Origin: Cellulomonas sp. P24
GTDB taxonomy: Bacteria > Actinomycetota > Actinomycetes > Actinomycetales > Cellulomonadaceae
Assembly: GCF_024704385.1 (NCBI RefSeq)
Contig: NZ_JAJDFX010000002.1
Location: 3,968,001 to 4,032,000 of the forward strand
Length of the DNA stretch: 64,000 nt
Direction: 5' to 3'
Shown here: in pieces, positions 1-64,000 of the stretch
Layout of the letters: each line of letters opens with the position of its first letter
Numbering within the stretch: the first letter of the stretch is position 1
Notes under the pieces: generated by a model
The model's database searches: none
What the model saw: only the letters and a program-made list of their open reading frames with translations
Told to the model about the DNA's origin: nothing
Made by a program: the position numbers and the translations under genes

Positions 1-1092
1 TGCATCGGCTGCCGCGTCCTCGAAGGGGCCGTCGGCGACGTCGATCCCCGAGACGCCCTGGAGGGGCAGGAAGACGGCCACCGGACCTGTCGCAGCGGCG
101 AGCTTCGTCGCGATGGACGTCCCGAGCGTGGCCATCTCGCTCGCGGACGTCCGCATGAGGGTGACCGTGGGGTTGTGCACGAGGAACCGCCGCCCGGCGA
201 AGCTCGCGGGGATGGTCGCCTCCGGCCCGAAGTTGACCATGTCGAGCGCGCCGACGCTCACCACCTGAGGCAGACCCATTCGCCCTGCGGCCTCGAGGCG
301 GTGCGGCCCGGCGGTCAGGACCCCGCCGACGAGGTCGTCGGCCAGCTCGGTGGTGGTCAGGTCGAGGACCCCCGCGAGGAAGCCGGCCTCGGCGAGCGCC
401 TCCATCGCCTTGCCACCCGCGCCCGTGGCGTGGAAGACGAGAACCTCGTAGCCGAGCTCGGTCAGCCGGGCCCGCGCCTCGTCCACCGCAGGGGTGGTCA
501 GGCCGAACATCGTGGCGCCGATCAGCGGCTTCTCGTCCTCGGCCGGCGCGTCTGCGGTCGCGGCGTAGTGCTTGGCCATCGCGGCGATCGCCGCGACGGC
601 GTTGCCGAACACGCGCCGGGAGATCGAGTTGATCCCCGAGACGTCCACGACCGAGTACATGAGCGTCACGTCCGAGACGCCGACGTACGGGCTGACGTCG
701 CCCGCGGCCATCGTCGAGACGAGCAGCTTCGGCACACCGACGGGCATCGCCTGCATGGCCTTGGCGGCGACCGAGGAACCCCCGGAGCCGCCGACGGCGA
801 GGAGGCCATCCGCCTGGCCCTCGTCGACGAACCGCTTGACGAGCACGGCCGCGCCACGGGCCATGACTCTCATGCTCGCCCCGCGATCGCGTGCGGCGCG
901 GAGCTCCTCGAGGTCGTCACCCGCAGCGGCAGCGACCTCGGCGGGAAGGACGTCGGCGATGCCGTGTCCGTCCGAGAACACCCCTGCATCGATCAGGAGC
1001 GTCTCGCATCCCTCGTCGCGGAGCCGGTCGCGCAACCACGCGTACTCCTCACCCTTCGTGTCGAAGGTTCCCAGCAGGATCACTGTTGCCAT
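1..1092 (-). CDS. Tm-1-like ATP-binding (UPF0261) protein, 3' end cut by window
   Basis: The minus strand reads without a stop from an ATG at 1092 to the window edge, giving 364 residues. The protein opens MATVILLGTFDTKGEE, the typical start of the Tm-1-like/UPF0261 family. Family members have an N-terminal nucleotide-binding half and a C-terminal half related to TIM-barrel enzymes, and are usually a little over 400 residues, so a short C-terminal part is missing. Glycine-rich stretches such as GGSGGSS fit nucleotide binding. The plant homologue Tm-1 binds a viral replicase; bacterial roles are poorly known and I assign none. The gene is divergent from the MocR regulator at 1267, a layout that often means local control. 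Confidence 0.85.
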   Translation of the reverse strand, partial: MATVILLGTFDTKGEEYAWLRDRLRDEGCETLLIDAGVFSDGHGIADVLPAEVAAAAGDDLEELRAARDRGASMRVMARGAAVLVKRFVDEGQADGLLAVGGSGGSSVAAKAMQAMPVGVPKLLVSTMAAGDVSPYVGVSDVTLMYSVVDVSGINSISRRVFGNAVAAIAAMAKHYAATADAPAEDEKPLIGATMFGLTTPAVDEARARLTELGYEVLVFHATGAGGKAMEALAEAGFLAGVLDLTTTELADDLVGGVLTAGPHRLEAAGRMGLPQVVSVGALDMVNFGPEATIPASFAGRRFLVHNPTVTLMRTSASEMATLGTSIATKLAAATGPVAVFLPLQGVSGIDVADGPFEDAAADA

Positions 1093-1266
1093 CGAAGTCA
1101 ACCTCTCCGTCGGAGCGCAGTCTCCGATGACTGCCGCGTCCGTGCCTCAGCATCCGCGCGCGCACGGGTCGCCGCCCACGCCAGTTCGGCGCAAGTGGAT
1201 CGCTGGGCCTCGACCGGTGCCCCCTAGCATCAGGACCAGCGCACTACCCGATCCGAGGAGGCGACC

Positions 1267-2679
1267 GTGCCCACCCGCTCAGCCGACTCGCACGTCGAGG
1301 TGGCGACGCTGTGCCGCCTGCTCGGCGACTGGCCGGAAGCCGGCCGCACGCTTCCCGACGCGCTGGCTGCGGCGATCGGGGAGCTCATCGACGAGAGCGT
1401 GCTGCGCGACGGTGCGATCCTGCCCTCCCAGCGTGTGCTGGCCGATGCGCTCGGGGTCTCCCGGGTCACCGTGGCCGAGGCGTACGACCTGCTGAGCGCC
1501 GAGGACCTCCTGGCGACTCGGCAGGGCTCGGGCTCGCGCGTCCGCAGTCGCACCGGAGTCGGGTGGTTAGGAGCGAGCAACGCGACCGAGGGGCGACTCG
1601 CCTCGCACACCGGGCACGAGAACCGCTCGATCGATCTCACGAGCGGCGCACTCCCGGGGCTGCCGATGGTCGCCGAGGCGCTCGCCTCGCTGCGCGAGGA
1701 GGACCTCGGTGACCTCGTCGCCGGGGACGGGTACTTCCCGGCGGGGCTGCCTGTGCTGCGCGAGGCCATCGCGGCCCGGTACACGCGCGACGGCTGGCCC
1801 ACGGAGCCCGACGAGGTCCTGGTCACCGGTGGTGCCCAGCAGGCGGTCTGGCTCATCGCCCACACCTTCGTCTCCTCCGGCGACGAGGTCGTCGTCGAGG
1901 AGCCCACCTACCGGGGGTCTCTCGAGGCCTTCCGCGCCTGCGGCGCCCGACTCCTGCCTGTCCCCATGGGACCGACGGGCCTCGACGTCGCGCACCTCGC
2001 CCGGCTCCTGGAGAGCCGGCGTCCCCGCCTGCTGTACGTCCAGCCCATCGGGCACAACCCGACGGGGGTCAGCATGCAGAGCGCGGACCGTGGTCGGCTG
2101 GCCGAGCTGGTGCTCCGGCACCAGGTCCTCACCGTCGAGGACTCGTGCACGACGGACGTGCTCCTCGACCGGAGCACCCACCGGGCGCCGTGGGGCTCGC
2201 TCCTTCCGGGTGGCCCCGTGCTCACGGTCGGCACCGCCTCCAAGCTCCTCTGGGGCGGACTGCGCATCGGGTGGATCCGCGGCTCGCACGGCGCGATCGT
2301 CCGACTCACCGAGGCCCGCAAGGCCGTGGACATCGCCGGACCGGTGCTGGACCAGCTCGTCACCGCCCGGCTCCTGGCCAGGGCGGACGAAGCCCTTGCC
2401 CAGAGGCATGCCCAGCTGGCTGCGGCGCTCGATGAGGCGAGCCGCGTCCTCGCCCAAGTGCACCCGCACTGGACCTGGACGCCGCCCAGTGGCGGCACCG
2501 GGCTGTGGGTCGACACCGGCACGGACGCCGTCGCGCTCGCCGAGCGTGGACGACGGCGCGGGGTCAGGGTCGTGCCAGGGCCGACCTCCTCGGTGTTCGG
2601 CGGCTTCGGCACGCACCTGCGGCTTCCCTACTGGCATCCCGCCGACCAGTTCCGCGAGGGCCTGCTGCGACTGAGGTGA
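1267..2679 (+). CDS. MocR/PdxR-type regulator (GntR HTH + aminotransferase fold)
   Basis: This 470-residue protein has an N-terminal GntR winged helix (about 25-90, with LPSQRVLADALGVSRVTVAEAY) joined to a class I aminotransferase-like domain (about 110-470). The PLP-lysine region is visible as TASKLLWGGLRIGW. MocR proteins are transcription factors whose aminotransferase domain binds PLP or amino-acid derivatives as the signal. The GTG start is chosen because a strong GAGGAGG lies at 1256-1262. It is divergent from the UPF0261 gene, with about 170 bp between them, so that gene is a likely target; the ligand is unknown. Confidence 0.9.
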   Translation: MPTRSADSHVEVATLCRLLGDWPEAGRTLPDALAAAIGELIDESVLRDGAILPSQRVLADALGVSRVTVAEAYDLLSAEDLLATRQGSGSRVRSRTGVGWLGASNATEGRLASHTGHENRSIDLTSGALPGLPMVAEALASLREEDLGDLVAGDGYFPAGLPVLREAIAARYTRDGWPTEPDEVLVTGGAQQAVWLIAHTFVSSGDEVVVEEPTYRGSLEAFRACGARLLPVPMGPTGLDVAHLARLLESRRPRLLYVQPIGHNPTGVSMQSADRGRLAELVLRHQVLTVEDSCTTDVLLDRSTHRAPWGSLLPGGPVLTVGTASKLLWGGLRIGWIRGSHGAIVRLTEARKAVDIAGPVLDQLVTARLLARADEALAQRHAQLAAALDEASRVLAQVHPHWTWTPPSGGTGLWVDTGTDAVALAERGRRRGVRVVPGPTSSVFGGFGTHLRLPYWHPADQFREGLLRLR

Positions 2680-2867
2680 GCAAGGCCTCGACCTGACGTC
2701 GGCCGTCTGGGTGACGGCTCCGTCCTGGTCGGTCGAGGTGTGCGTGCTCATGACAGTCGCCACCGCACACTCCTGGGCCTGGTGCGACTCGTGCGGGCCG
2801 CAGTCGACGCGCGGCTCGGTCAAGGGATACTGGGTGCCAGCAACGTCCGCTCGACAAGGAGTCAACC

Positions 2868-3809
2868 GTGCCCCAGGGAACTGTCCGCTGGTTCGATGCT
2901 GAGCGGGGGTTCGGCTTCCTCTTCCTCGGGGACGGGACCGAGGACCTGTTCGTGCACGCGTCCGAGATCGTCGGCGGCGACGGGCCGAGGGTGCTCCGAG
3001 AGGGGCAGGTCGTCGAGTTCGAGCTGGGCGAGGGGGACCGCGGCCCGCAGGCGCGCCGCGTCCGGGTCACGGGGGATGTCGCCCCCGACGCGCCCGTGGG
3101 CGTGCTCGGCACGGTCTCCTGGTACGAGCCGGGCAAGGGGTACGGCTTCATCACGCCCGACGGCGGTGGCGCCGAGATCTTCGTGCACAGCTCGGCCATC
3201 GTGGGGGGCGGCGTGATCGCGGAGGGACAGCGGGTGGCGTTCCTGGTCGTCGACGGGGAGCGGGGGCCGCAGGCGGACCACCTGCTGCGGCTCGGGGCCG
3301 AGGCGGCTGGGCGACCTGTGGCGTCCGACGGAGCGGACGGCACCGTGTCCTGGTACGACGCGGACAAGGGTTTCGGGTTCGTGACTCCCGACGTCGGCGC
3401 CGACGACATCTTCGTCCACGTCCGGTCGCTCCCTGGGGGGCTGACCGAGCTCGTCGAGGGTGATCGCGTGACCTACGACGTCGGCCAGAGCGAGAAGGGG
3501 CTCCAGGCCCGGAACATCCAGCTCGTGCGCGGCTCGGCTCCACGGGACGCCCACGTGGCTCCTGCGCGCGGTCGGTCGGGCCCGCCGGCGGCGTCAGCCG
3601 GGCCTGTGCACGGCGGCGAGGGCGTGGTCGCGCGCTACGACGCGGAGCGCGGGTTCGGCTTCATCACCCCGGATGCGGGGGGCGCGGACCTGTTCGTGCA
3701 CGTGTCGGTCGTCCGTGGCGCCGAGTCGCTGCAGGAGGGTGATCGGGTCCGGTTCAAGGTGCGGCAGAGCGATCGAGGACCGCAGGCCGACAGCGTCGAG
3801 CTGCTCTGA
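2868..3809 (+). CDS. Four-domain cold-shock (CSD) protein
   Basis: The 313-residue protein consists of four cold-shock domains at about 4-68, 80-146, 157-222 and 251-313. Each repeats the RNP1-like K/RGFGF or KGYGF and the RNP2-like FVH motifs ([52 protein letters not shown]). Ordinary bacterial CSPs are single ~67-residue domains that bind single-stranded RNA or DNA. A tandem array should bind longer or several single-stranded sites. A proline/alanine linker near 225-245 separates domain 4. The GTG start follows an AAGGAG. It is monocistronic and ends in a strong hairpin. Its exact role is not predictable. Confidence 0.9.
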
Positions 3810-3816
3810 GAAAGGG

Positions 3817-3841
3817 ATGGCCGGCGCGCGGCGCCGGCCAT
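3817..3841 (+). terminator. Hairpin terminator of the CSD gene
   Basis: A perfect 11-bp inverted repeat (ATGGCCGGCGC, loop GCG) begins 8 bp after the stop codon. It is followed by TCTTC rather than a long T run, as is common in high-GC actinobacteria. Confidence 0.75.
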
Positions 3842-3916
3842 CTTCGGGGCCGTCGGTAGCGCGAAGGCTTGCTCGCGCCCGCTCGTGCGACGAGCCGGTG
3901 TCTCGACTAATGAGAT

Positions 3917-3947
3917 GCGGCGCGTTCCCATGTGGGAGACGCGCCGC
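3917..3947 (-). terminator. Hairpin downstream of the tRNA-Val 3' end
   Basis: A 9-bp perfect stem (GCGGCGCGT/ACGCGCCGC) continues inward with TCCCA/TGGGA. It lies 15 bp beyond the CCA end of the minus-strand tRNA-Val fragment, so it is probably the terminator of the original tRNA gene and belongs to the chromosome side of the junction. Confidence 0.6.
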
Positions 3948-3962
3948 TGACCTGCACCAACA

Positions 3963-4007
3963 TGGTGGGCGATACTGGGATCGAACCAGTGACCTCTTCC
4001 GTGTCAG
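3963..4007 (-). other. tRNA-Val(GAC) 3' fragment, probable island attachment site
   Basis: Read on the minus strand, these 45 bases match the 3' part of an actinobacterial tRNA-Val: the complete anticodon loop CTGACAC (anticodon GAC), the 3' anticodon stem strand, variable loop, T arm (GGTTCGATCCC), acceptor strand and encoded CCA. The match stops at the 5' edge of the anticodon loop. There the sequence becomes unrelated, and no D arm or 5' acceptor strand is present. Fragments from anticodon loop to 3' end are the normal att core of tyrosine-integrase elements that insert in tRNA genes. The orientation places the chromosome to the left and the element to the right. The intact copy should lie at the other end of the island and is not seen in this window. 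Confidence 0.8.
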
Positions 4008-4587
4008 TCATCGGAACGACGTCCGCCTGTGTCCGGCGGCGTCCGTCTGGGCTGGTCACGCAGGTTGCGCGTCCGCGGACGGACGTCCGCGGACGGGGCC
4101 GGTCGTCGGCGGGTTGCTACACGCGTTGCTGTCAGCGTCTCGGCCCTTGGGGTCGAGGTACCAAGCGGGTCGTCGTGCATGGTTATGCAGACGGGTCGTG
4201 CGGGCGGCTCGGGGCTGCACGGTCGTCGACAATCGCGACCTCGGTGGTGTCGCTGCACGGAACCCCACCGCGGTCGGCGGGCGCTGAGTGGGAGACCTGC
4301 CGTTCCCAACCGCATCGGGGCCCCCCGTGCACCGGCCGCGTTGACCCCCGCCACGTCTGGTGCCCGGGGTGTGATCGCGTCGTCGCGGCGGTCGAGTATC
4401 TCAGCGTCTCCGGGCAACGTTCAGTGCGCTCCCAGGTTGTAGGCGGATATTCGTCAACTGCGGGCAGCCCAGGCGGTTCGAATCGAGATCCGCACGGCGA
4501 AGCAAGGGGTGACCATGGACGTGGGGGTTGCCTCGCGCCTTGATGGCAGCTGGTTCAGGCTGCCGCGGGTCAAGTCCCCGGGGCGTG
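4008..4587. other. Gene-poor stretch inside the island edge
   Basis: No convincing gene is seen in these 580 bases. The long open frames here are antisense to the tRNA fragment or are GC-driven. The only clear structure is a doubled palindrome at 4071-4094. Such repeats beside an att core can be integrase arm sites, but no island integrase is visible nearby. Confidence 0.5.
4071..4094. repeat. Tandem copy of a 10-bp palindrome
   Basis: GTCCGCGGAC is perfectly palindromic and occurs at 4071-4080 and again at 4085-4094, 64 bp inside the tRNA-Val fragment. It could be a protein-binding site of the integrated element. This is visible in sequence; the function is a guess. Confidence 0.6.
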
Positions 4588-4619
4588 GTGTGTGACGGCT
4601 TCCGCGTGATCTTCGATGG

Positions 4620-4849
4620 TTAGGCGCTGAGCGCCGGGAGCTGGTCGGTGGTCACCTCCGGGGCGTTCTCGGGCAAGGCGGTCAGCCGTGATCGGCCGAG
4701 GACGTCCAGGGCGAGGTAGCGGCGTCCTTCGGCCCATTCGTCGTGCTGCTCAGCCAGCACGGCGCCGACGAGTCGGATGATGCTGGTGCGGTCGGGGAAG
4801 ATCCCCACGACGTCGGTGCGCCGGCGGATCTCCCGGTTCAGGCGCTCGT
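4620..4849 (-). pseudogene. IS256-family transposase, C-terminal fragment
   Basis: The minus strand encodes about 75 residues beginning [19 protein letters not shown] and ending at a TAA at 4620-4622. This is the conserved C-terminus of IS256/mutator transposases, after the catalytic glutamate region. It has no start of its own. Upstream it abuts the terminal repeat of the two-recombinase element at 4850. It continues the reading of the middle fragment that ends IWSNNP near 8005. Confidence 0.85.
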
Positions 4850-6844
4850 TTAACCGGCTCTCGTGGGCGGGGCAAGGGCTGGGGGGTTCTCGGTGCGTGG
4901 GCGGAGCCGGTCGAGGTGGTGCTCGATGGCGGTCGCGGCGCGGTCGTGGCGGGCTGCTTCGGAGGCCCATCCTCGGGCTTCGGCGTCGGTCTGCAGGGCG
5001 CGGATGTCGGCGACCTGGTCGGTCAACGCTGCGGTGAACTCGGCGGCTGGGGTGAAGTGGTCGCAGGTCTCGCAGATGTTGGCGTAGGGGCAGGCGCCCT
5101 GGGCCTGGTGGCGCGAGCAGTACCCGTTCCCGAGCCGGGTCTTGAGCATCTCGGTGCCGAGCCAGGCGATCTTGTCGGGCACGATCGGGCGTCCGACGGG
5201 GGTCAAGGTGAGCTGGCGTCGGAGCTTGCCGATCGACTCGTCGTAGGCGGCGCGCAGGGTCGGGGAGGCCAGGGTGGCGTAGCGGATCGTCATCTCGGGG
5301 GTCACGTGCCCGAGCAGCGCCATGAGGGCTTGCAGCGACATGCCGGCGTTGGCAAGGGCAGTCGCGTAGGTGTGGCGCAGCTGGTGGGGGGTCACGACCA
5401 GCACCTGTGCGCCGGGGCCGTGCAACTGGGCGTCGCGGGCGGCGGTCAGCAGCCCGTTGCGCAGCCTCGTGGCGCCGAGCCGGTGGCCGTGCTCGGTGAA
5501 GAAGAAGTCGGTCGGTGCGCCGGTCCGCGGATGGGGCACGGGTCGGTGCTGCCCGCGGGTCGCGGCCCATTGGTCCAGAGCGGTGAGCGTGTCGTGGTCC
5601 AGGGGGACCATGCGTTCGGTGGCGAGCTTGCCGAGCGGGACACGCAGCCAGGTCCCGGCAGCGGCGTAGTCGACGACGGCGTCGAGCTCGAGGTCGAGCA
5701 GTTCCCCGATGCGCAGGCCCGCGCCGCGCAGCACGGTCAGCCCGGTGCGGGCGAACGGGTCGTCCAGTTGGGCAACGGCGCTCATCAGTGCGGCGTCGAT
5801 GTCGGGTGCGAGGGCGCGGGGCAGGGGACGGTCGAGCTTGGGGATGTCGGCGGCGAAGACGAGTCGGCGGGCCGGTGCCTGGTCCCAGCCCCAGGCGGTG
5901 ATGTCGTCCAGGAGGTTGCGTAGGGTCAGGACGGTGGAGGCGGCCACGGACCGGGAGATGGTGCGTCCGGTGCCGGCGGCGGCTCGTTGCCCTCGCCAGC
6001 CTCGGGTCTGGTTCCAGGCCAGGAAACCCTCGACGTGCTCACGGCGCAGGTCGGCGAAGGTTCGCAGGTCGCGGTGGTGGGTGGTGAGGTATTCCGCGAC
6101 CGGCAGGAGGTCGTTGACCAGGGACTCGACTGACTTCGGGCGTAGCACGGTGGCGCGCGTGCGCACGTAGCGCCCGATCACCTCGCGGATCGGTTCGGCC
6201 ATGGCGACGGCGTCCAGACGCTGCTCGAGGCTGCGGGCCCAGGGCCGTCGTCTGGGTGGGTCGTTCACGATGTGGGCCTGGAACAGGATCTGACGCAGGC
6301 TGGCCAGTCGGCACCGGTAGGCCTTCTTCGTCGAGGCTGGGATCGTCACGCTCGAGTGGAGTGCAGCGTCGAAGTCGTCGATCACCGCGCTCGTGACCTG
6401 GCTGACGGCGCCCCCGTGCCAGGCGAGGATCACCGCGAGGCACTCACCCAGCACGGTCTGGACCCATGTCTGGGTCCAGCCCAGTGTCGCGCCGCCCGTC
6501 CGGGCGGCGGTGAAGCCGCCCGGGTCTCGGGCTTCGATCGTGGCAGCGAGGCCGGTGAGGTTCTTCGCCCCGGCCAGGTCCAGGTCCAGGCGCACGAGCC
6601 CAGCGCCGATGGCGTGGACGAGGAAAGGCCATGCCCCGGTCCGGCGCAGGTCCTGCACCCGGACGCCGGTAGGCAGATCCATCCAGGCGGTCAGGTCGCC
6701 CGCGGTGGTCAGGAACGTGCGGGCGGCGCGCAGCCGGTCGCGTCGGGCCCGGTCGGACAGCTCGAGGGTATCCAGGTGATCGACGTAGTCCCCGAGAAGA
6801 TCGTGGTCGCCAGCGGTCGCGATGCGCGCGACGGCGGCGCTCAT
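4850..6844 (-). CDS. Tyrosine recombinase, TnpB-like (long)
   Basis: This 664-residue integrase has its catalytic domain at about 350-545. The first arginine is in [15 protein letters not shown], the H-x-x-R box is [13 protein letters not shown], and the second histidine and nucleophile tyrosine lie in [16 protein letters not shown]. After the tyrosine comes a tail with a cysteine/histidine cluster ([19 protein letters not shown]), probably a zinc site, as in the long recombinase of Tn554-type elements. The long N-terminal part should bind DNA ends. The ATG at 6844 overlaps the stop of the partner recombinase, so the two are translationally coupled. The stop lies in the element's terminal repeat. 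Confidence 0.9.
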
Positions 6845-7899
6845 GACCGTGCCCCGCTCATCACGGCCCGGGCGGCGGCGTACTCGGCCGCCAGGTGCTC
6901 GATCGACAGGTGCACGTAGGCGGCGGTGGTCTGCGGGCTGACGTGGCCCATCAGGTCCCGCAGCGCGAGCAGGTCGATCCCCGCTGCGGCGAGCTCGGTG
7001 CCGTAGGTGTGCCGCAACCTGTGGGGGCGAACCCGGATCGCACCGGAGGACGCCCGGTGGCGGCGGAACAGACTTCGCAGCGCCGCCTCACCCATCGGGC
7101 GCCCGGCGCCCGGGCCCCGCAGGACGACGAAGGCTTCCGGGGTGGCCAGACCGAGGGGCCGCTCCAGGCGAAGATAGGCGCCGAACTCGGTGAAGAAAGC
7201 CGCATCGATAGGGACGACGCGTTCCTTGGCGCCCTTGCCGACCACCCGCAGGCGCCGTCGGCCAGTATCGATGCTTTCCAGGAGCAGCCCGCGGACCTCG
7301 GCCGAACGCAGTCCGCCGAGCAGCATCGCGAGCACCATCGCCCGGTCCCGGTGAGTGCGCAAGCTCCCCAGGAACTCCTGGACCTGATCCATCGGCAGGG
7401 ACTCAGGCAACTGGCGCGGTTGACGCACCAAGCGACCACCACCACGGGCACGTCCAGACCCGAGATGGCCGAGCAAACCCCCAGGTGCTGGCCTGGCTCC
7501 GGCGCCCCGCCGCGGCGTCGGGACCGGGTTCTGCGCCCGGGCCCCCGTCATCACCTGATACTCGAAGAACGCGCGGACCGCTGCGACACGCCGGTTCACC
7601 GAGGACGGCGCCGCGCCCGGGCGCCGCAACGCCACGACGCCGCCGGCCTGGCCCGGTCGGCGCACCCCTTGGACGTCGATCCACTCGAAGATGTCCGTCG
7701 GGCCCACGTCCGCCACCAACAGGTCCCGCCCACCGATGAACCGAGCGAAGTTCAACAGGTCGTAGGCGTAGGCCCGCACCGTCGCAGGCGAGAAGCCCCT
7801 GCCGGCCAGGTGCCCCAGGAACGCGTTCACCTCCCCGACGCCAACCCAGCCACCGCTCAACTCGTGCCCGCCGTCAGTACGTCGCACCCGCAATTCCAT
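6841..7899 (-). CDS. Tyrosine recombinase, TnpA-like (short)
   Basis: This is a 352-residue phage-integrase-family protein. A SAM-like N-terminal domain (about 20-130) precedes the catalytic domain: arginine in LLGGLRSAEVRG, PHRLRHTYGTEL, LMGHVSPQTTAAYVHLS. All R-H-R-H-Y residues appear present. The ATG at 7899 has GGGAGGGG just upstream. It is the first gene of a two-gene operon and should act with the long recombinase to excise and insert the 3.15-kb element. It is probably not the integrase of the whole island, because the element's own ends lie immediately outside the pair. Confidence 0.9.
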   Translation of the reverse strand: MELRVRRTDGGHELSGGWVGVGEVNAFLGHLAGRGFSPATVRAYAYDLLNFARFIGGRDLLVADVGPTDIFEWIDVQGVRRPGQAGGVVALRRPGAAPSSVNRRVAAVRAFFEYQVMTGARAQNPVPTPRRGAGARPAPGGLLGHLGSGRARGGGRLVRQPRQLPESLPMDQVQEFLGSLRTHRDRAMVLAMLLGGLRSAEVRGLLLESIDTGRRRLRVVGKGAKERVVPIDAAFFTEFGAYLRLERPLGLATPEAFVVLRGPGAGRPMGEAALRSLFRRHRASSGAIRVRPHRLRHTYGTELAAAGIDLLALRDLMGHVSPQTTAAYVHLSIEHLAAEYAAARAVMSGARS

Positions 7900-8004
7900 G
7901 ACCCCTCCCCTCGCCAGCTCCCCGCAGGATCCGCCCGCCCCGACCCGAGCCCGGGCAGCCTCACGCCGCCAGCGCCAACGTGTCGCCCGAGAACCGGTTA
8001 ACAG

Positions 8005-8371
8005 ATATGGGGTTGTTGGACCAGATCTGGCGCCAGACCTCCTTGGGGAACGCGGTGAACGCGAGGAGGTCCTCCCGGGCGGCCTCGAGGTGGTTGCCGA
8101 CCGTGGGGAGCTTGTCGGCGACGGCGTCCAGGAGCCGGTCGAACTGGGCGTGGACCGCGTCGGTGTCGACCTGGTCGCAGACGCTGTGGAGCATCGTCTT
8201 GACCCATGGCCAGGACGACTTGGGGCAGGTCGACATCAGGTTCGCGGCGTAGTGGGTGCGGCAGCGTTGCCAGCTGGCGCCGGGCAGGGTCGCGCCGATC
8301 GCGGCGACCAGCCCGGAGTGGGCGTCGGAGGTCACGAGCTTGACGCCGGTCAGGCCGCGGGCGGTCAGGTC
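8005..8371 (-). pseudogene. IS256-family transposase, middle fragment
   Basis: The minus strand encodes about 120 residues from TARGLTGVKLVTSDAHSGL to KEVWRQIWSNNP. It includes the conserved SDAHSGL block holding a catalytic aspartate. It fits between the N-terminal piece at 20045-20704 and the C-terminal piece at 4620-4849. Its 5' edge ends in the 9-bp target duplication of the Tn552-like transposon, and its 3' edge meets the two-recombinase element. Confidence 0.85.
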
Positions 8372-8402
8372 TGTGACTTCTGCCGGTAGATGGCGGTGTT
8401 CT
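8363..8402. repeat. Left target duplication and terminal repeat of the Tn552-like transposon
   Basis: GGTCAGGTC (8363-8371) is followed by a TGTGAC-starting 31-bp terminal repeat at 8372-8402. It equals the right end at 26 of 31 positions, including the last 12 (TGGCGGTGTTCT). Further TGGCGG-type copies at 8415-8420 and 8456-8467 look like extra transposase-binding sites. Confidence 0.85.
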
Positions 8403-8716
8403 CTGGGCGACCGATGGCGGCTCGCTGTGCCGTCGATGCGGCGGCCGCCGCTCACTGGCGGTGTCCTGCTGGCTGTCTTCGGCGGGACATCGCGACAGAC
8501 GGTGCTTGGTTAGCCGTTGCTGGGAATCGGACCGACGGTGAACCGCCCAATCAGTCCTTGGTATCACCCTAGCCAGTCCAGGTAGACGCCCGTGGTCCAC
8601 GCGATGGCCCGGTGGCTCCGCGAGCAAGGCGGCGCCGATGATCAGCCCTTCCGGGTCCCTGTGTGCCACACCCAGGTGCGCGGGGTTGCTCGAAGTGGCG
8701 CCCGTAGGATCGGGAC
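8403..8716. promoter_or_regulatory. Left end of the transposon and promoter of the DtxR-family gene
   Basis: No gene is seen in these 314 bases. The first 65 hold repeated TGGCGG-type motifs, likely transposase sites. At the other end a TAGGAT box (8705-8710) sits 6 bp before the ATG at 8717 without a Shine-Dalgarno sequence. The DtxR-family mRNA is therefore probably leaderless. Confidence 0.5.
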
Positions 8717-9445
8717 ATGGGAGATCGACGTGCTTCGGAGATGGGGGAGAACTACCTCCGGATCATCTGGAAGGCGCAGGAGTGGCCTGGCAGTTCCGTG
8801 TCTACGAACGAGATCGCCGAGACTTTGGCGGTAACGCCCTCGTCGGTGTCAGCCAATCTGAAGAAGCTCGCCCGGGACGGATTGATCGACTACGAGCCGT
8901 ATGGGCGCATCGGACTTACCCCCGCCGGTCACGAGATCGCCGTGATGGTTGTGCGTCGCCATCGCGTCTTGGAGACCTACCTGGTCGAGCGTCTAGGTCT
9001 CGGTTGGGATGAGGTGCATGTAGAGGCGCATGCCCTCGAGCATGCGGTGTCCGACCTTGTTCTGGACCGCATGGATGAGGTGCTCGGCCACCCTGCCCGC
9101 GACCCGCACGGAGACCCGATCCCTCGCTCCGATGGGAGCATCGAGCGCGCTGTGGGGTCCAGCTCCGCAGCGCGTCTGAGTGAGATCGACCCCGGCGCTC
9201 ACGGATGTGTCATTCGCATCTCGGATCACGAGCCCGAAATTCTGCGGTATCTCGAAGCGCGGGAGATCAACCTCGGGACCCGTATTCACCTGGATGAGAG
9301 GAACCTGGCAGTTGGTTCCGTGTTGATCTCCCATTCAAGCGTGACGGGTGAGCGCGTGGGGGATCGCGTCGAGGTCGCCATCGGCGCGGCCGATGCGGTG
9401 TGGGTCAGCGTCGACTCATACCCTGTCGACCCTCCTGGTCGCTGA
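8717..9445 (+). CDS. DtxR/MntR-family metal-dependent regulator
   Basis: This 242-residue protein has an N-terminal winged helix (about 10-70; EIAETLAVTPSSVSANLKKL), a dimerisation/metal-binding domain with a His/Glu-rich helix (VRRHRVLETYLVERLGL, then HVEAHALEHAVSD), and a C-terminal SH3/FeoA-like domain (about 165-240). The family represses metal uptake or controls export when Mn2+ or Fe2+ binds. As the first cargo gene of the transposon it may control the nearby Nramp or ATPase genes. The C-terminal domain resembles the DtxR/IdeR architecture more than the short Bacillus MntR. Confidence 0.9.
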   Translation: MGDRRASEMGENYLRIIWKAQEWPGSSVSTNEIAETLAVTPSSVSANLKKLARDGLIDYEPYGRIGLTPAGHEIAVMVVRRHRVLETYLVERLGLGWDEVHVEAHALEHAVSDLVLDRMDEVLGHPARDPHGDPIPRSDGSIERAVGSSSAARLSEIDPGAHGCVIRISDHEPEILRYLEAREINLGTRIHLDERNLAVGSVLISHSSVTGERVGDRVEVAIGAADAVWVSVDSYPVDPPGR

Positions 9446-9456
9446 TCAGGCTGCAA

Positions 9457-9690
9457 CTACTCCGGCAGGATGTCACCCACGGGTAGCCCGGTGATCGCGT
9501 CAGTGGCGGCGGTCGCTCCATCGACAACGCTGGTCGCCTCGTCAACGAGGCCGGTTGCGGAGTTCGTGAAGTCCTGCACTACGGTCGTGGCCGACTCGCC
9601 GAGGGAGCCCAGGTCGGCTGGCAGCCCAGGGATCTCAAGCCCCACCGCCTCCTTCACACCGATGATTGCGTTCTTGAGCGCTTCCCACAT
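9457..9690 (-). CDS. Small hypothetical protein (77 aa)
   Basis: The ATG at 9690 has a good GGAGG 5 bases upstream. The product begins MWEALKNAIIGVKEAVGLE and is then rich in alanine, threonine, valine and acidic residues. It has no cysteines and no clear signal peptide, and could form an amphipathic helix. It lies tail-to-tail with the DtxR-family gene and in the same direction as the 48-aa gene and the P1B ATPase. I do not recognise a family. The ribosome-binding site and the fit between neighbours are the support. Confidence 0.6.
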   Translation of the reverse strand: MWEALKNAIIGVKEAVGLEIPGLPADLGSLGESATTVVQDFTNSATGLVDEATSVVDGATAATDAITGLPVGDILPE

Positions 9691-9743
9691 GGGGTCCTCC
9701 GTCGTTGTCGGTCAGTACGGTCTGGGTATGGGGATGGGTGAGT

Positions 9744-9890
9744 TCAGGGTCTCCGGGTCATCTGGGCGCGCAGCCGTGCCAGATGGCGACGGTTCTCCGG
9801 CTTGGCCGCCTGCCGTCGGGCTTGGTCGATCACGGTGCGGCCCTGGGGGCTGCGGACGAATGCGGTCAGCTTCTGGATGAGGTTGGACAT
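9744..9890 (-). CDS. Small basic hypothetical protein (48 aa)
   Basis: The product starts MSNLIQKLTAFVRSPQGR and ends with an Arg/Lys-rich stretch (KPENRRHLARLRAQMTRR). The predicted protein is helical and strongly basic. It follows the P1B ATPase gene by about 90 bp on the same strand and precedes the 77-aa gene. The ribosome-binding site is weak. The family is not recognised with certainty; similar short SPQGR...KPENR proteins seem to occur in actinobacteria, from memory only. Confidence 0.5.
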   Translation of the reverse strand: MSNLIQKLTAFVRSPQGRTVIDQARRQAAKPENRRHLARLRAQMTRRP

Positions 9891-9977
9891 CGGGTTTCTC
9901 GCTCTCGGGTGGATTCGGCGGGCGTTTCAGGCGGCGGAAGCAGCGACCCACGGGTCGTGTCGGCCCACTGCTGCGGC

Positions 9978-12287
9978 TCAGTTGCCAGTGCTGCGTGCTC
10001 CGGTGGGCACGAGGCTGAACGCACCCTCTTCTTCCTGGGCGTTGTGCAGGCGTAGGACTGCGTACAGCCCGTAGAGCAGTCGTCGGAGCTCGACGACGTC
10101 TTCGGGTTGGACGGTGTCGTTGTCCAAGTTGGTAAGCAGTCGGCGCAGGCGGCTGACCTGGTGCTCGATTTCCGCGTGGGTGCGGCTGATCGCGGCGGTC
10201 GTGTCGGAACTGCCGAGGGCCCGGTCGACCAGCGGCACGAGCAGCGACTCGTCGGCCCGCTCGTGCGGGAGGAGTTCTCCCTCGAGACGGTCGAGCAGGG
10301 TGTGTGCCGGAGCGAGATCGCAGTTCTGCGTGGAGAGGGTGTCGGCCACGGCCCGGATCTGCTCGACGACGGCGAGCACCGCGTCGTGCTCGACCTTCAG
10401 TTCGTGCGCGATGGCGATGTCGGCTGACGGCATCGCGATCGTGTGGACCTTGCCGGGAAGGACGGCCCGCAGGGCGATGCCGATCGCGAGGATATCGATG
10501 ACTTCCTGGGTGACCGCACCGGCCGCCGGCGGGAGCAACCCGACCGCTGCTGCGACCATCGCGACCAGCGACAGGCCCATACCCACCAGGACCGCCTGCA
10601 GGGCGATGCGCTTGGACCGGCGGGCGATGAGGATCGCATCGGCGAGGGCATCGAGCCGGTCGACTGTCAGGACGACGTCGGCGGCCTCCGATGACGCGGT
10701 CGCTCCCCGCGCGGCCAGGGCCACGCCGACCCCCGCGGCGGCCAGCGCCGGGGCATCGTTCACGCCGTCACCGACCATGATTGTCGCGGCGTGCGCGGCC
10801 TCGGACTCGATCGCGGCGAGTTTGTCGGCCGGGTCGCAGTCGGCCAGCACGGTATCGACCCCGACGATCCGCCCGACGGTGTCGGCGATGTCGGCCCTAT
10901 CTCCGGTGACCAGGACGACCCGGCTGATGCCGGCCTCGCGCAACGTGCGGATCATTCGCGGCGCGTCGGACCGGATCGGGTCCTGGAGAAGGAACGCCCC
11001 CGCCGGTTCGCCGTCGATCGCGACGAACACGGTGAGTGAGCCGTCCAGGTCCGCGCGCCGGCGCACCTGACGCACCCATGCGGGCTGCGTGTCGCCGACG
11101 ATCCACTCGGCCTTGCCCACTTGCACCTCGTGGGTGCCGACCCGCCCGCGCAGCCCGTACCCGTGCTCTTCCTGCACGTTCTCGGGCATCTCCAGCGTCA
11201 GGCCGCGGCGGGTCGCTGCGGTGACGATCGAGGAGGCGAGGACGTGCGGGGATACCTGGTCGAGCGAGGCCGCCAGGCGCAGGACCTCGTCGGCGTCCAC
11301 CCGGTCGCTGGCTGTGACGACGTCGGCCAGGGTCGGCTGCCCCTGGGTCAGGGTGCCCGTCTTGTCGAAGAGCATGACGCGCCCGGCAGCCAGCCGCTCC
11401 AGCGCGCCGCCACCCTTGACGACAACACCGATGCGCGCAGCGCGGGACAGCCCGGACATGATCGCGATCGGTGCCGCAAGCAGCAGCGGGCACGGCGTCG
11501 CGACCACCAGAACGGCGACCGCGCGCACCGCGTCCCCGCTGAGTACCCACGCCACGCCAGCTAGCACCAGGGTGAGCGGGACGAAGACAACCGCGATCCG
11601 GTCAGCCGCGCGCACGAACGGCGCCGACGACGCCTGCGCTTGCTCCACGAGGCGCACCACACCCGCATAGGTGGACTCCGCAGCCACCGAGGTCGCGACG
11701 AGGTCGATCGGCGGCCCGGCGTTGACCACCCCGCTGCGCACTTCATCCCCTGCCGGTCGCTCGACCGGCAGGGACTCCCCCGTCAGCGCGGCTTCGTCCA
11801 GGATCCCACCCGACACGAGGCGCCCGTCGACCGGAACGACCTCCCCCGTGCCCACCAGGATCCGGTCCCCCCTGCAGACCTCGTCCACAGGGACCTCGAC
11901 GACACTGCCCTCCAGCCGGCGCCGGGCCGTGCGCGGGGCCCGCTCTACCAGCAGGCTCAGCTCGCGCCGCGCCCGTGCCGCCGCCCTCGCCTCAAGCAGT
12001 TGGCCCGAGGCGAGCATCACCGTGATCATCGCGCCTGCGAACGGCTCGTCTACCCACAGGGCACCAGCCAGTGCGAGCAGCGCGATGACGTCGACGCTCG
12101 GCTGACGGCGCCGGATCGCGCCCGCCGTCCACGCGATCGAGAACGCCAGCCCGAGTACCGTCCCGGCAACCCACAGCGACTCCGAGAACGGCATGGCACC
12201 CAGCAGCCACGCCGCGCCGCCCCCGAGCAACAGCACGGTGGAGGAGACGAAAAGCAGTAGCTGCACACGACTGCGAATCCACGTCAT
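9978..12287 (-). CDS. P1B-type metal ATPase with C-terminal hemerythrin domain (P1B-5/Nia-like)
   Basis: The 769-residue pump has TGES at about 169-172, the membrane metal site TPCP at 264-267, the phosphorylation motif DKTGTLTQ at about 308, and the hinge GDGVNDAP. The last ~150 residues form a hemerythrin-like bundle: HELKVEHD, LLPHERADE, THAEIEHQ, RLHNAQEEE. TPCP plus a C-terminal hemerythrin domain defines the P1B-5 class, whose Sinorhizobium member Nia exports Ni and Fe. No N-terminal CxxC metal-binding domain is seen. The likely role is export of Fe2+, Ni2+ or Co2+, with the hemerythrin domain as an iron or oxygen sensor (family knowledge). The upstream region 12288-12460 contains an inverted TTGTGG/CCACAA pair around 12335-12375. 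Confidence 0.9.
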   Translation of the reverse strand: MTWIRSRVQLLLFVSSTVLLLGGGAAWLLGAMPFSESLWVAGTVLGLAFSIAWTAGAIRRRQPSVDVIALLALAGALWVDEPFAGAMITVMLASGQLLEARAAARARRELSLLVERAPRTARRRLEGSVVEVPVDEVCRGDRILVGTGEVVPVDGRLVSGGILDEAALTGESLPVERPAGDEVRSGVVNAGPPIDLVATSVAAESTYAGVVRLVEQAQASSAPFVRAADRIAVVFVPLTLVLAGVAWVLSGDAVRAVAVLVVATPCPLLLAAPIAIMSGLSRAARIGVVVKGGGALERLAAGRVMLFDKTGTLTQGQPTLADVVTASDRVDADEVLRLAASLDQVSPHVLASSIVTAATRRGLTLEMPENVQEEHGYGLRGRVGTHEVQVGKAEWIVGDTQPAWVRQVRRRADLDGSLTVFVAIDGEPAGAFLLQDPIRSDAPRMIRTLREAGISRVVLVTGDRADIADTVGRIVGVDTVLADCDPADKLAAIESEAAHAATIMVGDGVNDAPALAAAGVGVALAARGATASSEAADVVLTVDRLDALADAILIARRSKRIALQAVLVGMGLSLVAMVAAAVGLLPPAAGAVTQEVIDILAIGIALRAVLPGKVHTIAMPSADIAIAHELKVEHDAVLAVVEQIRAVADTLSTQNCDLAPAHTLLDRLEGELLPHERADESLLVPLVDRALGSSDTTAAISRTHAEIEHQVSRLRRLLTNLDNDTVQPEDVVELRRLLYGLYAVLRLHNAQEEEGAFSLVPTGARSTGN

Positions 12288-12460
12288 CTGAACAGTCTGT
12301 GAACCCGCCCGGCTATGTGTCTACGCGCAAAGGAAGTTGTGGCACGCCTCATGAGCGATTGCACGGATCACCACAAATCGATCCAGGGCCTTCGCGTGCG
12401 TGCGCCTCGGCCATCGCAAGGGGATGGTGGCGCGCTCAGCGCGCAGCACTTGCGTAACTT

Positions 12461-12480
12461 GCCCCGCCCGTGTCGGGGGG
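12461..12480 (-). terminator. Possible hairpin after arsR copy 1
   Basis: CCCCG and CGGGG face each other across CCCGTGT directly after the ArsR stop codon. This is a short, weak candidate terminator separating arsR from the ATPase promoter. Confidence 0.35.
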
Positions 12481-12798
12481 TCAGTCGCGCAGGTCGAGGA
12501 TGTGTTCGACGGCTTGGTGGACGAGGGTGACGATGTGGGGGTCGGTGACTCGGTAGAGCAGGCGTCGGCCATCGCGGCGTGCGTCGATCCATCCGGCCAG
12601 GCGCAGCTTGGCCAGGTGCTGGCTGATGCCGGCCTTGGTCCCGCCGACTGCGGCGACGAGCGTGGTGACGTCGACCTCGTCGTTGGACAGGATCCACAGC
12701 AGGTGCAGGCGGCCGGGGGCGCTCAGGAGAGCGAAGACTTCGGCGGCGTCCTCGAGGACGTCACGAGCCGGCGCGTCGCGGCTTGTCGGCTGGGTCAT
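12481..12798 (-). CDS. ArsR/SmtB-family metal sensor, copy 1
   Basis: This is a 105-residue winged-helix repressor with the recognition helix in GGTKAGISQHLAKLRLAGW. Near the C-terminus the spacing D-x-H-x10-H-x2-D (in TDPHIVTLVHQAVEHILD) matches the alpha-5 metal site of SmtB/CzrA/NmtR proteins, so it should be released from DNA by a divalent metal. There are no sensor cysteines. The ATG at 12798 follows GGAGACAG. It is divergent from the Nramp gene, and the shared intergenic palindrome GTTGCGCAAC at 12835-12844 is the likely operator. Confidence 0.9.
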   Translation of the reverse strand: MTQPTSRDAPARDVLEDAAEVFALLSAPGRLHLLWILSNDEVDVTTLVAAVGGTKAGISQHLAKLRLAGWIDARRDGRRLLYRVTDPHIVTLVHQAVEHILDLRD

Positions 12799-12828
12799 GA
12801 CTGTCTCCGGATCGTCGAGTAAGGCAAG

Positions 12829-12876
12829 ACTATAGTTGCGCAACCACTTGACAGTCCATGTACGGCGCGCTCTACT
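12829..12876. promoter_or_regulatory. Divergent arsR/Nramp promoter with GTTGCGCAAC operator
   Basis: On the plus strand TTGACA (12848-12853), a 17-bp spacer and TCTACT (12871-12876) can start the Nramp transcript. On the minus strand TGGACT, 18 bp and TATAGT (12834-12829) can start arsR. The perfect palindrome GTTGCGCAAC (12835-12844) lies between and overlaps the arsR -35/-10 region. The same layout occurs at 28676-28724. Confidence 0.75.
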
Positions 12877-12941
12877 TCTCGTGTCGACCGGACGTCTCTG
12901 CGCGCCATGGCCGCGCCGGACCCGAAGAGGAGGTGAGGGGT

Positions 12942-13016
12942 ATGAATCCCGGACATAGTTGCCCGCCCAGCGATCTCCCTTCATCGCCGGTCGGCCCGCG
13001 TCTCGGAGAGCTGTAA
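12942..13016 (+). CDS. Candidate leader peptide (24 aa) of Nramp copy 1
   Basis: A GAGGAGGTGAGG Shine-Dalgarno region precedes ATG at 12942. The 24-codon frame begins MNPGHS and continues CPPSDLPSSPVGP, with seven prolines in all, ending in TAA. It lies about 60 nt after the predicted transcription start and about 150 nt before the Nramp start. The second Nramp leader (28600-28526) has an upstream ORF of exactly the same length with the same first six residues, while the rest of the leaders has diverged. Proline-rich leader peptides such as MgtL and MgtP of enterobacteria sense low Mg2+; a similar role here is inference. Confidence 0.65.
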   Translation: MNPGHSCPPSDLPSSPVGPRLGEL

Positions 13017-13163
13017 CCCGCTTCCGTCACCATCAGGTCGGCCTCGCACGTGGCTCCTCGGCGTTGAGGATGTCCGCACCAGGTCGCGCGCCAGCATGCG
13101 TGCTCGTCCCCTCTTCCTTCTGCGCCGCCCTCGGGGTGCGCGCTGCTGCGCTTGGAGCATGTG

Positions 13164-14815
13164 ATGACCGCTGAGACGACTGGCCGCAGCGCGGTTCTCG
13201 ACAGCGCCCACGAGGGCGACATCCAGGGTGCGTTCGGCACGATCCGCCAAGGCGATGTCGCGCCCCGCACCCGGACCTCGATGCGCCTGAAGACACTGCT
13301 GGCGGTCATCGGTCCCGGCCTGATCGTGATGGTCGGCGACAACGACGCCGGTGCGTTCGGCACCTACACCCAGGCTGGTCAGAACTACGGCACACGCATG
13401 CTGTGGACGCTGCTGCTCCTGGTTCCGGTGATCTACGTCAACCAGGAGATGGTCCTGCGCCTGGGCGCGGTCACAGGCGTGGGACATGCACGGCTGATCC
13501 TGGAGCGGTACGGGAAGTTCTGGGGCGCGTTCAGCGTGATCGACCTGTTCGTCCTGAACGCGCTGACGATCGTGACCGAGTTCATCGGCATCAGCCTCGG
13601 TCTGACCTACCTGGGCCTGCCGAAGATCCCGGGCGTCTTCGCCGCCGCCGTCATCGTGATCGCGTCGGTCTCCACCGGGTCGTTCCGACGCTTTGAGCGC
13701 GTCAGCCTGTTCCTCGTCGCTGGCTCCATGACGCTGATCCCGATCTTCCTGGCGGTCCACCCGCCGGCCGGGCAACTCGTGCACGACTTCGTCGTCCCGG
13801 GCCTGCCCGGGGGTCAGAGCTGTCCACCGTGATGCTGCTGATCATCGCCATCGTCGGGACGACCGTCGCGCCGTGGCAGCTGTTCTTCCAGCAGTCGTAC
13901 CTCATCGACAAGCGCATCACCCCCCGGTTCATCCGCTACGAGCGGGTCGACCTGTGGATCGGGATCCTCTTCGTGGTCGTCGGCGCCGGCGCGATGATGG
14001 CGTTCACCGCGACGGCGTTCGCCGGCACGCGCGGGCAAGGCAACTACACCGACGCGCTCGGCGTCGCCCAGGGGCTCGCGGCCCACGCCGGCCACTGGGC
14101 CGGGATCCTGTTCGCGATCGCCCTCATCGACGCGTCGATCATCGGTGCAGCCGCCGTGGGCCTGTCGACGTCCTACGCGCTCGGCGACGTGCTGGGCCTG
14201 CGCCACTCGTTGCACCGGCGCCCGTCAGAGGCCAAAGCGTTCTACGCGATCTTCGCCGGTCTGCTGCTCGTGTCCGCGGTGATCGTGATCATTCCGGGCA
14301 GCCCGCTGGGCCTGCTGACCGAGGGCGTGCAGACGCTCGCGGGCGTGCTGCTTCCCTCGGCCACGGTGTTCCTGCTGCTGCTGTGCAACGACCGCGGCGT
14401 GCTCGGACCGTGGACCAACGGGCGCGGCATGAACATCTTCAGCGGCGTCATCATCGCCGTGCTGGTCATGCTGTCCACGGTCCTGACCGCCAGCGTGCTG
14501 TTCCCCGGCATCACCTCGGTCCAGATCATCGCGATCTTCGTCGTCGGAACGGTCCTCACCGTTGTCGCCGGGGCGTACCTGGCCTGGACCGCACTTCGCC
14601 ACCGGAACAAGGCGCCAACTGTTCCGGTCGATCCCGCGCGCCCCGCCGAGCCGGAGCTCGACCGCGCCACCTGGCGGATGCCTCCGATCGCACTGCTGAG
14701 CAAGCCCGTCATGAGCGCCGGTAGCCGGACCGGACTGGCGGTCTTGCGCGGCTACCTCCTGGTGGCTTCCGCACTCGTCGTCGTCAAGGTCGTCCAGCTC
14801 GCCATGGGCTCTTGA
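13164..14815 (+). pseudogene. Nramp-family metal transporter, copy 1, single-base frameshift
   Basis: The frame from ATG 13164 (GGAG 7 bases upstream) runs for about 220 residues and then leaves frame near 13810-13815, reaching a stop at 13832. The remainder of the transporter continues from about 13829 to 14815 in another frame. Compared with copy 2, one G is missing from the run CCCGGGGG at 13807-13814; adding it restores GGSELSTVMLL. Both halves are otherwise well conserved. The site residues match copy 2 (DNDAGAF in helix 1, APWQ in helix 6). It could be a recent loss, a sequencing or assembly error in a G run, or slippage-corrected expression. Confidence 0.8.
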
Positions 14816-14852
14816 CCACCTGCGCTACCGCGTACCGACCAGAAAGAGCACG

Positions 14853-16109
14853 ATGACCAGAGTGACCGAACCCCAGCCCGCCCCCACGGGCCAGCTCCCC
14901 GGAGTCTTGCTGCTGTCCGCACTGCTGCGCCGGACGGCCGTCGACGGTGCCGGTCACGGCCTGGGCCGGCTCAGCGACATCATCGTGCGCCTGCGCGAGG
15001 GCGACTACCCCGCAGTGACCGGCTTGGTCGCCCACGTCGGAGGTCGCGACCTTTTCGTCCCCGCCAACGAGATCCTCGCCTGGGACGACCAACGCCTCGA
15101 GCTCGCCTCGGCCCGCCTGGACCTGCGGCCCTTCGAGCGCCGCACCGGCGAGGTCCTGCTGCGCCGCGACGTCCTGGGCCACCGACTGGTCGACGTCGAA
15201 GAACCCGGCCTGGTGACCGCGCACGACGTCCGGCTCTCCCGCACCGGCGACGGATGGGCCGTCAACGCGGTCGACATCCACCCGCGGGGACTACTGCGCC
15301 GGCGAGGGGGTCACACCTGGCGCGACTGGTCGGGGTTCGAGGCCCTGATCGGCCACGACGGCTCATTGCCCGCACGCACACCGATGGGTGGGCTGCACCG
15401 GTTGAAGCCTGCCGAGCTCGCGGACATCATCGAAGACGCCTCCGACAGTGAGCAGCACGAGCTGCTCACCCGCGTCCATGCCCACCCCGAGCTTGAGGCC
15501 GACGTCTTCGAAGAGCTGGACGAGGACCAGGCCTCCGACCTCCTCGAAGCCCGCACAGACCCGCAGATCGCCGACATCCTGGGACGGATGCGCGCCGATG
15601 ACGCCGCCGACGCGCTGCTCGACCTGCCCCAAGAGCGGCGCCTGAGCGTCCTGGGACTGCTCCCGGACATCCAGCGGCAGAAGATCACCGTCCTGCTCGG
15701 CTACCAGGAGACCACCGCCGGGGGTCTGATGAGCGTGGACTACCTGCTGCTGCCCGCCACGACCACCGTCGCGGAAGCGCTCGGTGCCGTCCGGGCGGCC
15801 ACGCAGATGCAGCACGAGGCCATCGTCGTCGTCTTCTGCCACGACGAGAACCAGCACGTCGTCGGGGCAGTGGGCCTGGTCGCCCTGGTCCAGGGCGACC
15901 CGCGTGCCACGCTCGACGTGTTGGCCGAACCCGACCCCGTGCACGTGCACCCCGACGCCGACCTCACCGAGATCACGCTGGCCATGGCCGACTACAACCT
16001 CCTGGTCCTGCCGGTCCTGGACCACGATGACCACCTCATCGGGGTCCTGACCAGCGACGACATCCTCGAAGCCGCCATCGCACCCGAATGGCGCCGACGG
16101 CGCGGGTAG
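14853..16109 (+). CDS. PRC-barrel / MgtE-N / CBS protein, Nramp partner, copy 1
   Basis: The 418-residue protein has an N-terminal PRC-barrel-like part (about 15-175; GHGLGRLSDIIVRLREGDYP, LRRDVLGHRLVDVE), an MgtE-N superhelical domain (about 180-285; ELEADVFEELDEDQASDLLE, RMRADDAADALLDLP) and two CBS domains (about 290-415). It lacks the five-helix membrane domain of MgtE, so it is a soluble or peripheral protein. In MgtE these cytosolic domains bind Mg2+ and gate the channel. Encoded directly after the Nramp gene in both modules, it is a plausible metal-sensing regulatory subunit or a partner of it (inference). Confidence 0.85.
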   Translation: MTRVTEPQPAPTGQLPGVLLLSALLRRTAVDGAGHGLGRLSDIIVRLREGDYPAVTGLVAHVGGRDLFVPANEILAWDDQRLELASARLDLRPFERRTGEVLLRRDVLGHRLVDVEEPGLVTAHDVRLSRTGDGWAVNAVDIHPRGLLRRRGGHTWRDWSGFEALIGHDGSLPARTPMGGLHRLKPAELADIIEDASDSEQHELLTRVHAHPELEADVFEELDEDQASDLLEARTDPQIADILGRMRADDAADALLDLPQERRLSVLGLLPDIQRQKITVLLGYQETTAGGLMSVDYLLLPATTTVAEALGAVRAATQMQHEAIVVVFCHDENQHVVGAVGLVALVQGDPRATLDVLAEPDPVHVHPDADLTEITLAMADYNLLVLPVLDHDDHLIGVLTSDDILEAAIAPEWRRRRG

Positions 16110-16115
16110 CGGGCG

Positions 16116-16697
16116 ATGAACACGATCGACGGACCGATCCTCGTCGTCTACGCGAGCAGGCACGGGGCGACCCAAGCAATCGCCGACCGCATCGCCACCA
16201 CACTCACCGGTGCAGGGCACCGCGTGGACCTGCGAGCGGCCCACGAGCGGCTCGACGTGAGCGACTACGACACGTTCGTCATCGGGAGCGCCATTCACGG
16301 CAACTGCTGGCTCAGGGACGCCTCGGACTTCGTCGACCGCAACATCGACCACCTAACTACGCGCCCCGTGTGGCTGTTCAGCAGCGGCCCCCTGGGCACA
16401 GACACAACAGACGCCGCCGGGCGCGACCTGCGCACGAGCTCGGTGCCCACGGATGTCACCGAGTTCTCCCAGGCGATCCACCCACGGGATCACCGAGTCT
16501 TCTTCGGCGCACTCGATGCCGCCACCCTGAGCGCGAGCGAGAAGGCAGTGCGCAGACTGCCCGCCCTGCGAGGACTCATGCCTGAAGGCGACTTCCGCAA
16601 CTGGGCTCAGATCGAGGCATGGGCACGCGACGTCGCCGCGCAAGCACGACAACCCGACCCCCCTACCGGAAGGACGAAGCCGTGCCACGATCAGTGA
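16116..16697 (+). CDS. Flavodoxin-domain protein (HemG-like)
   Basis: This 193-residue protein has a flavodoxin fold. The FMN phosphate loop is YASRHGATQAIADRIA, and VIGSAIHGNCW plus FSSGPLG are the other flavin-contact loops. It resembles menaquinone-dependent protoporphyrinogen oxidase/flavodoxin domain proteins of actinobacteria. It probably binds FMN and transfers electrons; the partner is unknown. It starts 6 bp after the MgtE-N/CBS gene and so belongs to the same operon. Confidence 0.8.
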   Translation: MNTIDGPILVVYASRHGATQAIADRIATTLTGAGHRVDLRAAHERLDVSDYDTFVIGSAIHGNCWLRDASDFVDRNIDHLTTRPVWLFSSGPLGTDTTDAAGRDLRTSSVPTDVTEFSQAIHPRDHRVFFGALDAATLSASEKAVRRLPALRGLMPEGDFRNWAQIEAWARDVAAQARQPDPPTGRTKPCHDQ

Positions 16698-16924
16698 GGG
16701 GCAACACCAACAACCACGACGAAGCAGTCCGGGCCTTCAACGACGCAGGCCAGGGAACAGACCCGACCGAGATTCGCATCGCCCTCGCGGTTGCCCAGTA
16801 TCACGCGACCATGGCGACCTACGAGACCGGACTGCAGATCGCCGCCCGGCTCGACGCACTCACAACCCTGCTCGCCAGCGCCCCGATACCCACCGCGACC
16901 CCTGACGCCGACGAAGGCACTTGA
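16682..16924 (+). CDS. Small hypothetical protein (80 aa)
   Basis: A GTG at 16682 preceded by GGAAGGA overlaps the end of the flavodoxin gene by 16 bp, indicating translational coupling. The product has a polar N-terminus (NTNNHDEAVRAFNDAGQG) and an alanine/leucine-rich helix region (ATYETGLQIAARLDALTTLL). There is no cysteine, signal peptide or clear membrane segment. The family is not recognised. It is the last cargo gene before the resolution region. Confidence 0.55.
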   Translation: MPRSVRGNTNNHDEAVRAFNDAGQGTDPTEIRIALAVAQYHATMATYETGLQIAARLDALTTLLASAPIPTATPDADEGT

Positions 16925-17039
16925 GGACTGCGGCCCGGGCGCGGTCCCCACCCCCCCATGGGGCACACCCGCTGCCAGGTCACCGCCCGCGACTGACCTC
17001 AAGGCGCGTTATCGACATCCTCCACCGTTTCGCATTCGA

Positions 17040-17168
17040 ACGTTTCCGCTACATCGGCGCCGGGGTCGCGGTGAGGTCCGTAGCGGCCCGGATCGCGTAG
17101 CGGAACTCAGTGCCGAAATCTACGGTTCGGAACTTCCCGGCGGGGATGAGTTTCGCTACGCTCGATCG
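17040..17168. promoter_or_regulatory. Candidate res site and promoter of the resolvase
   Basis: The gap before the resolvase contains inverted copies of TCCGCTAC (17045-17052) and GTAGCGGA (17097-17104). It also contains a related GTAGCGG near 17082 and CCGAA/TTCGG around an ACGG-rich centre at 17112-17130. Repeated dyads directly upstream of a resolvase gene are typical of res sites. Exact subsites cannot be fixed by eye. Confidence 0.4.
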
Positions 17169-17765
17169 ATGGGGCATCTCCTGGGGTATGCGCGCGTGTC
17201 CACCGGTGATCAGGACGCGGCGTTGCAGATCGACGCCCTGAACCAGGCGGGGTGCTACCGGGTGTTCGTCGACACGATCTCCGGTGCGCTGGAGCACCGC
17301 CCCGAGCTGGACAAGCTGCTGGACCAGCTGCGTCCGGGCGACACCCTGGTCGTGTGGCGTCTGGACCGTCTGGGCCGCTCGATCCGGCACCTGATCGACC
17401 AGCTGCAGGCCCTGGCCGACCGCGAGGTGGGGTTCCGGTCGCTGACCGAGGCGATCGACACGACCTCCCCGGGCGGACGGCTGGTCTTCCACGTCTTCGC
17501 CGCGCTGGCCGAGTTCGAGCGCGACCTCATCCGTGAACGCACCAACGCCGGCCTGGCCGCCGCAAGGGCCCGTGGACGCACCGGCGGGCGCCCCGCGGCA
17601 CTCTCGGCGGACCAGGTCAAGACCGCCCGTCGGATGTACGAGGGCAAGGATATGACCGTCGCCCAGATCGGCGACGTGCTCGGCGTCAGCCGCACCACGA
17701 TCTACCGGGCGCTGAACCGTCAGCCCGCCACGAGTCCACCACGCCGGTCACCAAGCCCCGTGTAG
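17169..17765 (+). CDS. Serine recombinase (transposon resolvase)
   Basis: This is a 198-residue resolvase/invertase. The catalytic serine is in GYARVSTGDQD (about residue 11), with conserved VVWRLDRLGRS and EFERDLIRERT. The C-terminal Hin-type helix-turn-helix is at about 150-190 (MTVAQIGDVLGVSRTTIYRAL). It should resolve cointegrates of the Tn552-like transposon at the upstream site. The ATG at 17169 is chosen because it gives the standard N-terminus; longer in-frame openings upstream cross the candidate res region. Confidence 0.9.
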   Translation: MGHLLGYARVSTGDQDAALQIDALNQAGCYRVFVDTISGALEHRPELDKLLDQLRPGDTLVVWRLDRLGRSIRHLIDQLQALADREVGFRSLTEAIDTTSPGGRLVFHVFAALAEFERDLIRERTNAGLAAARARGRTGGRPAALSADQVKTARRMYEGKDMTVAQIGDVLGVSRTTIYRALNRQPATSPPRRSPSPV

Positions 17766-17772
17766 GTGAGGG

Positions 17773-19173
17773 GTGGACGCGGACGGGCGCTGGCGGATCC
17801 TCAGGCTGCACGTCGAGGACCAGGTCCCGCTCGCCGTCCTGGCCCGCAATCACGGGATCGGTCTGCGCACGCTGGAGCGTTGGCACGCCCGCTACCGCGC
17901 GGCCGGGCTCGAGGGGTTGGGCCGGACCATGCGGGCCGACGCCGGCGGGCACCATCTGCCCGCCGAGCTCATCGCGCTGATCGAAGGTCTCGGGCTCGCC
18001 CGGCCTCGCCCGTCGGTCGCCGCGATCCACCGCGCGGTCGCCAAGGTCTGCGCCGGGCAGGGGTGGCCGATCCCTTCCTACGCGGTGGTGTGGTCGATCA
18101 TCGGCGCCCTCGATCCGGGCATGGTCACGCTCGCCCTCGAGGGTCCAGCGTCCTACCGGGACAAGTACGAGCTCGCGCTGCGCCGGGCAGCCGACCGACC
18201 CAACGCGATGTGGCAGGCCGACCACACGCTGCTCGACATCCTGCTCGTCGGCACGGACGGCAAGCCGGTCCGGCCGTGGCTGACGGTCGTCATCGACGAC
18301 TGCTCGCGCGCGGTCTGCGGGTACAGCGTCTTCATGGACGCACCCTCGTCCATGCAGACCGCCCTGGCCCTGCGGCAGGCGATCTGGCACAAGCCGGACC
18401 CCGGCTGGCCGATGTGCGGGATCCCCGACGTGCTCTATGTCGACCACGGGTCGGACTTCACCAGCGACCACCTGACGCACACCGCGATCGACCTGCACAT
18501 CCGCCTGATTCACTCCGCCGTCGCCCGACCACAGGGCCGCGGCAAGATCGAGCGGTTCTTCGGCACCGTCAACACCGAGCTCCTGGCCGCCCTGCCCGGG
18601 CATCTGACCGGCGGGCGCCCGTGGCCCACGCCGGAGCTTTCGCTCGCCGAACTGGACGCCGCCATCAGGTCGTTCGTCGCGGACTACAACGACCGGCCCC
18701 ACAGCGAGCTCGGCACCTCGCCCCGAACAGCCTGGATCGCCGAAGGATGGCTGCCGCGCATGCCCGACAGCCTCGAAGACCTCGACGGCCTGCTGCTCAC
18801 CGTGGCCCGACCCAGGACCGTGCGCCGCGACGGCATCCACTTCCAAGGACTGCGCTACATCTCACCGACGCTCTCCGGGTTCGTGGGCCGGGCGGTCGTG
18901 ATCCGCTACGACCCCCGAGACATCACCGAGGTCCGCGTCTTCGACCACGACGACTTCCTGTGCAGAGCGGTCGACCAGGCGCACCACGGCGAGCAGGTCA
19001 GCCTCAAGGAGATCCAAGCGGCCCGCAACGCCCGCCGTCGCGCCCTGCGCCAGGGCATCAACGAGCGCATCGCCGTCCTCGCCGACCACAGCGCTGCTCC
19101 CGCGCCTCGACCGCCGCGCCCGCAGACGTCACCAGCCTCGAAGCTCAAGGTCTACCAGGAGGACCTGTCGTGA
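17773..19173 (+). CDS. Mu/Tn552-type DDE transposase
   Basis: This 466-residue protein has N-terminal helix-turn-helix segments (about 10-110) and a retroviral-integrase-like core. Its first Asp is in MWQADHTLLDI, the second in YVDHGSDFTSDH and the Glu in GRGKIERFFG. A Mu-transposase-type C-terminal beta-barrel domain follows (about 335-395). The size matches the Tn552 transposase (480 aa) and is shorter than TniA. It starts with GTG at 17773 after GTGAGGG and overlaps the ATPase gene by GTGA. It cuts and joins the 31-bp ends with the ATPase as partner. Confidence 0.9.
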   Translation: MDADGRWRILRLHVEDQVPLAVLARNHGIGLRTLERWHARYRAAGLEGLGRTMRADAGGHHLPAELIALIEGLGLARPRPSVAAIHRAVAKVCAGQGWPIPSYAVVWSIIGALDPGMVTLALEGPASYRDKYELALRRAADRPNAMWQADHTLLDILLVGTDGKPVRPWLTVVIDDCSRAVCGYSVFMDAPSSMQTALALRQAIWHKPDPGWPMCGIPDVLYVDHGSDFTSDHLTHTAIDLHIRLIHSAVARPQGRGKIERFFGTVNTELLAALPGHLTGGRPWPTPELSLAELDAAIRSFVADYNDRPHSELGTSPRTAWIAEGWLPRMPDSLEDLDGLLLTVARPRTVRRDGIHFQGLRYISPTLSGFVGRAVVIRYDPRDITEVRVFDHDDFLCRAVDQAHHGEQVSLKEIQAARNARRRALRQGINERIAVLADHSAAPAPRPPRPQTSPASKLKVYQEDLS

Positions 19174-19988
19174 GTGATCGCTTCATCGTCACCAAGGAAC
19201 ACCGCCGCTTCATCGAGTTCGCCGACGCCGTACGACACGGCCACACCATCGGCCTGTGCTTCGGAGCCGCCGGCGTCGGCAAGACCGTCTCGGCCCGCCG
19301 CTACGCCCACTGGGACAAGGCCCACGACCTGCTCACCAACTGGGGCCCCCGCGCCGACAGTGACGCCAAGATCTACTCCGCCCTGGCCAAGAGCCGAACC
19401 GTCATCTACACCCCGGGAGTACTGACCACGCCCCGCCTGCTGCGCGACGACCTCGACCAGGCCGTCGACCGGACCAACATCTGCATCGCCCAGCACCTCG
19501 AGATCCCCGGGAACATCCCGCTGGACCGATGGGGCACACGGCGCATCAAGAACTACGTCCAGCTCATCATCGTCGACGAGTCCGAACGCCTCAGCGCCAC
19601 CGGCCTCGAACTGCTCCGCGACCGCTACGACCGCGACAACATCGCCCTGATCCTCATCGGCATGCCCGGCCTGGAGAAGCAGTTCAGCCACTACCCCCAG
19701 TTCTACAGCCGCGTCGGCTTCGCCCACCACTACCGCCCCCTGGGCGACGACGAGATGCTCTTCGTCCTGCAACGACACTGGCGGGCGCTGGGCAAGAGCC
19801 TCGACCCCGACGACTTCACCGACGCCCAAGCCATCGCCGCAATCACGCGCATCACCCGCGGGAACTTCCGCCTCCTCGAACGACTCTTCCCCCAGATCGA
19901 ACGCGTCCTGAAGATCAACGAGCTGCACACCATCACCAACGACGTCGTCGAGGCCGCCCAGAGCACCCTCGTCATCGGCGTCACCTGA
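19170..19988 (+). CDS. Transposition AAA ATPase (Tn552 p271/TniB-like)
   Basis: This is a 272-residue AAA+ protein with Walker A GAAGVGKT (about 35-42) and Walker B VQLIIVDESERL (about 130-141). Proteins of this type (MuB, TniB, TnsC) choose the target and stimulate the transposase, and may give target immunity. The GTG start overlaps the transposase stop. It ends 56 bp before the right terminal repeat. No TniQ-like gene is present, which again fits Tn552 rather than Tn5053. Confidence 0.9.
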   Translation: MSDRFIVTKEHRRFIEFADAVRHGHTIGLCFGAAGVGKTVSARRYAHWDKAHDLLTNWGPRADSDAKIYSALAKSRTVIYTPGVLTTPRLLRDDLDQAVDRTNICIAQHLEIPGNIPLDRWGTRRIKNYVQLIIVDESERLSATGLELLRDRYDRDNIALILIGMPGLEKQFSHYPQFYSRVGFAHHYRPLGDDEMLFVLQRHWRALGKSLDPDDFTDAQAIAAITRITRGNFRLLERLFPQIERVLKINELHTITNDVVEAAQSTLVIGVT

Positions 19989-20013
19989 CCTCGCACCGCC
20001 ATCCAACAACCGC

Positions 20014-20053
20014 AGAACACCGCCACCTATCGGCGAAGGTCACAGGTCAGGTC
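20014..20053. repeat. Right terminal repeat and target duplication of the Tn552-like transposon
   Basis: The terminal repeat at 20014-20044 reads TGTGACCTTCGCCG when viewed from outside inward, and is followed by the second GGTCAGGTC (20045-20053). A further inward CACCGCCA copy at 19994-20001 matches the repeated TGGCGGTG motif of the left end. Confidence 0.85.
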
Positions 20054-20704
20054 CCGGAAGAACGCCAACCACCCGGCCCCATCCTCGGCGGTGGAGACGT
20101 CGATCCCGAGGATCTCGCGGTGCCCGTCGGCGTTGACACCGGTGGCGACCATGACGGCGATGTTGACCACCCGCCCACCTTCACGGACCTTGACCGTCAG
20201 GGCGTCGGCGGCCAGGAACGTGTAGGGGCCGGCGTCCAGCGGCCGGGTCCGGAACGCGTGCACCTGCTCATCGAGGTCGGCGGCCATGCGTGAGACCTGC
20301 GACTTGGACAACCGGGTGATGCCCAACGACTCGACGAGCTTGTCCATCCGGCGGGTGGAGACCCCGAGCAGGTAGCAGGTCGCGACCACGGACGTCAGGG
20401 CCGCCTCGGCCCGGCGGCGCCGCTCGAGCAACCAGTCCGGGAAGTAGGTGCCGGCGCGCAGTTTGGGGATCGCCACGTCCATCGTCCCGACCCTCGTATC
20501 GAAGTCGCGGTGCCGGTAGCCGTTGCGGGTGTTGGCCCGATCCGGGGTCCGGACGCCGTACTCGGCCCCGCAGATCGCGTCGGCCTCCGCACCCATCAGG
20601 GCGTCGATGAACGTGGCCAACAGGTCACGCAGCAGGTCAGGCCTGGCAGCGTTCAGGTGCTCGTGCAGGAAGCGGGCAGGCTCGATACTGGGTCCAGCGG
20701 TCAT
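20045..20704 (-). pseudogene. IS256-family transposase, N-terminal fragment
   Basis: From ATG 20704 the minus strand encodes about 218 residues: MTAGPSIEPARFL, then the mutator-family N-terminus and first catalytic block (LAADALTVKVREGGRVVNIAV), ending FFRDLT at the transposon junction. Reading into the transposon end adds a few foreign residues before a stop at 20027. The missing continuation TARGLTG lies at 8371, on the other side of the transposon. Confidence 0.85.
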
Positions 20705-20848
20705 CGCATGCTCTTCTCTCGAGTCGACTTGGTAGGTCTCTCGAAGAATCACGCGGTGACCGCCTACACGTCTACGCCGACGCCCCGATCATGGCCGGGC
20801 TCACACACCGCTCTGCGGGACGCCACTCTGCCGCGAGGGGTTCGTCGG

Positions 20849-23512
20849 ATGCGTGTGTCGCGGGCGGGCGGCCTTCGACGTGCCGCACGTGGCGCCCCGC
20901 TCTCTCTCGTCCTTGTTGTGGCGTTGTGGTTGGTTGGCGCCGGAACGGGAAGCCTTCAGCACGTTCCGCGGCATCTGCGGTCCGCTGTGCTCCTTGACGG
21001 GGCCCACTCGCTCGGCCACCCGACATCACTTGTCCTGTCGTTCCTGTGGGCACCGGGGATGATCGGTTACGTGTGGGGCACGGTCGTGCTGCTCACCTTG
21101 GGGGCATTCGCCGAGAAGCTCCTCGGCACCGGACGTTACGCGGTGGCGTTGGTCACCACGCACGTGGTTGCAGCCTCCATGGTGACCGTGTTCGCGCTGC
21201 TGGTGGACAGGTTCGACCCGGTCTGGGTGAGCGCGTTCCTGACCGTCCGGTACGGCGGACCGACCCTCGGCGTGATCGGGGCCGTTCTGGCCGCCAGCGC
21301 GGTGCTGCCGACCTTGTGGCGGCGCAGGGTCCGGGTGGGCAGCATCACGCTCTTCGCGGCGATGGTGTTGTTCTACGGCGGTGGCCTCGCGGTTCTGCTC
21401 ATGGCGGCCGCGGTTTCCGGGCTTGTGCTGGGTCGCGTGTTTCGCGCTACCCGAGTGGATGCCGGTCCGGTGGGCTCGGTTCACGAGGCTCGCGTCCTGG
21501 CGTCGGTCATCGTGGCGGCCACGGCCATCGGGCCGCTGTTGGCGATGCTTACCCCGGTGCCCACAGGCCCGTTCTCGACGCTAGGGTTCCTCGTCGCAGA
21601 CGTGCGCCGGGCTCGGCCGGACGCCGTCGCCCGGCTGTGTGCTCACGCTCCGGCCTCGGTCGGGTGTGCGCTGGGGAATCTGAACCTGCACCCGAGTGTC
21701 GGGGCCACCGTGATGGCATGCCTACCCGTTCTGCTCTTGCTGGTGGTCGCTGACGGGTTGCGCCGCGGGCGCCGCATGGCGTGGATGGCCGCGCTGATCC
21801 TCGAAGGAGTTCTCGCCGGTGTGGTGGTCGCGCAGTTTGCCTTGACGATGCTCGACGCGGGACCGGTCCTGCCGATCACCTACCTCTCGGATGAGCAGCC
21901 TCTGCTCCTGCTCACGCAGCTCGTCCTCCCGTGCCTGGTCCCCGTGGCGATCGTCGTGGTGATCCTCGTCCTGGGCCGAGGGCTGTTCACCGTTCGGGCG
22001 CCGAAGGGAACCTTCCGCTCGTTGAGCCGACGCATCGGTCTCCTGCTCGCCGGATCTGCCGGGCTGTACGTGGGCACCGGCCTGATGGTCGCAGATCAGT
22101 GGCAGAGCCCCCCCACCGTGTGGTCGTTGCTGACCGACGTCCCGCTGCGGCTGGCGCCCTTCGAACTGACCATGGGTGCGCTGGCCGACTCCGTCCCGAC
22201 AGGCCCCCTCGCGCGAGTGCTCTTCGCTTGGCTTGGTGTCGTGTTCTGGGCGTGCGCTGTGGTGATCGTCGTGCGCTCGTTCCGGAGGATCGCGCCCGCA
22301 AACCAGTCCGATCGCGAGCGTGCCACCGAGTTGTTCCTCGAGCACGGCGGCAGCTCGCTCGCGTGGATGGGGCTGTGGCAGGGCAACGACTACTGGTTCA
22401 ACGCCAGCGGTACGAGCTACGTCCCGTACCGCCTGATTCAGGGAGTCATGCTGACGATCGGTGACCCCATCGGGCCGCCCGGAGACCGCGCGGACGTCGT
22501 GCGCGAGTTCACCACGTACTGCGAGTCGATCGGGGCGGCCCCGTGCTTCTACTCCGCCTCGGCTGATCTTGAGGTCGAGTGCGCACGCCTGGGGTGGCAC
22601 AGCGTGCAGATCGCTGAGGAGACCGTCCTGGATCTGGGGTCGTTGGCCTTCACCGGCAAGAAGTTCCAGGACGTGCGCACCACGCTGAACGCTGCTGGGC
22701 GCGAGGGCGTGCACGTCGAGTGGATCGACTACCACACCGCTCCGCTGGCCACCGTCGTCCAGATCCAGGCGATCTCGGAGGAGTGGGTCGGTCAGCAGAG
22801 GCTGCCGGAGATGGGATTCACGCTGGGAGGGCTCGAGCAGCTGAGCGACCCGAATGTGCGGTGCTCCGTGGTCGTCGACGACGCGGGACGCGTGCATGCG
22901 GTCGCGTCGTGGTTGCCGATCGTCGAGGCCGGGTCGCTCATCGGGTGGACGCTCGACTTCATGCGACGACGCACCGACGCGTTCCGCAACTCCAGCGAGC
23001 TGCTCATCGCACGCAGCGCACTGGACCTCCAGAACGAGGGGTACCGGGTGCTGAGCCTGTCGGGCGCCCCGCTGGCCCGCGTCGACCAACGAACGGCTCA
23101 GCCTCCTGAGGCGGCAGACGTGGTACCGGTGCCCGCTGCGCTGGACCGGTGGCTCGAGCGCCTCGGCAACCGGTTGGAGCCGGTGTACGGGTTCCGCTCG
23201 CTGCACCGGTTCAAGGCCAAGTTCAATCCGCAGTACCGCCCGATGTACCTCATCTACGCCGACGCCGCGTCACTGCCCGCCATCGGCCGCGCAGTCGCGC
23301 GAGCGTATGTTCCCGAGGCCTCCCTCGGGCTGATCGTCCAGGTCGCCCACCGGGTCGTCTTCGGACGCACACCCGTTCCCGGCCGTCGCCCTTCGCCCAC
23401 CCTGCGGTCAACGCAGCAGGTCGCTCCTACGCCCCACCCCGACCTGAGGACACCCGCGATGCCCCACACGCCCCTCACGCATGAGCGAGCGATCGCAGGT
23501 CGCGCACGATGA
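20849..23512 (+). CDS. MprF-like aminoacyl-phospholipid synthase, copy 1
   Basis: The 887-residue protein has an N-terminal half of about 12-14 membrane segments. The first part is rhomboid-like in look (LRSAVLLDGAHSLGHP, FAEKLLGTGRYA). A cytosolic DUF2156 transferase domain follows (about 570-860), with FTGKKFQDVRTTLNAAGREG, LPEMGFTLGGLEQL and the C-terminal YGFRSLHRFKAKFNPQYRPM. DUF2156 domains move an amino acid from aminoacyl-tRNA onto phosphatidylglycerol or diacylglycerol at the membrane, lowering surface charge and giving resistance to cationic peptides. No lysyl-tRNA synthetase domain is present, unlike LysX. It overlaps the esterase gene by ATGA. A paralogue is at 45508. Confidence 0.85.
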   Translation: MRVSRAGGLRRAARGAPLSLVLVVALWLVGAGTGSLQHVPRHLRSAVLLDGAHSLGHPTSLVLSFLWAPGMIGYVWGTVVLLTLGAFAEKLLGTGRYAVALVTTHVVAASMVTVFALLVDRFDPVWVSAFLTVRYGGPTLGVIGAVLAASAVLPTLWRRRVRVGSITLFAAMVLFYGGGLAVLLMAAAVSGLVLGRVFRATRVDAGPVGSVHEARVLASVIVAATAIGPLLAMLTPVPTGPFSTLGFLVADVRRARPDAVARLCAHAPASVGCALGNLNLHPSVGATVMACLPVLLLLVVADGLRRGRRMAWMAALILEGVLAGVVVAQFALTMLDAGPVLPITYLSDEQPLLLLTQLVLPCLVPVAIVVVILVLGRGLFTVRAPKGTFRSLSRRIGLLLAGSAGLYVGTGLMVADQWQSPPTVWSLLTDVPLRLAPFELTMGALADSVPTGPLARVLFAWLGVVFWACAVVIVVRSFRRIAPANQSDRERATELFLEHGGSSLAWMGLWQGNDYWFNASGTSYVPYRLIQGVMLTIGDPIGPPGDRADVVREFTTYCESIGAAPCFYSASADLEVECARLGWHSVQIAEETVLDLGSLAFTGKKFQDVRTTLNAAGREGVHVEWIDYHTAPLATVVQIQAISEEWVGQQRLPEMGFTLGGLEQLSDPNVRCSVVVDDAGRVHAVASWLPIVEAGSLIGWTLDFMRRRTDAFRNSSELLIARSALDLQNEGYRVLSLSGAPLARVDQRTAQPPEAADVVPVPAALDRWLERLGNRLEPVYGFRSLHRFKAKFNPQYRPMYLIYADAASLPAIGRAVARAYVPEASLGLIVQVAHRVVFGRTPVPGRRPSPTLRSTQQVAPTPHPDLRTPAMPHTPLTHERAIAGRAR

Positions 23513-24822
23513 GCGGGCCCACCGGGTTCGTGATGCGCATGCAGGTGCTGACGCCTGCCGTGCTGTTCACCGCGTTCGCGCTCAGCGCTGCGGTGGTGCT
23601 GACCCTGCTGTCTCGCCGCACCCCCCGGTGGGTGGTCCTGGCGACGAGCGCACTACTCGCGGGCGCGGCGACCGGGGGGCTGACGTTGTGGATCATCGAA
23701 GGGCCGGTCAACTACTTCGGCACGCCTCTGGGATGGAGCACCCGCTGGTGGGTCGTGGCGTGCTTCGCGGTGCTCGGCCTGGCTGTGGCCAATGCGCGAC
23801 GCTCGACCCTGCGGCGCAAGATCGGGGCCGTGCTCGGTTCGTTCGTCGTCGTGACAACGACCGTGCTGGGAATCAATGCGATCTACGGACTCGACCCCAC
23901 CATCGGCTCCCTACTCGGAGTCGCGACCGTCGCCCAGCTGGCGCTGCCAGCGCCCTCCCCGAGCCAGACCCTCACGGCGGTCCCCGATCCTTCGCTGCCC
24001 CTGTGGAAGACATGGACGGCTCCGGCCGGCATACCGGCGAAGGGCAAGATCGGCACCGAGGTCATCCCCTCAACGGTCTCAGGTTTCGCCGCCCGCCCCG
24101 CCGGGATCTACCTGCCGCCGGCCGCCCTGACGGCCCACCCACCCGCGTTGCCGCTCGTGGTTCTGCTGATGGGCCAACCGGGAAACCCTGACCCCCACGC
24201 CGTGGCCGCGGTCCTTGACCGGTTCGCGGCCGCGAACCAGGGCCTTGCCCCGATCGTGCTGGTCGCCGACCAGCTCGGTGACCCGACCGTGGACACCTTG
24301 TGCCTGGACACCGCCTTGCACGGCAAGGTCGAGACGTACATCAACACCGACGTGGTCACGTGGGCCCGCACCCACCTGAACATCCTCGCCGACCGCGCTG
24401 CCTGGACGATCGCCGGCTACTCCAACGGTGGCCAGTGCGCGATCTCCTTCGCAGCGAAGCACCCGCAGATCTGGGGCAACGTCCTGGACATCTCGGGCGA
24501 GAAGTACCCGGGTGCCGAGCACCCTGCGGACGTCCTGAAGACGGTCTTCGCCGGCAACCAGGCGGCCTACGACGCACAGAAGCCCGTCGTCATCCTGTCC
24601 CACCACCACTATCCGGACACCACGGCGATCTTCACGGCCTCGACGAACGACCCGATCTACATCGCCGCCGCAAAGACAGTCGCGGCCGCGGCGGCTGCCG
24701 CCGGCATGCACGTCACTCTCCACGAGATCCCCAACGGCGGCCACGGCATCGGCGCCCTGAACGGAGGTTTCACCGAGGGGTTCTCAGTGCTCTACCCCCG
24801 GCTCGGGCTGAGCCGGCCGTAG
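23509..24822 (+). CDS. Membrane-anchored alpha/beta-hydrolase esterase, copy 1
   Basis: The 437-residue protein has four membrane helices (about 10-130) and then an extracytoplasmic alpha/beta-hydrolase domain. The nucleophile is in AGYSNGGQCA (Ser about 304), the oxyanion strand is LPLVVLLMGQPGNPD, and a late His is in NGGHGIG. In Corynebacterium and Enterococcus, hydrolases encoded beside DUF2156 synthases remove the amino acid from aminoacyl lipids; the present gene overlaps its synthase by four bases and likely does the same (inference from family and context). It is closely similar to 48255-49565. Confidence 0.8.
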   Translation: MSGPTGFVMRMQVLTPAVLFTAFALSAAVVLTLLSRRTPRWVVLATSALLAGAATGGLTLWIIEGPVNYFGTPLGWSTRWWVVACFAVLGLAVANARRSTLRRKIGAVLGSFVVVTTTVLGINAIYGLDPTIGSLLGVATVAQLALPAPSPSQTLTAVPDPSLPLWKTWTAPAGIPAKGKIGTEVIPSTVSGFAARPAGIYLPPAALTAHPPALPLVVLLMGQPGNPDPHAVAAVLDRFAAANQGLAPIVLVADQLGDPTVDTLCLDTALHGKVETYINTDVVTWARTHLNILADRAAWTIAGYSNGGQCAISFAAKHPQIWGNVLDISGEKYPGAEHPADVLKTVFAGNQAAYDAQKPVVILSHHHYPDTTAIFTASTNDPIYIAAAKTVAAAAAAAGMHVTLHEIPNGGHGIGALNGGFTEGFSVLYPRLGLSRP

Positions 24823-24874
24823 CCGCTCCCGGACACCCCGCCGACCGGCCGACCCACCGATCGCCCGGGGTCCG

Positions 24875-25018
24875 TCATCCCGCTGCGGCGCTCCTCCGGG
24901 GTGCCCAGCGTCGCAGCAGCAGGTAGAGCTCGCGGCCGAGGCACAGCCCGAATGCGGCGTTGTCGACGACGCCCTGAGACTGGCGACGGGACCGTCGGCT
25001 GACGCCGGTACCGGTCAT
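24875..25018 (-). CDS. Possible small protein (47 aa)
   Basis: The frame runs from ATG 25018, with AGGAG about 10 bases upstream. The product is basic (VSRRSRRQSQGVVDNAAFG, then a leucine-rich LYLLLRRW). The family is not recognised. It lies beside a truncated sulfate-binding-protein gene and may itself be a remnant. Confidence 0.3.
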   Translation of the reverse strand: MTGTGVSRRSRRQSQGVVDNAAFGLCLGRELYLLLRRWAPRRSAAAG

Positions 25019-25118
25019 CGTCGCGGTGCTCCTGCCTGGTTGCGGGCGTGGGGGTCGTGTCCGACGTGCCCCAGCGTGCCCATGTGCATTTGAAATCGGC
25101 ATGCGGTGGCGCACCACG

Positions 25119-25349
25119 TCAAGGCCGAGACGTGAAGATTCTCACCGGGCGAACATCGAAGGCCCTGGCCGCCTTCGGGTCCTTGGCCGACGTCGTGACC
25201 GCAACGGGGTTCTCGATGAGGATCGTCTGCGCAGGGATCACGTAGTCGATCGGCTGGTTGGCCCGCTGGGCCTCGATCGCGTCGTTCTCGTAGGTGATGA
25301 GCACGTCACCAGTGCCGGCGACGAACTGTCGTTGCACGGGACCCGCCAC
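25119..25349 (-). pseudogene. Sulfate ABC transporter substrate-binding protein, internal fragment
   Basis: About 60 residues (FVAGTGDVLITYENDAIEAQ, then VIPAQTILIENPVAV and AKDPKAARAF) match the central-to-late part of the sulfate-binding proteins Sbp/CysP. The N-terminus is missing. After ARAF the sequence changes to an unrelated tail instead of the usual LDFLYTPEAQ-like end. Other cys transport genes are absent. It marks a deletion or recombination point between the aminoacyl-lipid operon and the metal module. Confidence 0.75.
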
Positions 25350-25446
25350 GGTCGGCTTGCTGTGACTTGATCTCCTGCAGCCTCCGAGCGCGTCGCCGCC
25401 CCACCTGGGATCGGCCCCGTTGGCCTCTGTGACATGTGGCGACCAG

Positions 25447-26697
25447 TCAAGCGCGCCTGCGGCGCCAGTGCTCGGGGATGGTCGCTTCCAGGACGTCGTC
25501 GATGGTCAGGACCCCGATGAGGTGGTCGTCGTGGTCCAGGACTGGCAGGACGAGGAGGTTGTAGTCGGCCATGGCTGCGGTGATCTCGGGGAGGTCGGCG
25601 TCGGGGTGCACGTGAACCGGGTGGGGGTCGGCGAGGTCGCCGATCAGCGCGCGCGGGTCGTTCTGCAGCAGGGTGATCACGCTGACGGCGCCCACGGTGC
25701 GCCGGTCGTCGTCGTGGCAGAACGTGATGACGATGGCTTCCTGCTGCAGGTGGGTCGCGGCTGCGATGGCGCGCAGCGCGTCGGCGACCGTGGTGGTCGT
25801 TGCCACGGACAGATACTCGACGCTCATGAGACCACCGGCGGTGGCTTCTTGGTAGCCGAGCAGGATGGTGATCTTCTGGCGTTGGGTCTCCGGCAGGAGC
25901 CCCAGCACGTCCTGGCGGCGGTCCTGGGGCAGGTCGAGGAGGGCGTCCGCGGCGTCATCGGAGCGCATGCGTGCGAGCACGTCGGCGACCTGGGCGTCCG
26001 GGAGGGCTTCGAGCAGGTCGCTGGCCTGGTCTTCGTCGAGTTCTTCGAACACGTCGGCTTCGAGATCGGGGTGGGCGTGGACGCGGCTGAGCAGCTCGTT
26101 CTGCTCGTTGTCGGAGGCCTCTTCGATGAGGTCGGCGATCTGGGCCGCCTTGAGGTGGCGCAGCCCGCCGAGCCGGGTGCGCGAGGGAAGTGAACCGTCG
26201 TGGCCGATCAGGGCCTCGAAGCCGCGCCAGTCGCGCCAGGTGTGCCCGGTGCGGCGCCGCAGCAGTCCGCGTGGGTGGATGTCCACCGCGGTGGCGACCC
26301 AGGTCTGGCCGGTGTGGGTGAGCTGGACGTCGTGCGCGGTGACCAGGCGCGGTTGTTCGACGTCGATCAGCCGGTGACCCAGGACGTCGCGGCGAAGCAG
26401 GACCTCCCCGGTTCGCCGTTCGAACGGTCGCAGGTCCAGGCGCGCGGAGGCCAGCTCGAGGCGTTGGTTGTCCCAGGCGAGGATCTCGGTGGCGGGGATG
26501 AACAGCTCGCGCCCGCCGATCTCGGCGACCAGCCCGGTGACGATCGGGTAGGAGTCGTCACGCAGGCGCACGATGATGTCGCTCAGGCGTCCGAGGCCGT
26601 GACCTGCGCCGTCCACCGCGGTGCGGCGCAGCAGCGCTGACAGCAGCAGGGTGCCGGTCAGGTGGGGGGCCGGGTAAGGATCGGTCACATCGGTCAT
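25447..26697 (-). CDS. PRC-barrel / MgtE-N / CBS protein, Nramp partner, copy 2
   Basis: This 416-residue paralogue of the protein at 14853-16109 has the same domain order: PRC-barrel-like part, MgtE-N (DLEADVFEELDEDQASDLLE; RMRSDDAADALLDLP) and CBS pair (GGLMSVEYLSVATTTTVADA; LPVLDHDDHLIGVLTIDDV). There is no membrane domain. The ATG at 26697 is preferred to that at 26706, because AAGGA lies about 8 bases upstream and the N-terminus MTDVTDPYPAP then aligns with copy 1 (MTRVTEPQPAP). It follows the Nramp gene by about 40 bp in one operon. Confidence 0.85.
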   Translation of the reverse strand: MTDVTDPYPAPHLTGTLLLSALLRRTAVDGAGHGLGRLSDIIVRLRDDSYPIVTGLVAEIGGRELFIPATEILAWDNQRLELASARLDLRPFERRTGEVLLRRDVLGHRLIDVEQPRLVTAHDVQLTHTGQTWVATAVDIHPRGLLRRRTGHTWRDWRGFEALIGHDGSLPSRTRLGGLRHLKAAQIADLIEEASDNEQNELLSRVHAHPDLEADVFEELDEDQASDLLEALPDAQVADVLARMRSDDAADALLDLPQDRRQDVLGLLPETQRQKITILLGYQEATAGGLMSVEYLSVATTTTVADALRAIAAATHLQQEAIVITFCHDDDRRTVGAVSVITLLQNDPRALIGDLADPHPVHVHPDADLPEITAAMADYNLLVLPVLDHDDHLIGVLTIDDVLEATIPEHWRRRRA

Positions 26698-26737
26698 GGG
26701 GCTCATCCTTGTCGATGTCGGGCGGTCGCGGGAGCGG

Positions 26738-28381
26738 TCAGTGGCCGAGGGCGAGCTGGACGACCTTGACCACGACCAGGGCCGAGGCCACCAGCAGGTA
26801 CCCGCGCAGGACCGTCAGGCCGGTGCGGTTGCCGGCGCTGAGGGTGGGCCGGGTCAGCATCGCGAGCGGGGGCATCCGCCAGGTGGCTCGGTCCCGGGCG
26901 GGTTCGGGCGCCTCGGTGGAGGCGGCGGGTGTGGCGTCCTTGGGGTGGCGTCCGCTCCAGGCCAGGTAGGCGCCGGCCGCGAGGCTCAGGGCGGTGCCCA
27001 CTGCCAGGATGACCAGGATCTGGCCGGAAGTGATCTGTGGGAACAGCACGCTGGCGGTCAGGATCGTCGAGAGCATCACCAGGACTGCGATGACGGCGCC
27101 GGCGAAAACGTTCATGGCGCGCCCGTTGACCCACGGGCCCAGGACGCCGCGGTCGTTGCACAGCAGCAGCAAGAAGACGGTTGCTGAGGGCAGCAGGACT
27201 CCGGCGAGGGTCTGCACCCCCTCGGTCAGCAGGCCCAGCGGGCTGCCGGGGATGATGACGATCACCGCGGAGACCAGCAGGAGCCCGGCGAAGATCGCGT
27301 AGAAGGCCTTGGCCTCGGACGGTCGACGGTGCAGGGAGTGGTGCAGGCCGAGCACGTCGCCCATCGCGTAGGAGGTCGACAGCCCCACGGCTGCGGCGCC
27401 GATGATCGAGGCGTCGATCAGCGCGATCGCGAACAGGATCCCGGCCCAGTGCCCGGCCGTCGCGGCCAGGCCCTCGGCGATGCCCAGGGCGTCGGTGTAG
27501 TTCCCGTGCCCGGGGGTCCCGGCGAACGCGGCCGCGGAGAACGCCATCATCGCGACCGCGCCCACCACGACGAACACGATGCCGAGCCACAGGTCGACCC
27601 GCTCGTAGGGGATGAACCGCGGCGTGATCCGCTTGTCGATGATGTACGACTGCTGGAAGAACAGCTGCCAGGGCGCGACCGTCGTGCCGACGATCGCGAT
27701 GATCAACAGCATCACCGTGGACATCTGCGAGCCGGCTGGCATGCCCGGGACCAGGAAGTCACGGGCGACCTGACCCATCGGCGGGTGGACGAGAAGGAAG
27801 ATGGGGATCAGCGTCAAGGAGCCGGCGACCAGGAGCAGGCTGACGCGCTCGAACCGGCGGAACGACCCGGTGGACACCGAGGCGATGATCACCAGGGCCG
27901 CGGCGATGACCCCGGGGACCTTGGGCAGGCCCAGGTAGGTCAGTCCGAGGCTGATGCCGATGAACTCGGTGACGATGGTCAAGGCGTTGAGGATGAACAG
28001 GTCGATGACGCTGAACGCTCCCCAGAACCGCCCGTAGCGCTCCAGGATCAGCCGGGCGTGCCCGACGCCGGTGACGGCACCCAGGCGCAGCACCATCTCC
28101 TGGTTGACGTAGATGACGGGGATCAGCAGCAGCAACGTCCACAGCAGTCTCGTGCCGTAGTTCTGGCCCGCCTGGGTGTACGTCCCGAAGGCACCGGCGT
28201 CGTTGTCGCCGACCATCACGATCAGACCGGGGCCGATGATCGCGAGCAGGGTCTTCAGCCGCAGCGAGACGCGGTTGCGCGGGGCGACGTCACCTTGACG
28301 GATCGTGCCCAGCGCACCCCGGATGTCCCCGAGGTGCGCGCTGTCCAGGACGGCGTCGCGGTCCGTGGTGTCGTTCGTCAT
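26738..28381 (-). CDS. Nramp-family divalent metal transporter, copy 2 (intact, possibly Mg2+-type)
   Basis: This 547-residue integral membrane protein has a ~45-residue cytosolic N-terminus and about 11-12 helices. Helix 1 reads GPGLIVMVGDNDAGAF, where classical Nramp has DPGN: Asp61 is kept but the Asn position is Ala64. Helix 6 reads VGTTVAPWQLFF, where classical Nramp has MPH: Met is Ala236 and His is Trp238. Loss of the methionine ligand is a hallmark reported for Nramp-related magnesium transporters, so Mg2+ rather than Mn2+ uptake is plausible (inference). The ATG at 28381 has GGAG upstream. The partner MgtE-N/CBS gene follows. Confidence 0.85.
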   Translation of the reverse strand: MTNDTTDRDAVLDSAHLGDIRGALGTIRQGDVAPRNRVSLRLKTLLAIIGPGLIVMVGDNDAGAFGTYTQAGQNYGTRLLWTLLLLIPVIYVNQEMVLRLGAVTGVGHARLILERYGRFWGAFSVIDLFILNALTIVTEFIGISLGLTYLGLPKVPGVIAAALVIIASVSTGSFRRFERVSLLLVAGSLTLIPIFLLVHPPMGQVARDFLVPGMPAGSQMSTVMLLIIAIVGTTVAPWQLFFQQSYIIDKRITPRFIPYERVDLWLGIVFVVVGAVAMMAFSAAAFAGTPGHGNYTDALGIAEGLAATAGHWAGILFAIALIDASIIGAAAVGLSTSYAMGDVLGLHHSLHRRPSEAKAFYAIFAGLLLVSAVIVIIPGSPLGLLTEGVQTLAGVLLPSATVFLLLLCNDRGVLGPWVNGRAMNVFAGAVIAVLVMLSTILTASVLFPQITSGQILVILAVGTALSLAAGAYLAWSGRHPKDATPAASTEAPEPARDRATWRMPPLAMLTRPTLSAGNRTGLTVLRGYLLVASALVVVKVVQLALGH

Positions 28382-28525
28382 GAAGGGCTCCAAGCACGCG
28401 CGTGCGCGCCCGCCAGGGCGCCGCGAAGATCGGGCAGGCAAGCGTGACCGTGTCACGCGGCAACGTCCTGGGCCGTCAGGACGCGGGGGAGAAGTCCGTA
28501 CCCGGTAGCGGGATGTCGCTACGCG

Positions 28526-28600
28526 CTAAGGCAATCGGGACAGGCGGCCGTGTTCGAGCGGCAGGGACGTGCGGGGCAGGCGACTATGTCCGGGATTCAT
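28526..28600 (-). CDS. Candidate leader peptide (24 aa) of Nramp copy 2
   Basis: ATG at 28600 is preceded by GAGGGGGTGTGGGAC. The 24 codons start MNPGHS, contain five prolines and several arginines and leucines, and end in TAG at 28526-28528. Length and first 18 nucleotides are the same as in the leader ORF at 12942, while the remaining codons differ strongly. Downstream in the leader are two perfect hairpins (CGTCCTG/CAGGACG and GCGTGAC/GTCACGC) before the Nramp ribosome-binding site. Confidence 0.65.
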   Translation of the reverse strand: MNPGHSRLPRTSLPLEHGRLSRLP

Positions 28601-28675
28601 GTCCCACACCCCCTCAGGGCCTGGCGCGAACACGGCGCGCAGTCGTCGCGATCAGCACGCGTGATCGACAGCGCC

Positions 28676-28724
28676 AGTACAGCGCCCCGACCCCTGGACT
28701 GTCAAACCATTGCGCAACTATGCT
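28676..28724. promoter_or_regulatory. Divergent Nramp/arsR promoter with TTGCGCAA operator, copy 2
   Basis: Plus strand: TGGACT, 18 bp, TATGCT (28719-28724) for arsR copy 2. Minus strand: TTGACA (28705-28700), 18 bp, TGTACT (28681-28676) for Nramp. ATTGCGCAAC (28709-28718) lies between, matching the palindrome of copy 1. The arsR start at 28732 is only 7 bp after the -10 box, so that mRNA is probably leaderless. Confidence 0.7.
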
Positions 28725-28731
28725 CATGGCG

Positions 28732-29112
28732 ATGTCACCGAACAGGGGACCGATAAGCGAGGCGGCCGGACGGAGTCTGCCGGACCGTGACGTCCTCGAT
28801 GACGCTGCCGAGGTCTTCCAACTGCTCAGCGCTCCCGGGCGGCTCCAGCTGCTGTGGGTCTTGTCCAACGATGAGGTGGACGTGACCACGCTCGTGAGCG
28901 CCGTGGGCGGGACCAAGGCCGGCGTCAGCCAGCACCCCGCGAAGTTGCGTCTTGCCGGATGGCTCGACGCACGCCGGGACGGACGACGCGTCCGATACCG
29001 GGTCGCGGACCCGCACATCGTCACGTTGGTCCACCAGGCCGTCGAACACGTCCTGGACCTCCGAGCCGGCCCGGCGCTGGCGAGCGCCCCACAGTCGCCC
29101 GATCGAGACTGA
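28732..29112 (+). CDS. ArsR/SmtB-family metal sensor, copy 2
   Basis: The protein is 126 residues and winged-helix. The alpha-5 site spacing D-x-H-x10-H-x2-D is kept (ADPHIVTLVHQAVEHVLD). In the recognition region it reads GGTKAGVSQHPAKLRLAGW, where copy 1 has SQHLAKL. A proline in this helix may weaken DNA binding. The ATG at 28732 is chosen for its 7-bp distance from the -10 box; in-frame ATGs at 28720 and 28726 overlap the promoter. It is divergent from the Nramp gene. Confidence 0.8.
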   Translation: MSPNRGPISEAAGRSLPDRDVLDDAAEVFQLLSAPGRLQLLWVLSNDEVDVTTLVSAVGGTKAGVSQHPAKLRLAGWLDARRDGRRVRYRVADPHIVTLVHQAVEHVLDLRAGPALASAPQSPDRD

Positions 29113-29238
29113 GACCCTACGCGCCAGGACCGCCCTCGGAGGGAGGCGCGAGATCCTCGGTTCGAAACGGTGGGACCGTACGCCGCTGATGGGCAGCAGG
29201 ACACGTGTGCAAGGCCGATCGAGACAGGAAGAACCGAC

Positions 29239-30030
29239 ATGGCGCGCCGCAAGTCTCTCGACGTGAAGAAGTTGGCCGTCAAGGGCGACGTGGAAGGTCT
29301 CATCAGGGCGCTGAGCGGTGCGCAGGACTGGCATGCGCGTTTCGACGCGGCCGGCGCGTTGGGCGCGGCCGGTGACGCACGAGCTGTCGATGCGCTGATT
29401 CGTGCGATCGGCGACGAGGACCCGTTCGTACGCGTGGCCTCGGTCGGAGCTCTCGCGGAGATCGGCGACGCGCGGGCGGTCACGGCGTTGATCGGTGCGC
29501 TCAGGGGCGAGGATGCCCGGGTGCGTGAGCGCGCGGCCCGCGCCCTGCCACTATTCGACATCTCACCGATCGGCATTCTGGTCGCTGCGCTGGACGACGA
29601 GGACGGTCTGGTGCGCGAGCGCGCGGCGCGCACGCTCGAGGTCCTTGCCGACGAGCGAGCCGTCGAACCGTTGATCGCGGTGCTCGGCGACCCGGAGGAG
29701 CCAGTGCGCGACGGCGCGATCAGCGCCCTTCGAGCGATCGGTGCCCCGGCTATGGGGCCGCTGGTCAAGGCCATGGGCGACCAGAACCCTCGCGTTCGCA
29801 GGTTCGTCGTGGGCGCCCTTCCGGTGGTTGGAGGCCGCGAGGCTGTTCTGCCGCTGATCGACGCGCTCGCCGATCACGACGCCTCGGTCCGCCGGGCCGC
29901 TGCGAGAGGCCTGCACACCGTCGGGGACGTCCGTGCCGTCGAGGCGCTCACCCGTGCCGCCGGCGACGCGGACGCGACCGTGCGCCGGGTGGCGGCAAAG
30001 ACCCTCCGAACGTTGACCGGCGCCGCCTAG
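29239..30030 (+). CDS. HEAT-repeat protein
   Basis: The 263-residue protein is built of about eight 30-31-residue HEAT/PBS-lyase-type repeats. Examples are DARAVDALIRAIGDEDPFVR, ERAVEPLIAVLGDPEEPVRD and GREAVLPLIDALADHDASVR. There is no signal peptide and no catalytic motif; such alpha-solenoids bind partner proteins. The ATG at 29239 has AGGAAG upstream. It sits between arsR copy 2 and the mgtA leader on the same strand, so it may belong to the metal-response cluster, but its partner is unknown. Confidence 0.85.
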   Translation: MARRKSLDVKKLAVKGDVEGLIRALSGAQDWHARFDAAGALGAAGDARAVDALIRAIGDEDPFVRVASVGALAEIGDARAVTALIGALRGEDARVRERAARALPLFDISPIGILVAALDDEDGLVRERAARTLEVLADERAVEPLIAVLGDPEEPVRDGAISALRAIGAPAMGPLVKAMGDQNPRVRRFVVGALPVVGGREAVLPLIDALADHDASVRRAAARGLHTVGDVRAVEALTRAAGDADATVRRVAAKTLRTLTGAA

Positions 30031-30181
30031 GCCATCTCGGCCAACGGCCCGAACGTTGACGTGGGCAGCGGCCCGAACGAGCCGAGGACACGGCATCCCC
30101 GGCGCCCGGAATGCCGCAAGGGGCTAGCGTTCCAGGCAGCGTGCGTGAGTTGTCGCGCCGTCCAGGTGTGGGAGACCGACG

Positions 30182-30394
30182 ATGTCGATCGTGCGAAGGG
30201 AGCTCGGCAGGTCGCCGGATGGGTTCCGACGGACCTCCGACGGTGCGCCGGAACCGGCCCGGCTCCGGCCGGTGGGGCGCGTCGCGGTCGCGCCTGTTCT
30301 TGCGTCCGTCGATCGGCCCGGCCGTGCTTCGAGGTGGGTTGCGGCGCGTGCACGCGCCGTCCCGCTGGGCACGATCTCGGCGGCTCGGGAGTGA
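30182..30394 (+). CDS. Candidate upstream ORF (70 aa) overlapping the mgtA start
   Basis: ATG at 30182 has GGGAG about 9 bases upstream. The product is Arg/Pro-rich (SPDGFRRTSDGAPEPARLRP) with no membrane segment. Its TGA at 30392-30394 overlaps the proposed GTG start of mgtA (GTGA), giving direct translational coupling. MgtA mRNAs of enterobacteria carry the Pro/Asp-rich leader peptide MgtL that senses Mg2+; a similar control here is only inferred. It could also be a chance open frame in GC-rich leader DNA. Confidence 0.4.
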   Translation: MSIVRRELGRSPDGFRRTSDGAPEPARLRPVGRVAVAPVLASVDRPGRASRWVAARARAVPLGTISAARE

Positions 30395-33033
30395 GGGCTG
30401 TCTCAGTGTCGCCAACGCCAGCTGGACCAGCGGCCGGGATCCTCGCGGCCGCGGCGGTGCCAGCCGCCGACGTGGCGCGGGGACTTGGCGTCGTGGAGGC
30501 CGATGGTCTCAGCGGTGCGGAGGTCACGAGGCGCCGGGTGCTGTTCGGCCCGAACGCGGTCTCCTCGCATCGCGCCCGGCTGTGGCCCGTGCTCTGGCAT
30601 CAGCTGCGCTCGCCGCTGCTCGGCCTGCTGCTGGTCGCGGCGGGTGCGTCGTTCGTCGTCGGCGAGCGGACCTCGGCCGTCATCATCGCGGTGATCGTCG
30701 GGCTGTCCGTCGGGCTCGGTTTCGGGAACGAGTACCGCGCCGAGAAGGCCGCCGAGGCGCTGCACTCCCAGATCAGCCACACGGCCGCGGTCATCCGCGA
30801 CGGGCGTCCGGGGATGGTGGACGTGACCACGCTGGTCCCGGGCGACGTGGTCGAGCTCCGCCTGGGTGCGATCGTCCCGGCCGACATCCGGCTGAGCGAG
30901 GTGCAAGGGTTGGAGTGCAACGAGTCGGTGCTGACGGGTGAATCGCTCCCCGTCACCAAGAGCACAGACCCGGTGCCGCCCGGCACCCCGCTCGCCGAGC
31001 TGTCCGGGTGCGCGTTGATGGGCACCGTCGTGCAGGCCGGTAGCGCCCTGGGAGTCGTGGTCGCCACCGGAGCCCGCACGGAGTTCGGCGCGATCGCGGC
31101 CGGGCTGCGCACCCACCAGCTCGACACCGAGTTCCAGGTCGGGCTCGGCCGGTTCTCGCTGTTCTTGGTGTACGTGGCGGGCGCGCTGACCGCGTCGATC
31201 TTCGTGATCAACGTGGCGCTGCACCGGCCGATCCTCGACGCTCTGCTGTTCTCCTTGGCGATCGCGGTCGGGATCACCCCGCAGCTGCTCCCGGCTGTCG
31301 TCTCGGCAAGTCTCGCCGCGGGGTCGCGTCGGATGCTCCGGCGCAAGGTGCTCGTCAAACGCCTCGTCTGCATCGAGGACCTCGGTGATGTCGACGTGCT
31401 GTTCACCGACAAGACCGGCACCCTCACGCAAGGACGGCTCGCCTTCGACAGGGCGGTACCCGTGGGCGACACCACACCCGACGTCGTGCTGCGGTGGGGT
31501 CTGCTGTGCACCGAAGGGGGCGCGCAGGACGAGCACGCGGTCGGCGGGAACCCGCTCGACCAGGCGCTGTGGGAGTCGCGTGCCGCGGCCGGCGGGCGAG
31601 ACATCCTGGCCGGTTACACGCGGCTGGAGGTGCTGCCGTTCGACCACGAGCGACGCATGGTCTCCGTGCTCGTCCGCGACCCGGCGGGCGAGCTGACCCT
31701 GATCACCAAGGGGGCGCCGGAGACGGTCGTCGATCGCTGTGCCGACGTGCCCGCCGCAGCCCAGACCCTGCTGGAGGCGGAGTTCGCGGCCGGCAACCGG
31801 GTCGTCGCCGTGGCGACCCGACCGGCCACCAGCGCGCAGGCGCCGACGCCCGACGACGAGCACGACCTGCACCTGGTGGGCCTGCTCGTTTTCCTGGACC
31901 CGCCGAAGGAGGACGCAGCCGAGGCGCTGCGCCGGCTCGCGGCCTTGGGCATCGCGGTCAAGATCGTCACCGGCGACAACGCCACCGTCACGGGCAAGGT
32001 CTGCCGCGACCTGGGGCTGGACGAGGGCGGCGTGCTGACCGGCGCGGACCTCGACGCGCTCGACGACACGCAGCTCGCTGAGGCGATCGCGCGCACCACG
32101 GTGTTCGCCCGGGTGACCCCCGAGCACAAGGCCCGGATCGTGCGCGCCCAACGACGAAGCGGCGGCGGGGTCGCGTTCCTCGGCGACGGGGTCAACGACG
32201 CCCTCGCACTGCACGCCGCCGACGTGGGGATCTCGGTCGATCAGGGCGCCGACGTCGCCAAGGATGCCGCCGACGTGATCCTGCTCGAGAAGAACCTGCA
32301 CGTGCTCGCCGACGGTGTCGCCGAAGGACGCCGCATCTTCGCCAACACCATCAAGTACGTCCTGATGGGCACCTCGAGCAACTTCGGCAACATGTTCTCC
32401 GCGGCGGGCGCGTCGCTATTCTTGCCCTTCCTGCCGATGCTGCCGTCCCAGATCCTGCTGAACAACCTGCTGTACGACACGAGCCAGCTGGCCATCCCCA
32501 CCGACAACGTCGACGAGGAGCAGGTGCGCCGCCCGGCACACTGGGACATCGCGTTCATCCGGCGCTTCATGCTCTACTTCGGACCGCTCAGCTCCGTGTT
32601 CGACTTCGGCACCTTCGCGATCATGCTGTGGGTCTTCCACTCCGGGGCCACGCAGTTCCGCTCCGGGTGGTTCGTGGAGTCCCTCGCCACCCAGACCCTG
32701 GTCATCTTCGCGATCCGCACCCGCCGCGTCCCGTTCTTCCGCAGCCACCCGAGCCTGCCGATCGTCCTCGCCGCGCTCGGAGTGGTCACCGTCGGCACCC
32801 TGCTGCCAGCGACTCCGCTCGCCCACACGCTGGGATTCGCGCCGCTACCTGCGGGCTTCTTCGCCGCGCTGGCGGGGATGGTCATCGCCTACCTCGCCCT
32901 GATCGACACGGGCAAGCGGATCTTCTACCGCGTCGCACCGGCCGTCGCACCCGCACCGCGGCAGTACAGCCACCACCGGCACGTGCGCCGCCGCGCGGCC
33001 TACTTCAGCACCGCCACCCACGCACCAGGCTGA
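30391..33033 (+). CDS. mgtA: Mg2+-transporting P-type ATPase (MgtA/MgtB family)
   Basis: This is a P3B-type ATPase of about 880 residues. Motifs are TGESLPVTK (about 188), the phosphorylation site DKTGTLTQG (about 340), TGDNATVTG, GDGVNDALALHAADVGISVD, and the helix-6-region signature QILLNNLLYDTSQLAIPTDNV, which is diagnostic of the magnesium pumps. It has about ten membrane helices. The start is uncertain between GTG 30391 and GTG 30406; 30391 is favoured for the GTGA overlap with the upstream ORF. It imports Mg2+ at the cytoplasmic membrane, and its neighbours support a Mg2+ homeostasis cluster. Confidence 0.9.
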   Translation: MRAVSVSPTPAGPAAGILAAAAVPAADVARGLGVVEADGLSGAEVTRRRVLFGPNAVSSHRARLWPVLWHQLRSPLLGLLLVAAGASFVVGERTSAVIIAVIVGLSVGLGFGNEYRAEKAAEALHSQISHTAAVIRDGRPGMVDVTTLVPGDVVELRLGAIVPADIRLSEVQGLECNESVLTGESLPVTKSTDPVPPGTPLAELSGCALMGTVVQAGSALGVVVATGARTEFGAIAAGLRTHQLDTEFQVGLGRFSLFLVYVAGALTASIFVINVALHRPILDALLFSLAIAVGITPQLLPAVVSASLAAGSRRMLRRKVLVKRLVCIEDLGDVDVLFTDKTGTLTQGRLAFDRAVPVGDTTPDVVLRWGLLCTEGGAQDEHAVGGNPLDQALWESRAAAGGRDILAGYTRLEVLPFDHERRMVSVLVRDPAGELTLITKGAPETVVDRCADVPAAAQTLLEAEFAAGNRVVAVATRPATSAQAPTPDDEHDLHLVGLLVFLDPPKEDAAEALRRLAALGIAVKIVTGDNATVTGKVCRDLGLDEGGVLTGADLDALDDTQLAEAIARTTVFARVTPEHKARIVRAQRRSGGGVAFLGDGVNDALALHAADVGISVDQGADVAKDAADVILLEKNLHVLADGVAEGRRIFANTIKYVLMGTSSNFGNMFSAAGASLFLPFLPMLPSQILLNNLLYDTSQLAIPTDNVDEEQVRRPAHWDIAFIRRFMLYFGPLSSVFDFGTFAIMLWVFHSGATQFRSGWFVESLATQTLVIFAIRTRRVPFFRSHPSLPIVLAALGVVTVGTLLPATPLAHTLGFAPLPAGFFAALAGMVIAYLALIDTGKRIFYRVAPAVAPAPRQYSHHRHVRRRAAYFSTATHAPG

Positions 33034-33463
33034 CCTGCACGCCGGCCGTTGACACAACGACACCGAGTCTCCGGTCACGCCGGGAGGTCTGAAGGAGGGC
33101 GTGGGCGTGGGAGTCGGTGCGCACCGGCTCGGCGGGGGAGCGCTGTCCGGCGTTCGGTCGATACGGGCATCGGGTGCGCTGGTCCTGGCGGTGACGTCTG
33201 GCCTGGCGGGGCGAAAGTCCACCGTACCGGGGCTGACTGTCAGGACATGTTGGGGCGACACGCGTCGAAGGTTCGGGCCGTCGTGGTCGATCCGGTGACA
33301 CTTGTGCCGTGAGGATTCGTGCGGGCAGCGTGATTGCCCTGGTGGGGGACACCGTTGAGGCTTTCGCCGGTGGGCTCACCGGCAGGTCGGGCCCGGCCCC
33401 GTGTCGAGCTGATCGAGGTATCGTCGGTGGCCGTGCCTGGGCGGATGTCACTGGCATGCCGAC
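33034..33463. other. Intergenic stretch, no gene recognised
   Basis: There are 430 bases between mgtA and ftsW. Several GTG-started frames of about 60-70 codons exist (for example 33101-33298), but none shows a family motif, a strong ribosome-binding site or support from neighbours. The promoter of the ftsW-like gene should lie near the right edge, but no clear boxes were seen. Confidence 0.4.
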
Positions 33464-34804
33464 GTGACACGCCCGGTGACCCAGGCACCCACGAGTGCCG
33501 GTGGTCAGCGAGTCCCACGCGTGGGTGGGTTCGCTGGTGCACCTCGCGATCCGGTGACCCAGCCGGATCGCGGCTGGCGTCTTGGCTCGTGGAACAGTGC
33601 GGTCACGAGCTACTACGTGCTAACCGGGGCGACGACGGTGTTGGTCGTCATCGGACTGGTGATGGTGCTGTCGAGCTCGAGCGTCGGTTCGCTGTCGGCC
33701 GGCCAGTCTCCCTATGCGTTGTTCCTCAACCAGGCACAGTTCGCGCTCATCGGCGTGCCCGTGCTGGTCGTCGCCTCACGGGTTCCCGTGGGGGTCTTCA
33801 GGCGGGTCGCCTGGGTGCTCTTGGGGGCGTCAGCACTGTTCCAGCTCGCGGTGTTCGTGCCGGGGGTTGGTACCTCGGTTCAGGGCCATCGGAACTGGAT
33901 ACGGCTGGGCGGGTACTCCGCGCAGCCGTCCGAGGTCGTCAAGCTGGCCCTGGCGATCTGGTTGGGGGCGGTACTGGCGCGTAAGCGTCCGCTCCTGCAC
34001 GACTGGAAGCACGCCCTCGTCCCGGTCGTTCCGGTTGCGGGCGCCATGATCGGTCTCGTGCTGCTGGGACATGACTTGGGAACGGCGTTGGTCATGTTCA
34101 TCCTGGTCGCCGGTGCGCTGTTCGTGGCCGGACTCCCGCTTCGGATCTTCGCGGTCGCCGGCGTGCTGGCGGGGCTGGCGGTGACCGCGCTGACCATGGC
34201 CAGCTCGAACAGGGTCGGACGGATCTTCTCCTGGCTCAACGACACCTGTGACGGTCAAGGCGCCTGCTACCAGTCCAAGCACGGCATATGGGGGTTGGCG
34301 ACCGGGGGCTGGGCCGGGCTTGGCTTGGGTGACAGCCGACAGAAGTGGGGCTACCTGCCCGAACGGCAGAACGACTTCATCTTCGCGATCATCGGCGAAG
34401 AGCTCGGCCTGATCGGAACGCTGCTCGTTCTCGCGCTCTTCGTGCTCATCGCACTCGCGATGGCGCGAATCATCCGCCGCCACCCCGACCCGTTCGTGAA
34501 GGCCGTGACCGGGGCCATCATGTGTTGGGTCATTGGGCAGGCGCTGATGAACATCGCCGGTGTGATCGGACTGGCCCCCGTCATCGGGGTGCCCTTGCCG
34601 CTGGTGTCGGCAGGGGGCTCTGCGCTGATCGCGACGCTGGCCGCGATGGGGGTGGTGATCTCCTTCGCGCGCACCGAACCGGGCGCCGCGCAGGCGTTGG
34701 CCGCGCGACCGAGTGTGATACGCCGATCGCTTGCCGTGGTCGGTCGTGCCCGATTCGCGCCCCTCGTGCGACCGGCACCCCGAGGACGAGCAACGGGGCG
34801 ATGA
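33464..34804 (+). CDS. FtsW/RodA/SpoVE-family SEDS glycosyltransferase
   Basis: The 446-residue protein has about ten membrane helices. SEDS signature blocks are present: GHRNWIRLGGYSAQPSEVVKLALAIWLG, LGHDLGTALVMF, YLPERQNDFIFAIIGEELGLIG and the C-terminal PLPLVSAGGSALIATLAAMG. SEDS proteins polymerise peptidoglycan from lipid II with a class B PBP. The gene stands alone without ftsI, mur genes or ftsQ, so it is an accessory copy outside the division cluster; it may make envelope modifications under stress. The N-terminal ~45 residues are polar and Arg/Pro-rich. Confidence 0.85.
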   Translation: MTRPVTQAPTSAGGQRVPRVGGFAGAPRDPVTQPDRGWRLGSWNSAVTSYYVLTGATTVLVVIGLVMVLSSSSVGSLSAGQSPYALFLNQAQFALIGVPVLVVASRVPVGVFRRVAWVLLGASALFQLAVFVPGVGTSVQGHRNWIRLGGYSAQPSEVVKLALAIWLGAVLARKRPLLHDWKHALVPVVPVAGAMIGLVLLGHDLGTALVMFILVAGALFVAGLPLRIFAVAGVLAGLAVTALTMASSNRVGRIFSWLNDTCDGQGACYQSKHGIWGLATGGWAGLGLGDSRQKWGYLPERQNDFIFAIIGEELGLIGTLLVLALFVLIALAMARIIRRHPDPFVKAVTGAIMCWVIGQALMNIAGVIGLAPVIGVPLPLVSAGGSALIATLAAMGVVISFARTEPGAAQALAARPSVIRRSLAVVGRARFAPLVRPAPRGRATGR

Positions 34805-34882
34805 GCAGGGTTCGCTGAGGTGCGGCGAGCCGACAGGGGGCCGTCTGGGTCGCGACAGGGGATCCAGGCGGGACCAGGGCTG

Positions 34883-35626
34883 CTACTTGAGGATGTTCAC
34901 AGCGCGGGCGATGACGAGCGCGGTGGTGGACAGGGCGATCGCGCTCTGGGCCGACATGAGGCCCTTCGCCCACCGTGGCAAGGGCATCGTGTCCGTGGGT
35001 GAGAACGCGGTCGCATTGGTGAAGCTGACATACAGGTAGTCCCCGAAGCGCGGTTCCCAGTGCTCGGAAGCGAGGTGGTGCTGGGTCATCTGCGGGAACA
35101 GGAAGTCGGGATACGGGTTGAGGGCTGCCGCACGGGCGAAGGGTCCGCCCCGGTCCAGCTCCCAGTACCAGATGCCGAAGGCGATGATGTTCGTCAGGTA
35201 GATCGCCACCGCCGATGCCAGAAGGGGTGACGCCTGGTTCCCCGCTGTCCCGTTGATCAGGCCCATGTCGAGCAGGAGCGCACTGAACCCGTTGTCGAAC
35301 GAGATGATCGCGACCAGCAGCAGGCTCAGGTATCGGCCTATCGGGGTATAGCGGGTGCGCCGCGTCGGGCTGAGGGCGATCAACGTGGCCAGCAGCGCGA
35401 TCTCCAGCGAGGGCAGGAGTCATCTCGGGTGGATCAGCGTGAACTGTTGGGAGAGCAGGAGCTGCAAGCTGGCGGCGACGAGGATCGCCAGCGCCACCGG
35501 GATGCGGCTCTCATGAGCGGTGGGCCTGAGCCACGCCGGCAACGCGCGAGGATCCAGCCAACCCCGCGGTGAGGGCGCTGGACCACTCGGCGCGGCCAGG
35601 TGCGCCTCATCGCCGTTCTTGCTCAT
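34883..35626 (-). pseudogene. Membrane protein (ion-channel-like), interrupted by in-frame TGA
   Basis: The frame starts at ATG 35626 (MSKNGDEAHLAAPSG) and would run 247 codons to 34883. A TGA at 35420-35422 interrupts it after FTLIHPR, with LLPSLEIALLATLIAL continuing in the same frame. There is no frameshift, so a single TGG-to-TGA change explains it. The C-terminal part (DYLYVSFTNATAFSPTDTMP) looks like the pore-region segment of the small two-pore-channel-like membrane proteins common in actinobacteria. Four to six helices are visible. It could be a true nonsense mutation or a base-call error. Confidence 0.7.
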
Positions 35627-35693
35627 CGCCGCAGTGTGGCACGGAGGCCTTCCCCACGTGATGACGCCACGTGGGTCAGTGGGTAAGGGTTGG

Positions 35694-36353
35694 CTAGGAC
35701 GCCACGGTGCGTCCGGCGTCGCGCCACTGGGGGTAGCCACCCTCCAGGCGTACGGCCTGGTAGCCGGACTCTCGCAGGCGGGTGACGGCGGTGGCGGCCA
35801 TGACGCAGTAGGGCCCGCGGCAGTACGCGACGACGTTGGCGTCCGGTGGTAGCTCGGTCATGCGCGTGGCCAGGTCCGCGACGGGGATGTTGACGGCGCC
35901 CTCGACGTGACCGGCGGCGAACTCGCTGGGAGGTCGAACGTCGACCAGGACGACCTGCCCGGTGCGGGACATCTCGTCGAACTCGGTGAATGTGACCGGT
36001 CGGGTGCCGTCGGCCGCCCGGAAGAACGCGTCAGACAGGGCGGTGACCTCGGCGATGTGCTGCTCGGCAAGGGCGACCAGGGTGCGGTAGCCGGTCTCCA
36101 CTGCCGGGTCGGCCAGGCGGTACACCCGGGAGGTGCCGTCCACCCGCCGGGTGACCAGTCCGGCCGAGGCGAGGATCTGCAGGTGCCGGGAGGTGTTGGC
36201 GAGGGTCGAGGAGATCTGCTGGGCCAGGGAGTCCACGGAACGCTCGCCCTGGGACAGGACGTCAAGGATCTCCACGCGCTTGGCGTGCCCGAGGGCGGCA
36301 CCGATGCGGGCGAAGTGAGCGAACACCTCGTCCTTGAACTGACGGGCTTCCAC
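35694..36353 (-). CDS. ArsR-family regulator fused to a rhodanese domain
   Basis: This 219-residue protein has an ArsR winged helix (about 8-100; HAKRVEILDVLSQGERSVDS, NTSRHLQILASAGLV) joined to a rhodanese domain (about 120-215). Its active-site loop is AYCRGPYCVMAATAV, with a likely persulfide-carrying cysteine. The HTH half contains no cysteine, so sensing, if sulfur-based, should go through the rhodanese loop. It is divergent from osmC, and the palindrome at 36419-36438 is the likely operator. The neighbours (OsmC, DsrE, cysteine desulfurase) all concern sulfur or peroxide chemistry. Confidence 0.9.
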   Translation of the reverse strand: MEARQFKDEVFAHFARIGAALGHAKRVEILDVLSQGERSVDSLAQQISSTLANTSRHLQILASAGLVTRRVDGTSRVYRLADPAVETGYRTLVALAEQHIAEVTALSDAFFRAADGTRPVTFTEFDEMSRTGQVVLVDVRPPSEFAAGHVEGAVNIPVADLATRMTELPPDANVVAYCRGPYCVMAATAVTRLRESGYQAVRLEGGYPQWRDAGRTVAS

Positions 36354-36418
36354 GTCGCCTCCTCAATTGACACCTTGAACAGTACGCCGAGGCAACCGGC
36401 GGTCTGGTATCGTCTAGT

Positions 36419-36438
36419 ATTCAATGGATTACTTGAAT
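36419..36438. promoter_or_regulatory. Candidate operator of the ArsR-rhodanese regulator
   Basis: ATTCAA and TTGAAT form a 6-8-6 inverted repeat 18 bp before the osmC start. TTGACA/TTGAAC-like sequences at 36366-36380 lie near the regulator's own start. The AT-rich palindrome is conspicuous in this GC-rich DNA. Confidence 0.6.
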
Positions 36439-36455
36439 TACGGACGGAGTCGCGG

Positions 36456-36980
36456 ATGAGGAAGAACAATCTCGACCTCGGGGTGCTGGCGGGCGTCGTG
36501 GAGCGCGGCCGGTCCGACCCCGGCGCCTTCACGATGCACAAGCGTGTCGACGGCGCCTGGAGCTTCGCCGCGGGCACCCCCGCCTTCACCGCGTCCATGG
36601 CCCATGGTGACCGGACGACCGCGCTCAGCGTGGACGTGGCCCCCGGGTTCGGCGGCGCCGGCCTGGCCCCGGACCCGCTGCAGTACATGCTCACCGGCCT
36701 GGGCGCCTGCTACGCGGCGACCGTGGTGACCGTGGCCGCGATGGAGGGTGTGGACCTGACCGGACTGAGCGTGGTGGCCGAGCAGGATGTTGACGTGGCC
36801 CGCGTGTACGACATGGGCGACCGGCCGCTGATCGAGCAGATCACCGTCACCGTGACGGTCGCGACCGACGTCGACGACCAGACGCTGGCGCGCTGGCAGC
36901 AGGCCGCGCGCGAGAAGTGCCCGTTCGCGTTCACCGTCATCAACGCTGTCCCGCTGCGCACGGTCGTCCAGCGCGCCTAG
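36456..36980 (+). CDS. OsmC-family protein
   Basis: This is a 174-residue OsmC/Ohr-type protein: DPLQYMLTGLGACYAATVVTVAA carries the first conserved cysteine, and REKCPFAFTVINAV carries the second. The two cysteines form the peroxidatic pair in OsmC/Ohr enzymes that reduce organic hydroperoxides; some members instead act in sulfur metabolism. The start is the ATG at 36456. It is the first gene of the plus-strand operon opposite the ArsR-rhodanese regulator. Confidence 0.85.
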   Translation: MRKNNLDLGVLAGVVERGRSDPGAFTMHKRVDGAWSFAAGTPAFTASMAHGDRTTALSVDVAPGFGGAGLAPDPLQYMLTGLGACYAATVVTVAAMEGVDLTGLSVVAEQDVDVARVYDMGDRPLIEQITVTVTVATDVDDQTLARWQQAAREKCPFAFTVINAVPLRTVVQRA

Positions 36981-37144
36981 CCCGCGAGCCACGACCGTCA
37001 CGAACCCGCGCGACGTCCTGCCGCGCGGCGCCGACCGGAACGGCTCAGCCCCCGCGAGCGGCTCCGCCGGCGCCACGACGGCCCGAACACCTCCATCCCC
37101 ACCATCGCCGACCGCTCGGTCACCGACCCGAAGGAAGCACCCCC

Positions 37145-37495
37145 GTGAACGTCCTGATGATCATCAACGGCTCCGCCTACGGCCTGGACTCCACGTTCAA
37201 CGCCATCCGGCTGGCCGGTTCCCTGTCCAAGCGCGAGGGCGTCGAGCTCACCGTGTTCCTCATGGGCGACGGTGTCACGGCCGCCATGAGCGGGCAGAAG
37301 ACCGCCGACGGCTACTACAAGCTCGACCGCATGCTCGGCACGGTCACTCGCAACGAGGGTGAGATCTTGTGCTGCGGCACGTGCATGGACGCCCGCGGCA
37401 TCCAGGAGCCCATGCTGATCGAGGGCTCACGCCGCTCCACGATGGAGGAGCTGGCCGACCGTACGCTGGCGGCCGACAAGGTTCTGGTCTTCTAG
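37145..37495 (+). CDS. DsrE-family sulfur-relay protein
   Basis: The 116-residue protein has a GTG start after GGAAG. The DsrE/DsrF fold is indicated by NVLMIINGSAYGLDSTFNAI, VFLMGDGVTAAMSG and the cysteine loop ILCCGTCMDARGI. DsrE-like proteins bind sulfane sulfur on a conserved cysteine and pass it on. Placed between osmC and a cysteine desulfurase, it is probably a persulfide carrier (inference). Confidence 0.85.
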   Translation: MNVLMIINGSAYGLDSTFNAIRLAGSLSKREGVELTVFLMGDGVTAAMSGQKTADGYYKLDRMLGTVTRNEGEILCCGTCMDARGIQEPMLIEGSRRSTMEELADRTLAADKVLVF

Positions 37496-37523
37496 GCGCT
37501 GAACGGATCGGGGGTCGCTGCGC

Positions 37524-38699
37524 ATGAGCGAACAACATCCGGGGTTGCGCGACCGTCCGATCTACCTGGACTACAACGCCACCACCCCGATCGACCCGCA
37601 GGTCTTCGCGGCGATGACGCCGTACCTGACCGTCGAGTTCGGCAACCCCTCCAGTGACCACGCCTACGGCCAGTCGGCGCACCGTGCCATGGACCAGGCC
37701 CGTTCGGCGGTCGCTGCGCTCGTCGGTGCGGCAGCGTCGGAGATCATCTTCACCGGCTCCGGCTCGGAGGCCGACGCCCTGGCCATCCGCGGCGCTGTCC
37801 TGGCCGCCCGTGCGGCCGGAACCGACCACCCGCACGTCATCACGCAGGTCACCGAGCATCCGGCCGTCCTGGCCGCCTGCCGCGACCTTGAGGTGCTGCA
37901 CCACGTCGCCGTCACCTACCTGCCCGTGGACGCAACCGGGCGCGTGGACCCGGGCGCCGTGGAGGCGGCCATGACCCCCGACACCGTCCTGGTGTCGATC
38001 ATGCATGCGAACAACGAGACCGGGACCATCCAGGCGATCGCCGACATCGCGACCATCACCCGCGCCCGCGGGATCCTCCTGCACACCGATGCCGCGCAGT
38101 CGGTCGGCAAGATCACCGTCGACGTCGACGACCTGGGTGTGGACCTGCTCACCGTCGTCGGGCACAAGATGTACGCCCCGAAGGGCATCGCCGCCCTGTA
38201 CGTGCGCACGGGCGTGCACCTGCACCCCGTCGTCGCCGGCGGCGGGCAGGAGCACGGACTGCGCGCCGGCACCGAGAACGTCGCCTACGCCGTCGGGCTC
38301 GGCCGAGCCGCCGACCTCGCCGTCCAGGCTCTCGCCGGCGGTGAGACCGCACGGCTCACGGCCCTGCGCGACCTGCTCGAGCAACGGCTGCGCGACCACC
38401 TGCCCGGGCGTGTGCACCTCAACGGTCACCCGACCGAACGCCTGCCCAACACTCTCAACGTCCGCATCACCGGCGCCCCGGCTCTCGCGCTGCTCGACGC
38501 CATGCCAGCGGTCGCGGCATCGGCAGGCTCGGCCTGCCACGCCGGACGAGACGAACCCTCACCCGTGCTCACCGCGATGGGACTGCACCGGCAGGACGCG
38601 CTGTCCGCTCTGCGCCTGTCGCTGGGGCGCTGGTCGACCAGCCGGGAGATCGAGGCGGCCGCAGCCGCCATCGCCATCGCCACACCCGGACCGTCGTGA
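37524..38699 (+). CDS. Cysteine desulfurase (NifS/IscS family)
   Basis: The 391-residue class V aminotransferase opens YLDYNATTPIDP. The PLP lysine is in TVVGHKMYAPKGIAAL, the PLP-phosphate loop is TGSGSEADALA, and the catalytic cysteine is in SAGSACHAG. It takes sulfur from L-cysteine, leaving alanine and an enzyme persulfide. No iscU or sufU is adjacent, so the DsrE-like protein or the rhodanese domain may be the acceptor. It is separated from dsrE by 28 bp in the same operon. Confidence 0.9.
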   Translation: MSEQHPGLRDRPIYLDYNATTPIDPQVFAAMTPYLTVEFGNPSSDHAYGQSAHRAMDQARSAVAALVGAAASEIIFTGSGSEADALAIRGAVLAARAAGTDHPHVITQVTEHPAVLAACRDLEVLHHVAVTYLPVDATGRVDPGAVEAAMTPDTVLVSIMHANNETGTIQAIADIATITRARGILLHTDAAQSVGKITVDVDDLGVDLLTVVGHKMYAPKGIAALYVRTGVHLHPVVAGGGQEHGLRAGTENVAYAVGLGRAADLAVQALAGGETARLTALRDLLEQRLRDHLPGRVHLNGHPTERLPNTLNVRITGAPALALLDAMPAVAASAGSACHAGRDEPSPVLTAMGLHRQDALSALRLSLGRWSTSREIEAAAAAIAIATPGPS

Positions 38700-38773
38700 C
38701 ACCACCTGTCATCGCCCGTCAGCGGCGGCCGCGCAAGGCGTCTCTAGCGCCGAGCCGGTGAGCGATATCGGGG

Positions 38774-38993
38774 TCAGGCGGCGCAGCAGGAGAGCTTGGA
38801 GACGTCGGTGGCGAAGGACTGGGCGGCGATCTTGATGTCCTCGGCCATCGTCAGGTAGGGGCTCCACATGCCGGCGACCTGCTGGACGGTCATGGCGGCC
38901 TCCAGGATGGACACGCCGGCGAAGGCAGTGATCCCGACGATGCGTCCGGTGTCGGCGTCGGCGAGGATCTTGATGAATCCGCGGTCCCATTCA
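38774..38993 (-). pseudogene. Mercuric reductase-type flavoprotein, C-terminal remnant
   Basis: The minus strand encodes RGFIKILADADTGRIVGITA, then MTVQQVAGMWSPYLTMAEDI and ends KLSCCAA. This is the dimerisation domain and C-terminal cysteine pair of MerA-type mercuric reductases. Upstream of GFIKI the homology stops at about 38993, so some 400 residues are missing. It is a relic of a former mer operon; the DF-type thioredoxin-like gene at 56289 may be another trace. Confidence 0.75.
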
Positions 38994-39209
38994 ATCCTCG
39001 GGGACTTCGACCTCACCAACCCCGCACCCAACTCACCGGCGAGCGGTGTCCTCACCGGAAGTCCCACCCGATCACTCGTCGTGTTCTATCGCGACCGATC
39101 AGGTCGCGCGCCCCGGAGCGGCGCTCCACCGCCAGTGACCGACGGCAAGCCGGGGTCCTCACAGGGGTTCTCACAGGGTTCCTCCAGGAGGACCCCTCAC
39201 GATGCGCGG

Positions 39210-40004
39210 GTGCTCTCGACCCTTCGCCTCGCGCCCTCGACGTCGTCGAGTGCGGTGCGTGTCGCGGAGGTCACGGCGGCGTTCTGGGTGATCAAGGGGC
39301 TCTCGACGGCGTTGGGTGAGTCGACGTCCGACTACCTGGTGTTCGCCGTCAATCCGGTGATCGCAGTCCTGGGAGCGTTCGTGGTGTTCGTGATCGCGCT
39401 GGGCCTCCAGCTCGGTCGCGGCCGGTACCACCCGGGGACGTACTGGTTCGCGGTGGTCCTGGTCGGCATCTTCGGGACCATGGCGGCCGACGTGGTCCAT
39501 GTCGTGCTCGCGGTGCCCTACCTCTACTCGAGCATCGGCTACGCGCTGATCCTCGCCGCGGTGTTCTGGACCTGGTGGCGCGTGGAAGGCACGCTCTCGG
39601 TCCACGCGGTCACGACGTGGCGTCGCGAGCTGTTCTACTGGGCGGCCGTCGCCGCGACCTTCGCGACCGGGACCGCCGTGGGCGACCTGTCCGCGATCAC
39701 CTGGCGCGTGGGCTACGCCGGTTCGGTCGCCGTGTTCGCGCTGGCGATCTGCGTGCCGGCCGCGGGCTACCGCTGGTGGCACTGGGGTCCGATCGCGAGC
39801 TTCTGGGTCGCCTACGTCCTGACCCGTCCCCTGGGCGCCTCGGTAGCGGACTGGACCGGCAAGCCGTCCTCCGTCGGCGGCCTGAGCCTGGGCGACGGCC
39901 TCATGAGCCTGACATTCGCATCGGCGATCCTCGTGCTGGTCACGCTGGTGTCCCGGCGAAGGGCATCAGCAGCGCCCATGATCGCCACAGACCCGTCGGA
40001 CTGA
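39210..40004 (+). CDS. COG4705-type membrane protein
   Basis: About 264 residues with seven to eight membrane helices: AAFWVIKGLSTALGESTSDY, then YHPGTYWFAVVLVGIFGTMA, GYALILAAVFWTWWR and others. The repeated pattern TEAAFWxxKxLxTxxGExxSD is typical of the COG4705 family, whose function is unknown. The start is uncertain: GTG 39210 is the best in-frame choice, but the AGGAGG at 39186-39191 is rather far. The preceding 200 bp contain the merA remnant junction. Confidence 0.7.
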   Translation: MLSTLRLAPSTSSSAVRVAEVTAAFWVIKGLSTALGESTSDYLVFAVNPVIAVLGAFVVFVIALGLQLGRGRYHPGTYWFAVVLVGIFGTMAADVVHVVLAVPYLYSSIGYALILAAVFWTWWRVEGTLSVHAVTTWRRELFYWAAVAATFATGTAVGDLSAITWRVGYAGSVAVFALAICVPAAGYRWWHWGPIASFWVAYVLTRPLGASVADWTGKPSSVGGLSLGDGLMSLTFASAILVLVTLVSRRRASAAPMIATDPSD

Positions 40005-40346
40005 TCGCCCGATCCGCTCGTGACGGAGCCACTTCACGATGGTCCACCTCCGCTGGGACGCTCCGGCGGTACGTCGTTGCGACGGCGGTGTCACGTGGAT
40101 GGCGCCATCTCGAGGGTCTTGGTTCGGTGACCACCCGAGCTCAGCTGCCGGCTCCGGCGATCGCCGAGCGCCTGATCGCCATGACGCGTCTCGCCGCTCC
40201 GAGTCACGCTCGTTGTCGTCGGTCAGGTGGCATCTTATTCTCGCCGCCAGGGTCTGGGACGGCTACGGTCTTCACGGCGTGGTCGATGCCTCCCACCGGA
40301 GGGCGGGACGGACTGGTTCTGGCGTCGGCTCCGGCGGGCGTAGGCG
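40005..40346. other. Intergenic stretch, nothing recognised
   Basis: These 342 bases lie between the COG4705 gene and the tail-to-tail M56 gene. A GTG frame near 40127 reads VTTRAQLPAPAIAERLIAM without a family match. No hairpin or repeat stands out. Confidence 0.35.
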
Positions 40347-41288
40347 TCAGGCGTGCTGGGTGTAGCTGGCTTCAGCGGTTTCGAAGCGTCGTTCGGTCTG
40401 CTTGGCGGTGACGAGCGAGACCGCGCTGGTGACCAGGATCATGGCGGTCAGGGACGCCGCGAGGATCCGTCGATGCGGGGGAGGTGGTGCGAGCAGTGCG
40501 TGGGCTCGGGCGGCGACGTTCCCGTCGGCGCTGCCGAGCGCTCCGACGAGCGCGCGGCGATGTGCCGGGGCTGCCGCGCGCGCCAGGCCCGCGCGTGCCA
40601 GGGCGCGTGCTGCCAGCCGGCGGTCTCCGACCTCGGCCGCGGCGATCTCGTCGGCCTCGCGTTCGACTGCGGTGGCGATCGCGCGGGCGACGGGTCGCAG
40701 CAGGGGGTTTGCGGCTGCCGAGAGCTCGGCGACCTGCAGGTAGAGGTGGTGGCCGCGGGCCAGGTGGGCGGCTTCGTGGGCGAGCAGGACCCGTCGCTCG
40801 TCGCTCGACAGGGCGTGCAGCATGGCCGTGGACACGACGATGCGTCCGCGGATGCCGGGAAGGGCGTAGGCGTCGGGGTGCTCGTCCTCGATGACCACGA
40901 GTCCACCACCGGCATCGTCCAGATTCCGGCAGACGAGGGCGGCGGTGACGAGCTCACGGCCGCCGCGCAGGGCGCGTGCGGCGGCCGCGAGGACAAGGGC
41001 GGTCACCGTGGCTCCGGCGAACACGCCCGCGGCGGCGGGCACGTGCTGGCCGGTGTCGAGGGCTGCGACCGACCAGTGGCCGATGGCGCTCACGATCGGG
41101 ACCCGGGCGAGCACGGCGAACGCGGCGACTGCCAGGGCGAACCCGGTCGCCAGCGCGCTGACCAGGGCGGCGGCCGTCAGGAGACGCACCGCGACGGCGG
41201 GAGGCAGCGTGCGCCCGAGGCGTGAACCGCTGAGTCCCAGTGCCGCGCTGGCGATCAACGGCCACAGCAGCAGGGCGTTGATGCTCAT
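40347..41288 (-). CDS. M56 (BlaR1-type) membrane metallopeptidase
   Basis: The 313-residue protein has N-terminal membrane helices (about 5-110) and a zinc protease domain with LLAHEAAHLARGHH (HExxH, about residue 170) and EREADEIAA further on. A final membrane helix is near 275-300. M56 proteins act with BlaI-type repressors. This one lacks the extracellular penicillin-binding sensor domain of true BlaR1, so it senses something else. Its ATG overlaps the BlaI stop (ATGA), making a repressor-protease operon. Confidence 0.9.
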   Translation of the reverse strand: MSINALLLWPLIASAALGLSGSRLGRTLPPAVAVRLLTAAALVSALATGFALAVAAFAVLARVPIVSAIGHWSVAALDTGQHVPAAAGVFAGATVTALVLAAAARALRGGRELVTAALVCRNLDDAGGGLVVIEDEHPDAYALPGIRGRIVVSTAMLHALSSDERRVLLAHEAAHLARGHHLYLQVAELSAAANPLLRPVARAIATAVEREADEIAAAEVGDRRLAARALARAGLARAAAPAHRRALVGALGSADGNVAARAHALLAPPPPHRRILAASLTAMILVTSAVSLVTAKQTERRFETAEASYTQHA

Positions 41289-41674
41289 CGCGGCTCCGGG
41301 TGCTCGGTCGCGGCGAGAAGCGCCGCCAGGAGCTGCTCGTCCTCGGGTCGCAGCCCCGCGACGAACCGGGTGAGGACCCCGGCGCGATCGTCTCCGGCCT
41401 CCAGCAGCCGGCGCATGCGCTGGGCGGTCACCGACGACCCCATGGCCTGGGCGTCGCCGGCGACGGTGTACGTGTAGGCGCGCCCGATGTGCTCACGGAC
41501 GAGCGCGCCCTTGCTGTGCAACCGCGTCAGCGTTGTCATCACCGTGGTGTACGCCAGGTCGCCTCCGAGCTCGGCCAGGACCTCGGCCACGGTGAGCGGA
41601 TGGTCGGCGACCGCGAGGCAGGCCAGCACCTGGCGTTCCAGCGCGCCGCGCGGGCGAGCACCCGTGGTCGACAT
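41285..41674 (-). CDS. BlaI/MecI/CopY-family repressor
   Basis: This 129-residue winged-helix protein (LERQVLACLAVADHPLTVAE, YTTVMTTLTRLHSKGALVRE) has the C-terminal dimerisation helices of the family. Family repressors are cut by a partner M56 protease when the envelope signal arrives. The palindrome 41694-41713 is 20 bp upstream of the start and also upstream of dedA, so both directions are likely controlled. Confidence 0.9.
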   Translation of the reverse strand: MSTTGARPRGALERQVLACLAVADHPLTVAEVLAELGGDLAYTTVMTTLTRLHSKGALVREHIGRAYTYTVAGDAQAMGSSVTAQRMRRLLEAGDDRAGVLTRFVAGLRPEDEQLLAALLAATEHPEPR

Positions 41675-41693
41675 CGGGACCCCTCCTCGCGTG

Positions 41694-41713
41694 TACTACG
41701 ATAATTTGTAGTA
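41694..41713. promoter_or_regulatory. BlaI-type operator
   Basis: TACTAC (41694-41699) and GTAGTA (41708-41713) form a 20-bp dyad typical of BlaI/MecI operators (TACTA-TAGTA). It lies between the repressor and the divergent dedA/PAP2 pair. Confidence 0.85.
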
Positions 41714-41820
41714 CGACAATATTGGTAGTTGCCGGTAGGCACCAGGGTGCCATACCCACGCCCAGCCAACCCCACCGCGCACGCCCAGGCCGATCTCGTC
41801 AGCACCGGACAGGACGCACC

Positions 41821-42468
41821 ATGCATCTCGCTGTCACCGCAGGACTGGTCTCCACCCTGCTGGACCCGCACGCCCTGCTCGCCAGCTTCGGCGCCCTCGG
41901 GGTCTTCCTCGTCCTGTTCGCCGAGACCGGTCTGCTGATCGGCTTCTTCCTTCCCGGGGACTCCCTGCTGTTCACCGCCGGGCTGCTGTGCACGACCGCG
42001 GCCACCTCGACCGTGCACCTGTCCCTGCCGCTGATACTCGTTGCGGGGGCAGCCGGGGCGCTCAGCGGTGCGCAGGTCGGATACCTGCTCGGGCGGCGCA
42101 TCGGACCGGCGATGCTCGACCGGCCCGACCGGCCCCGCATGCAGCAGGCCGTCGTGCGCGCGTCCGGGGCCCTGGAACGCTACGGGACCGGCAAGGCGAT
42201 CGTCCTGGCACGGTTCATCCCGCTGGTACGTACTGTGCTCAACCCTCTCGCGGGCACCGTGAAGATCCCGGTGCGGACCTTCACCCTGTGGCAGGTGGTC
42301 GGCGGCCTGGGCTGGTCGCTCGGTGTCACGCTCGCCGGCTACGGACTCGGCACCCAGGTGCCCAACATCGACCGATACCTGCTGCCGATCGTCGCGCTCG
42401 TCGTCGTCGTCTCCCTGATCCCCGTGGGGCTCGAGCTCCGCCGCACCCACCGGAGCTCCCTGTCATGA
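41821..42468 (+). CDS. DedA-family membrane protein
   Basis: The 215-residue protein has about five to six helices. DedA signatures are ETGLLIGFFLPGDSLLFTAG and RFIPLVRTVLNPLAGTVKIP. DedA proteins are now known as undecaprenyl-phosphate or phospholipid flippases. The ATG at 41821 was chosen by the family N-terminus. The gene is divergent from blaI across the operator and overlaps the PAP2 gene by ATGA. Confidence 0.88.
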   Translation: MHLAVTAGLVSTLLDPHALLASFGALGVFLVLFAETGLLIGFFLPGDSLLFTAGLLCTTAATSTVHLSLPLILVAGAAGALSGAQVGYLLGRRIGPAMLDRPDRPRMQQAVVRASGALERYGTGKAIVLARFIPLVRTVLNPLAGTVKIPVRTFTLWQVVGGLGWSLGVTLAGYGLGTQVPNIDRYLLPIVALVVVVSLIPVGLELRRTHRSSLS

Positions 42469-42971
42469 AGACACTCGTCGTGGTTCTCGCCCAGGTCCTG
42501 CCGCTGCTCGTCCCGGCGGTCGCAGCACTCGTGTGGTTCACCTTGCCCCGGGCAACCAAGATCGCACTGGGGCTCCAAGCCGTCATCGCCCTCGTCGTCG
42601 TCCTCGGCCTCATCCAGGTCGCCGCTGCCCTGCACACCGATCCGCGACCCTTCGCCGTCGACCCGTCCCTCACCCCGTTCTTCGCCCACCCGGCGGACAA
42701 CGGCTTCCCGTCCGACCATACGGCTCTGGCCGCCACGGTCGCGTTCCTGGTGATGCGGTACCGCACACGCCTGGGCGTGATCCTGCTGGCCGCAAGCATC
42801 GTCGGGGGAGCCGCGCGTGTCGTCGCGCACGTCCACCACACCCAAGACATCGTTGCCGGCGCGCTCATCGCCGCCCTCGGCGTCGCCGTCGCGGCAGCCC
42901 TGTGGGGGTGGGTCCGCCCGCACCTGCCTCGACGCCTGGTATCCGAGCCAGACGCGGACCCGGTGGGCTGA
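42465..42971 (+). CDS. PAP2-family phosphatase (BcrC-like)
   Basis: The 168-residue membrane phosphatase has all three PAP2 blocks in order: the degenerate PRPFAVDPS, then GFPSDHTALAA and VVAHVHHTQDIVAG. Small proteins of this type remove phosphate from undecaprenyl pyrophosphate. Co-translation with dedA suggests recycling of the C55 lipid carrier, and hence tolerance to bacitracin-like or lipid-II-binding antibiotics (inference). Confidence 0.88.
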   Translation: MKTLVVVLAQVLPLLVPAVAALVWFTLPRATKIALGLQAVIALVVVLGLIQVAAALHTDPRPFAVDPSLTPFFAHPADNGFPSDHTALAATVAFLVMRYRTRLGVILLAASIVGGAARVVAHVHHTQDIVAGALIAALGVAVAAALWGWVRPHLPRRLVSEPDADPVG

Positions 42972-42977
42972 ACCGGT

Positions 42978-43010
42978 TGACAGGTCGTGTCAGGTTCCGT
43001 TCAGCCGTTG
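42978..43010. promoter_or_regulatory. Candidate response-regulator site before the secreted protein
   Basis: CAGGT (42981-42985), CAGGT (42991-42995) and CAGCC (43002-43006) recur at 10-11-bp steps, the spacing of OmpR-type direct repeats. Similar TCAGGT boxes are at 45480 and 49690. Confidence 0.45.
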
Positions 43011-43058
43011 TCGCGCACGGTGAGGTCGTCAGCACGACATCAACTGGAAGGACTTCCC

Positions 43059-43358
43059 ATGCAGATCAAGAAGATCGCGATCGGCGGCGCGGCAGCGACG
43101 ACTCTCGGGCTCGCTGCGATGCTCGGGTCGGGGACCGCGTTCGCGTCGACCCCGTCGCCGGCGACACCCGTCGCCCCGTCGAGCAGCGTCCAGCAGGGCG
43201 CCTCGACAGCCCCCGACACCGGATCGGCGAGCGAGACGACCGGGGTGGAGGCTCCCGAGAGCGCAGCGTCGGGCGCCGAGTCCACGGTGTCCGACGGCCC
43301 TGGCGGCCACCAGGACCCCGCCGGCTCGGTCGACCACCAGTTCAACGGTCAGGAGTAA
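43059..43358 (+). CDS. Small secreted protein (99 aa)
   Basis: A GGAAGGA precedes the ATG at 43059. A Sec signal peptide (MQIKKIAIGGAAATTLGLAA, cleavage near AFAS) leads into a disordered, Ser/Thr/Pro/Glu-rich mature part of about 70 residues ending HQDPAGSVDHQFNGQE. It has no cysteine. It has no recognised family. It lies just upstream of a two-component system and has candidate regulator sites in its promoter, so it may be a sensed or regulated envelope protein. Confidence 0.75.
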   Translation: MQIKKIAIGGAAATTLGLAAMLGSGTAFASTPSPATPVAPSSSVQQGASTAPDTGSASETTGVEAPESAASGAESTVSDGPGGHQDPAGSVDHQFNGQE

Positions 43359-43369
43359 CTGACGTAACG

Positions 43370-43396
43370 GGGGGACGGCCGTCGTGGCCGTCCCCC
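43370..43396 (+). terminator. Hairpin terminator of the secreted-protein gene
   Basis: There is a perfect 11-bp stem (GGGGGACGGCC/GGCCGTCCCCC) with loop GTCGT, 12 bp after the stop codon. Confidence 0.75.
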
Positions 43397-43450
43397 TGGG
43401 CGCGCGTAGGGTGTCCGCGCGTGCACTGCTGAGCTGGAGCGGAGACGACG

Positions 43451-44125
43451 GTGCGGGTTCTGGTCGTGGAAGACGAGCGTCCGCTGGCCGCTGCGCTGCG
43501 CCGAAGTCTGGAGTCCGAGGGCTTCAGCGTCGTGGTGGCCGAGAACGGCGTCGACGGTGACTGGCAGGCGCGCGAGCAGACGTTCGACGTGATCGTGCTC
43601 GACGTCATGCTCCCGGGCATGTCCGGCTATGACATCTGCCGCCACGTCCGCGCGCGCGACGACGCGACCCCCATCGTGTTCTTGACCGCGAAGGACGGGG
43701 AGTACGACGAGGCCGACGCACTGGACATCGGCGGCGACGACTTCATCACCAAGCCCTTCTCCCCGGTCGTCCTGGCCGCCCGGCTGCGGGCACTGCTGCG
43801 ACGCGCCGGCGAAGGACCCGAGCCCTCCGTCGGCGTGGGGTCGTTGCGGCTGGAGCCTGCCAAGCAGCGGGCGTGGCTCGGCACCGACGAGCTGCGGCTG
43901 ACCGCACGAGAGATGGCACTGGTCCGCTACCTCGTCCACCGGGCCGATCACGTCGTCAGCAAGACCGAGATCCTCGATCACGTCTGGGACCAGGCCTTCG
44001 AGGGCGACGCGAACGTCGTCGAGGTCTACATCGGGCGCCTGCGCCGCAAGCTCGCGCCGAGCCCCGACGTGGTGATCGAGACGGTCCGCGGACTCGGATA
44101 CCGCTTGAGCGGGCGACCCTCGTGA
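43451..44125 (+). CDS. OmpR/PhoB-family response regulator, system 1
   Basis: In this 224-residue protein the receiver domain (1-115) has the phospho-acceptor Asp in DVIVLDVMLPGMSGYD and Lys in ITKPFSP. The winged-helix domain (about 125-222) ends RKLAPSPDVVIETVRGLGYRL. The GTG start has GGAG upstream. The stop overlaps the kinase start by GTGA. It probably controls the operons at 45508 and 49718 through the repeated TCTCAGGTCAC element. Confidence 0.9.
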   Translation: MRVLVVEDERPLAAALRRSLESEGFSVVVAENGVDGDWQAREQTFDVIVLDVMLPGMSGYDICRHVRARDDATPIVFLTAKDGEYDEADALDIGGDDFITKPFSPVVLAARLRALLRRAGEGPEPSVGVGSLRLEPAKQRAWLGTDELRLTAREMALVRYLVHRADHVVSKTEILDHVWDQAFEGDANVVEVYIGRLRRKLAPSPDVVIETVRGLGYRLSGRPS

Positions 44126-45462
44126 GGGGTCCCCGCCCAGGGGTGCGTACCTCGACCACTATGTACGCGACCGCGGCCGTCGCGATCGTTCTCGCCCTCG
44201 CCGGTCTCGCGCTCGTCGCCCTGCTGCGCACAACCCTGACCACGGGTATCGACGCGTCTGTGCGCACGCGCGCCGACGAGATCGCTGCACTGGTGCAGGC
44301 AGGCACGTTGGCGACTGTTGTACCCGCGGCGCAGGACGAGGGCAGCGTGGTCCAGGTGCTCGACGGGACCGGTGCGGTGATCGCGGCCTCCGGCAACATC
44401 CAGGGTGAGCCGGCGCTGGTGGCGCCCTCGGTGGGGGGAGCCCTCCACACCGCGGCGGGCCTACCGATCGGTGCCGGCGACCGGTTCCGGGTCCTGACCA
44501 CACAGGTCGGGACCGACACGGTCATCGTCGCTCAGTCCCTCGGCCCTGCCGACCGCGCGGTGACCAGTGCGGGCACGCTGCTGGTTGAGGTCCTCCCGGT
44601 CGTGCTGGCGCTGGTGGCACTGATCACCTGGCTAGGTGTGGGCAGAGCCCTGGCACCGCTCGAGCAGATCAGACGCAGGACCGCGACCATCGGCGCCGGC
44701 GAGGTCACCGCGCAGGTTCCTCTCCCACGGACCCGCGACGAGGTGTACCGCCTCGCCCAGACGATGAACGCCATGCTCGAACGCATCGGGGAGGCAAGCG
44801 CACGCCAACGCCGGTTCGTCGCCGACGCCTCCCACGAGCTGCGCAGCCCGCTGGCGACCATGCAGGCGGTGCTCGAGGTCGCCCAGGGACGCGACGAGCT
44901 GGCCATGTGGACCGTCGCCGGAACCGAGCTCCAGGCCGAGCAGGTCCGCATGCGCCGCCTGGTGGAGGACCTGCTGCTGCTGGCGCGCCTGGATGGGAAC
45001 GCCCCGGTCGTCCGCAACGAGGTCGACCTTGACGACCTCGTTCACGAGGCAGCCGACGCCCTGCGCCGTACCGGCACGGTCCAGGTCGCTGTCGACCCGT
45101 TGCCGGCGCTGAGGGTGCGCGGGGACCGCGCCCAGCTCGCCCGTGTCCTGCAGAACCTCACCGACAACGCCCAACGGCACGCCACCTCCACCGTCCACCT
45201 CGCGCTGCTCCGCCGCGGTGACCGGGCCGTGGTCCAGGTCCGAGACGACGGACCTGGGGTCGCCCCGGTGGACCGCGAACGCATCTTCGAGCGTTTCACC
45301 CGACTGGACGAGGCCCGGGCCCGCGACCGTGGCGGCAGTGGCCTGGGTCTGGCGATCAGCCGCGAGATCGCCCGCTCGCACGGCGGATCGCTGCAGGTGC
45401 TCGACGGCGAGGCCGGCACCGGTGCGGTGTTCGAGGTCGACCTGCCGCTGTGGAACGGATGA
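44122..45462 (+). CDS. Sensor histidine kinase, system 1
   Basis: The 446-residue protein has TM1 at about 15-35, an extracytoplasmic sensor of about 120 residues, TM2 at about 155-175 and HAMP at about 180-230. The H box is RRFVADASHELRSPLA, and the N and G boxes are NLTDNAQRH, RDDGPGVAP and GGSGLGLAIS. The sensor domain has no recognised fold. The 3' end of this gene (from 45448) is repeated at 49658. Confidence 0.9.
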   Translation: MRGPRPGVRTSTTMYATAAVAIVLALAGLALVALLRTTLTTGIDASVRTRADEIAALVQAGTLATVVPAAQDEGSVVQVLDGTGAVIAASGNIQGEPALVAPSVGGALHTAAGLPIGAGDRFRVLTTQVGTDTVIVAQSLGPADRAVTSAGTLLVEVLPVVLALVALITWLGVGRALAPLEQIRRRTATIGAGEVTAQVPLPRTRDEVYRLAQTMNAMLERIGEASARQRRFVADASHELRSPLATMQAVLEVAQGRDELAMWTVAGTELQAEQVRMRRLVEDLLLLARLDGNAPVVRNEVDLDDLVHEAADALRRTGTVQVAVDPLPALRVRGDRAQLARVLQNLTDNAQRHATSTVHLALLRRGDRAVVQVRDDGPGVAPVDRERIFERFTRLDEARARDRGGSGLGLAISREIARSHGGSLQVLDGEAGTGAVFEVDLPLWNG

Positions 45463-45527
45463 GCTCTCTCACGCTCGTCTCAGGTCACCGCTTCTAGCGT
45501 TCACGGTGTGACTGGCGCGGCGATCAA
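45448..45527. repeat. 80-bp direct repeat, copy A (kinase 3' end + promoter)
   Basis: Equal to 49658-49737 at about 66 of 80 positions, offset 4210 bp. The best part, from 45457 to 45500, includes TCTCACGCT, TCTCAGGTCAC and the -10-like TAGCGT. The repeat covers the last codons of the kinase, the promoter and the first codons of the following gene, and flanks the mprF/esterase pair. Confidence 0.85.
45466..45500 (+). promoter_or_regulatory. Regulated leaderless promoter of mprF copy 2
   Basis: TCACGC (45469) and TCAGGT (45480) are 11 bp apart, as expected for an OmpR-type regulator. TAGCGT (45495-45500) is 7 bp before the GTG start at 45508, and no Shine-Dalgarno is present. Confidence 0.6.
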
Positions 45528-48258
45528 CCCCAGGCAGCCGCGCTTGTCCCCGGTCGGGGAGGCGCTGCGGCGCAGCCCGGTCAGTCTTGCGGCAACCGCA
45601 GTGTTCTTGCTGATCGGCGGGTTGACGGGGACGCTGCACCCGGGTCAACGCCACCCGAGCTCGATGATGCTGCTGCACGGCGCCCGCTCGCTCGACCACC
45701 CGCTGTCCGTGCTTTCCTCGCTGCTATGGGCACCGGGACTCCTTGAGCACCTGTGGGGCACCCTCACCCTGCTCACGCTCGGCGTCCTCGCCGAGCGGCG
45801 CCTCGGCTCCGCCCGGTACGCGCTCGCCGTGCTCAGCACGCACGTCGTGGCCGCGGGGGCGGTCGTCCTGGGCGCCTGGGTCATCGGGGGCTTCTTCCCG
45901 GCGTGGACCCGGGCGTTCCTCACGATGGCCTACGGCGGCCCCGTGCTCGGGGTGGTCGGCGCGGTGCTGGTGGCGAGCGCGACGCTGCCGACACTGTGGA
46001 GGCGCCGGGTCCGGGTGGGCAGTCTCGCACTGTTCGCCACGATGGTGCTGTTCTACGGGGGAGCCCTCGCGGTCCTGCTGCTGGCGGCCACGGTGGCAGG
46101 GCTGGTACTCGGGCACATCACGCACCCGGCCCGCCCGAGAGCAAGTCCGGTCGGCTCGGTCCACGAGGCGCGCGTGCTGGCGTCGGTCGTCGTCGCAGCA
46201 ACCGGTCTCGGCCCCCTGCTTGCGACGCTCACCCCCGCCCCTGCCGGTCCGTTCGCGATGCTGGGCTACCTGGTGGCAGACGTGCGCCACGCGCGCCCGA
46301 GCGTGGTCGCGGCGTTGTGCCGCGATGCTCCGGGAACAGCCGGGTGTGCGATCGGCCACGCCACCCTGCACCCCAGCGTGGGCGCAACGCTCATGGCCAT
46401 CCTGCCGGCGCTGCTGCTCCTGGTCTTCGCCGATGGCCTACGACTGGGCCGACGTATGGCGTGGGTCGGCGCGTTGGCCATGGAAGGAACTCTCGCAGGC
46501 GTCGCCGTCACCGACTACGTGCTGACCCTCACCGACGCCGGCCCGACGCTGCCCATCGCCTACCGCTTCGACGAGAGTCCTGTCCTGATGCTCACCCAGC
46601 TGGTCCTGCCCAGCCTCGTGCCGGTCACCGCGGTCGCCGTCATGCTCATCCTCCGGCGCGCCCTGTTCGCAGTCACCGCACCCCGCAGGGAAACCGCTCG
46701 GCTCGGCATCAGGCTGGCCGCGCTGGTGACCGCAACCGCCATCCTTTACGTGGGCGTGGGGCAGCTGGCAGCCGGCCAGTGGACCCTCGCCCCGACCCCC
46801 TGGTCCCTCGTGGCCGACTTCCCGCTGCGCCTGGTCCCCGCCGTGCTCACTGTCGGGGTATCTCCTGACCTCGTCCCGACCGGACCTGTCGCACAGGCAC
46901 TGGGCGACTGGACCGGAGTCGTGCTGTGGGCGAGCCTCGCCGCCGTCATCCTGCGCTCGTTCCGATGGACCCCCACCGGCGCTGACCAGCGCGGCCGAGC
47001 GATGGCGATCCTCCTCGAGCACGGGGGCGGCTCTCTCGCGTGGATGGGACTGTGGGCGGGCAACACCTACTGGTTCAGCCCCGCCGGTCGCAGCTACGTC
47101 GCCTACCGCCTCGTGCGGGGGGTCGCCCTGACCCTTGCCGACCCCGTCGGCCCACCGTGCGAACGCGCCGACACCGTGCGTCAGTTCGCCGCATTCTGTG
47201 AGTCGATCGGCGCCATCCCGTGCTTCTACTCCGCCTCTGCCGAGCTGGAGAGCCTGTGCGCCGAGCGGGGCTGGCACAGTGTGCAGATCGCCGAGGAGAC
47301 CATTCTTCCACTGGGGTCGCTGGCCTTCACGGGAAAGAAGTTCCAGGACCTACGCACCGCGCTCAACCGGGCGGACCGTGAGGCCGTGCACGTCGAGTGG
47401 CTCGACTACCGCACAGCTTCGCGAACCACGACCACCCAGATCCGGGCAATCTCCCACGACTGGGTCGCCCAGCAGTCGTTGCCCGAGATGGGCTTCACCC
47501 TCGGCGGGCTCGACCAGCTCGATGACCCGCACGTGCGCTGCGAGGTCGTGGTCGACGACGCCGGACTGGTGCACGCGGTCGCGTCGTGGTTGCCGATCTT
47601 CCAGGGCGGTGACGTGATCGGATGGACGCTGGACGTCATGCGGCGACGCACGGGCGCGTTCGCGCACAGCAGCGAGCTCCTCATCGCCCGCGCGGCCCTG
47701 GACCTCCAGCAGGAGGGATACACCATCCTGAGCCTGTCCGGTGCACCACTCGCGCGCGCCAACGAGCAAGCAACGACCGACCACTCGCGCGACGCGGACG
47801 CCCCACGCGGGGCCGGTGTGCTAGACCGGCTCCTGGACCGCGTCGGGACCCGCCTTGAGCCGGTATACGGATTCCGGTCACTGCTGCGGTTCAAGGCGAA
47901 GTTCACGCCGCAGTTCCGCCCCATGTACCTCATCTACGCCGACGCCGCCTCCCTGCCCACGATCGGCCGGGCGGTCGCTCGCGCCTACGTCCCGCACGCA
48001 TCGCCCAGGATGCTGCTGCGCGTCGTGCGAACCATCGTGCTCGGACGCCCGCGCACCGCCCGACCCGCCTCGACACGCACCCGCCCGCCCGGCTCTACCG
48101 CGTCGACACGTCCGTGCACCCCACGGACTGCGACGGCCTCCACCCACGGCCAGCTCGACCCATGGGAGCACCCGATGACCGACCAGACCAGCACCCCGAT
48201 CCCCGCTCCACAACCCTCTGCGACCCCAGGCGCGGCCGGAGAGGTCTTCCTTCGATGA
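45508..48258 (+). CDS. MprF-like aminoacyl-phospholipid synthase, copy 2
   Basis: This 916-residue paralogue of the protein at 20849 is similar over its full length. A multi-helix N-terminal half (MLLHGARSLDHPLSVLSSLL, VLAERRLGSARYALAV) is followed by the DUF2156 transferase domain (FTGKKFQDLRTALNRADREA, LPEMGFTLGGLDQL, YGFRSLLRFKAKFTPQFRPM). The C-terminal ~60 residues are Pro/Thr-rich. It transfers an amino acid from tRNA to membrane lipid. Expression is likely under two-component system 1. The start overlaps the 80-bp repeat, and translation ends in ATGA with the esterase gene. Confidence 0.85.
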   Translation: MTGAAINPRQPRLSPVGEALRRSPVSLAATAVFLLIGGLTGTLHPGQRHPSSMMLLHGARSLDHPLSVLSSLLWAPGLLEHLWGTLTLLTLGVLAERRLGSARYALAVLSTHVVAAGAVVLGAWVIGGFFPAWTRAFLTMAYGGPVLGVVGAVLVASATLPTLWRRRVRVGSLALFATMVLFYGGALAVLLLAATVAGLVLGHITHPARPRASPVGSVHEARVLASVVVAATGLGPLLATLTPAPAGPFAMLGYLVADVRHARPSVVAALCRDAPGTAGCAIGHATLHPSVGATLMAILPALLLLVFADGLRLGRRMAWVGALAMEGTLAGVAVTDYVLTLTDAGPTLPIAYRFDESPVLMLTQLVLPSLVPVTAVAVMLILRRALFAVTAPRRETARLGIRLAALVTATAILYVGVGQLAAGQWTLAPTPWSLVADFPLRLVPAVLTVGVSPDLVPTGPVAQALGDWTGVVLWASLAAVILRSFRWTPTGADQRGRAMAILLEHGGGSLAWMGLWAGNTYWFSPAGRSYVAYRLVRGVALTLADPVGPPCERADTVRQFAAFCESIGAIPCFYSASAELESLCAERGWHSVQIAEETILPLGSLAFTGKKFQDLRTALNRADREAVHVEWLDYRTASRTTTTQIRAISHDWVAQQSLPEMGFTLGGLDQLDDPHVRCEVVVDDAGLVHAVASWLPIFQGGDVIGWTLDVMRRRTGAFAHSSELLIARAALDLQQEGYTILSLSGAPLARANEQATTDHSRDADAPRGAGVLDRLLDRVGTRLEPVYGFRSLLRFKAKFTPQFRPMYLIYADAASLPTIGRAVARAYVPHASPRMLLRVVRTIVLGRPRTARPASTRTRPPGSTASTRPCTPRTATASTHGQLDPWEHPMTDQTSTPIPAPQPSATPGAAGEVFLR

Positions 48259-49565
48259 GCGCATTGACCGGGTCGCTCCTGCGCCTTCCCGTCCTTGCAC
48301 CCGGCGTGCTGGTCACCGCGTACTCGCTCAGCGCGCTCAGCGTCCTCTACCTGGCGGCTCGCCGCGCCCCGCGCTGGTGGGCACTTGCACCCGGAGCGCT
48401 AGCGGCCGGTGGGCTCACCGGCGCCCTCGTGCTGTGGGTCGTCGAAAAGCCGGTCGACATGTTCGGCACACCCCTGGGGTGGAGCACCCGCGCCTGGGTG
48501 GTCGCTTGCTTCGCCGTGCTCGGCCTCGTGTCGGTGAACCTGCGTCGCACGACGCTGCGCCGCAAGGCCGTTTCCCTGGCGGGTGCGATCACGGTAGTGC
48601 TCACCACGGTGCTCGGGGTGAACGCGATCTATGGACTCAACCCCACCGTGGGTGCGGTGCTCGGGCTCACCGCGGACCGGCCGGTGACGCTCCCAGCCGT
48701 CGCACGCGCCAACCTCTCGGCACCGTCGGCGTCACCGGCCCCGCTGTGGCAAAGCTGGCACGCCCCATCAGGCACCCCGACCCACGGCACGATCGGCACC
48801 GCGGTCATTCCCGGGACCGTCTCGGGATTCGCAGCACGCCCAGCCGGGATCTACCTCCCCCCTGCCGCGTTGACGACCAACCCCCCTGCTCTCCCTCTCG
48901 TCGTCCTGCTCATGGGGCAACCGGGTAACCCGGACCCGCACTCCATCGCCGCTACCCTCGACCGATACGCGGCGGTGAACCACGGACTTGCCCCGATCGT
49001 GATCGTCGCCGACCAGCTCGGCAGCCCGACCGTCGACACGCTGTGCTTGGACACCGCGCGCTATGGACACGTGGCGACGTACGCGAATACCGATGTCGTC
49101 GCCTGGGCGCGGACCCACCTGAACATCCGCACCGACCGGGCGAGCTGGACGATCGCGGGCTACTCCAACGGAGGCCAGTGCGCCATCTCCTTCGCCGCCT
49201 CACACCCCGAGCTGTGGGGCAACGTGCTCGACATCTCCGGTGAGGAGTACCCAGGCGCCGAGCATGCCTCCCGAACCCTGACGGAGATCTTCGCCGGCAA
49301 CCAGGCCGCCTATGACGCCCACAAGCCGGTCGCGATCCTGTCCCACCACCACTACCCCGACACCACAGCGATCTTCACCGTGTCCACCGACGACACCTCC
49401 TACATCCCCGGAGTCAAACGGGTCGCCGCCGCCGCCAGTGCAGCCGGGATGAACGTCACCCTCCACGAGATCCTCAACGGAGGCCACGGCGCCGGTGCCC
49501 TCGACGGGGGCCTGGAGAAGGGATTCCGCGTCCTGTACCCGCGCCTGGGACTGAGCCACCCCTGA
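48255..49565 (+). CDS. Membrane-anchored alpha/beta-hydrolase esterase, copy 2
   Basis: The 436-residue protein has four N-terminal helices and an extracytoplasmic esterase domain: LPLVVLLMGQPGNPD, nucleophile AGYSNGGQCAISF, ILSHHHYPDT and NGGHGAG. The core is nearly the same as copy 1 at 23509. By analogy with hydrolases paired with DUF2156 synthases, it should remove the amino acid from lipids on the outer face, making the modification reversible. It overlaps mprF copy 2 by four bases. Confidence 0.8.
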   Translation: MSALTGSLLRLPVLAPGVLVTAYSLSALSVLYLAARRAPRWWALAPGALAAGGLTGALVLWVVEKPVDMFGTPLGWSTRAWVVACFAVLGLVSVNLRRTTLRRKAVSLAGAITVVLTTVLGVNAIYGLNPTVGAVLGLTADRPVTLPAVARANLSAPSASPAPLWQSWHAPSGTPTHGTIGTAVIPGTVSGFAARPAGIYLPPAALTTNPPALPLVVLLMGQPGNPDPHSIAATLDRYAAVNHGLAPIVIVADQLGSPTVDTLCLDTARYGHVATYANTDVVAWARTHLNIRTDRASWTIAGYSNGGQCAISFAASHPELWGNVLDISGEEYPGAEHASRTLTEIFAGNQAAYDAHKPVAILSHHHYPDTTAIFTVSTDDTSYIPGVKRVAAAASAAGMNVTLHEILNGGHGAGALDGGLEKGFRVLYPRLGLSHP

Positions 49566-49657
49566 CGGCCGGCGCCATCAGCGGGCACCTTCGCACGGCC
49601 AACCAGAACACACCGGACCGGACCTGCCATGAACGTCGCGCGCGCGGCGAACCCGCC

Positions 49658-49737
49658 CTGTGGAACCAATGAGCTCTCTCACGCTGGTCTCAGGTCACCG
49701 CTCCTAGCGTGGCGATCATGACTGACGCGGCGATCCA
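49658..49737. repeat. 80-bp direct repeat, copy B
   Basis: The second copy of 45448-45527. It contains a remnant of the kinase 3' end (CTGTGGAAC...ATGA), TCACGC (49679), TCAGGT (49690) and TAGCGT (49705-49710). The ATG at 49718 is 7 bp after the last box, so the ABC operon is probably leaderless and controlled like mprF copy 2. Confidence 0.85.
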
Positions 49738-50455
49738 CACTCAGGGACTGAGCAAGTCCTACGGCGACAAACCCGCCCTGCGCCACCTGGACCTCACGGT
49801 CGCCACGGGGGAGATCTTCGGACTGCTCGGGCACAACGGCGCCGGCAAGACGACCACCGTGAACCTGCTCACCACGCTGCTCGAGCCCACCGGAGGGGCC
49901 CTGCGCATCGGCGGGCTGGACGGTGCACGTGACCCTAACGGTGTCCGGCGCCTGATCGGGTACCTGCCAGAGAACGTGCAGTTCTACGACAACCTCACGA
50001 CGGTGGAGAACCTGCGGTACTTCGCCCGGTTGTCCGGGCTGCGCCGACCGGACGGGCGCATCCGAGAGGTCCTGGAGTACCTGGACTTCACCGGCCACGA
50101 CCACGAGCGCGTCGGCACGTTCAGCAAGGGGATGAGACAGCGGGTCGGGATCGCCCAGGCGATCGTGCACTCACCGCAGATCTTGTTCCTCGACGAACCG
50201 ACGTCGGGCCTGGACCCGCAAGGAGTACGCAACCTGCGCGAGATCATCGTCGGGCTCAACCGCGACCTCGGCATGACGATCTTCATGAACACCCACCTGC
50301 TCGCCGAGGTCACGCGCACCTGCACCTCGATCGGGATCCTGAGCGCTGGAGAGCTCGCGTACCACGCGTCAATGGAGGAAACCACGCGCGCGTTCCCCGG
50401 GGAGGAGTCCCTGGAGGACATCTACCTGCAGATCGAGTCCCAGAGGGCCGCATGA
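49718..50455 (+). CDS. ABC transporter ATP-binding protein
   Basis: The 245-residue ATPase has Walker A GLLGHNGAGKTTT, Q loop near GYLPENVQFYD, signature FSKGMRQRVGIAQAI, Walker B ILFLDEPTSGLDP and switch His in MNTHLLAE. The C-terminal part resembles NosF/CcmA-type exporters. ATG 49718 is preferred to GTG 49709 because it fits the leaderless promoter and the parallel start at 45508. It works with the two permeases that follow. Confidence 0.9.
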   Translation: MTDAAIHTQGLSKSYGDKPALRHLDLTVATGEIFGLLGHNGAGKTTTVNLLTTLLEPTGGALRIGGLDGARDPNGVRRLIGYLPENVQFYDNLTTVENLRYFARLSGLRRPDGRIREVLEYLDFTGHDHERVGTFSKGMRQRVGIAQAIVHSPQILFLDEPTSGLDPQGVRNLREIIVGLNRDLGMTIFMNTHLLAEVTRTCTSIGILSAGELAYHASMEETTRAFPGEESLEDIYLQIESQRAA

Positions 50456-51429
50456 GCGCCCCGGCCCCACCGGTGGCACCGAACCCACCTGCCACGCCGC
50501 GACCTTCGAGCGCAGCCCGCCGAGGGGGGGTGTCTGGGTCCTGGGGCGCGGTGATACGCCACGAGCTGGTCAGCTCACGGCGCGAACGGACGGTCCACAC
50601 GCTGCTGGTGGTGTTCCTGGCCATGGTGTCGGTGTCGAGCCTGATCGGCTGGCTCACGAACCAGACCGTGACCCGCGTCTGGCAGCAGACCACCGACGCG
50701 GGTCTGACCCACGCACCGAATCCGTTCACCGGTGCACCACCCCTGGCCTATGCCAAGAACGTCGTGATCTACGTCATCCTGATCGGTGCGCTGCTGGCCA
50801 TCGTCCTGGGAGCCACCTCGTTGCTGCGCAGTCGCCGGTCACACACGGTGGACCTGCTGCTCTCTCGGCCCGTAGACGTGCGCGTGTACCTCGCAGCGAA
50901 GGTGACCGGTCTCGCGGCGCTGCTCGGGACGATTCTGGCGGCTGCGGCGGCGGTGACCTGGGTCAGCATCGCCGTGATCCTTCACCACCCGCTCGGGGTC
51001 GGCCCCACGCTGCGCCTCGCCGGGTTCTACACCGTCGCCGGCATCCTGCTGATGGGCTTTGTCGTGATGGGGATGATCTCCGGGCTCTACGCCCGGACCC
51101 AGACCTCAGCGGTGCTGAGCCCGATCGTCGTGTGGAGCGTGATCGTGTTCGTCGTTCCCCAGCTCGGCACCGCCGCACTGCCGGTCTCCCTGCTGAACCC
51201 CGTGCCGTCGATCGTGACCACCGGTGGTGGGTTCTCGGTCGTGCACACCCTGCTCGGTCCGTTGTCGGTGACCGAGCAGTTCAAGACCATCTCCGGTGCC
51301 CTGCTCGGCACCAGCCCCACGGGGGGCGCCATCCCGGCGCTGGCCACCGTCATCGCCTTCCTCGCCCTGGGTCTCGCGGTGCTGCTGCGGACCCGGCGTG
51401 ACGTCCTCAGGAGAGACCTCCGTGACTAG
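50452..51429 (+). CDS. ABC-2-type permease 1
   Basis: The 325-residue protein has about six helices and an N-terminal ~45-residue Pro-rich cytosolic tail. Segments such as VIYVILIGALLAIVLGATSL and LLLSRPVDVRVYLAAKVTGL are typical of NosY-like ABC-2 permeases. It overlaps the ATPase gene by ATGA and the next permease by 8 bp. The substrate is unknown; context suggests peptide or lipid export, or antibiotic resistance. Confidence 0.85.
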   Translation: MSAPAPPVAPNPPATPRPSSAARRGGVSGSWGAVIRHELVSSRRERTVHTLLVVFLAMVSVSSLIGWLTNQTVTRVWQQTTDAGLTHAPNPFTGAPPLAYAKNVVIYVILIGALLAIVLGATSLLRSRRSHTVDLLLSRPVDVRVYLAAKVTGLAALLGTILAAAAAVTWVSIAVILHHPLGVGPTLRLAGFYTVAGILLMGFVVMGMISGLYARTQTSAVLSPIVVWSVIVFVVPQLGTAALPVSLLNPVPSIVTTGGGFSVVHTLLGPLSVTEQFKTISGALLGTSPTGGAIPALATVIAFLALGLAVLLRTRRDVLRRDLRD

Positions 51430-52393
51430 CACCCTCGTCGTCGCGCGCAAAGAGCTCCTGGACCTGCGCCGCAGCCGCCTCCTGCTCGTCCTGCTCGGAT
51501 TCCTGGCCGTAGCCGCGACCGTTTCCGTGCTCGTCCAGGCGGCCCAGTTCCGCGTCAGCATCGACCAGTACCACCAATACGTCGCCGCGCTGCGTGCCTC
51601 CAGCAGCACCCTCACCGCCGCACCACCCCAGCTGTTCCCCCTGCAGCTGCTGCGCGGAAGCGTCGAGTACATCGAGGTCATCGGCGCCCTGTTCGCGATC
51701 GTCGCCGGGTACGGAGTCATCGCCAAGGAGAAGCAGCGCGCCACCATCGAGCTGCTGTTCACCCGCCCCGTGGGTCCCCACGCCGTCGCCGGAGGCAAGG
51801 TCCTCGCACTGGCGAGCGCATGGCTGGTCGCGGTCGGCGGCATCCTGGTCGCGGTCACCCTCGCGCTCGTGCTGGTCGGCAACGCACCCCTGCAACCGGT
51901 CGATCTCGCCCGACTGGCCCTGACAGGTGCAGCGGCCTGGTTCTACCTGGTGCTGTGGAGCTGCCTGGCGATGGCCATGGCATCGGTGACCCGCAGACCG
52001 ACCACGGGACTGATCATCGTCTTGGTCCTGTGGCTGGTGGTCGTCCTCGTCGTCCCCCAGATCGGCGACACGATGGACCCCGACAACCAGGTCCCCGGCG
52101 GGCTCTTCAAGAGCCTGCAGATCGCCAAGGCCGACGAGCACGCCGTGATGGCGCACTTCGCCTCCTACGACGCGGTCCGCAACGGACTCGAGCTGTCCTC
52201 CGTCACCAAGCACGTCGAACGGCTCACGTTCGCCCTGCTCGGCATCAAGGACACCTTCAACCAGCTCCCCGTCGCCCAGGTCCTGACCAAGACCCTCGCG
52301 AACTCCCTGTCGCTGCTGGCCGGGTTCGCCCTGGCCACCGGCTTCGCCGTCCTCGCCACCACCCGTCGCACTCTCCTTCGGAGGCAGTCATGA
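51422..52393 (+). CDS. ABC-2-type permease 2
   Basis: The 323-residue protein has a GTG start after AGGAGAGAC. It has about six helices and a large loop between helices 1 and 2. GVIAKEKQRATIELLFTRPV is the conserved NosY-like motif. It forms the second membrane half of the exporter and overlaps the lipoprotein gene by ATGA. Confidence 0.85.
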   Translation: MTSTLVVARKELLDLRRSRLLLVLLGFLAVAATVSVLVQAAQFRVSIDQYHQYVAALRASSSTLTAAPPQLFPLQLLRGSVEYIEVIGALFAIVAGYGVIAKEKQRATIELLFTRPVGPHAVAGGKVLALASAWLVAVGGILVAVTLALVLVGNAPLQPVDLARLALTGAAAWFYLVLWSCLAMAMASVTRRPTTGLIIVLVLWLVVVLVVPQIGDTMDPDNQVPGGLFKSLQIAKADEHAVMAHFASYDAVRNGLELSSVTKHVERLTFALLGIKDTFNQLPVAQVLTKTLANSLSLLAGFALATGFAVLATTRRTLLRRQS

Positions 52394-52938
52394 ACCGCAC
52401 CGCCATCGTCGCCATCGCCACCCTCAGCGGTGCCCTGCTCCTGGCAGGGTGCGGATCCTCGCCCACACCACTGACGTTCACCTCGGGTCCTGCGTCGGTG
52501 GTGCTGCCGGTATCCAGCGACCCGATCGTGAACACCGCCACCGCACCCACCCTGTCGATCACCTACGCCGCAGCCGAGAACAACATCGACCAGACCACGA
52601 ACAAGAACATCGCCGACCGCCTGGAGCTGACCCTAAAGAACACCGGCACGACCCCACTGACCGGGTTCGAGGTCTACTACACGATGACCGACACCAAGAC
52701 CGGAAAGTCCGAGGCCTACTACGAGAAGCTCACCGGACTGATCCTGTCCGCCGGACAGTCTTCGACGGTGTACTTCGACAACAAGACCGACCCCGGGCAC
52801 TACCCCGAGAACACCTTCAGCATCTACCGGACGTCGAACAATCAGGTCGACTTCGCCATCCAGGTCTCCGCCACCGGTGCCAAGATCGCCACCGCCACCG
52901 CCACGAAGTCCCCCGGAACCGGTGAGAAGGTCGACTGA
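52390..52938 (+). CDS. Lipoprotein of the exporter operon
   Basis: The 182-residue protein has a lipoprotein signal peptide with lipobox LLLAGC (Cys about 20). The mature part looks like a beta-sandwich: LSITYAAAENNIDQTT, RLELTLKNTGTTPLTGFEVY and STVYFDNKTDPGHYPENTFS. Its role with the exporter is unknown; it may bind the substrate or shield the membrane. The family name is not recognised. Confidence 0.8.
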   Translation: MNRTAIVAIATLSGALLLAGCGSSPTPLTFTSGPASVVLPVSSDPIVNTATAPTLSITYAAAENNIDQTTNKNIADRLELTLKNTGTTPLTGFEVYYTMTDTKTGKSEAYYEKLTGLILSAGQSSTVYFDNKTDPGHYPENTFSIYRTSNNQVDFAIQVSATGAKIATATATKSPGTGEKVD

Positions 52939-52982
52939 CCCATGACACCCGGGGAGCATCGCGCATCGAGGATGATGGCCGC

Positions 52983-53663
52983 ATGAGGGTCCTGGTCGTC
53001 GAGGACGACGTCCGCCTGGCAGACGTCGTGCGCCGGGCGCTGGGCGAGGCCGGATACGCGGTCGACGTCGCCCATACCGGACCAACCGCCCTGGAGGCCT
53101 TCGAGATCGAGACCTACGACCTGGTCATCCTCGACCTGATGCTCCCCGGCACCCCGGGGGGCGGCATGGAGGTCTGCCGCCAGATCCGCACCACCAGCAC
53201 CGACGTGCCCGTCCTGATGCTCACGGCACTGGACTCACCCCGCACCAAGGTCCAAGGCCTGGACGCCGGAGCCGACGACTACCTCGTCAAACCGTTCCAC
53301 CTGGCCGAGCTCCTCGCCCGCGTACGGGCCCTGATGAGACGCGCACCCCGGGCAGACCCACCGGTCCTGCACGCCCAGGGCGTCGCCCTGGACCCCGCAA
53401 CCCGCAGCGCCACCCGAGCCGGGCAGCGGATTCCCCTCACCGCCAAGGAGTACGCGGTCCTGGAGTACCTGCTGCGCAACGCCGGTCACGTGGTCAGCTC
53501 CACCCAGCTCATCGACCACGCCTGGGACGCGAACTACCAGGGGATGAGCAACGTCGTGCAGACCTACATCCGCTACCTGCGCGTCAAGCTCGCCCAACCC
53601 GGGCTGCCGGACGTCATCGAGACCCGGCGCGGCTACGGCTACCTGATCGCGGCCGACTCATGA
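52983..53663 (+). CDS. OmpR-family response regulator, system 2
   Basis: This 226-residue protein has its phospho-acceptor Asp in YDLVILDLMLPGTPGGGME, with a slightly extended loop, and Lys in YLVKPFHLAEL. The winged-helix domain ends IETRRGYGYLI. It starts 45 bp after the lipoprotein gene and overlaps the kinase by ATGA. It probably controls the exporter operon or is controlled with it. Confidence 0.9.
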   Translation: MRVLVVEDDVRLADVVRRALGEAGYAVDVAHTGPTALEAFEIETYDLVILDLMLPGTPGGGMEVCRQIRTTSTDVPVLMLTALDSPRTKVQGLDAGADDYLVKPFHLAELLARVRALMRRAPRADPPVLHAQGVALDPATRSATRAGQRIPLTAKEYAVLEYLLRNAGHVVSSTQLIDHAWDANYQGMSNVVQTYIRYLRVKLAQPGLPDVIETRRGYGYLIAADS

Positions 53664-54625
53664 TCGTGCGCCGGACCGTCCTGCGACTCACCCTCACCTA
53701 CACGGCGATCCAGCTCAGTTTGTACGCCCTGGTCGCCATCGGGGTGTACGCGTTCGTCACCGGCACGTTCGACTACGACTCCGTCCGCGGGGACGGGACC
53801 GCCGCCGTCACCGGGGTCGACGCCGGGTTCGCGCACCTGCGTACTGGGCTCGTCCTGTGCTTCGCCGTGCTCGCCGTCGTCGTCCCCTTCCTCAGCTACG
53901 CCATGGCCCGGCGCGCCCTGCGCCCACTGCAGGCCAGCTACACCGCCCAGCAACGGTTCGTCGATGACGCCTCACACGAGTTCCGCACCCCGTTGAGCAT
54001 CCTGCAGGCCGAAATCGAGCTCGCACTGAGCCGCCCACGCACCCCCGCGGAGTACGTGCGAGTCCTGGACGACGCACTGGACGAAGTCGCCGGGCTCACC
54101 ACCCTCACCGGGGACCTCCTGCTCCTCGCCCGCGGCTCATCGGCCGAGCTGTCCGAGGCGTTCGAGGTCCTCTCCCTCGCCTCCGTTGCCAGAGCGGCCC
54201 TCGCGCGAGCGGGTCAGAGCGGGCCCGACCGGCCCACCGCGACGATCCAGGACACCGACGACGTGCTCGTCACCGGCTCACACGAGCTCCTCGCCCGCGC
54301 CGTGGGAAACCTCATCGATAACGCCATCCGGCACACCCCGACCACCGGCACCATCACCATCACGCTCACCCACGGCCCCGACACCGCCACGATCCGCGTC
54401 ACCGACACCGGAACCGGCATGTCGCCCGACGAGCAACGACGTGCCTTCGACCGGTTCTGGCGCGCCGACGAAGCCCGCTCCCAACCCGGGCACGGCCTCG
54501 GACTGCCCCTGGTCCAACAGATCGCCACCGCACACCGCGGCCACGCCACCCTCACCGACACCCCAGGCGGCGGAACCACCGCCTCCCTGGTCCTGCCCCG
54601 CCACACCCGACCGAATGAGCTGTAG
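53660..54625 (+). CDS. Sensor histidine kinase, system 2
   Basis: The 321-residue kinase is short. TM1 (about 10-32), an external loop of only ~25 residues and TM2 (about 55-80) suggest intramembrane sensing. The H box is RFVDDASHEFRTPLSI; the N/G boxes are NLIDNAIRH, VTDTGTGMSP and GHGLGLPLV. Kinases with such tiny loops often sense antimicrobial peptides through a partner ABC transporter, which fits the neighbouring exporter. Confidence 0.9.
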   Translation: MIVRRTVLRLTLTYTAIQLSLYALVAIGVYAFVTGTFDYDSVRGDGTAAVTGVDAGFAHLRTGLVLCFAVLAVVVPFLSYAMARRALRPLQASYTAQQRFVDDASHEFRTPLSILQAEIELALSRPRTPAEYVRVLDDALDEVAGLTTLTGDLLLLARGSSAELSEAFEVLSLASVARAALARAGQSGPDRPTATIQDTDDVLVTGSHELLARAVGNLIDNAIRHTPTTGTITITLTHGPDTATIRVTDTGTGMSPDEQRRAFDRFWRADEARSQPGHGLGLPLVQQIATAHRGHATLTDTPGGGTTASLVLPRHTRPNEL

Positions 54626-54824
54626 CCTCTCCGGCGCTGACCGCTTCCGGCCGCAGACCCCGCCTCGATGCTCCGAATGCGACATCGGATAGCGCGATGC
54701 CACGACGACGAAGACGCTGTCCACACGCCACTCGCGACTGTCGAACCGAAGGGCGATCGCCGTGATCGCTCATGCGGTGGGCTTCGGACACGCAGCGATC
54801 TGCGGACCGCGGCAATCGGGCTCA

Positions 54825-56165
54825 TCACGGACGAGGGTGAAATCGCGGTCCAGACCCGCCGGTCTCTAGCAGCGATCTGGCGATGTAGTTGGCGAGGTTG
54901 CGGAAGCCGAGGGCGGAGCCGCGCAGGTGGTCGAGGCGCCCGTTGATCGCCTCGGTCGGTCCGTTGCCGGTGCGGGGTCGGGCGACGTAGGCCAGGACGT
55001 CGGCCGCGCACTTCTTCAGGGTCCGGCCAAGGGCGATGAGTTCGGTGAGGGCAGCGCGGACGCCGCGGCTCAGCGGGTCGATGAGGTTGCTCGTGAGCTG
55101 CTGGCCCTCGGCGCGGTCGGGTTCGCGGTGGGCACCGATCATGCGCCGGTGGATGCCCCGGGTGGCCTCGACCTGGACATGCTCGTCGACGCCGAACAGG
55201 GCGTTCAGCCGCTGATGCTGATGCTGACGGTTGGTGAGCAGGTCGGCGCCGGTGTGCAGGGTCTGGCGGGCGTGGTGGAGCTGGTCACCGGCGCGGCCGC
55301 GGTGGCCGTGGAGGTCTTGCTGGACGCGGCGCCGGCAGCGGTCCAAGGCGTCGCCGGCGAGGCGGACGACGTGGAACGGGACCATGACCGCGGTCGCTTC
55401 GGGCAGTTCCTCTGTGGTGGCGGTCCTGAAGCAGGTGAACCCGGCCATCGCGACGACCTCCACGTCTTCGCGCCTGCTCGTAGGGCGGTCGGCGAGCCAG
55501 GTCATGAACGCCCGCTTGGAGCGGCCCGGGACCATGTCCAGCAGGCGGCAGGGTCCGGTGCCGTCGCGGATCGGGGTGAGATCGATGATCACGGTGACCT
55601 TGTCGCCGCGGCGGGTGTGGCGCCACACGTGCTCGTCGACCCCGATCACCGCGACGCCGCCCAAGCGCGCGGCGCCGTCGATCAGGCCCCGGCGGCCCTC
55701 GGCCAGGACCGCGTCGTTGGCTGTCTTCCACGAGACCGCTGACGCTTCGGCGATCCGGGCGACCATGAGGTGACCGACCACCAGCCCTTCAGACACCTGG
55801 CGAAGCGCCCGACGGGACCGCTTGGCGCGTGGATCGGCAGCCGCCGTGGTGTCCTGGCGCCAGACGTGACCGCACCCGGTGCACCGGTGGCGGCGGACCG
55901 TGACCAGCAGGGTCGTCGGGCGCCAGCCCAGCGGCTCGTGGGCCAGCTCGCGCGTGACCGTGTCCCGGACGCTGCCCTCGCAGCGACGGCGCCGGCACCA
56001 CTGGTCCGGCTCGGTGACCCTGCAGGCCGGCGCCGCTCGGTCCGGCTCGAGGCGCTGCCCGAGGACCTCCGAGCCGAGCTCGTCCAGGCGGGCGAGCGTG
56101 GTCAGGTCAGGCCAGGCGAAGGTAGTCAGGCACGTCGAGGTCTTCCCGATGGGCAGTGTGAGAAC
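54825..56165 (-). pseudogene. ISL3-family transposase, decayed
   Basis: The frame is open for about 447 codons and clearly ISL3-like: zinc-finger region CTGCGHVWR, IGVDEHVWRHTRRGDK, RTLKKCAADVLAY and TEAINGRLDHLRGSALGFRN. Key positions look damaged. The block that reads MDPFH in relatives is MVPFHVVRL here, and the MDGF-type block is MAGFTCF. The expected GTG start is GTT at 56163-56165. Relatives are recalled, not searched. GGCTC-starting imperfect repeats near 54819 and 56254 may be the IS ends. Confidence 0.7.
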
Positions 56166-56288
56166 TCCTACCCTCGGGAGACCTCGACCTCCACCTGGTG
56201 GCCGAGCCGCCGCCCCTCGATCGCGATGTGACGAAGAGCCGCGCCCTGGGATGACGGTGGCAGTGCCGCAACAGCGCAAGATGGAGGC

Positions 56289-56591
56289 ATGCGCATCCAA
56301 CTGCTCTACTTCGACGATTGCCCCAACTGGCAGGTAGCCGACACGCGCCTCCGCGAAGCGCTCGAGACCCTGGGCCGCCCAGTCGAGGTGGAGAAGGTCC
56401 TCGTGACCACCCCCGAGCAAGCCGAGCACTGGGGCTTCCACGGCTCCCCGTCAGTCCTCATCGACGGCGAGGACCCCTTCGCCCAGCCAGGCGCGTCGGT
56501 CGGACTCTCGTGCCGGCTCTACCGGACACCGCAGGGCGTCGGTGGCTCCCCCACGGTGGACCAGCTGGTCGAGGTCCTCTCCCGCGCATAG
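56289..56591 (+). CDS. Thioredoxin-like DF-family protein
   Basis: A 100-residue protein opening MRIQLLYFDDCPNWQVADTR. The YFxxCPNW motif and the GSPSVLIDGEDPF block are typical of the small thioredoxin-like proteins often found in mercury or arsenic operons. One cysteine is at the active-site position and a second in VGLSCRLYRTP. The function is not established; a redox or metal-handling role is probable. It stands alone next to the decayed ISL3 gene. Confidence 0.75.
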   Translation: MRIQLLYFDDCPNWQVADTRLREALETLGRPVEVEKVLVTTPEQAEHWGFHGSPSVLIDGEDPFAQPGASVGLSCRLYRTPQGVGGSPTVDQLVEVLSRA

Positions 56592-56743
56592 CGTCTCGTC
56601 GCAGCGACCGGTCAGAAGGCTCCGCCTCCACTTACACCCTCAACCGCGAAGAGCCGGCAATCGGTCGGCCTCGGACGAGACGCGCTGATCCGTGGACGCC
56701 ACCGATTCGACCCCGTGGGGCCGTCAGCAGCACCACAGCCGGG

Positions 56744-58249
56744 CTACTCGCAGCCGTTCCACTCCCGCGCCCGTTGGCTCGTGCTCGCGGTACGGTCACC
56801 TGCGGATCCTGGGTCCTTCCGGCGCGCCGGGACTCGTGCGCTCACCACCGTTCCCCCAGTGGGTCCGGGTCGGACCGTGAAACTCCCGTCAAGAAGACTG
56901 AGGCGTTCGCGCATGCCCGGAATCCCGAGACCTCCGGTCTGGGTCGGCAACCGAGAGGTCGTGTCGACGCCGACACCGTCATCGATGACGCTCAGCGTGA
57001 TGTCCGCCCCGAACCTCAGATGCACCACGGCGTGGTCTGCGTGCGCATGCCTCACGGAATTGCTCAACGCCTCTTGCGTGACTCGAAAGAGTGTCAGCTC
57101 TGTCTGTGCAGGCAGCCGGATCTCGGTGCCGTGGACGCGGACCTCGACGGGGAGCTTGCACCGTTCTTGCACCTCGGCCGCCAGGTGCTTGAGTGCCGCG
57201 ACGATGCCCAGGTCGTCGAGCACGGGCGGTCGAAGCCCACGGATCACCTTGCGCAACGCCGCCACGACCGCATCGGCCAGCTCGCTGTCACGGCGTACCT
57301 GGGCTGCCGCGTCGGCAGGAAGACTCGCCGCATCAGCCAGCTCACCGAGCGACCGCACGAGGAACATCAGCGTCTGGAGCGGATCGTCATGCAGCTCCCG
57401 AGCCAGGCGACGTCGCTCCTCCTCCTGCACGGTCAGCAATCGCGCGGTGTAGTCACGCTGTTCCTCCTGCCGATGCCGTTCATGGGTCACGTCGGTGAGT
57501 TCGACCTGGGTGGTTTGCGTGTCCGTCGTCAACGAAACCAGGCGGGTGCTCTTGATGTACCAGTGCGGCACGCCGAGCGGATCGGTGAGCGAGAAGGGCT
57601 CTGTCGCCTCGGCCCCCGCCTGCTCGACGGCGGGCAGAGGTAGCTGTGTCAGCGCGCGACCACGGGTGTCACCGAACAACGCCCGGGCAGCCGCGTTCGC
57701 CTCGGAGACGATTCCCGAGCCGTCGACGATCAGCAGCGGGTCTCGCTGCTGCTCGAAGAGCGCGCGATAGCGCCTCTGAGCGATCTCGCTCGACCGCAGG
57801 GCAGCTTCGGCACGGCGACGGGCACGGAGCTCGCGCTCGACCCGTTGGCCGACGACGATCGCGACGGCATTGACCACGAGAAGGACGCTCACCTCGATCC
57901 ACGCCTTGCGCAGATCGTCTGCATGTTCCATCGCGACGTCGGGGACCATCAGGAAGGTGGCCCACAGTGACGTGGCGACGGCGCCGCGCACACCAAAGTT
58001 CAAAGCCGCGTAGATGACGGGGACAAGAAGCAGAATGGCGGTGATCGACGGCGGATACCCCAGCGGAAGACGCGCTCGAAGATCGTCGAGAAAGCCGACG
58101 TGGAACACGGCAACCGCAGCGACACCCGCCTGGACGATCCAGAACTGCATCCGGTGAATAGGTGGCCGCAAGCCCCACAGCCGCCCGAGAACGCGTCGCC
58201 GCGTCACGGCCAACTTGCTGGTCAGCCGGATGGCGTCAGCCGCGGACAT
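56744..58249 (-). CDS. NarL-type sensor histidine kinase with PAS domain
   Basis: The 501-residue protein has four N-terminal membrane helices (about 35-130; MASE-like), a PAS domain (about 155-265; ALFEQQRDPLLIVDGSG), a HisKA_3 dimerisation domain with H in EEERRRLARELHDDPLQTL, and HATPase_c (VTQEALSNSVRHAHADH, DDGVGVD, GGLGIPGMRERL). A polar tail of about 30 residues ends it. It overlaps the regulator gene by 14 bp. The signal is unknown; the redox module next door is a likely target. Confidence 0.9.
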   Translation of the reverse strand: MSAADAIRLTSKLAVTRRRVLGRLWGLRPPIHRMQFWIVQAGVAAVAVFHVGFLDDLRARLPLGYPPSITAILLLVPVIYAALNFGVRGAVATSLWATFLMVPDVAMEHADDLRKAWIEVSVLLVVNAVAIVVGQRVERELRARRRAEAALRSSEIAQRRYRALFEQQRDPLLIVDGSGIVSEANAAARALFGDTRGRALTQLPLPAVEQAGAEATEPFSLTDPLGVPHWYIKSTRLVSLTTDTQTTQVELTDVTHERHRQEEQRDYTARLLTVQEEERRRLARELHDDPLQTLMFLVRSLGELADAASLPADAAAQVRRDSELADAVVAALRKVIRGLRPPVLDDLGIVAALKHLAAEVQERCKLPVEVRVHGTEIRLPAQTELTLFRVTQEALSNSVRHAHADHAVVHLRFGADITLSVIDDGVGVDTTSRLPTQTGGLGIPGMRERLSLLDGSFTVRPGPTGGTVVSARVPARRKDPGSAGDRTASTSQRAREWNGCE

Positions 58250-58886
58250 CGCCCACCGTCACCAGCTTCAGCGTCAGCGCGCGAACGATCGCCTCAGATC
58301 GTGAGCCCACGCCCAGCTTGGCGTAGAGGTTGTTGCAGTGGCGTTCAACGGTCCGAGGGCTGATGAACAGCCGCGTGGCGACCTCCTTGTTGTGCAGACC
58401 CGACACGAGTAGCGAGAGGACCTCCAGCTCCCGATCGGTGAGCTCGGATCGGGTGTCGACCCGGCGGCCACTGAGCACCCGCGCGGCCAGGCCCGCCTGA
58501 AGAACGGTCGCACCGTCGGCGACGGCACGGATGGCGTCGACGAGCTCCCGCCCCGGCGCGGTCTTGCGGATGTACCCGGTCGCGCCGGCCTCCAGAGCAC
58601 CGCGCACGTACTCGTCTTCGTCATAGCCGGTCACCATGAGCACACGAACGTCCGGATGATGCGTGTGGATGCGTCGCGTCGATTCCACACCACTCATGCC
58701 GGGAAGCCCGATGTCCATGAGCACGACGTCGGGCCGCTGCTGGTTGACGATGCTCATCGCTACCTCGCCGGAGTGGGCCTCGCCGACGACGAGCAGATCG
58801 GTGTGCTGGGCGAGGATCTGACGCGTGCCGTCCCGGTGGAGCGCATGGTCGTCCACCACGACGACCCGGATCGGCGGCTGATGCAC
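58236..58886 (-). CDS. NarL/FixJ-family response regulator
   Basis: The 216-residue protein has a receiver (VVVVDDHALHRDGTR, Asp in PDVVLMDIGLPGMSG, Lys in YIRKTAPG) and a LuxR-type HTH (LTDRELEVLSLLVSGLHNKE, FISPRTVERHCNNLYAKLGV). It is encoded upstream of its kinase and divergent from the cupredoxin gene at 59114, whose promoter lies in the shared 230 bp. Confidence 0.92.
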   Translation of the reverse strand: MHQPPIRVVVVDDHALHRDGTRQILAQHTDLLVVGEAHSGEVAMSIVNQQRPDVVLMDIGLPGMSGVESTRRIHTHHPDVRVLMVTGYDEDEYVRGALEAGATGYIRKTAPGRELVDAIRAVADGATVLQAGLAARVLSGRRVDTRSELTDRELEVLSLLVSGLHNKEVATRLFISPRTVERHCNNLYAKLGVGSRSEAIVRALTLKLVTVGDVRG

Positions 58887-59113
58887 AGGTCGACGCTACG
58901 CCTCAGTCGCTCGACGGCGATGGCGGCAATCACCCATCCGCGTGGGTGGAAACCGCCATCGGGGTGCGCGAAGTGCACCGCCAACGTGCGTGGGAACGCC
59001 CTGGTGACGCCAACCGGGGCACCCGACCATGGTCCCGGACGCGGTGATCCCCCAGCGGGCTCACCGGGGTTGCCGATCGCTGAGCTGCGATCCTGACGAA
59101 ACGGAGACGGACT

Positions 59114-59791
59114 GTGAGACTGGTTGGATCATCGGGAAGATCGGGTCGTGCCCGCCTGACGCGGGGCCTGCTCGTCGGAGCTGTCGCGGGAACCGTGGCC
59201 GTGACGACCGCAGCGTGCGGCGGCAGCGCCGCCGGTCAGACCGCGCCGGCCGCAACGTCGTCCGCCGCTGGTCATGCCCCCGCCGCCGCGTCGGCAAACG
59301 TGGCCATGACGCTGCAGCTCGATGCGGATTCAGGGCCCGACGGCTGGGTCACCCACAAGGCGGGTTGGCCGCGCTACGTCGCCGGTGACGGCACGAGCGT
59401 TCCGACCGACTTCAAGGGCAACTTCGCCCTGCCCGCGAACACCACCGTGACCCTCACGATCGCCGCGCACGACGACATGCTCAGTGCGCTTCCCGACGGC
59501 TCGACCTACAACACGGTCGCGGGCGGAACCGAGACGGTCGACGGCAAGACCGTCACCACCATCGCGAACACACAGATCGCCCACACGATCACGGTCCCGA
59601 GCCTCGGGATCAACATCCCGATCCCGATGGCGCCGGAGAAGGGGACGACCACGGTGACCTTCACCTTCAAGACCGGTGCCGCCGGCACCTACGCCTGGCG
59701 CTGCCTGACCCCGTGCGGTGACGGGACGGACGGCATGGGCGGCGCGATGGCGACCACCGGCTGGATGAAGGGCACGTTCACGGTCGCCTGA
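59114..59791 (+). CDS. Cupredoxin-like lipoprotein
   Basis: The 225-residue protein has a GTG start with GGAGA upstream. A signal peptide ends in a lipobox-like TTAAC (Cys about 35), followed by an Ala-rich linker and a beta-rich cupredoxin domain. NTQIAHTITVPSLG supplies a His. The metal loop YAWRCLTPCGDGTDGMGGAM has C-x3-C and methionines like CuA/COX2 sites, but lacks the histidine that normally follows the second Cys. It probably carries electrons outside the membrane; copper content is uncertain. Confidence 0.75.
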   Translation: MRLVGSSGRSGRARLTRGLLVGAVAGTVAVTTAACGGSAAGQTAPAATSSAAGHAPAAASANVAMTLQLDADSGPDGWVTHKAGWPRYVAGDGTSVPTDFKGNFALPANTTVTLTIAAHDDMLSALPDGSTYNTVAGGTETVDGKTVTTIANTQIAHTITVPSLGINIPIPMAPEKGTTTVTFTFKTGAAGTYAWRCLTPCGDGTDGMGGAMATTGWMKGTFTVA

Positions 59792-59837
59792 GCAGGCCGA
59801 CCGCCGGACAGCTGGACAGCACCAGAAAGGAACGACC

Positions 59838-60680
59838 GTGGCGCGCACCAACAACCCGGAGGAGCAGGTTACTCCCGCTCCTCCGGGAGGGGACCAGGAG
59901 AGCCGGCCGACCTCGCTCAGCAGGCGTCAGCTCCTCACCAGGCTCGGAGCGCTGGGAATCGTGACAGCGGGGATCAGCGCCGGCTTCGACCTGCTGAGCT
60001 ACCGCGACGACGCCGAGGCGGCAACTCTCCCGGCCGCCGAGCACGCCTGGGTCATGGTCATCGACCTGCGTCACTGCGACGGTTGCGAGAGCTGCACCAT
60101 GGCATGCCAGCAACGACACCAGCTGCCGAAGGAACAGACCTGGATCAAGGTCTACCCGATGACCGACAGCGCCGGCGGCACATTCCACATGCCACGACCC
60201 TGCATGATGTGCGAGGACCCGCCATGCATGTACGTATGCCCCGTGGGCGCCACGTTCCGCACCGACACCGGTCTGGTCCTCGTCGACCAGAACGTCTGCA
60301 TCGGCTGCCGGACCTGCATGGCCGCGTGCCCCTACGAGGCGCGGTACTTCAACTGGACCGAGCCGGCGCCGGTCAAGCGCTTGCCCTTCCCACCCACACC
60401 TGAGATGCCGGTACCGCAGAAGGTCGGCACCGTCGGCAAGTGCGTGTTCTGCGCCGACCGCCTCCCTCACGGAGAGCTTCCTGCCTGCGTGTCGGGCTGC
60501 CCGATGGGCGCCCTGTACATCGGAGATCTGGTCACCGACGTCGCCACCAACAGCGTGGGACAGACCGTGCAGCTGTCGACCTTCCTGAAGGACAACGACG
60601 CCGTCCGATTCAAGGAGGAACTCGGAACGAACCCTCGCGTGTACTACATCCTCGGCCACGGCCAATCCATCGGGGCGTGA
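59838..60680 (+). CDS. Tat-exported ferredoxin subunit (NrfC/PsrB-like, four 4Fe-4S)
   Basis: The 280-residue protein has a twin-arginine signal (SLSRRQLLTRLGALGIVTAG). Four cysteine clusters follow: CDGCESCTMAC, CMMCEDPPCMYVCP, CIGCRTCMAACPY and CVFCADRL with CVSGCPMG. It matches DmsB/NrfC/PsrB electron-transfer subunits. No molybdopterin catalytic subunit is encoded in the visible part. It overlaps the NrfD gene by GTGA. It should pass electrons between the membrane quinone subunit and a periplasmic partner, perhaps the adjacent cupredoxins. Confidence 0.9.
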   Translation: MARTNNPEEQVTPAPPGGDQESRPTSLSRRQLLTRLGALGIVTAGISAGFDLLSYRDDAEAATLPAAEHAWVMVIDLRHCDGCESCTMACQQRHQLPKEQTWIKVYPMTDSAGGTFHMPRPCMMCEDPPCMYVCPVGATFRTDTGLVLVDQNVCIGCRTCMAACPYEARYFNWTEPAPVKRLPFPPTPEMPVPQKVGTVGKCVFCADRLPHGELPACVSGCPMGALYIGDLVTDVATNSVGQTVQLSTFLKDNDAVRFKEELGTNPRVYYILGHGQSIGA

Positions 60681-62641
60681 ACACGATGACACTCGACATG
60701 ACGACCAACCGCGACACCACGCACGAGGGGGTCCAGGTTCGCGCTGATGTGCGTGAGGCCGCCTTGCGATCCCTGGGGCGCCCCGGGCGCGGGTACTGGA
60801 TCCTGATCGCCGCCCTCAGCGCGGTCGTGGTGCTCGGCCTCGTCGCCTGGATCATTCAGCTACGCCGAGGTCTCGGCTCCGCCGGCTACAACGACGAGGC
60901 ATTCTGGGGGATCTACATCGCCGACGTCGTCACGTTCGTCGGCGTCAGCTACGGCGGAGCGGTGGTGTCGGCGATCCTTCGGCTCACCGGAGCCGACTGG
61001 CGGGCGCCTTTGACACGCCTTGCCGAAGGGACGGCCGTCGTGACCGTCATCGTCGGTGGAGGATTCATCATTCCCCACCTCGGTCGACCCGAACGAATCT
61101 GGGAGCTTGTCACCCGACCGAACCTGTCGTCGCCGATCTTCTGGGACTTCATCGCCGTGTGCACCTACGCGGTGGGGTCGATCGTGTTCTTCGCGCTCCC
61201 GCTCGTGCCGGATACCGCGATCGCGCTGATCACGGACCGCATGCGGGTCGGTCGCCGAGCGCGGCTGTACAACGCGCTGTCTCGAGGATGGGTCGGATCG
61301 CCGAGACAGCGCCGAGTCCTGCACGGGGCTCTCCGGGTGGTCTCGATCATGATCATCCCGCTGGCGGTCTCCGTGCACTCAGTTCTCGCCTGGGCGTTCG
61401 CCCTCGTCAGCCGGCCCTGGTGGCACGAGAGCATCTGGGCGCCGTACTTCGTCGTGGCAGCCCTGTACTCGGGAGTCGCGCTCGTCATCCTCGTCGTGGC
61501 CGGGTTCCGTCGCGGATACCACCTCGAGGCCTTCATCCACGAGCGGCACTTCGTCCGACTCGGCTACATCCTCGCCGTCTTCTCGATGACCTACCTGTAC
61601 CTGACGTTCGCCGACATCCTGCCCGGGGCATACGTCGGGGAACCCGGCACGAGTGCGGTCTTCCACGAGCTGCTCGTCGGCCACTTCGCGCTCTGGTTCT
61701 GGCTCTTCGTCGTCTGCGGGGGAATCGTCCCGCTCCTGCTCATCGCGCTGCCATGGACCCGCACCGTCCCGGGCCTAGTCGTCGCCGCCTCATTCGTCGC
61801 CCCATCCATGTGGCTCAAGCGCATGCTCATGGTGGTCGACCCTTCCACCTACGACCGTGTCGACGGCACGTTCGGCACGTTCCACTTCAGCTGGATCGCC
61901 ATCTCGATGACCCTCGCCGGTGTGGCCGCCGTCCCCCTCCTCATCATGCTGCTCTTCCGCATCTTCCCCCTGCTGTCGATCGACGAGATGGAAGAGATCA
62001 CCGGCGCGACCCAACCTGCACCTCGAGTCGAGCTCGACGTGCCAGCCACGTCGCATCCGAGGCGCCCAACCGTCCGAGTCGGCGCCGTGATCCTGATCCT
62101 ACTCGGTGGAGGTGTGCTCGGCGTCGCCTCCGCGCGCCCTGCCCAAGCGGACACCGTCACCTCACCACCGGCGCTCAGCGTCAGCGCCAAGCTCACCGGC
62201 GACACCGTCGAGCTCGCAGCGACGGTCGTCGCGAGTGACGGCAGCCCGGGTGGCAACATGTCGGTCTCGTTCTACGTCGTCACCACAGAGTTCGGGCCCC
62301 AAGGCCAAGACGTTCCGATCGGTACGGTGGTGACCGATGCCTCCGGTGCGGCGCACCTCTCCTACCGTCCGACCCTCAGCGGCGCCGACACGTTCGTGGC
62401 AAGCGTCAACCCGGCGGGGAGCAAGGTCGTCACTGCCAAGACGACCGTCCACGTGACCCAGGCCGTATCCGCCTACACGCCTGCACCGACGAAGCCCTTC
62501 TCGACAGTAGGCAAGAACGTCGTCCTCGCCCTCCTGCTCATCGTGGCGGCCATCTGGATCGCCCTTGCCGCCCAAGTGGGCCGTGTGCGCCGAGCCTGCC
62601 GACGCGCGAGTCCGTCCGCGCCGTCTACACCCGCTGCCTGA
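60677..62641 (+). CDS. NrfD/PsrC-type quinone subunit fused to an Ig-like domain
   Basis: This protein has about 654 residues. The N-terminal ~440 residues hold eight to nine helices with NrfD features: FWGIYIADVVTFVGVSYGGA, HLGRPERIWELVTRPNLSSP and SIMIIPLAVSVHSVLAWAFA. A second membrane segment near 475-495 leads to an extracytoplasmic Ig-like domain (about 500-600; LSVSAKLTGDTVELAATVVA, DASGAAHLSYRPTLSGADTF) and a final helix (VVLALLLIVAAIWIALAAQV). NrfD proteins exchange electrons with (mena)quinone. The Ig-like extension is unusual and may dock a redox partner. It starts with GTG at the ferredoxin stop. Confidence 0.85.
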   Translation: MNTMTLDMTTNRDTTHEGVQVRADVREAALRSLGRPGRGYWILIAALSAVVVLGLVAWIIQLRRGLGSAGYNDEAFWGIYIADVVTFVGVSYGGAVVSAILRLTGADWRAPLTRLAEGTAVVTVIVGGGFIIPHLGRPERIWELVTRPNLSSPIFWDFIAVCTYAVGSIVFFALPLVPDTAIALITDRMRVGRRARLYNALSRGWVGSPRQRRVLHGALRVVSIMIIPLAVSVHSVLAWAFALVSRPWWHESIWAPYFVVAALYSGVALVILVVAGFRRGYHLEAFIHERHFVRLGYILAVFSMTYLYLTFADILPGAYVGEPGTSAVFHELLVGHFALWFWLFVVCGGIVPLLLIALPWTRTVPGLVVAASFVAPSMWLKRMLMVVDPSTYDRVDGTFGTFHFSWIAISMTLAGVAAVPLLIMLLFRIFPLLSIDEMEEITGATQPAPRVELDVPATSHPRRPTVRVGAVILILLGGGVLGVASARPAQADTVTSPPALSVSAKLTGDTVELAATVVASDGSPGGNMSVSFYVVTTEFGPQGQDVPIGTVVTDASGAAHLSYRPTLSGADTFVASVNPAGSKVVTAKTTVHVTQAVSAYTPAPTKPFSTVGKNVVLALLLIVAAIWIALAAQVGRVRRACRRASPSAPSTPAA

Positions 62642-62751
62642 GCGGCTCGCGAACCCGACGAACCGGCGAGGCACGGTGCGGTTGAGCGGCCGAGCACTTC
62701 CGCCGCCGTACGCGTGACACCTCCGACACGCCCGACCGAGGGGAGGCTGCC

Positions 62752-63096
62752 GTGCCCGCGTGGCTCCCGGCCGTCGCCGCCGCTGGAGGACTCCTCTGCG
62801 GCATCTTGACCTGGACCTCGCTTCTCTCGTCGATCGTGTGGGCCACCTGGCCGTCCGTCGGTGAACGTCGACCCGCTGTCGACGAGCCACCCCCACATCG
62901 TCAGATCAGCGGGGCGGAGAATCCTCTCGACTTCTTCGATCGCCGGTTCGCCGAGGGACACATCGACCTCGAGAGCTACGCAGCCCAGCGTGCCGTGCTC
63001 GTGCGCTTGTACGCGCACTACCTGGAGCGCCGCGATCCTCCAGGGAATAGGGACGCCCTCGGTCCGGGCGCACGCGACGAAGATACGCGGGGGTGA
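62752..63096 (+). CDS. SHOCT-domain membrane protein 1
   Basis: The 114-residue protein has a GTG start after GGGGAGG. One N-terminal membrane helix (WLPAVAAAGGLLCGILTWTS) is followed by a C-terminal SHOCT motif (PLDFFDRRFAEGHIDLESYA). SHOCT segments are short oligomerisation or interaction modules. The function is unknown; the position in the redox cluster suggests an accessory role. Confidence 0.7.
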   Translation: MPAWLPAVAAAGGLLCGILTWTSLLSSIVWATWPSVGERRPAVDEPPPHRQISGAENPLDFFDRRFAEGHIDLESYAAQRAVLVRLYAHYLERRDPPGNRDALGPGARDEDTRG

Positions 63097-63289
63097 GGCG
63101 TCCCGTGCGATGCCGACCTCCCCGGAGGTTCGCAGTGCCGCTCGCGTCGCTCCTCCGCTCCCATGGCGGTTCGGCGGGCGTGCGCCGCGAACTTTGTCGA
63201 ACCTTCGCCGTTCCACGCGGGGATCTATGTACTGCCCCGCGAGGCTGGAGTCATCGGTGGAATCGGGCCGCGAGCGAGGGAGTCTCGAC

Positions 63290-63568
63290 ATGATGGGCTG
63301 GTACGGAAGCGGCATGAGCGGTGGCCTGTGGGTCGTCATGGGGCTGTTCTGGATCGTCCTGATCACGGCGATCATCTGGCTCGTCGTGCGATTGCTGCCA
63401 TCTGGCGCCCGCACCGGCGCTACGCCGGTCACAGCCTCAGGCCCGGTGAGTCCTCAGCTGCCGTCTCCGCTGGAGATCCTGGACGGGCGACTCGCTCACG
63501 GCGAGATCGACCTGGAGACCTACCAGGCCCATCGTGCGGCACTGGTCGCGGCCCGGGGAGGCCAGTGA
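63290..63568 (+). CDS. SHOCT-domain membrane protein 2
   Basis: The 92-residue protein starts MMGWYGSGMSGGLWVV (methionine/glycine-rich), followed by a membrane helix (LFWIVLITAIIWLVVRLL) and a SHOCT motif (PLEILDGRLAHGEIDLETYQ). Met/Gly/Trp-rich N-termini of this type are often seen near copper genes. It overlaps the next gene by one base (TGATG). Confidence 0.8.
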   Translation: MMGWYGSGMSGGLWVVMGLFWIVLITAIIWLVVRLLPSGARTGATPVTASGPVSPQLPSPLEILDGRLAHGEIDLETYQAHRAALVAARGGQ

Positions 63569-64000
63569 TGTCGGCCCCGGTTCGCCGCGGGCGGCTGATT
63601 GCGGCACTGGTCGGAGCGGTCACGCTGCTCCTCGGATCCGTCGTCGCCGTTGTTGCCGGGTCGGGTGCCCTTGGTGACAGTGCCGCGCCCAGCGCGTATG
63701 CGATGGTCCGCGGCTTGACGTCGGACTCCTCCACCCGGGTTCCCGAGCTCCCCGGAACGGTCGTGAACGTCTCTCTGGGAAACATGGGCGGCGCGATGAT
63801 GGGCGGACGTTCCGGCATGGGGGGTGAGGCGATGTTCTTGAGCGTGGACCGGAGCGCGGTTCCTGCCGGGACGGTGTCGTTCGTCGCGACGAACATCGGG
63901 AGCATCGACCATGAGCTCGTCGTCCTGCCGCTCGCCGACGGCGTGGCGCCGGGTTCGCGGAGCATCGGGCCCGACAACAAGGTCGACGAGACGGCCAGCC
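63568..64000 (+). CDS. Cupredoxin-like membrane protein, cut by window end
   Basis: The frame is open from ATG 63568 to the window edge (144 residues visible). An N-terminal signal or anchor (LIAALVGAVTLLLGSVVAVV) is followed by a Met/Gly stretch (NMGGAMMGGRSGMGGEAM) and the start of a cupredoxin domain (VSFVATNIGSIDHELVVLPL), in which the His is the usual first copper ligand. The C-terminal C/H/M ligands lie outside the window. It is probably an extracytoplasmic copper electron carrier. Confidence 0.75.
   Translation, partial: MSAPVRRGRLIAALVGAVTLLLGSVVAVVAGSGALGDSAAPSAYAMVRGLTSDSSTRVPELPGTVVNVSLGNMGGAMMGGRSGMGGEAMFLSVDRSAVPAGTVSFVATNIGSIDHELVVLPLADGVAPGSRSIGPDNKVDETAS

Follow-up and report, generated by a model that had tools for sequence, protein, structure and literature searches.

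What is the function of the short open reading frames (ORFs) that lie, each behind a strong ribosome-binding site, in the leaders of two Nramp-family transporter genes of Cellulomonas sp. P24? The question is raised by the window (the whole 64,000-nucleotide stretch of DNA analyzed here). A first-pass annotation had regarded these upstream ORFs (uORFs) as a conserved MNPGHS leader, present before both Nramp genes and perhaps sensing Mg2+ in the manner of MgtL.

Two transcription units and their leaders

Each unit consists of a divergent ArsR-type gene, an operator (ATAGTTGCGCAAY), a putative promoter, the uORF, Nramp and the gene for an MgtE_N + CBS protein; the two units (12.5-16.1 kb and 25.4-29.1 kb) point toward each other. 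The uORFs, MNPGHSCPPSDLPSSPVGPRLGEL (copy 1, 12942..13016, + strand) and MNPGHSRLPRTSLPLEHGRLSRLP (copy 2, 28526..28600, - strand), are 24 sense codons long plus stop, and their Shine-Dalgarno (SD) sequences are read as GAGGAGG (12927..12933, +) and GAGGGGG (28609..28615, -), confirming that part of the annotation. An ORF of 15-40 codons with SD and ATG is found in 0.6% of shuffled leaders. When the two leaders are aligned, codons 1-6 (the first 18 nt) are 100% identical, an exact shared run that exceeds those of all 500 shuffles (maximum 13). The remainder has indeed diverged, with identities of 43% in codons 7-24, 48% in the spacer and 54% in the 5' part of the leader; the operator and promoter stretch stands at 70%. 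The peptide of copy 1 contains six prolines (P3, P8, P9, P13, P16 and P19), not the seven originally counted. Position 7 is Cys in copy 1 and Arg in copy 2, and the first acidic residue comes at position 11 and 17, respectively. Both Nramp genes carry the ORF, as had been claimed, but the genome holds three close paralogs, of which these are two.

Nramp copy 1 (13164..14815, +), whose frame is broken near 13.8 kb by a 1-nt shift when compared with its homolog L006, is followed by MgtE_N + CBS protein copy 1 (14853..16109, +); the NRMT-like Nramp copy 2 (26738..28381, -), with TTVAPWQ on helix 6, has MgtE_N + CBS protein copy 2 beside it (25447..26706, -). The motif criteria for NRMTs derive from EleNRMT, an NRMT Mg2+ transporter of the SLC11/Nramp family (PMC8806188). 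The window Nramps share with NRMTs the replacement of the binding-site Met by Ala and of His by Trp: their helix-6 TTVAPWQ is a TxxA motif devoid of Met, in agreement with the TxxA/T of NRMTs. They differ in helix 1, where DNDAGA, aligned by eye to DPGN, reads DAGA (DxxA) instead of the DxxG of NRMTs. Evidence for Mg2+ as the substrate, namely the M-box before many orthologs and the MgtE_N/CBS partner, is good but indirect, and the window Nramps are predicted to be Mg2+-type (NRMT-like) transporters.

Nramp copy 1 occupies two overlapping frames (split near 13829), whereas the Cellulomonas denverensis homolog L006 is intact; being one base short relative to this near-identical sequence, it has suffered a recent lesion (pseudogenisation) or an assembly error. 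The segment 12600-16200 is nearly identical to the C. denverensis contig (354/360 sampled 20-mers), and among 198 order-level genomes the host alone has a close Nramp match. Around the units lies a metal-homeostasis island (8717-9442, 9978-12287, 29170-30030 and 30061-33033) encoding an iron/manganese-dependent repressor family protein, a HEAT-repeat protein and two P-type ATPases, of which one includes a hemerythrin domain. The near-identity to C. denverensis may reflect mobility of the island or a host that is very close to that species.

The palindromic operator ATAGTTGCGCAAC (12832..12844, +), presumably bound by an ArsR-type protein, adjoins the putative promoter (12848..12876, +), picked by eye and by alignment of the copies: TTGACA (12848-12853), 17 nt, TCTACT (12871-12876). 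A consensus promoter scan did not recover it. The copy 2 operator, ATAGTTGCGCAAT (28709..28721, -), is a pattern match, one of only two within the 64 kb. The divergent regulator of copy 1 (12481..12798, -) has a Pfam HTH_5 domain; its copy 2 counterpart (28732..29112, +; start uncertain) is ArsR-like by eye, by likeness to copy 1, and has no Pfam match.

Neither leader contains an intrinsic terminator, and neither folds better than its shuffles (z +1.61 and -0.65). The untranslated spacer between uORF and Nramp (13017..13163, +), also free of intrinsic terminators, is richer in C than in G and would allow Rho loading. In the minimum free energy fold of either copy the SD is paired to codons of the uORF; an SD-sequestering hairpin within the uORF was nevertheless rejected as a general feature, since mean SD pairing over 69 leaders is 0.66 against 0.60 for shuffled sequences (mean p 0.40). 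No conserved attenuator fold or SD switch rises above shuffles.

Relatives of the uORF and the M-box

The third host Nramp paralog (L002) has a complete M-box riboswitch (118 bits) upstream; an SD and the uORF MNEGHSPRLLLSPAAL follow the riboswitch at a distance of 58 nt. By the covariance model of the M-box (ykoK, RF00380), both window leaders lack the riboswitch (copy 1 has none up to E=1). The host paralogs thus provide a natural experiment, in which the window leaders have a uORF without an M-box and L002 has a uORF with one. M-boxes lie upstream of Nramp in 20 of the 40 loci scanned; 20 mostly proteobacterial loci have none, and the Burkholderiaceae Nramps have no upstream Rfam riboswitch. 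A short SD-preceded ORF is often situated between M-box and Nramp, or upstream of Nramp where there is no M-box. With M-boxes upstream in many uORF-bearing actinobacterial relatives, the third paralog included, the link between the Nramp leader and Mg2+ is stronger than was originally claimed.

Related short uORFs, before Nramps of this clade and also before other M-box genes, are found in Micrococcales, in Streptomycetaceae and in a Mycobacterium-like genus, as well as, there without an M-box, in Burkholderiaceae. The ORF is therefore present in many other genomes, and, judged by these sequence relatives, it is one of a wider set of leader ORFs before Mg2+-type transporters in Actinobacteria and Burkholderiaceae. 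Relatives include MSPGHSCPPADLRSQPLGTLSAML (L008), VSESHSPRFRLSTMTA (L009), MKPGDSCPLS... (L010), MDCSSPGHSCPCPRLPSYTSGMR (Streptomyces, L047), MNDGHKPSLPSRFP... (Arthrobacter, L018) and MSPGDSPYPNSVLSRSGSGIPSAA (L103, the Mycobacterium-like genus; 24 codons). M-boxes of the latter genus are also accompanied by MSSSDSPDRYPGFVSSRS... behind the SD box GGAGGTGAGGGAC; this uORF matches the description of mycobacterial uORF2/Rv1805A, an identification that is probable from its position, its SD and its proline at position 7. Burkholderiaceae Nramps of this clade have comparable uORFs, of common or convergent origin, in which an SD is followed by MDSPSRPYP... (GAC AGT CCG AGT CGA), MPDSDSYPLCR..., MTDPDPSRSS..., MSDSDPEPLCP... 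or MPDPEPCSCP..., and at L060, where two Nramps stand in tandem, a separate uORF, MLDSDSYPLW..., precedes the second. M-box leaders of other actinobacterial groups yield MESDPGHRC, MDDDPRSSKP, VPEDGERPSR and MDDVPHHSNG. A uORF of 24 codons is also seen in L008 and in Nramp leaders of the mycobacterial type; elsewhere lengths are 12-44 codons (70 in L007). Conservation is wide in the first residues only, and the C-termini vary.

A uORF of this kind is missing from certain M-box genes, those of the MgtE type among them, and from several Nramp leaders. The loci are phylogenetically non-independent, several of them coming from MAGs, and the uORF set was gathered partly through its motif. A pattern search of the host genome for further copies gave 0 matches with a pattern demanding four purines at a fixed spacing, which the known copies themselves do not have. 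At L103, L104, L093 and in Ralstonia/Paraburkholderia (L052, L053), the space between the short uORF and Nramp holds another small ORF, longer than the first (about 50-70 aa; one example is MAFVVTHRLSSGSMLRAGRQFAARLGARSALTPQERANLYVSRMPIAVVTA...).

Reading frame and the early AGU codon

What the relatives have in common is a codon pair, NAY-AGU (Asp/His/Asn-Ser), which in copy 1 is CAT AGT at codons 5-6 (12954..12959, +). As a conserved leader, MNPGHS therefore fares only in part as proposed: related uORFs are widespread, but MNPGHS is a local form of them. When AYAGT sites up to 48 nt downstream of an SD-preceded ATG or GTG were gathered irrespective of frame, the AGT was in frame with the start in 65 of 66 distinct leaders, and every start-to-AGT spacing from 2 to 11 codons was represented. 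Counting each distance once gives a probability of (1/3)^10, about 2e-5; over all leaders it is 4e-30, a figure that ignores relatedness. When any Ser codon was allowed, the search again found AGT at the core of the leaders judged genuine, with the variants CAT AAA (L018) and CAT CAT (L051, which carries CAC AGT earlier). AGT accounts for 3.7% of Ser codons in the window genes. With one AGT per ORF (the core) excluded, 32 of the 79 further Ser codons within codons 2-13 are AGT, compared with 0 of 67 later ones (Fisher 8e-11). Frame and codon identity are thus both kept, which speaks for a constraint on decoding.

Between copy 1 and L008, the closest independent homolog, all 6 single-base codon changes are synonymous (0 nonsynonymous), where 27% synonymous would be expected (p about 4e-4). 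Applied to the Streptomyces set (16:43) and the mycobacterial set (168:175), the test gives a weak or equivocal outcome. Together, the in-frame AGU, its early bias and the 6:0 changes indicate a translated frame that is conserved beyond what a DNA or RNA element would entail, the alternative that the first-pass annotation had named as a refutation. The window ORFs are evidently translated, and their coding nature is strongly supported by these comparisons. The literature searched describes no AGU-codon leader and no M-box uORF outside mycobacteria. Pro-Ser-Arg encoded as CCN AGT CGA recurs in the uORFs of L035, L052, L136, L200 and others, so that a second rare codon (CGA) follows AGU there.

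Modes of action and known leader systems

The absence of an M-box, of a terminator and of better-than-shuffle folding, taken with the C-rich spacer, leads us to infer ArsR-type control of the window promoter combined with a ribosome-dependent gate at the uORF. The pattern suggests that ribosomes on the uORF help to decide transporter production, and we lean toward a translated regulatory uORF that acts as a ribosome-gated attenuator of a Mg2+-type Nramp operon and belongs to a Ser(AGU)/Pro-rich set of uORFs that includes uORF2/Rv1805A. An ArsR-type repressor would control the promoter; slow decoding or destabilization at NAY-AGU and Pro within the first ~12 codons would set the behavior of the ribosome, which would determine whether Rho terminates the leader transcript or RNAP reads through into Nramp, with low Mg2+ yielding more transporter. 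This reading is favored because the AGT is in frame and biased toward the start, the copy 1-L008 changes are synonymous and codons 1-6 are identical; because M-box and uORF coexist in L002, half of the scanned loci have an M-box, and the mycobacterial-type uORFs, for which M-box gating and Rho termination have been demonstrated (PMC12810186), correspond in SD box and position; and because uORFs also occur in Burkholderiaceae, the Nramp site is NRMT-like, an MgtE_N/CBS partner is present and the spacer is C-rich. Counted against it are the missing M-box of the window leaders, the lack of a conserved fold or SD switch, the lack of early acidic residues, the DxxA of helix 1, the weak synonymous-change tests in Streptomyces and mycobacterial sets, and a uORF set of non-independent loci assembled partly by motif. 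Of the leader-peptide attenuator originally proposed, the translated ORF before a Mg2+-type Nramp stands; a conserved attenuator fold and an intrinsic terminator are missing.

The uORF might sense nothing, merely coupling translation to transcription as a Rho shield or re-initiation device, with the signal supplied by the M-box where there is one and by the ArsR-type repressor in the window. For the mycobacterial leader, Mg2+ sensing has been placed in the M-box, which gates the initiation region of a translated uORF, and Rho-dependent termination has been found (PMC12810186); the window leaders, which have kept the uORF beside an ArsR operator while lacking an M-box, would also fit, as would the variable C-termini. 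Such a passive gate gives no reason why a rare codon pair should be fixed close to the start, and we consider it rather doubtful. The converse, that the uORF is itself the Mg2+ sensor, read out by ribosomal decoding of the early NAY-AGU codons, is a comparably tentative proposal: it would define a class of leaders that functions whether or not an M-box is present, across Actinobacteria and Burkholderiaceae, and is distinct from the acid-driven MgtL.

Conservation could instead lie in RNA, the initiation region and first codons pairing with an anti-TIR segment of a switch and the peptide being incidental. Alternative anti-TIR pairing at the M-box of Mycobacterium tuberculosis (Mtb) pe20 is backed by reporter mutants (PMC12810186), and the SD-codon pairing in the folds of both copies points the same way; that the start-to-AGT spacing shifts by whole codons with the frame kept, that SD pairing in the 69 leaders is not above shuffles and that the copy 1-L008 changes are synonymous make this improbable. 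Still less probable is a peptide that acts as such, for instance on the transporter or in trans on the ribosome, even with peptide-level conservation between copy 1 and L008 and an M-box-independent homolog, Rv0115A, in Mtb (PMC12810186): wide conservation stops after the first residues, lengths range over 12-44 codons, peptide function would not need Ser to be encoded by AGU, and rv1805A expression produced no visible biofilm phenotype (PMC12810186). It is hardly credible that the 18-nt identity represents a second ArsR operator (CATAGTTGC resembling the promoter operator ATAGTTGCGCAA; copy 1 carries ACATAGTTGCCC within the uORF and, beside its promoter, TATAGTTGCGCAA) or survives from a recent duplication. 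Elsewhere the leaders have diverged, and the in-frame motif is also found where the operator is absent, in M-box leaders (L002, Streptomyces, mycobacterial type) and in Burkholderiaceae; the operator was accordingly rejected as the cause of the identity.

A uORF that was reported as specific to mycobacteria, and without a known role, thus resembles leader ORFs of several actinobacterial families, with similar ORFs before the same transporters in Burkholderiaceae. With a codon rule this simple (an in-frame NAY-AGU within the first ~12 codons), synonymous mutations can probe directly what Rv1805A-like uORFs do, and the paralogs with and without an M-box separate two outcomes: a uORF that by itself confers a Mg2+ response is a sensor, otherwise it is a gate. 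The uORF would also help to recognize, from upstream sequence, Nramp genes of the Mg2+ type, which are liable to be taken for manganese transporter genes.

MgtL, at whose EPDP motif ribosomes dissociate in low Mg2+ (PMC11282234), and MgtQ, a comparable leader ORF of Enterobacteriaceae (PMC8092293), resemble the window copies in being short ORFs that lie ahead of a gene for Mg2+ transport, a predicted one in the window. MgtL-type leaders are further marked by a Rho-dependent terminator under the control of leader translation; on this point the window shows a C-rich spacer and no intrinsic terminator. The acid/proline-rich character attributed to the leader by analogy with MgtL does not extend to the window N-termini, although it does to some relatives (MDDDPRSSKP, MESDPGHRC, MTDPDPSRSS and MPDPEPCSCP); certain Burkholderiaceae and actinobacterial uORFs start with acid/Pro runs (DPDP, DPEP, DDDP, ESDP). 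Since early acidic residues are lacking in the window peptides, destabilization of the MgtL type does not follow from their sequence; the AGU core, for its part, is not found in MgtL, and attenuation here is conjectural. The M-box (RF00380), found before the third host paralog and many orthologs, is missing from both window leaders. Strict membership in the Rv1805A or MgtL family is therefore not claimed, for want of M-box, Pro7 and early acidic residues.

The peptide of uORF2/Rv1805A, described as mycobacteria-specific, has a conserved N-terminus and Pro at position 7 (PMC12810186). The window copies differ from it in having no M-box upstream (L002 does have one), no Pro7, His in place of Asp before Ser, and an ArsR-type operator. 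They share with it a short ORF whose N-terminus is conserved and which is immediately preceded by a strong, likewise conserved SD, the SD box GGAGGTGAGGG, comparable starts (MSSxDSP or MSPGDSP there, MNPGHS in the window), the existence of M-box-independent copies, and the placement of a short uORF between a promoter or riboswitch and a Mg2+-linked gene.
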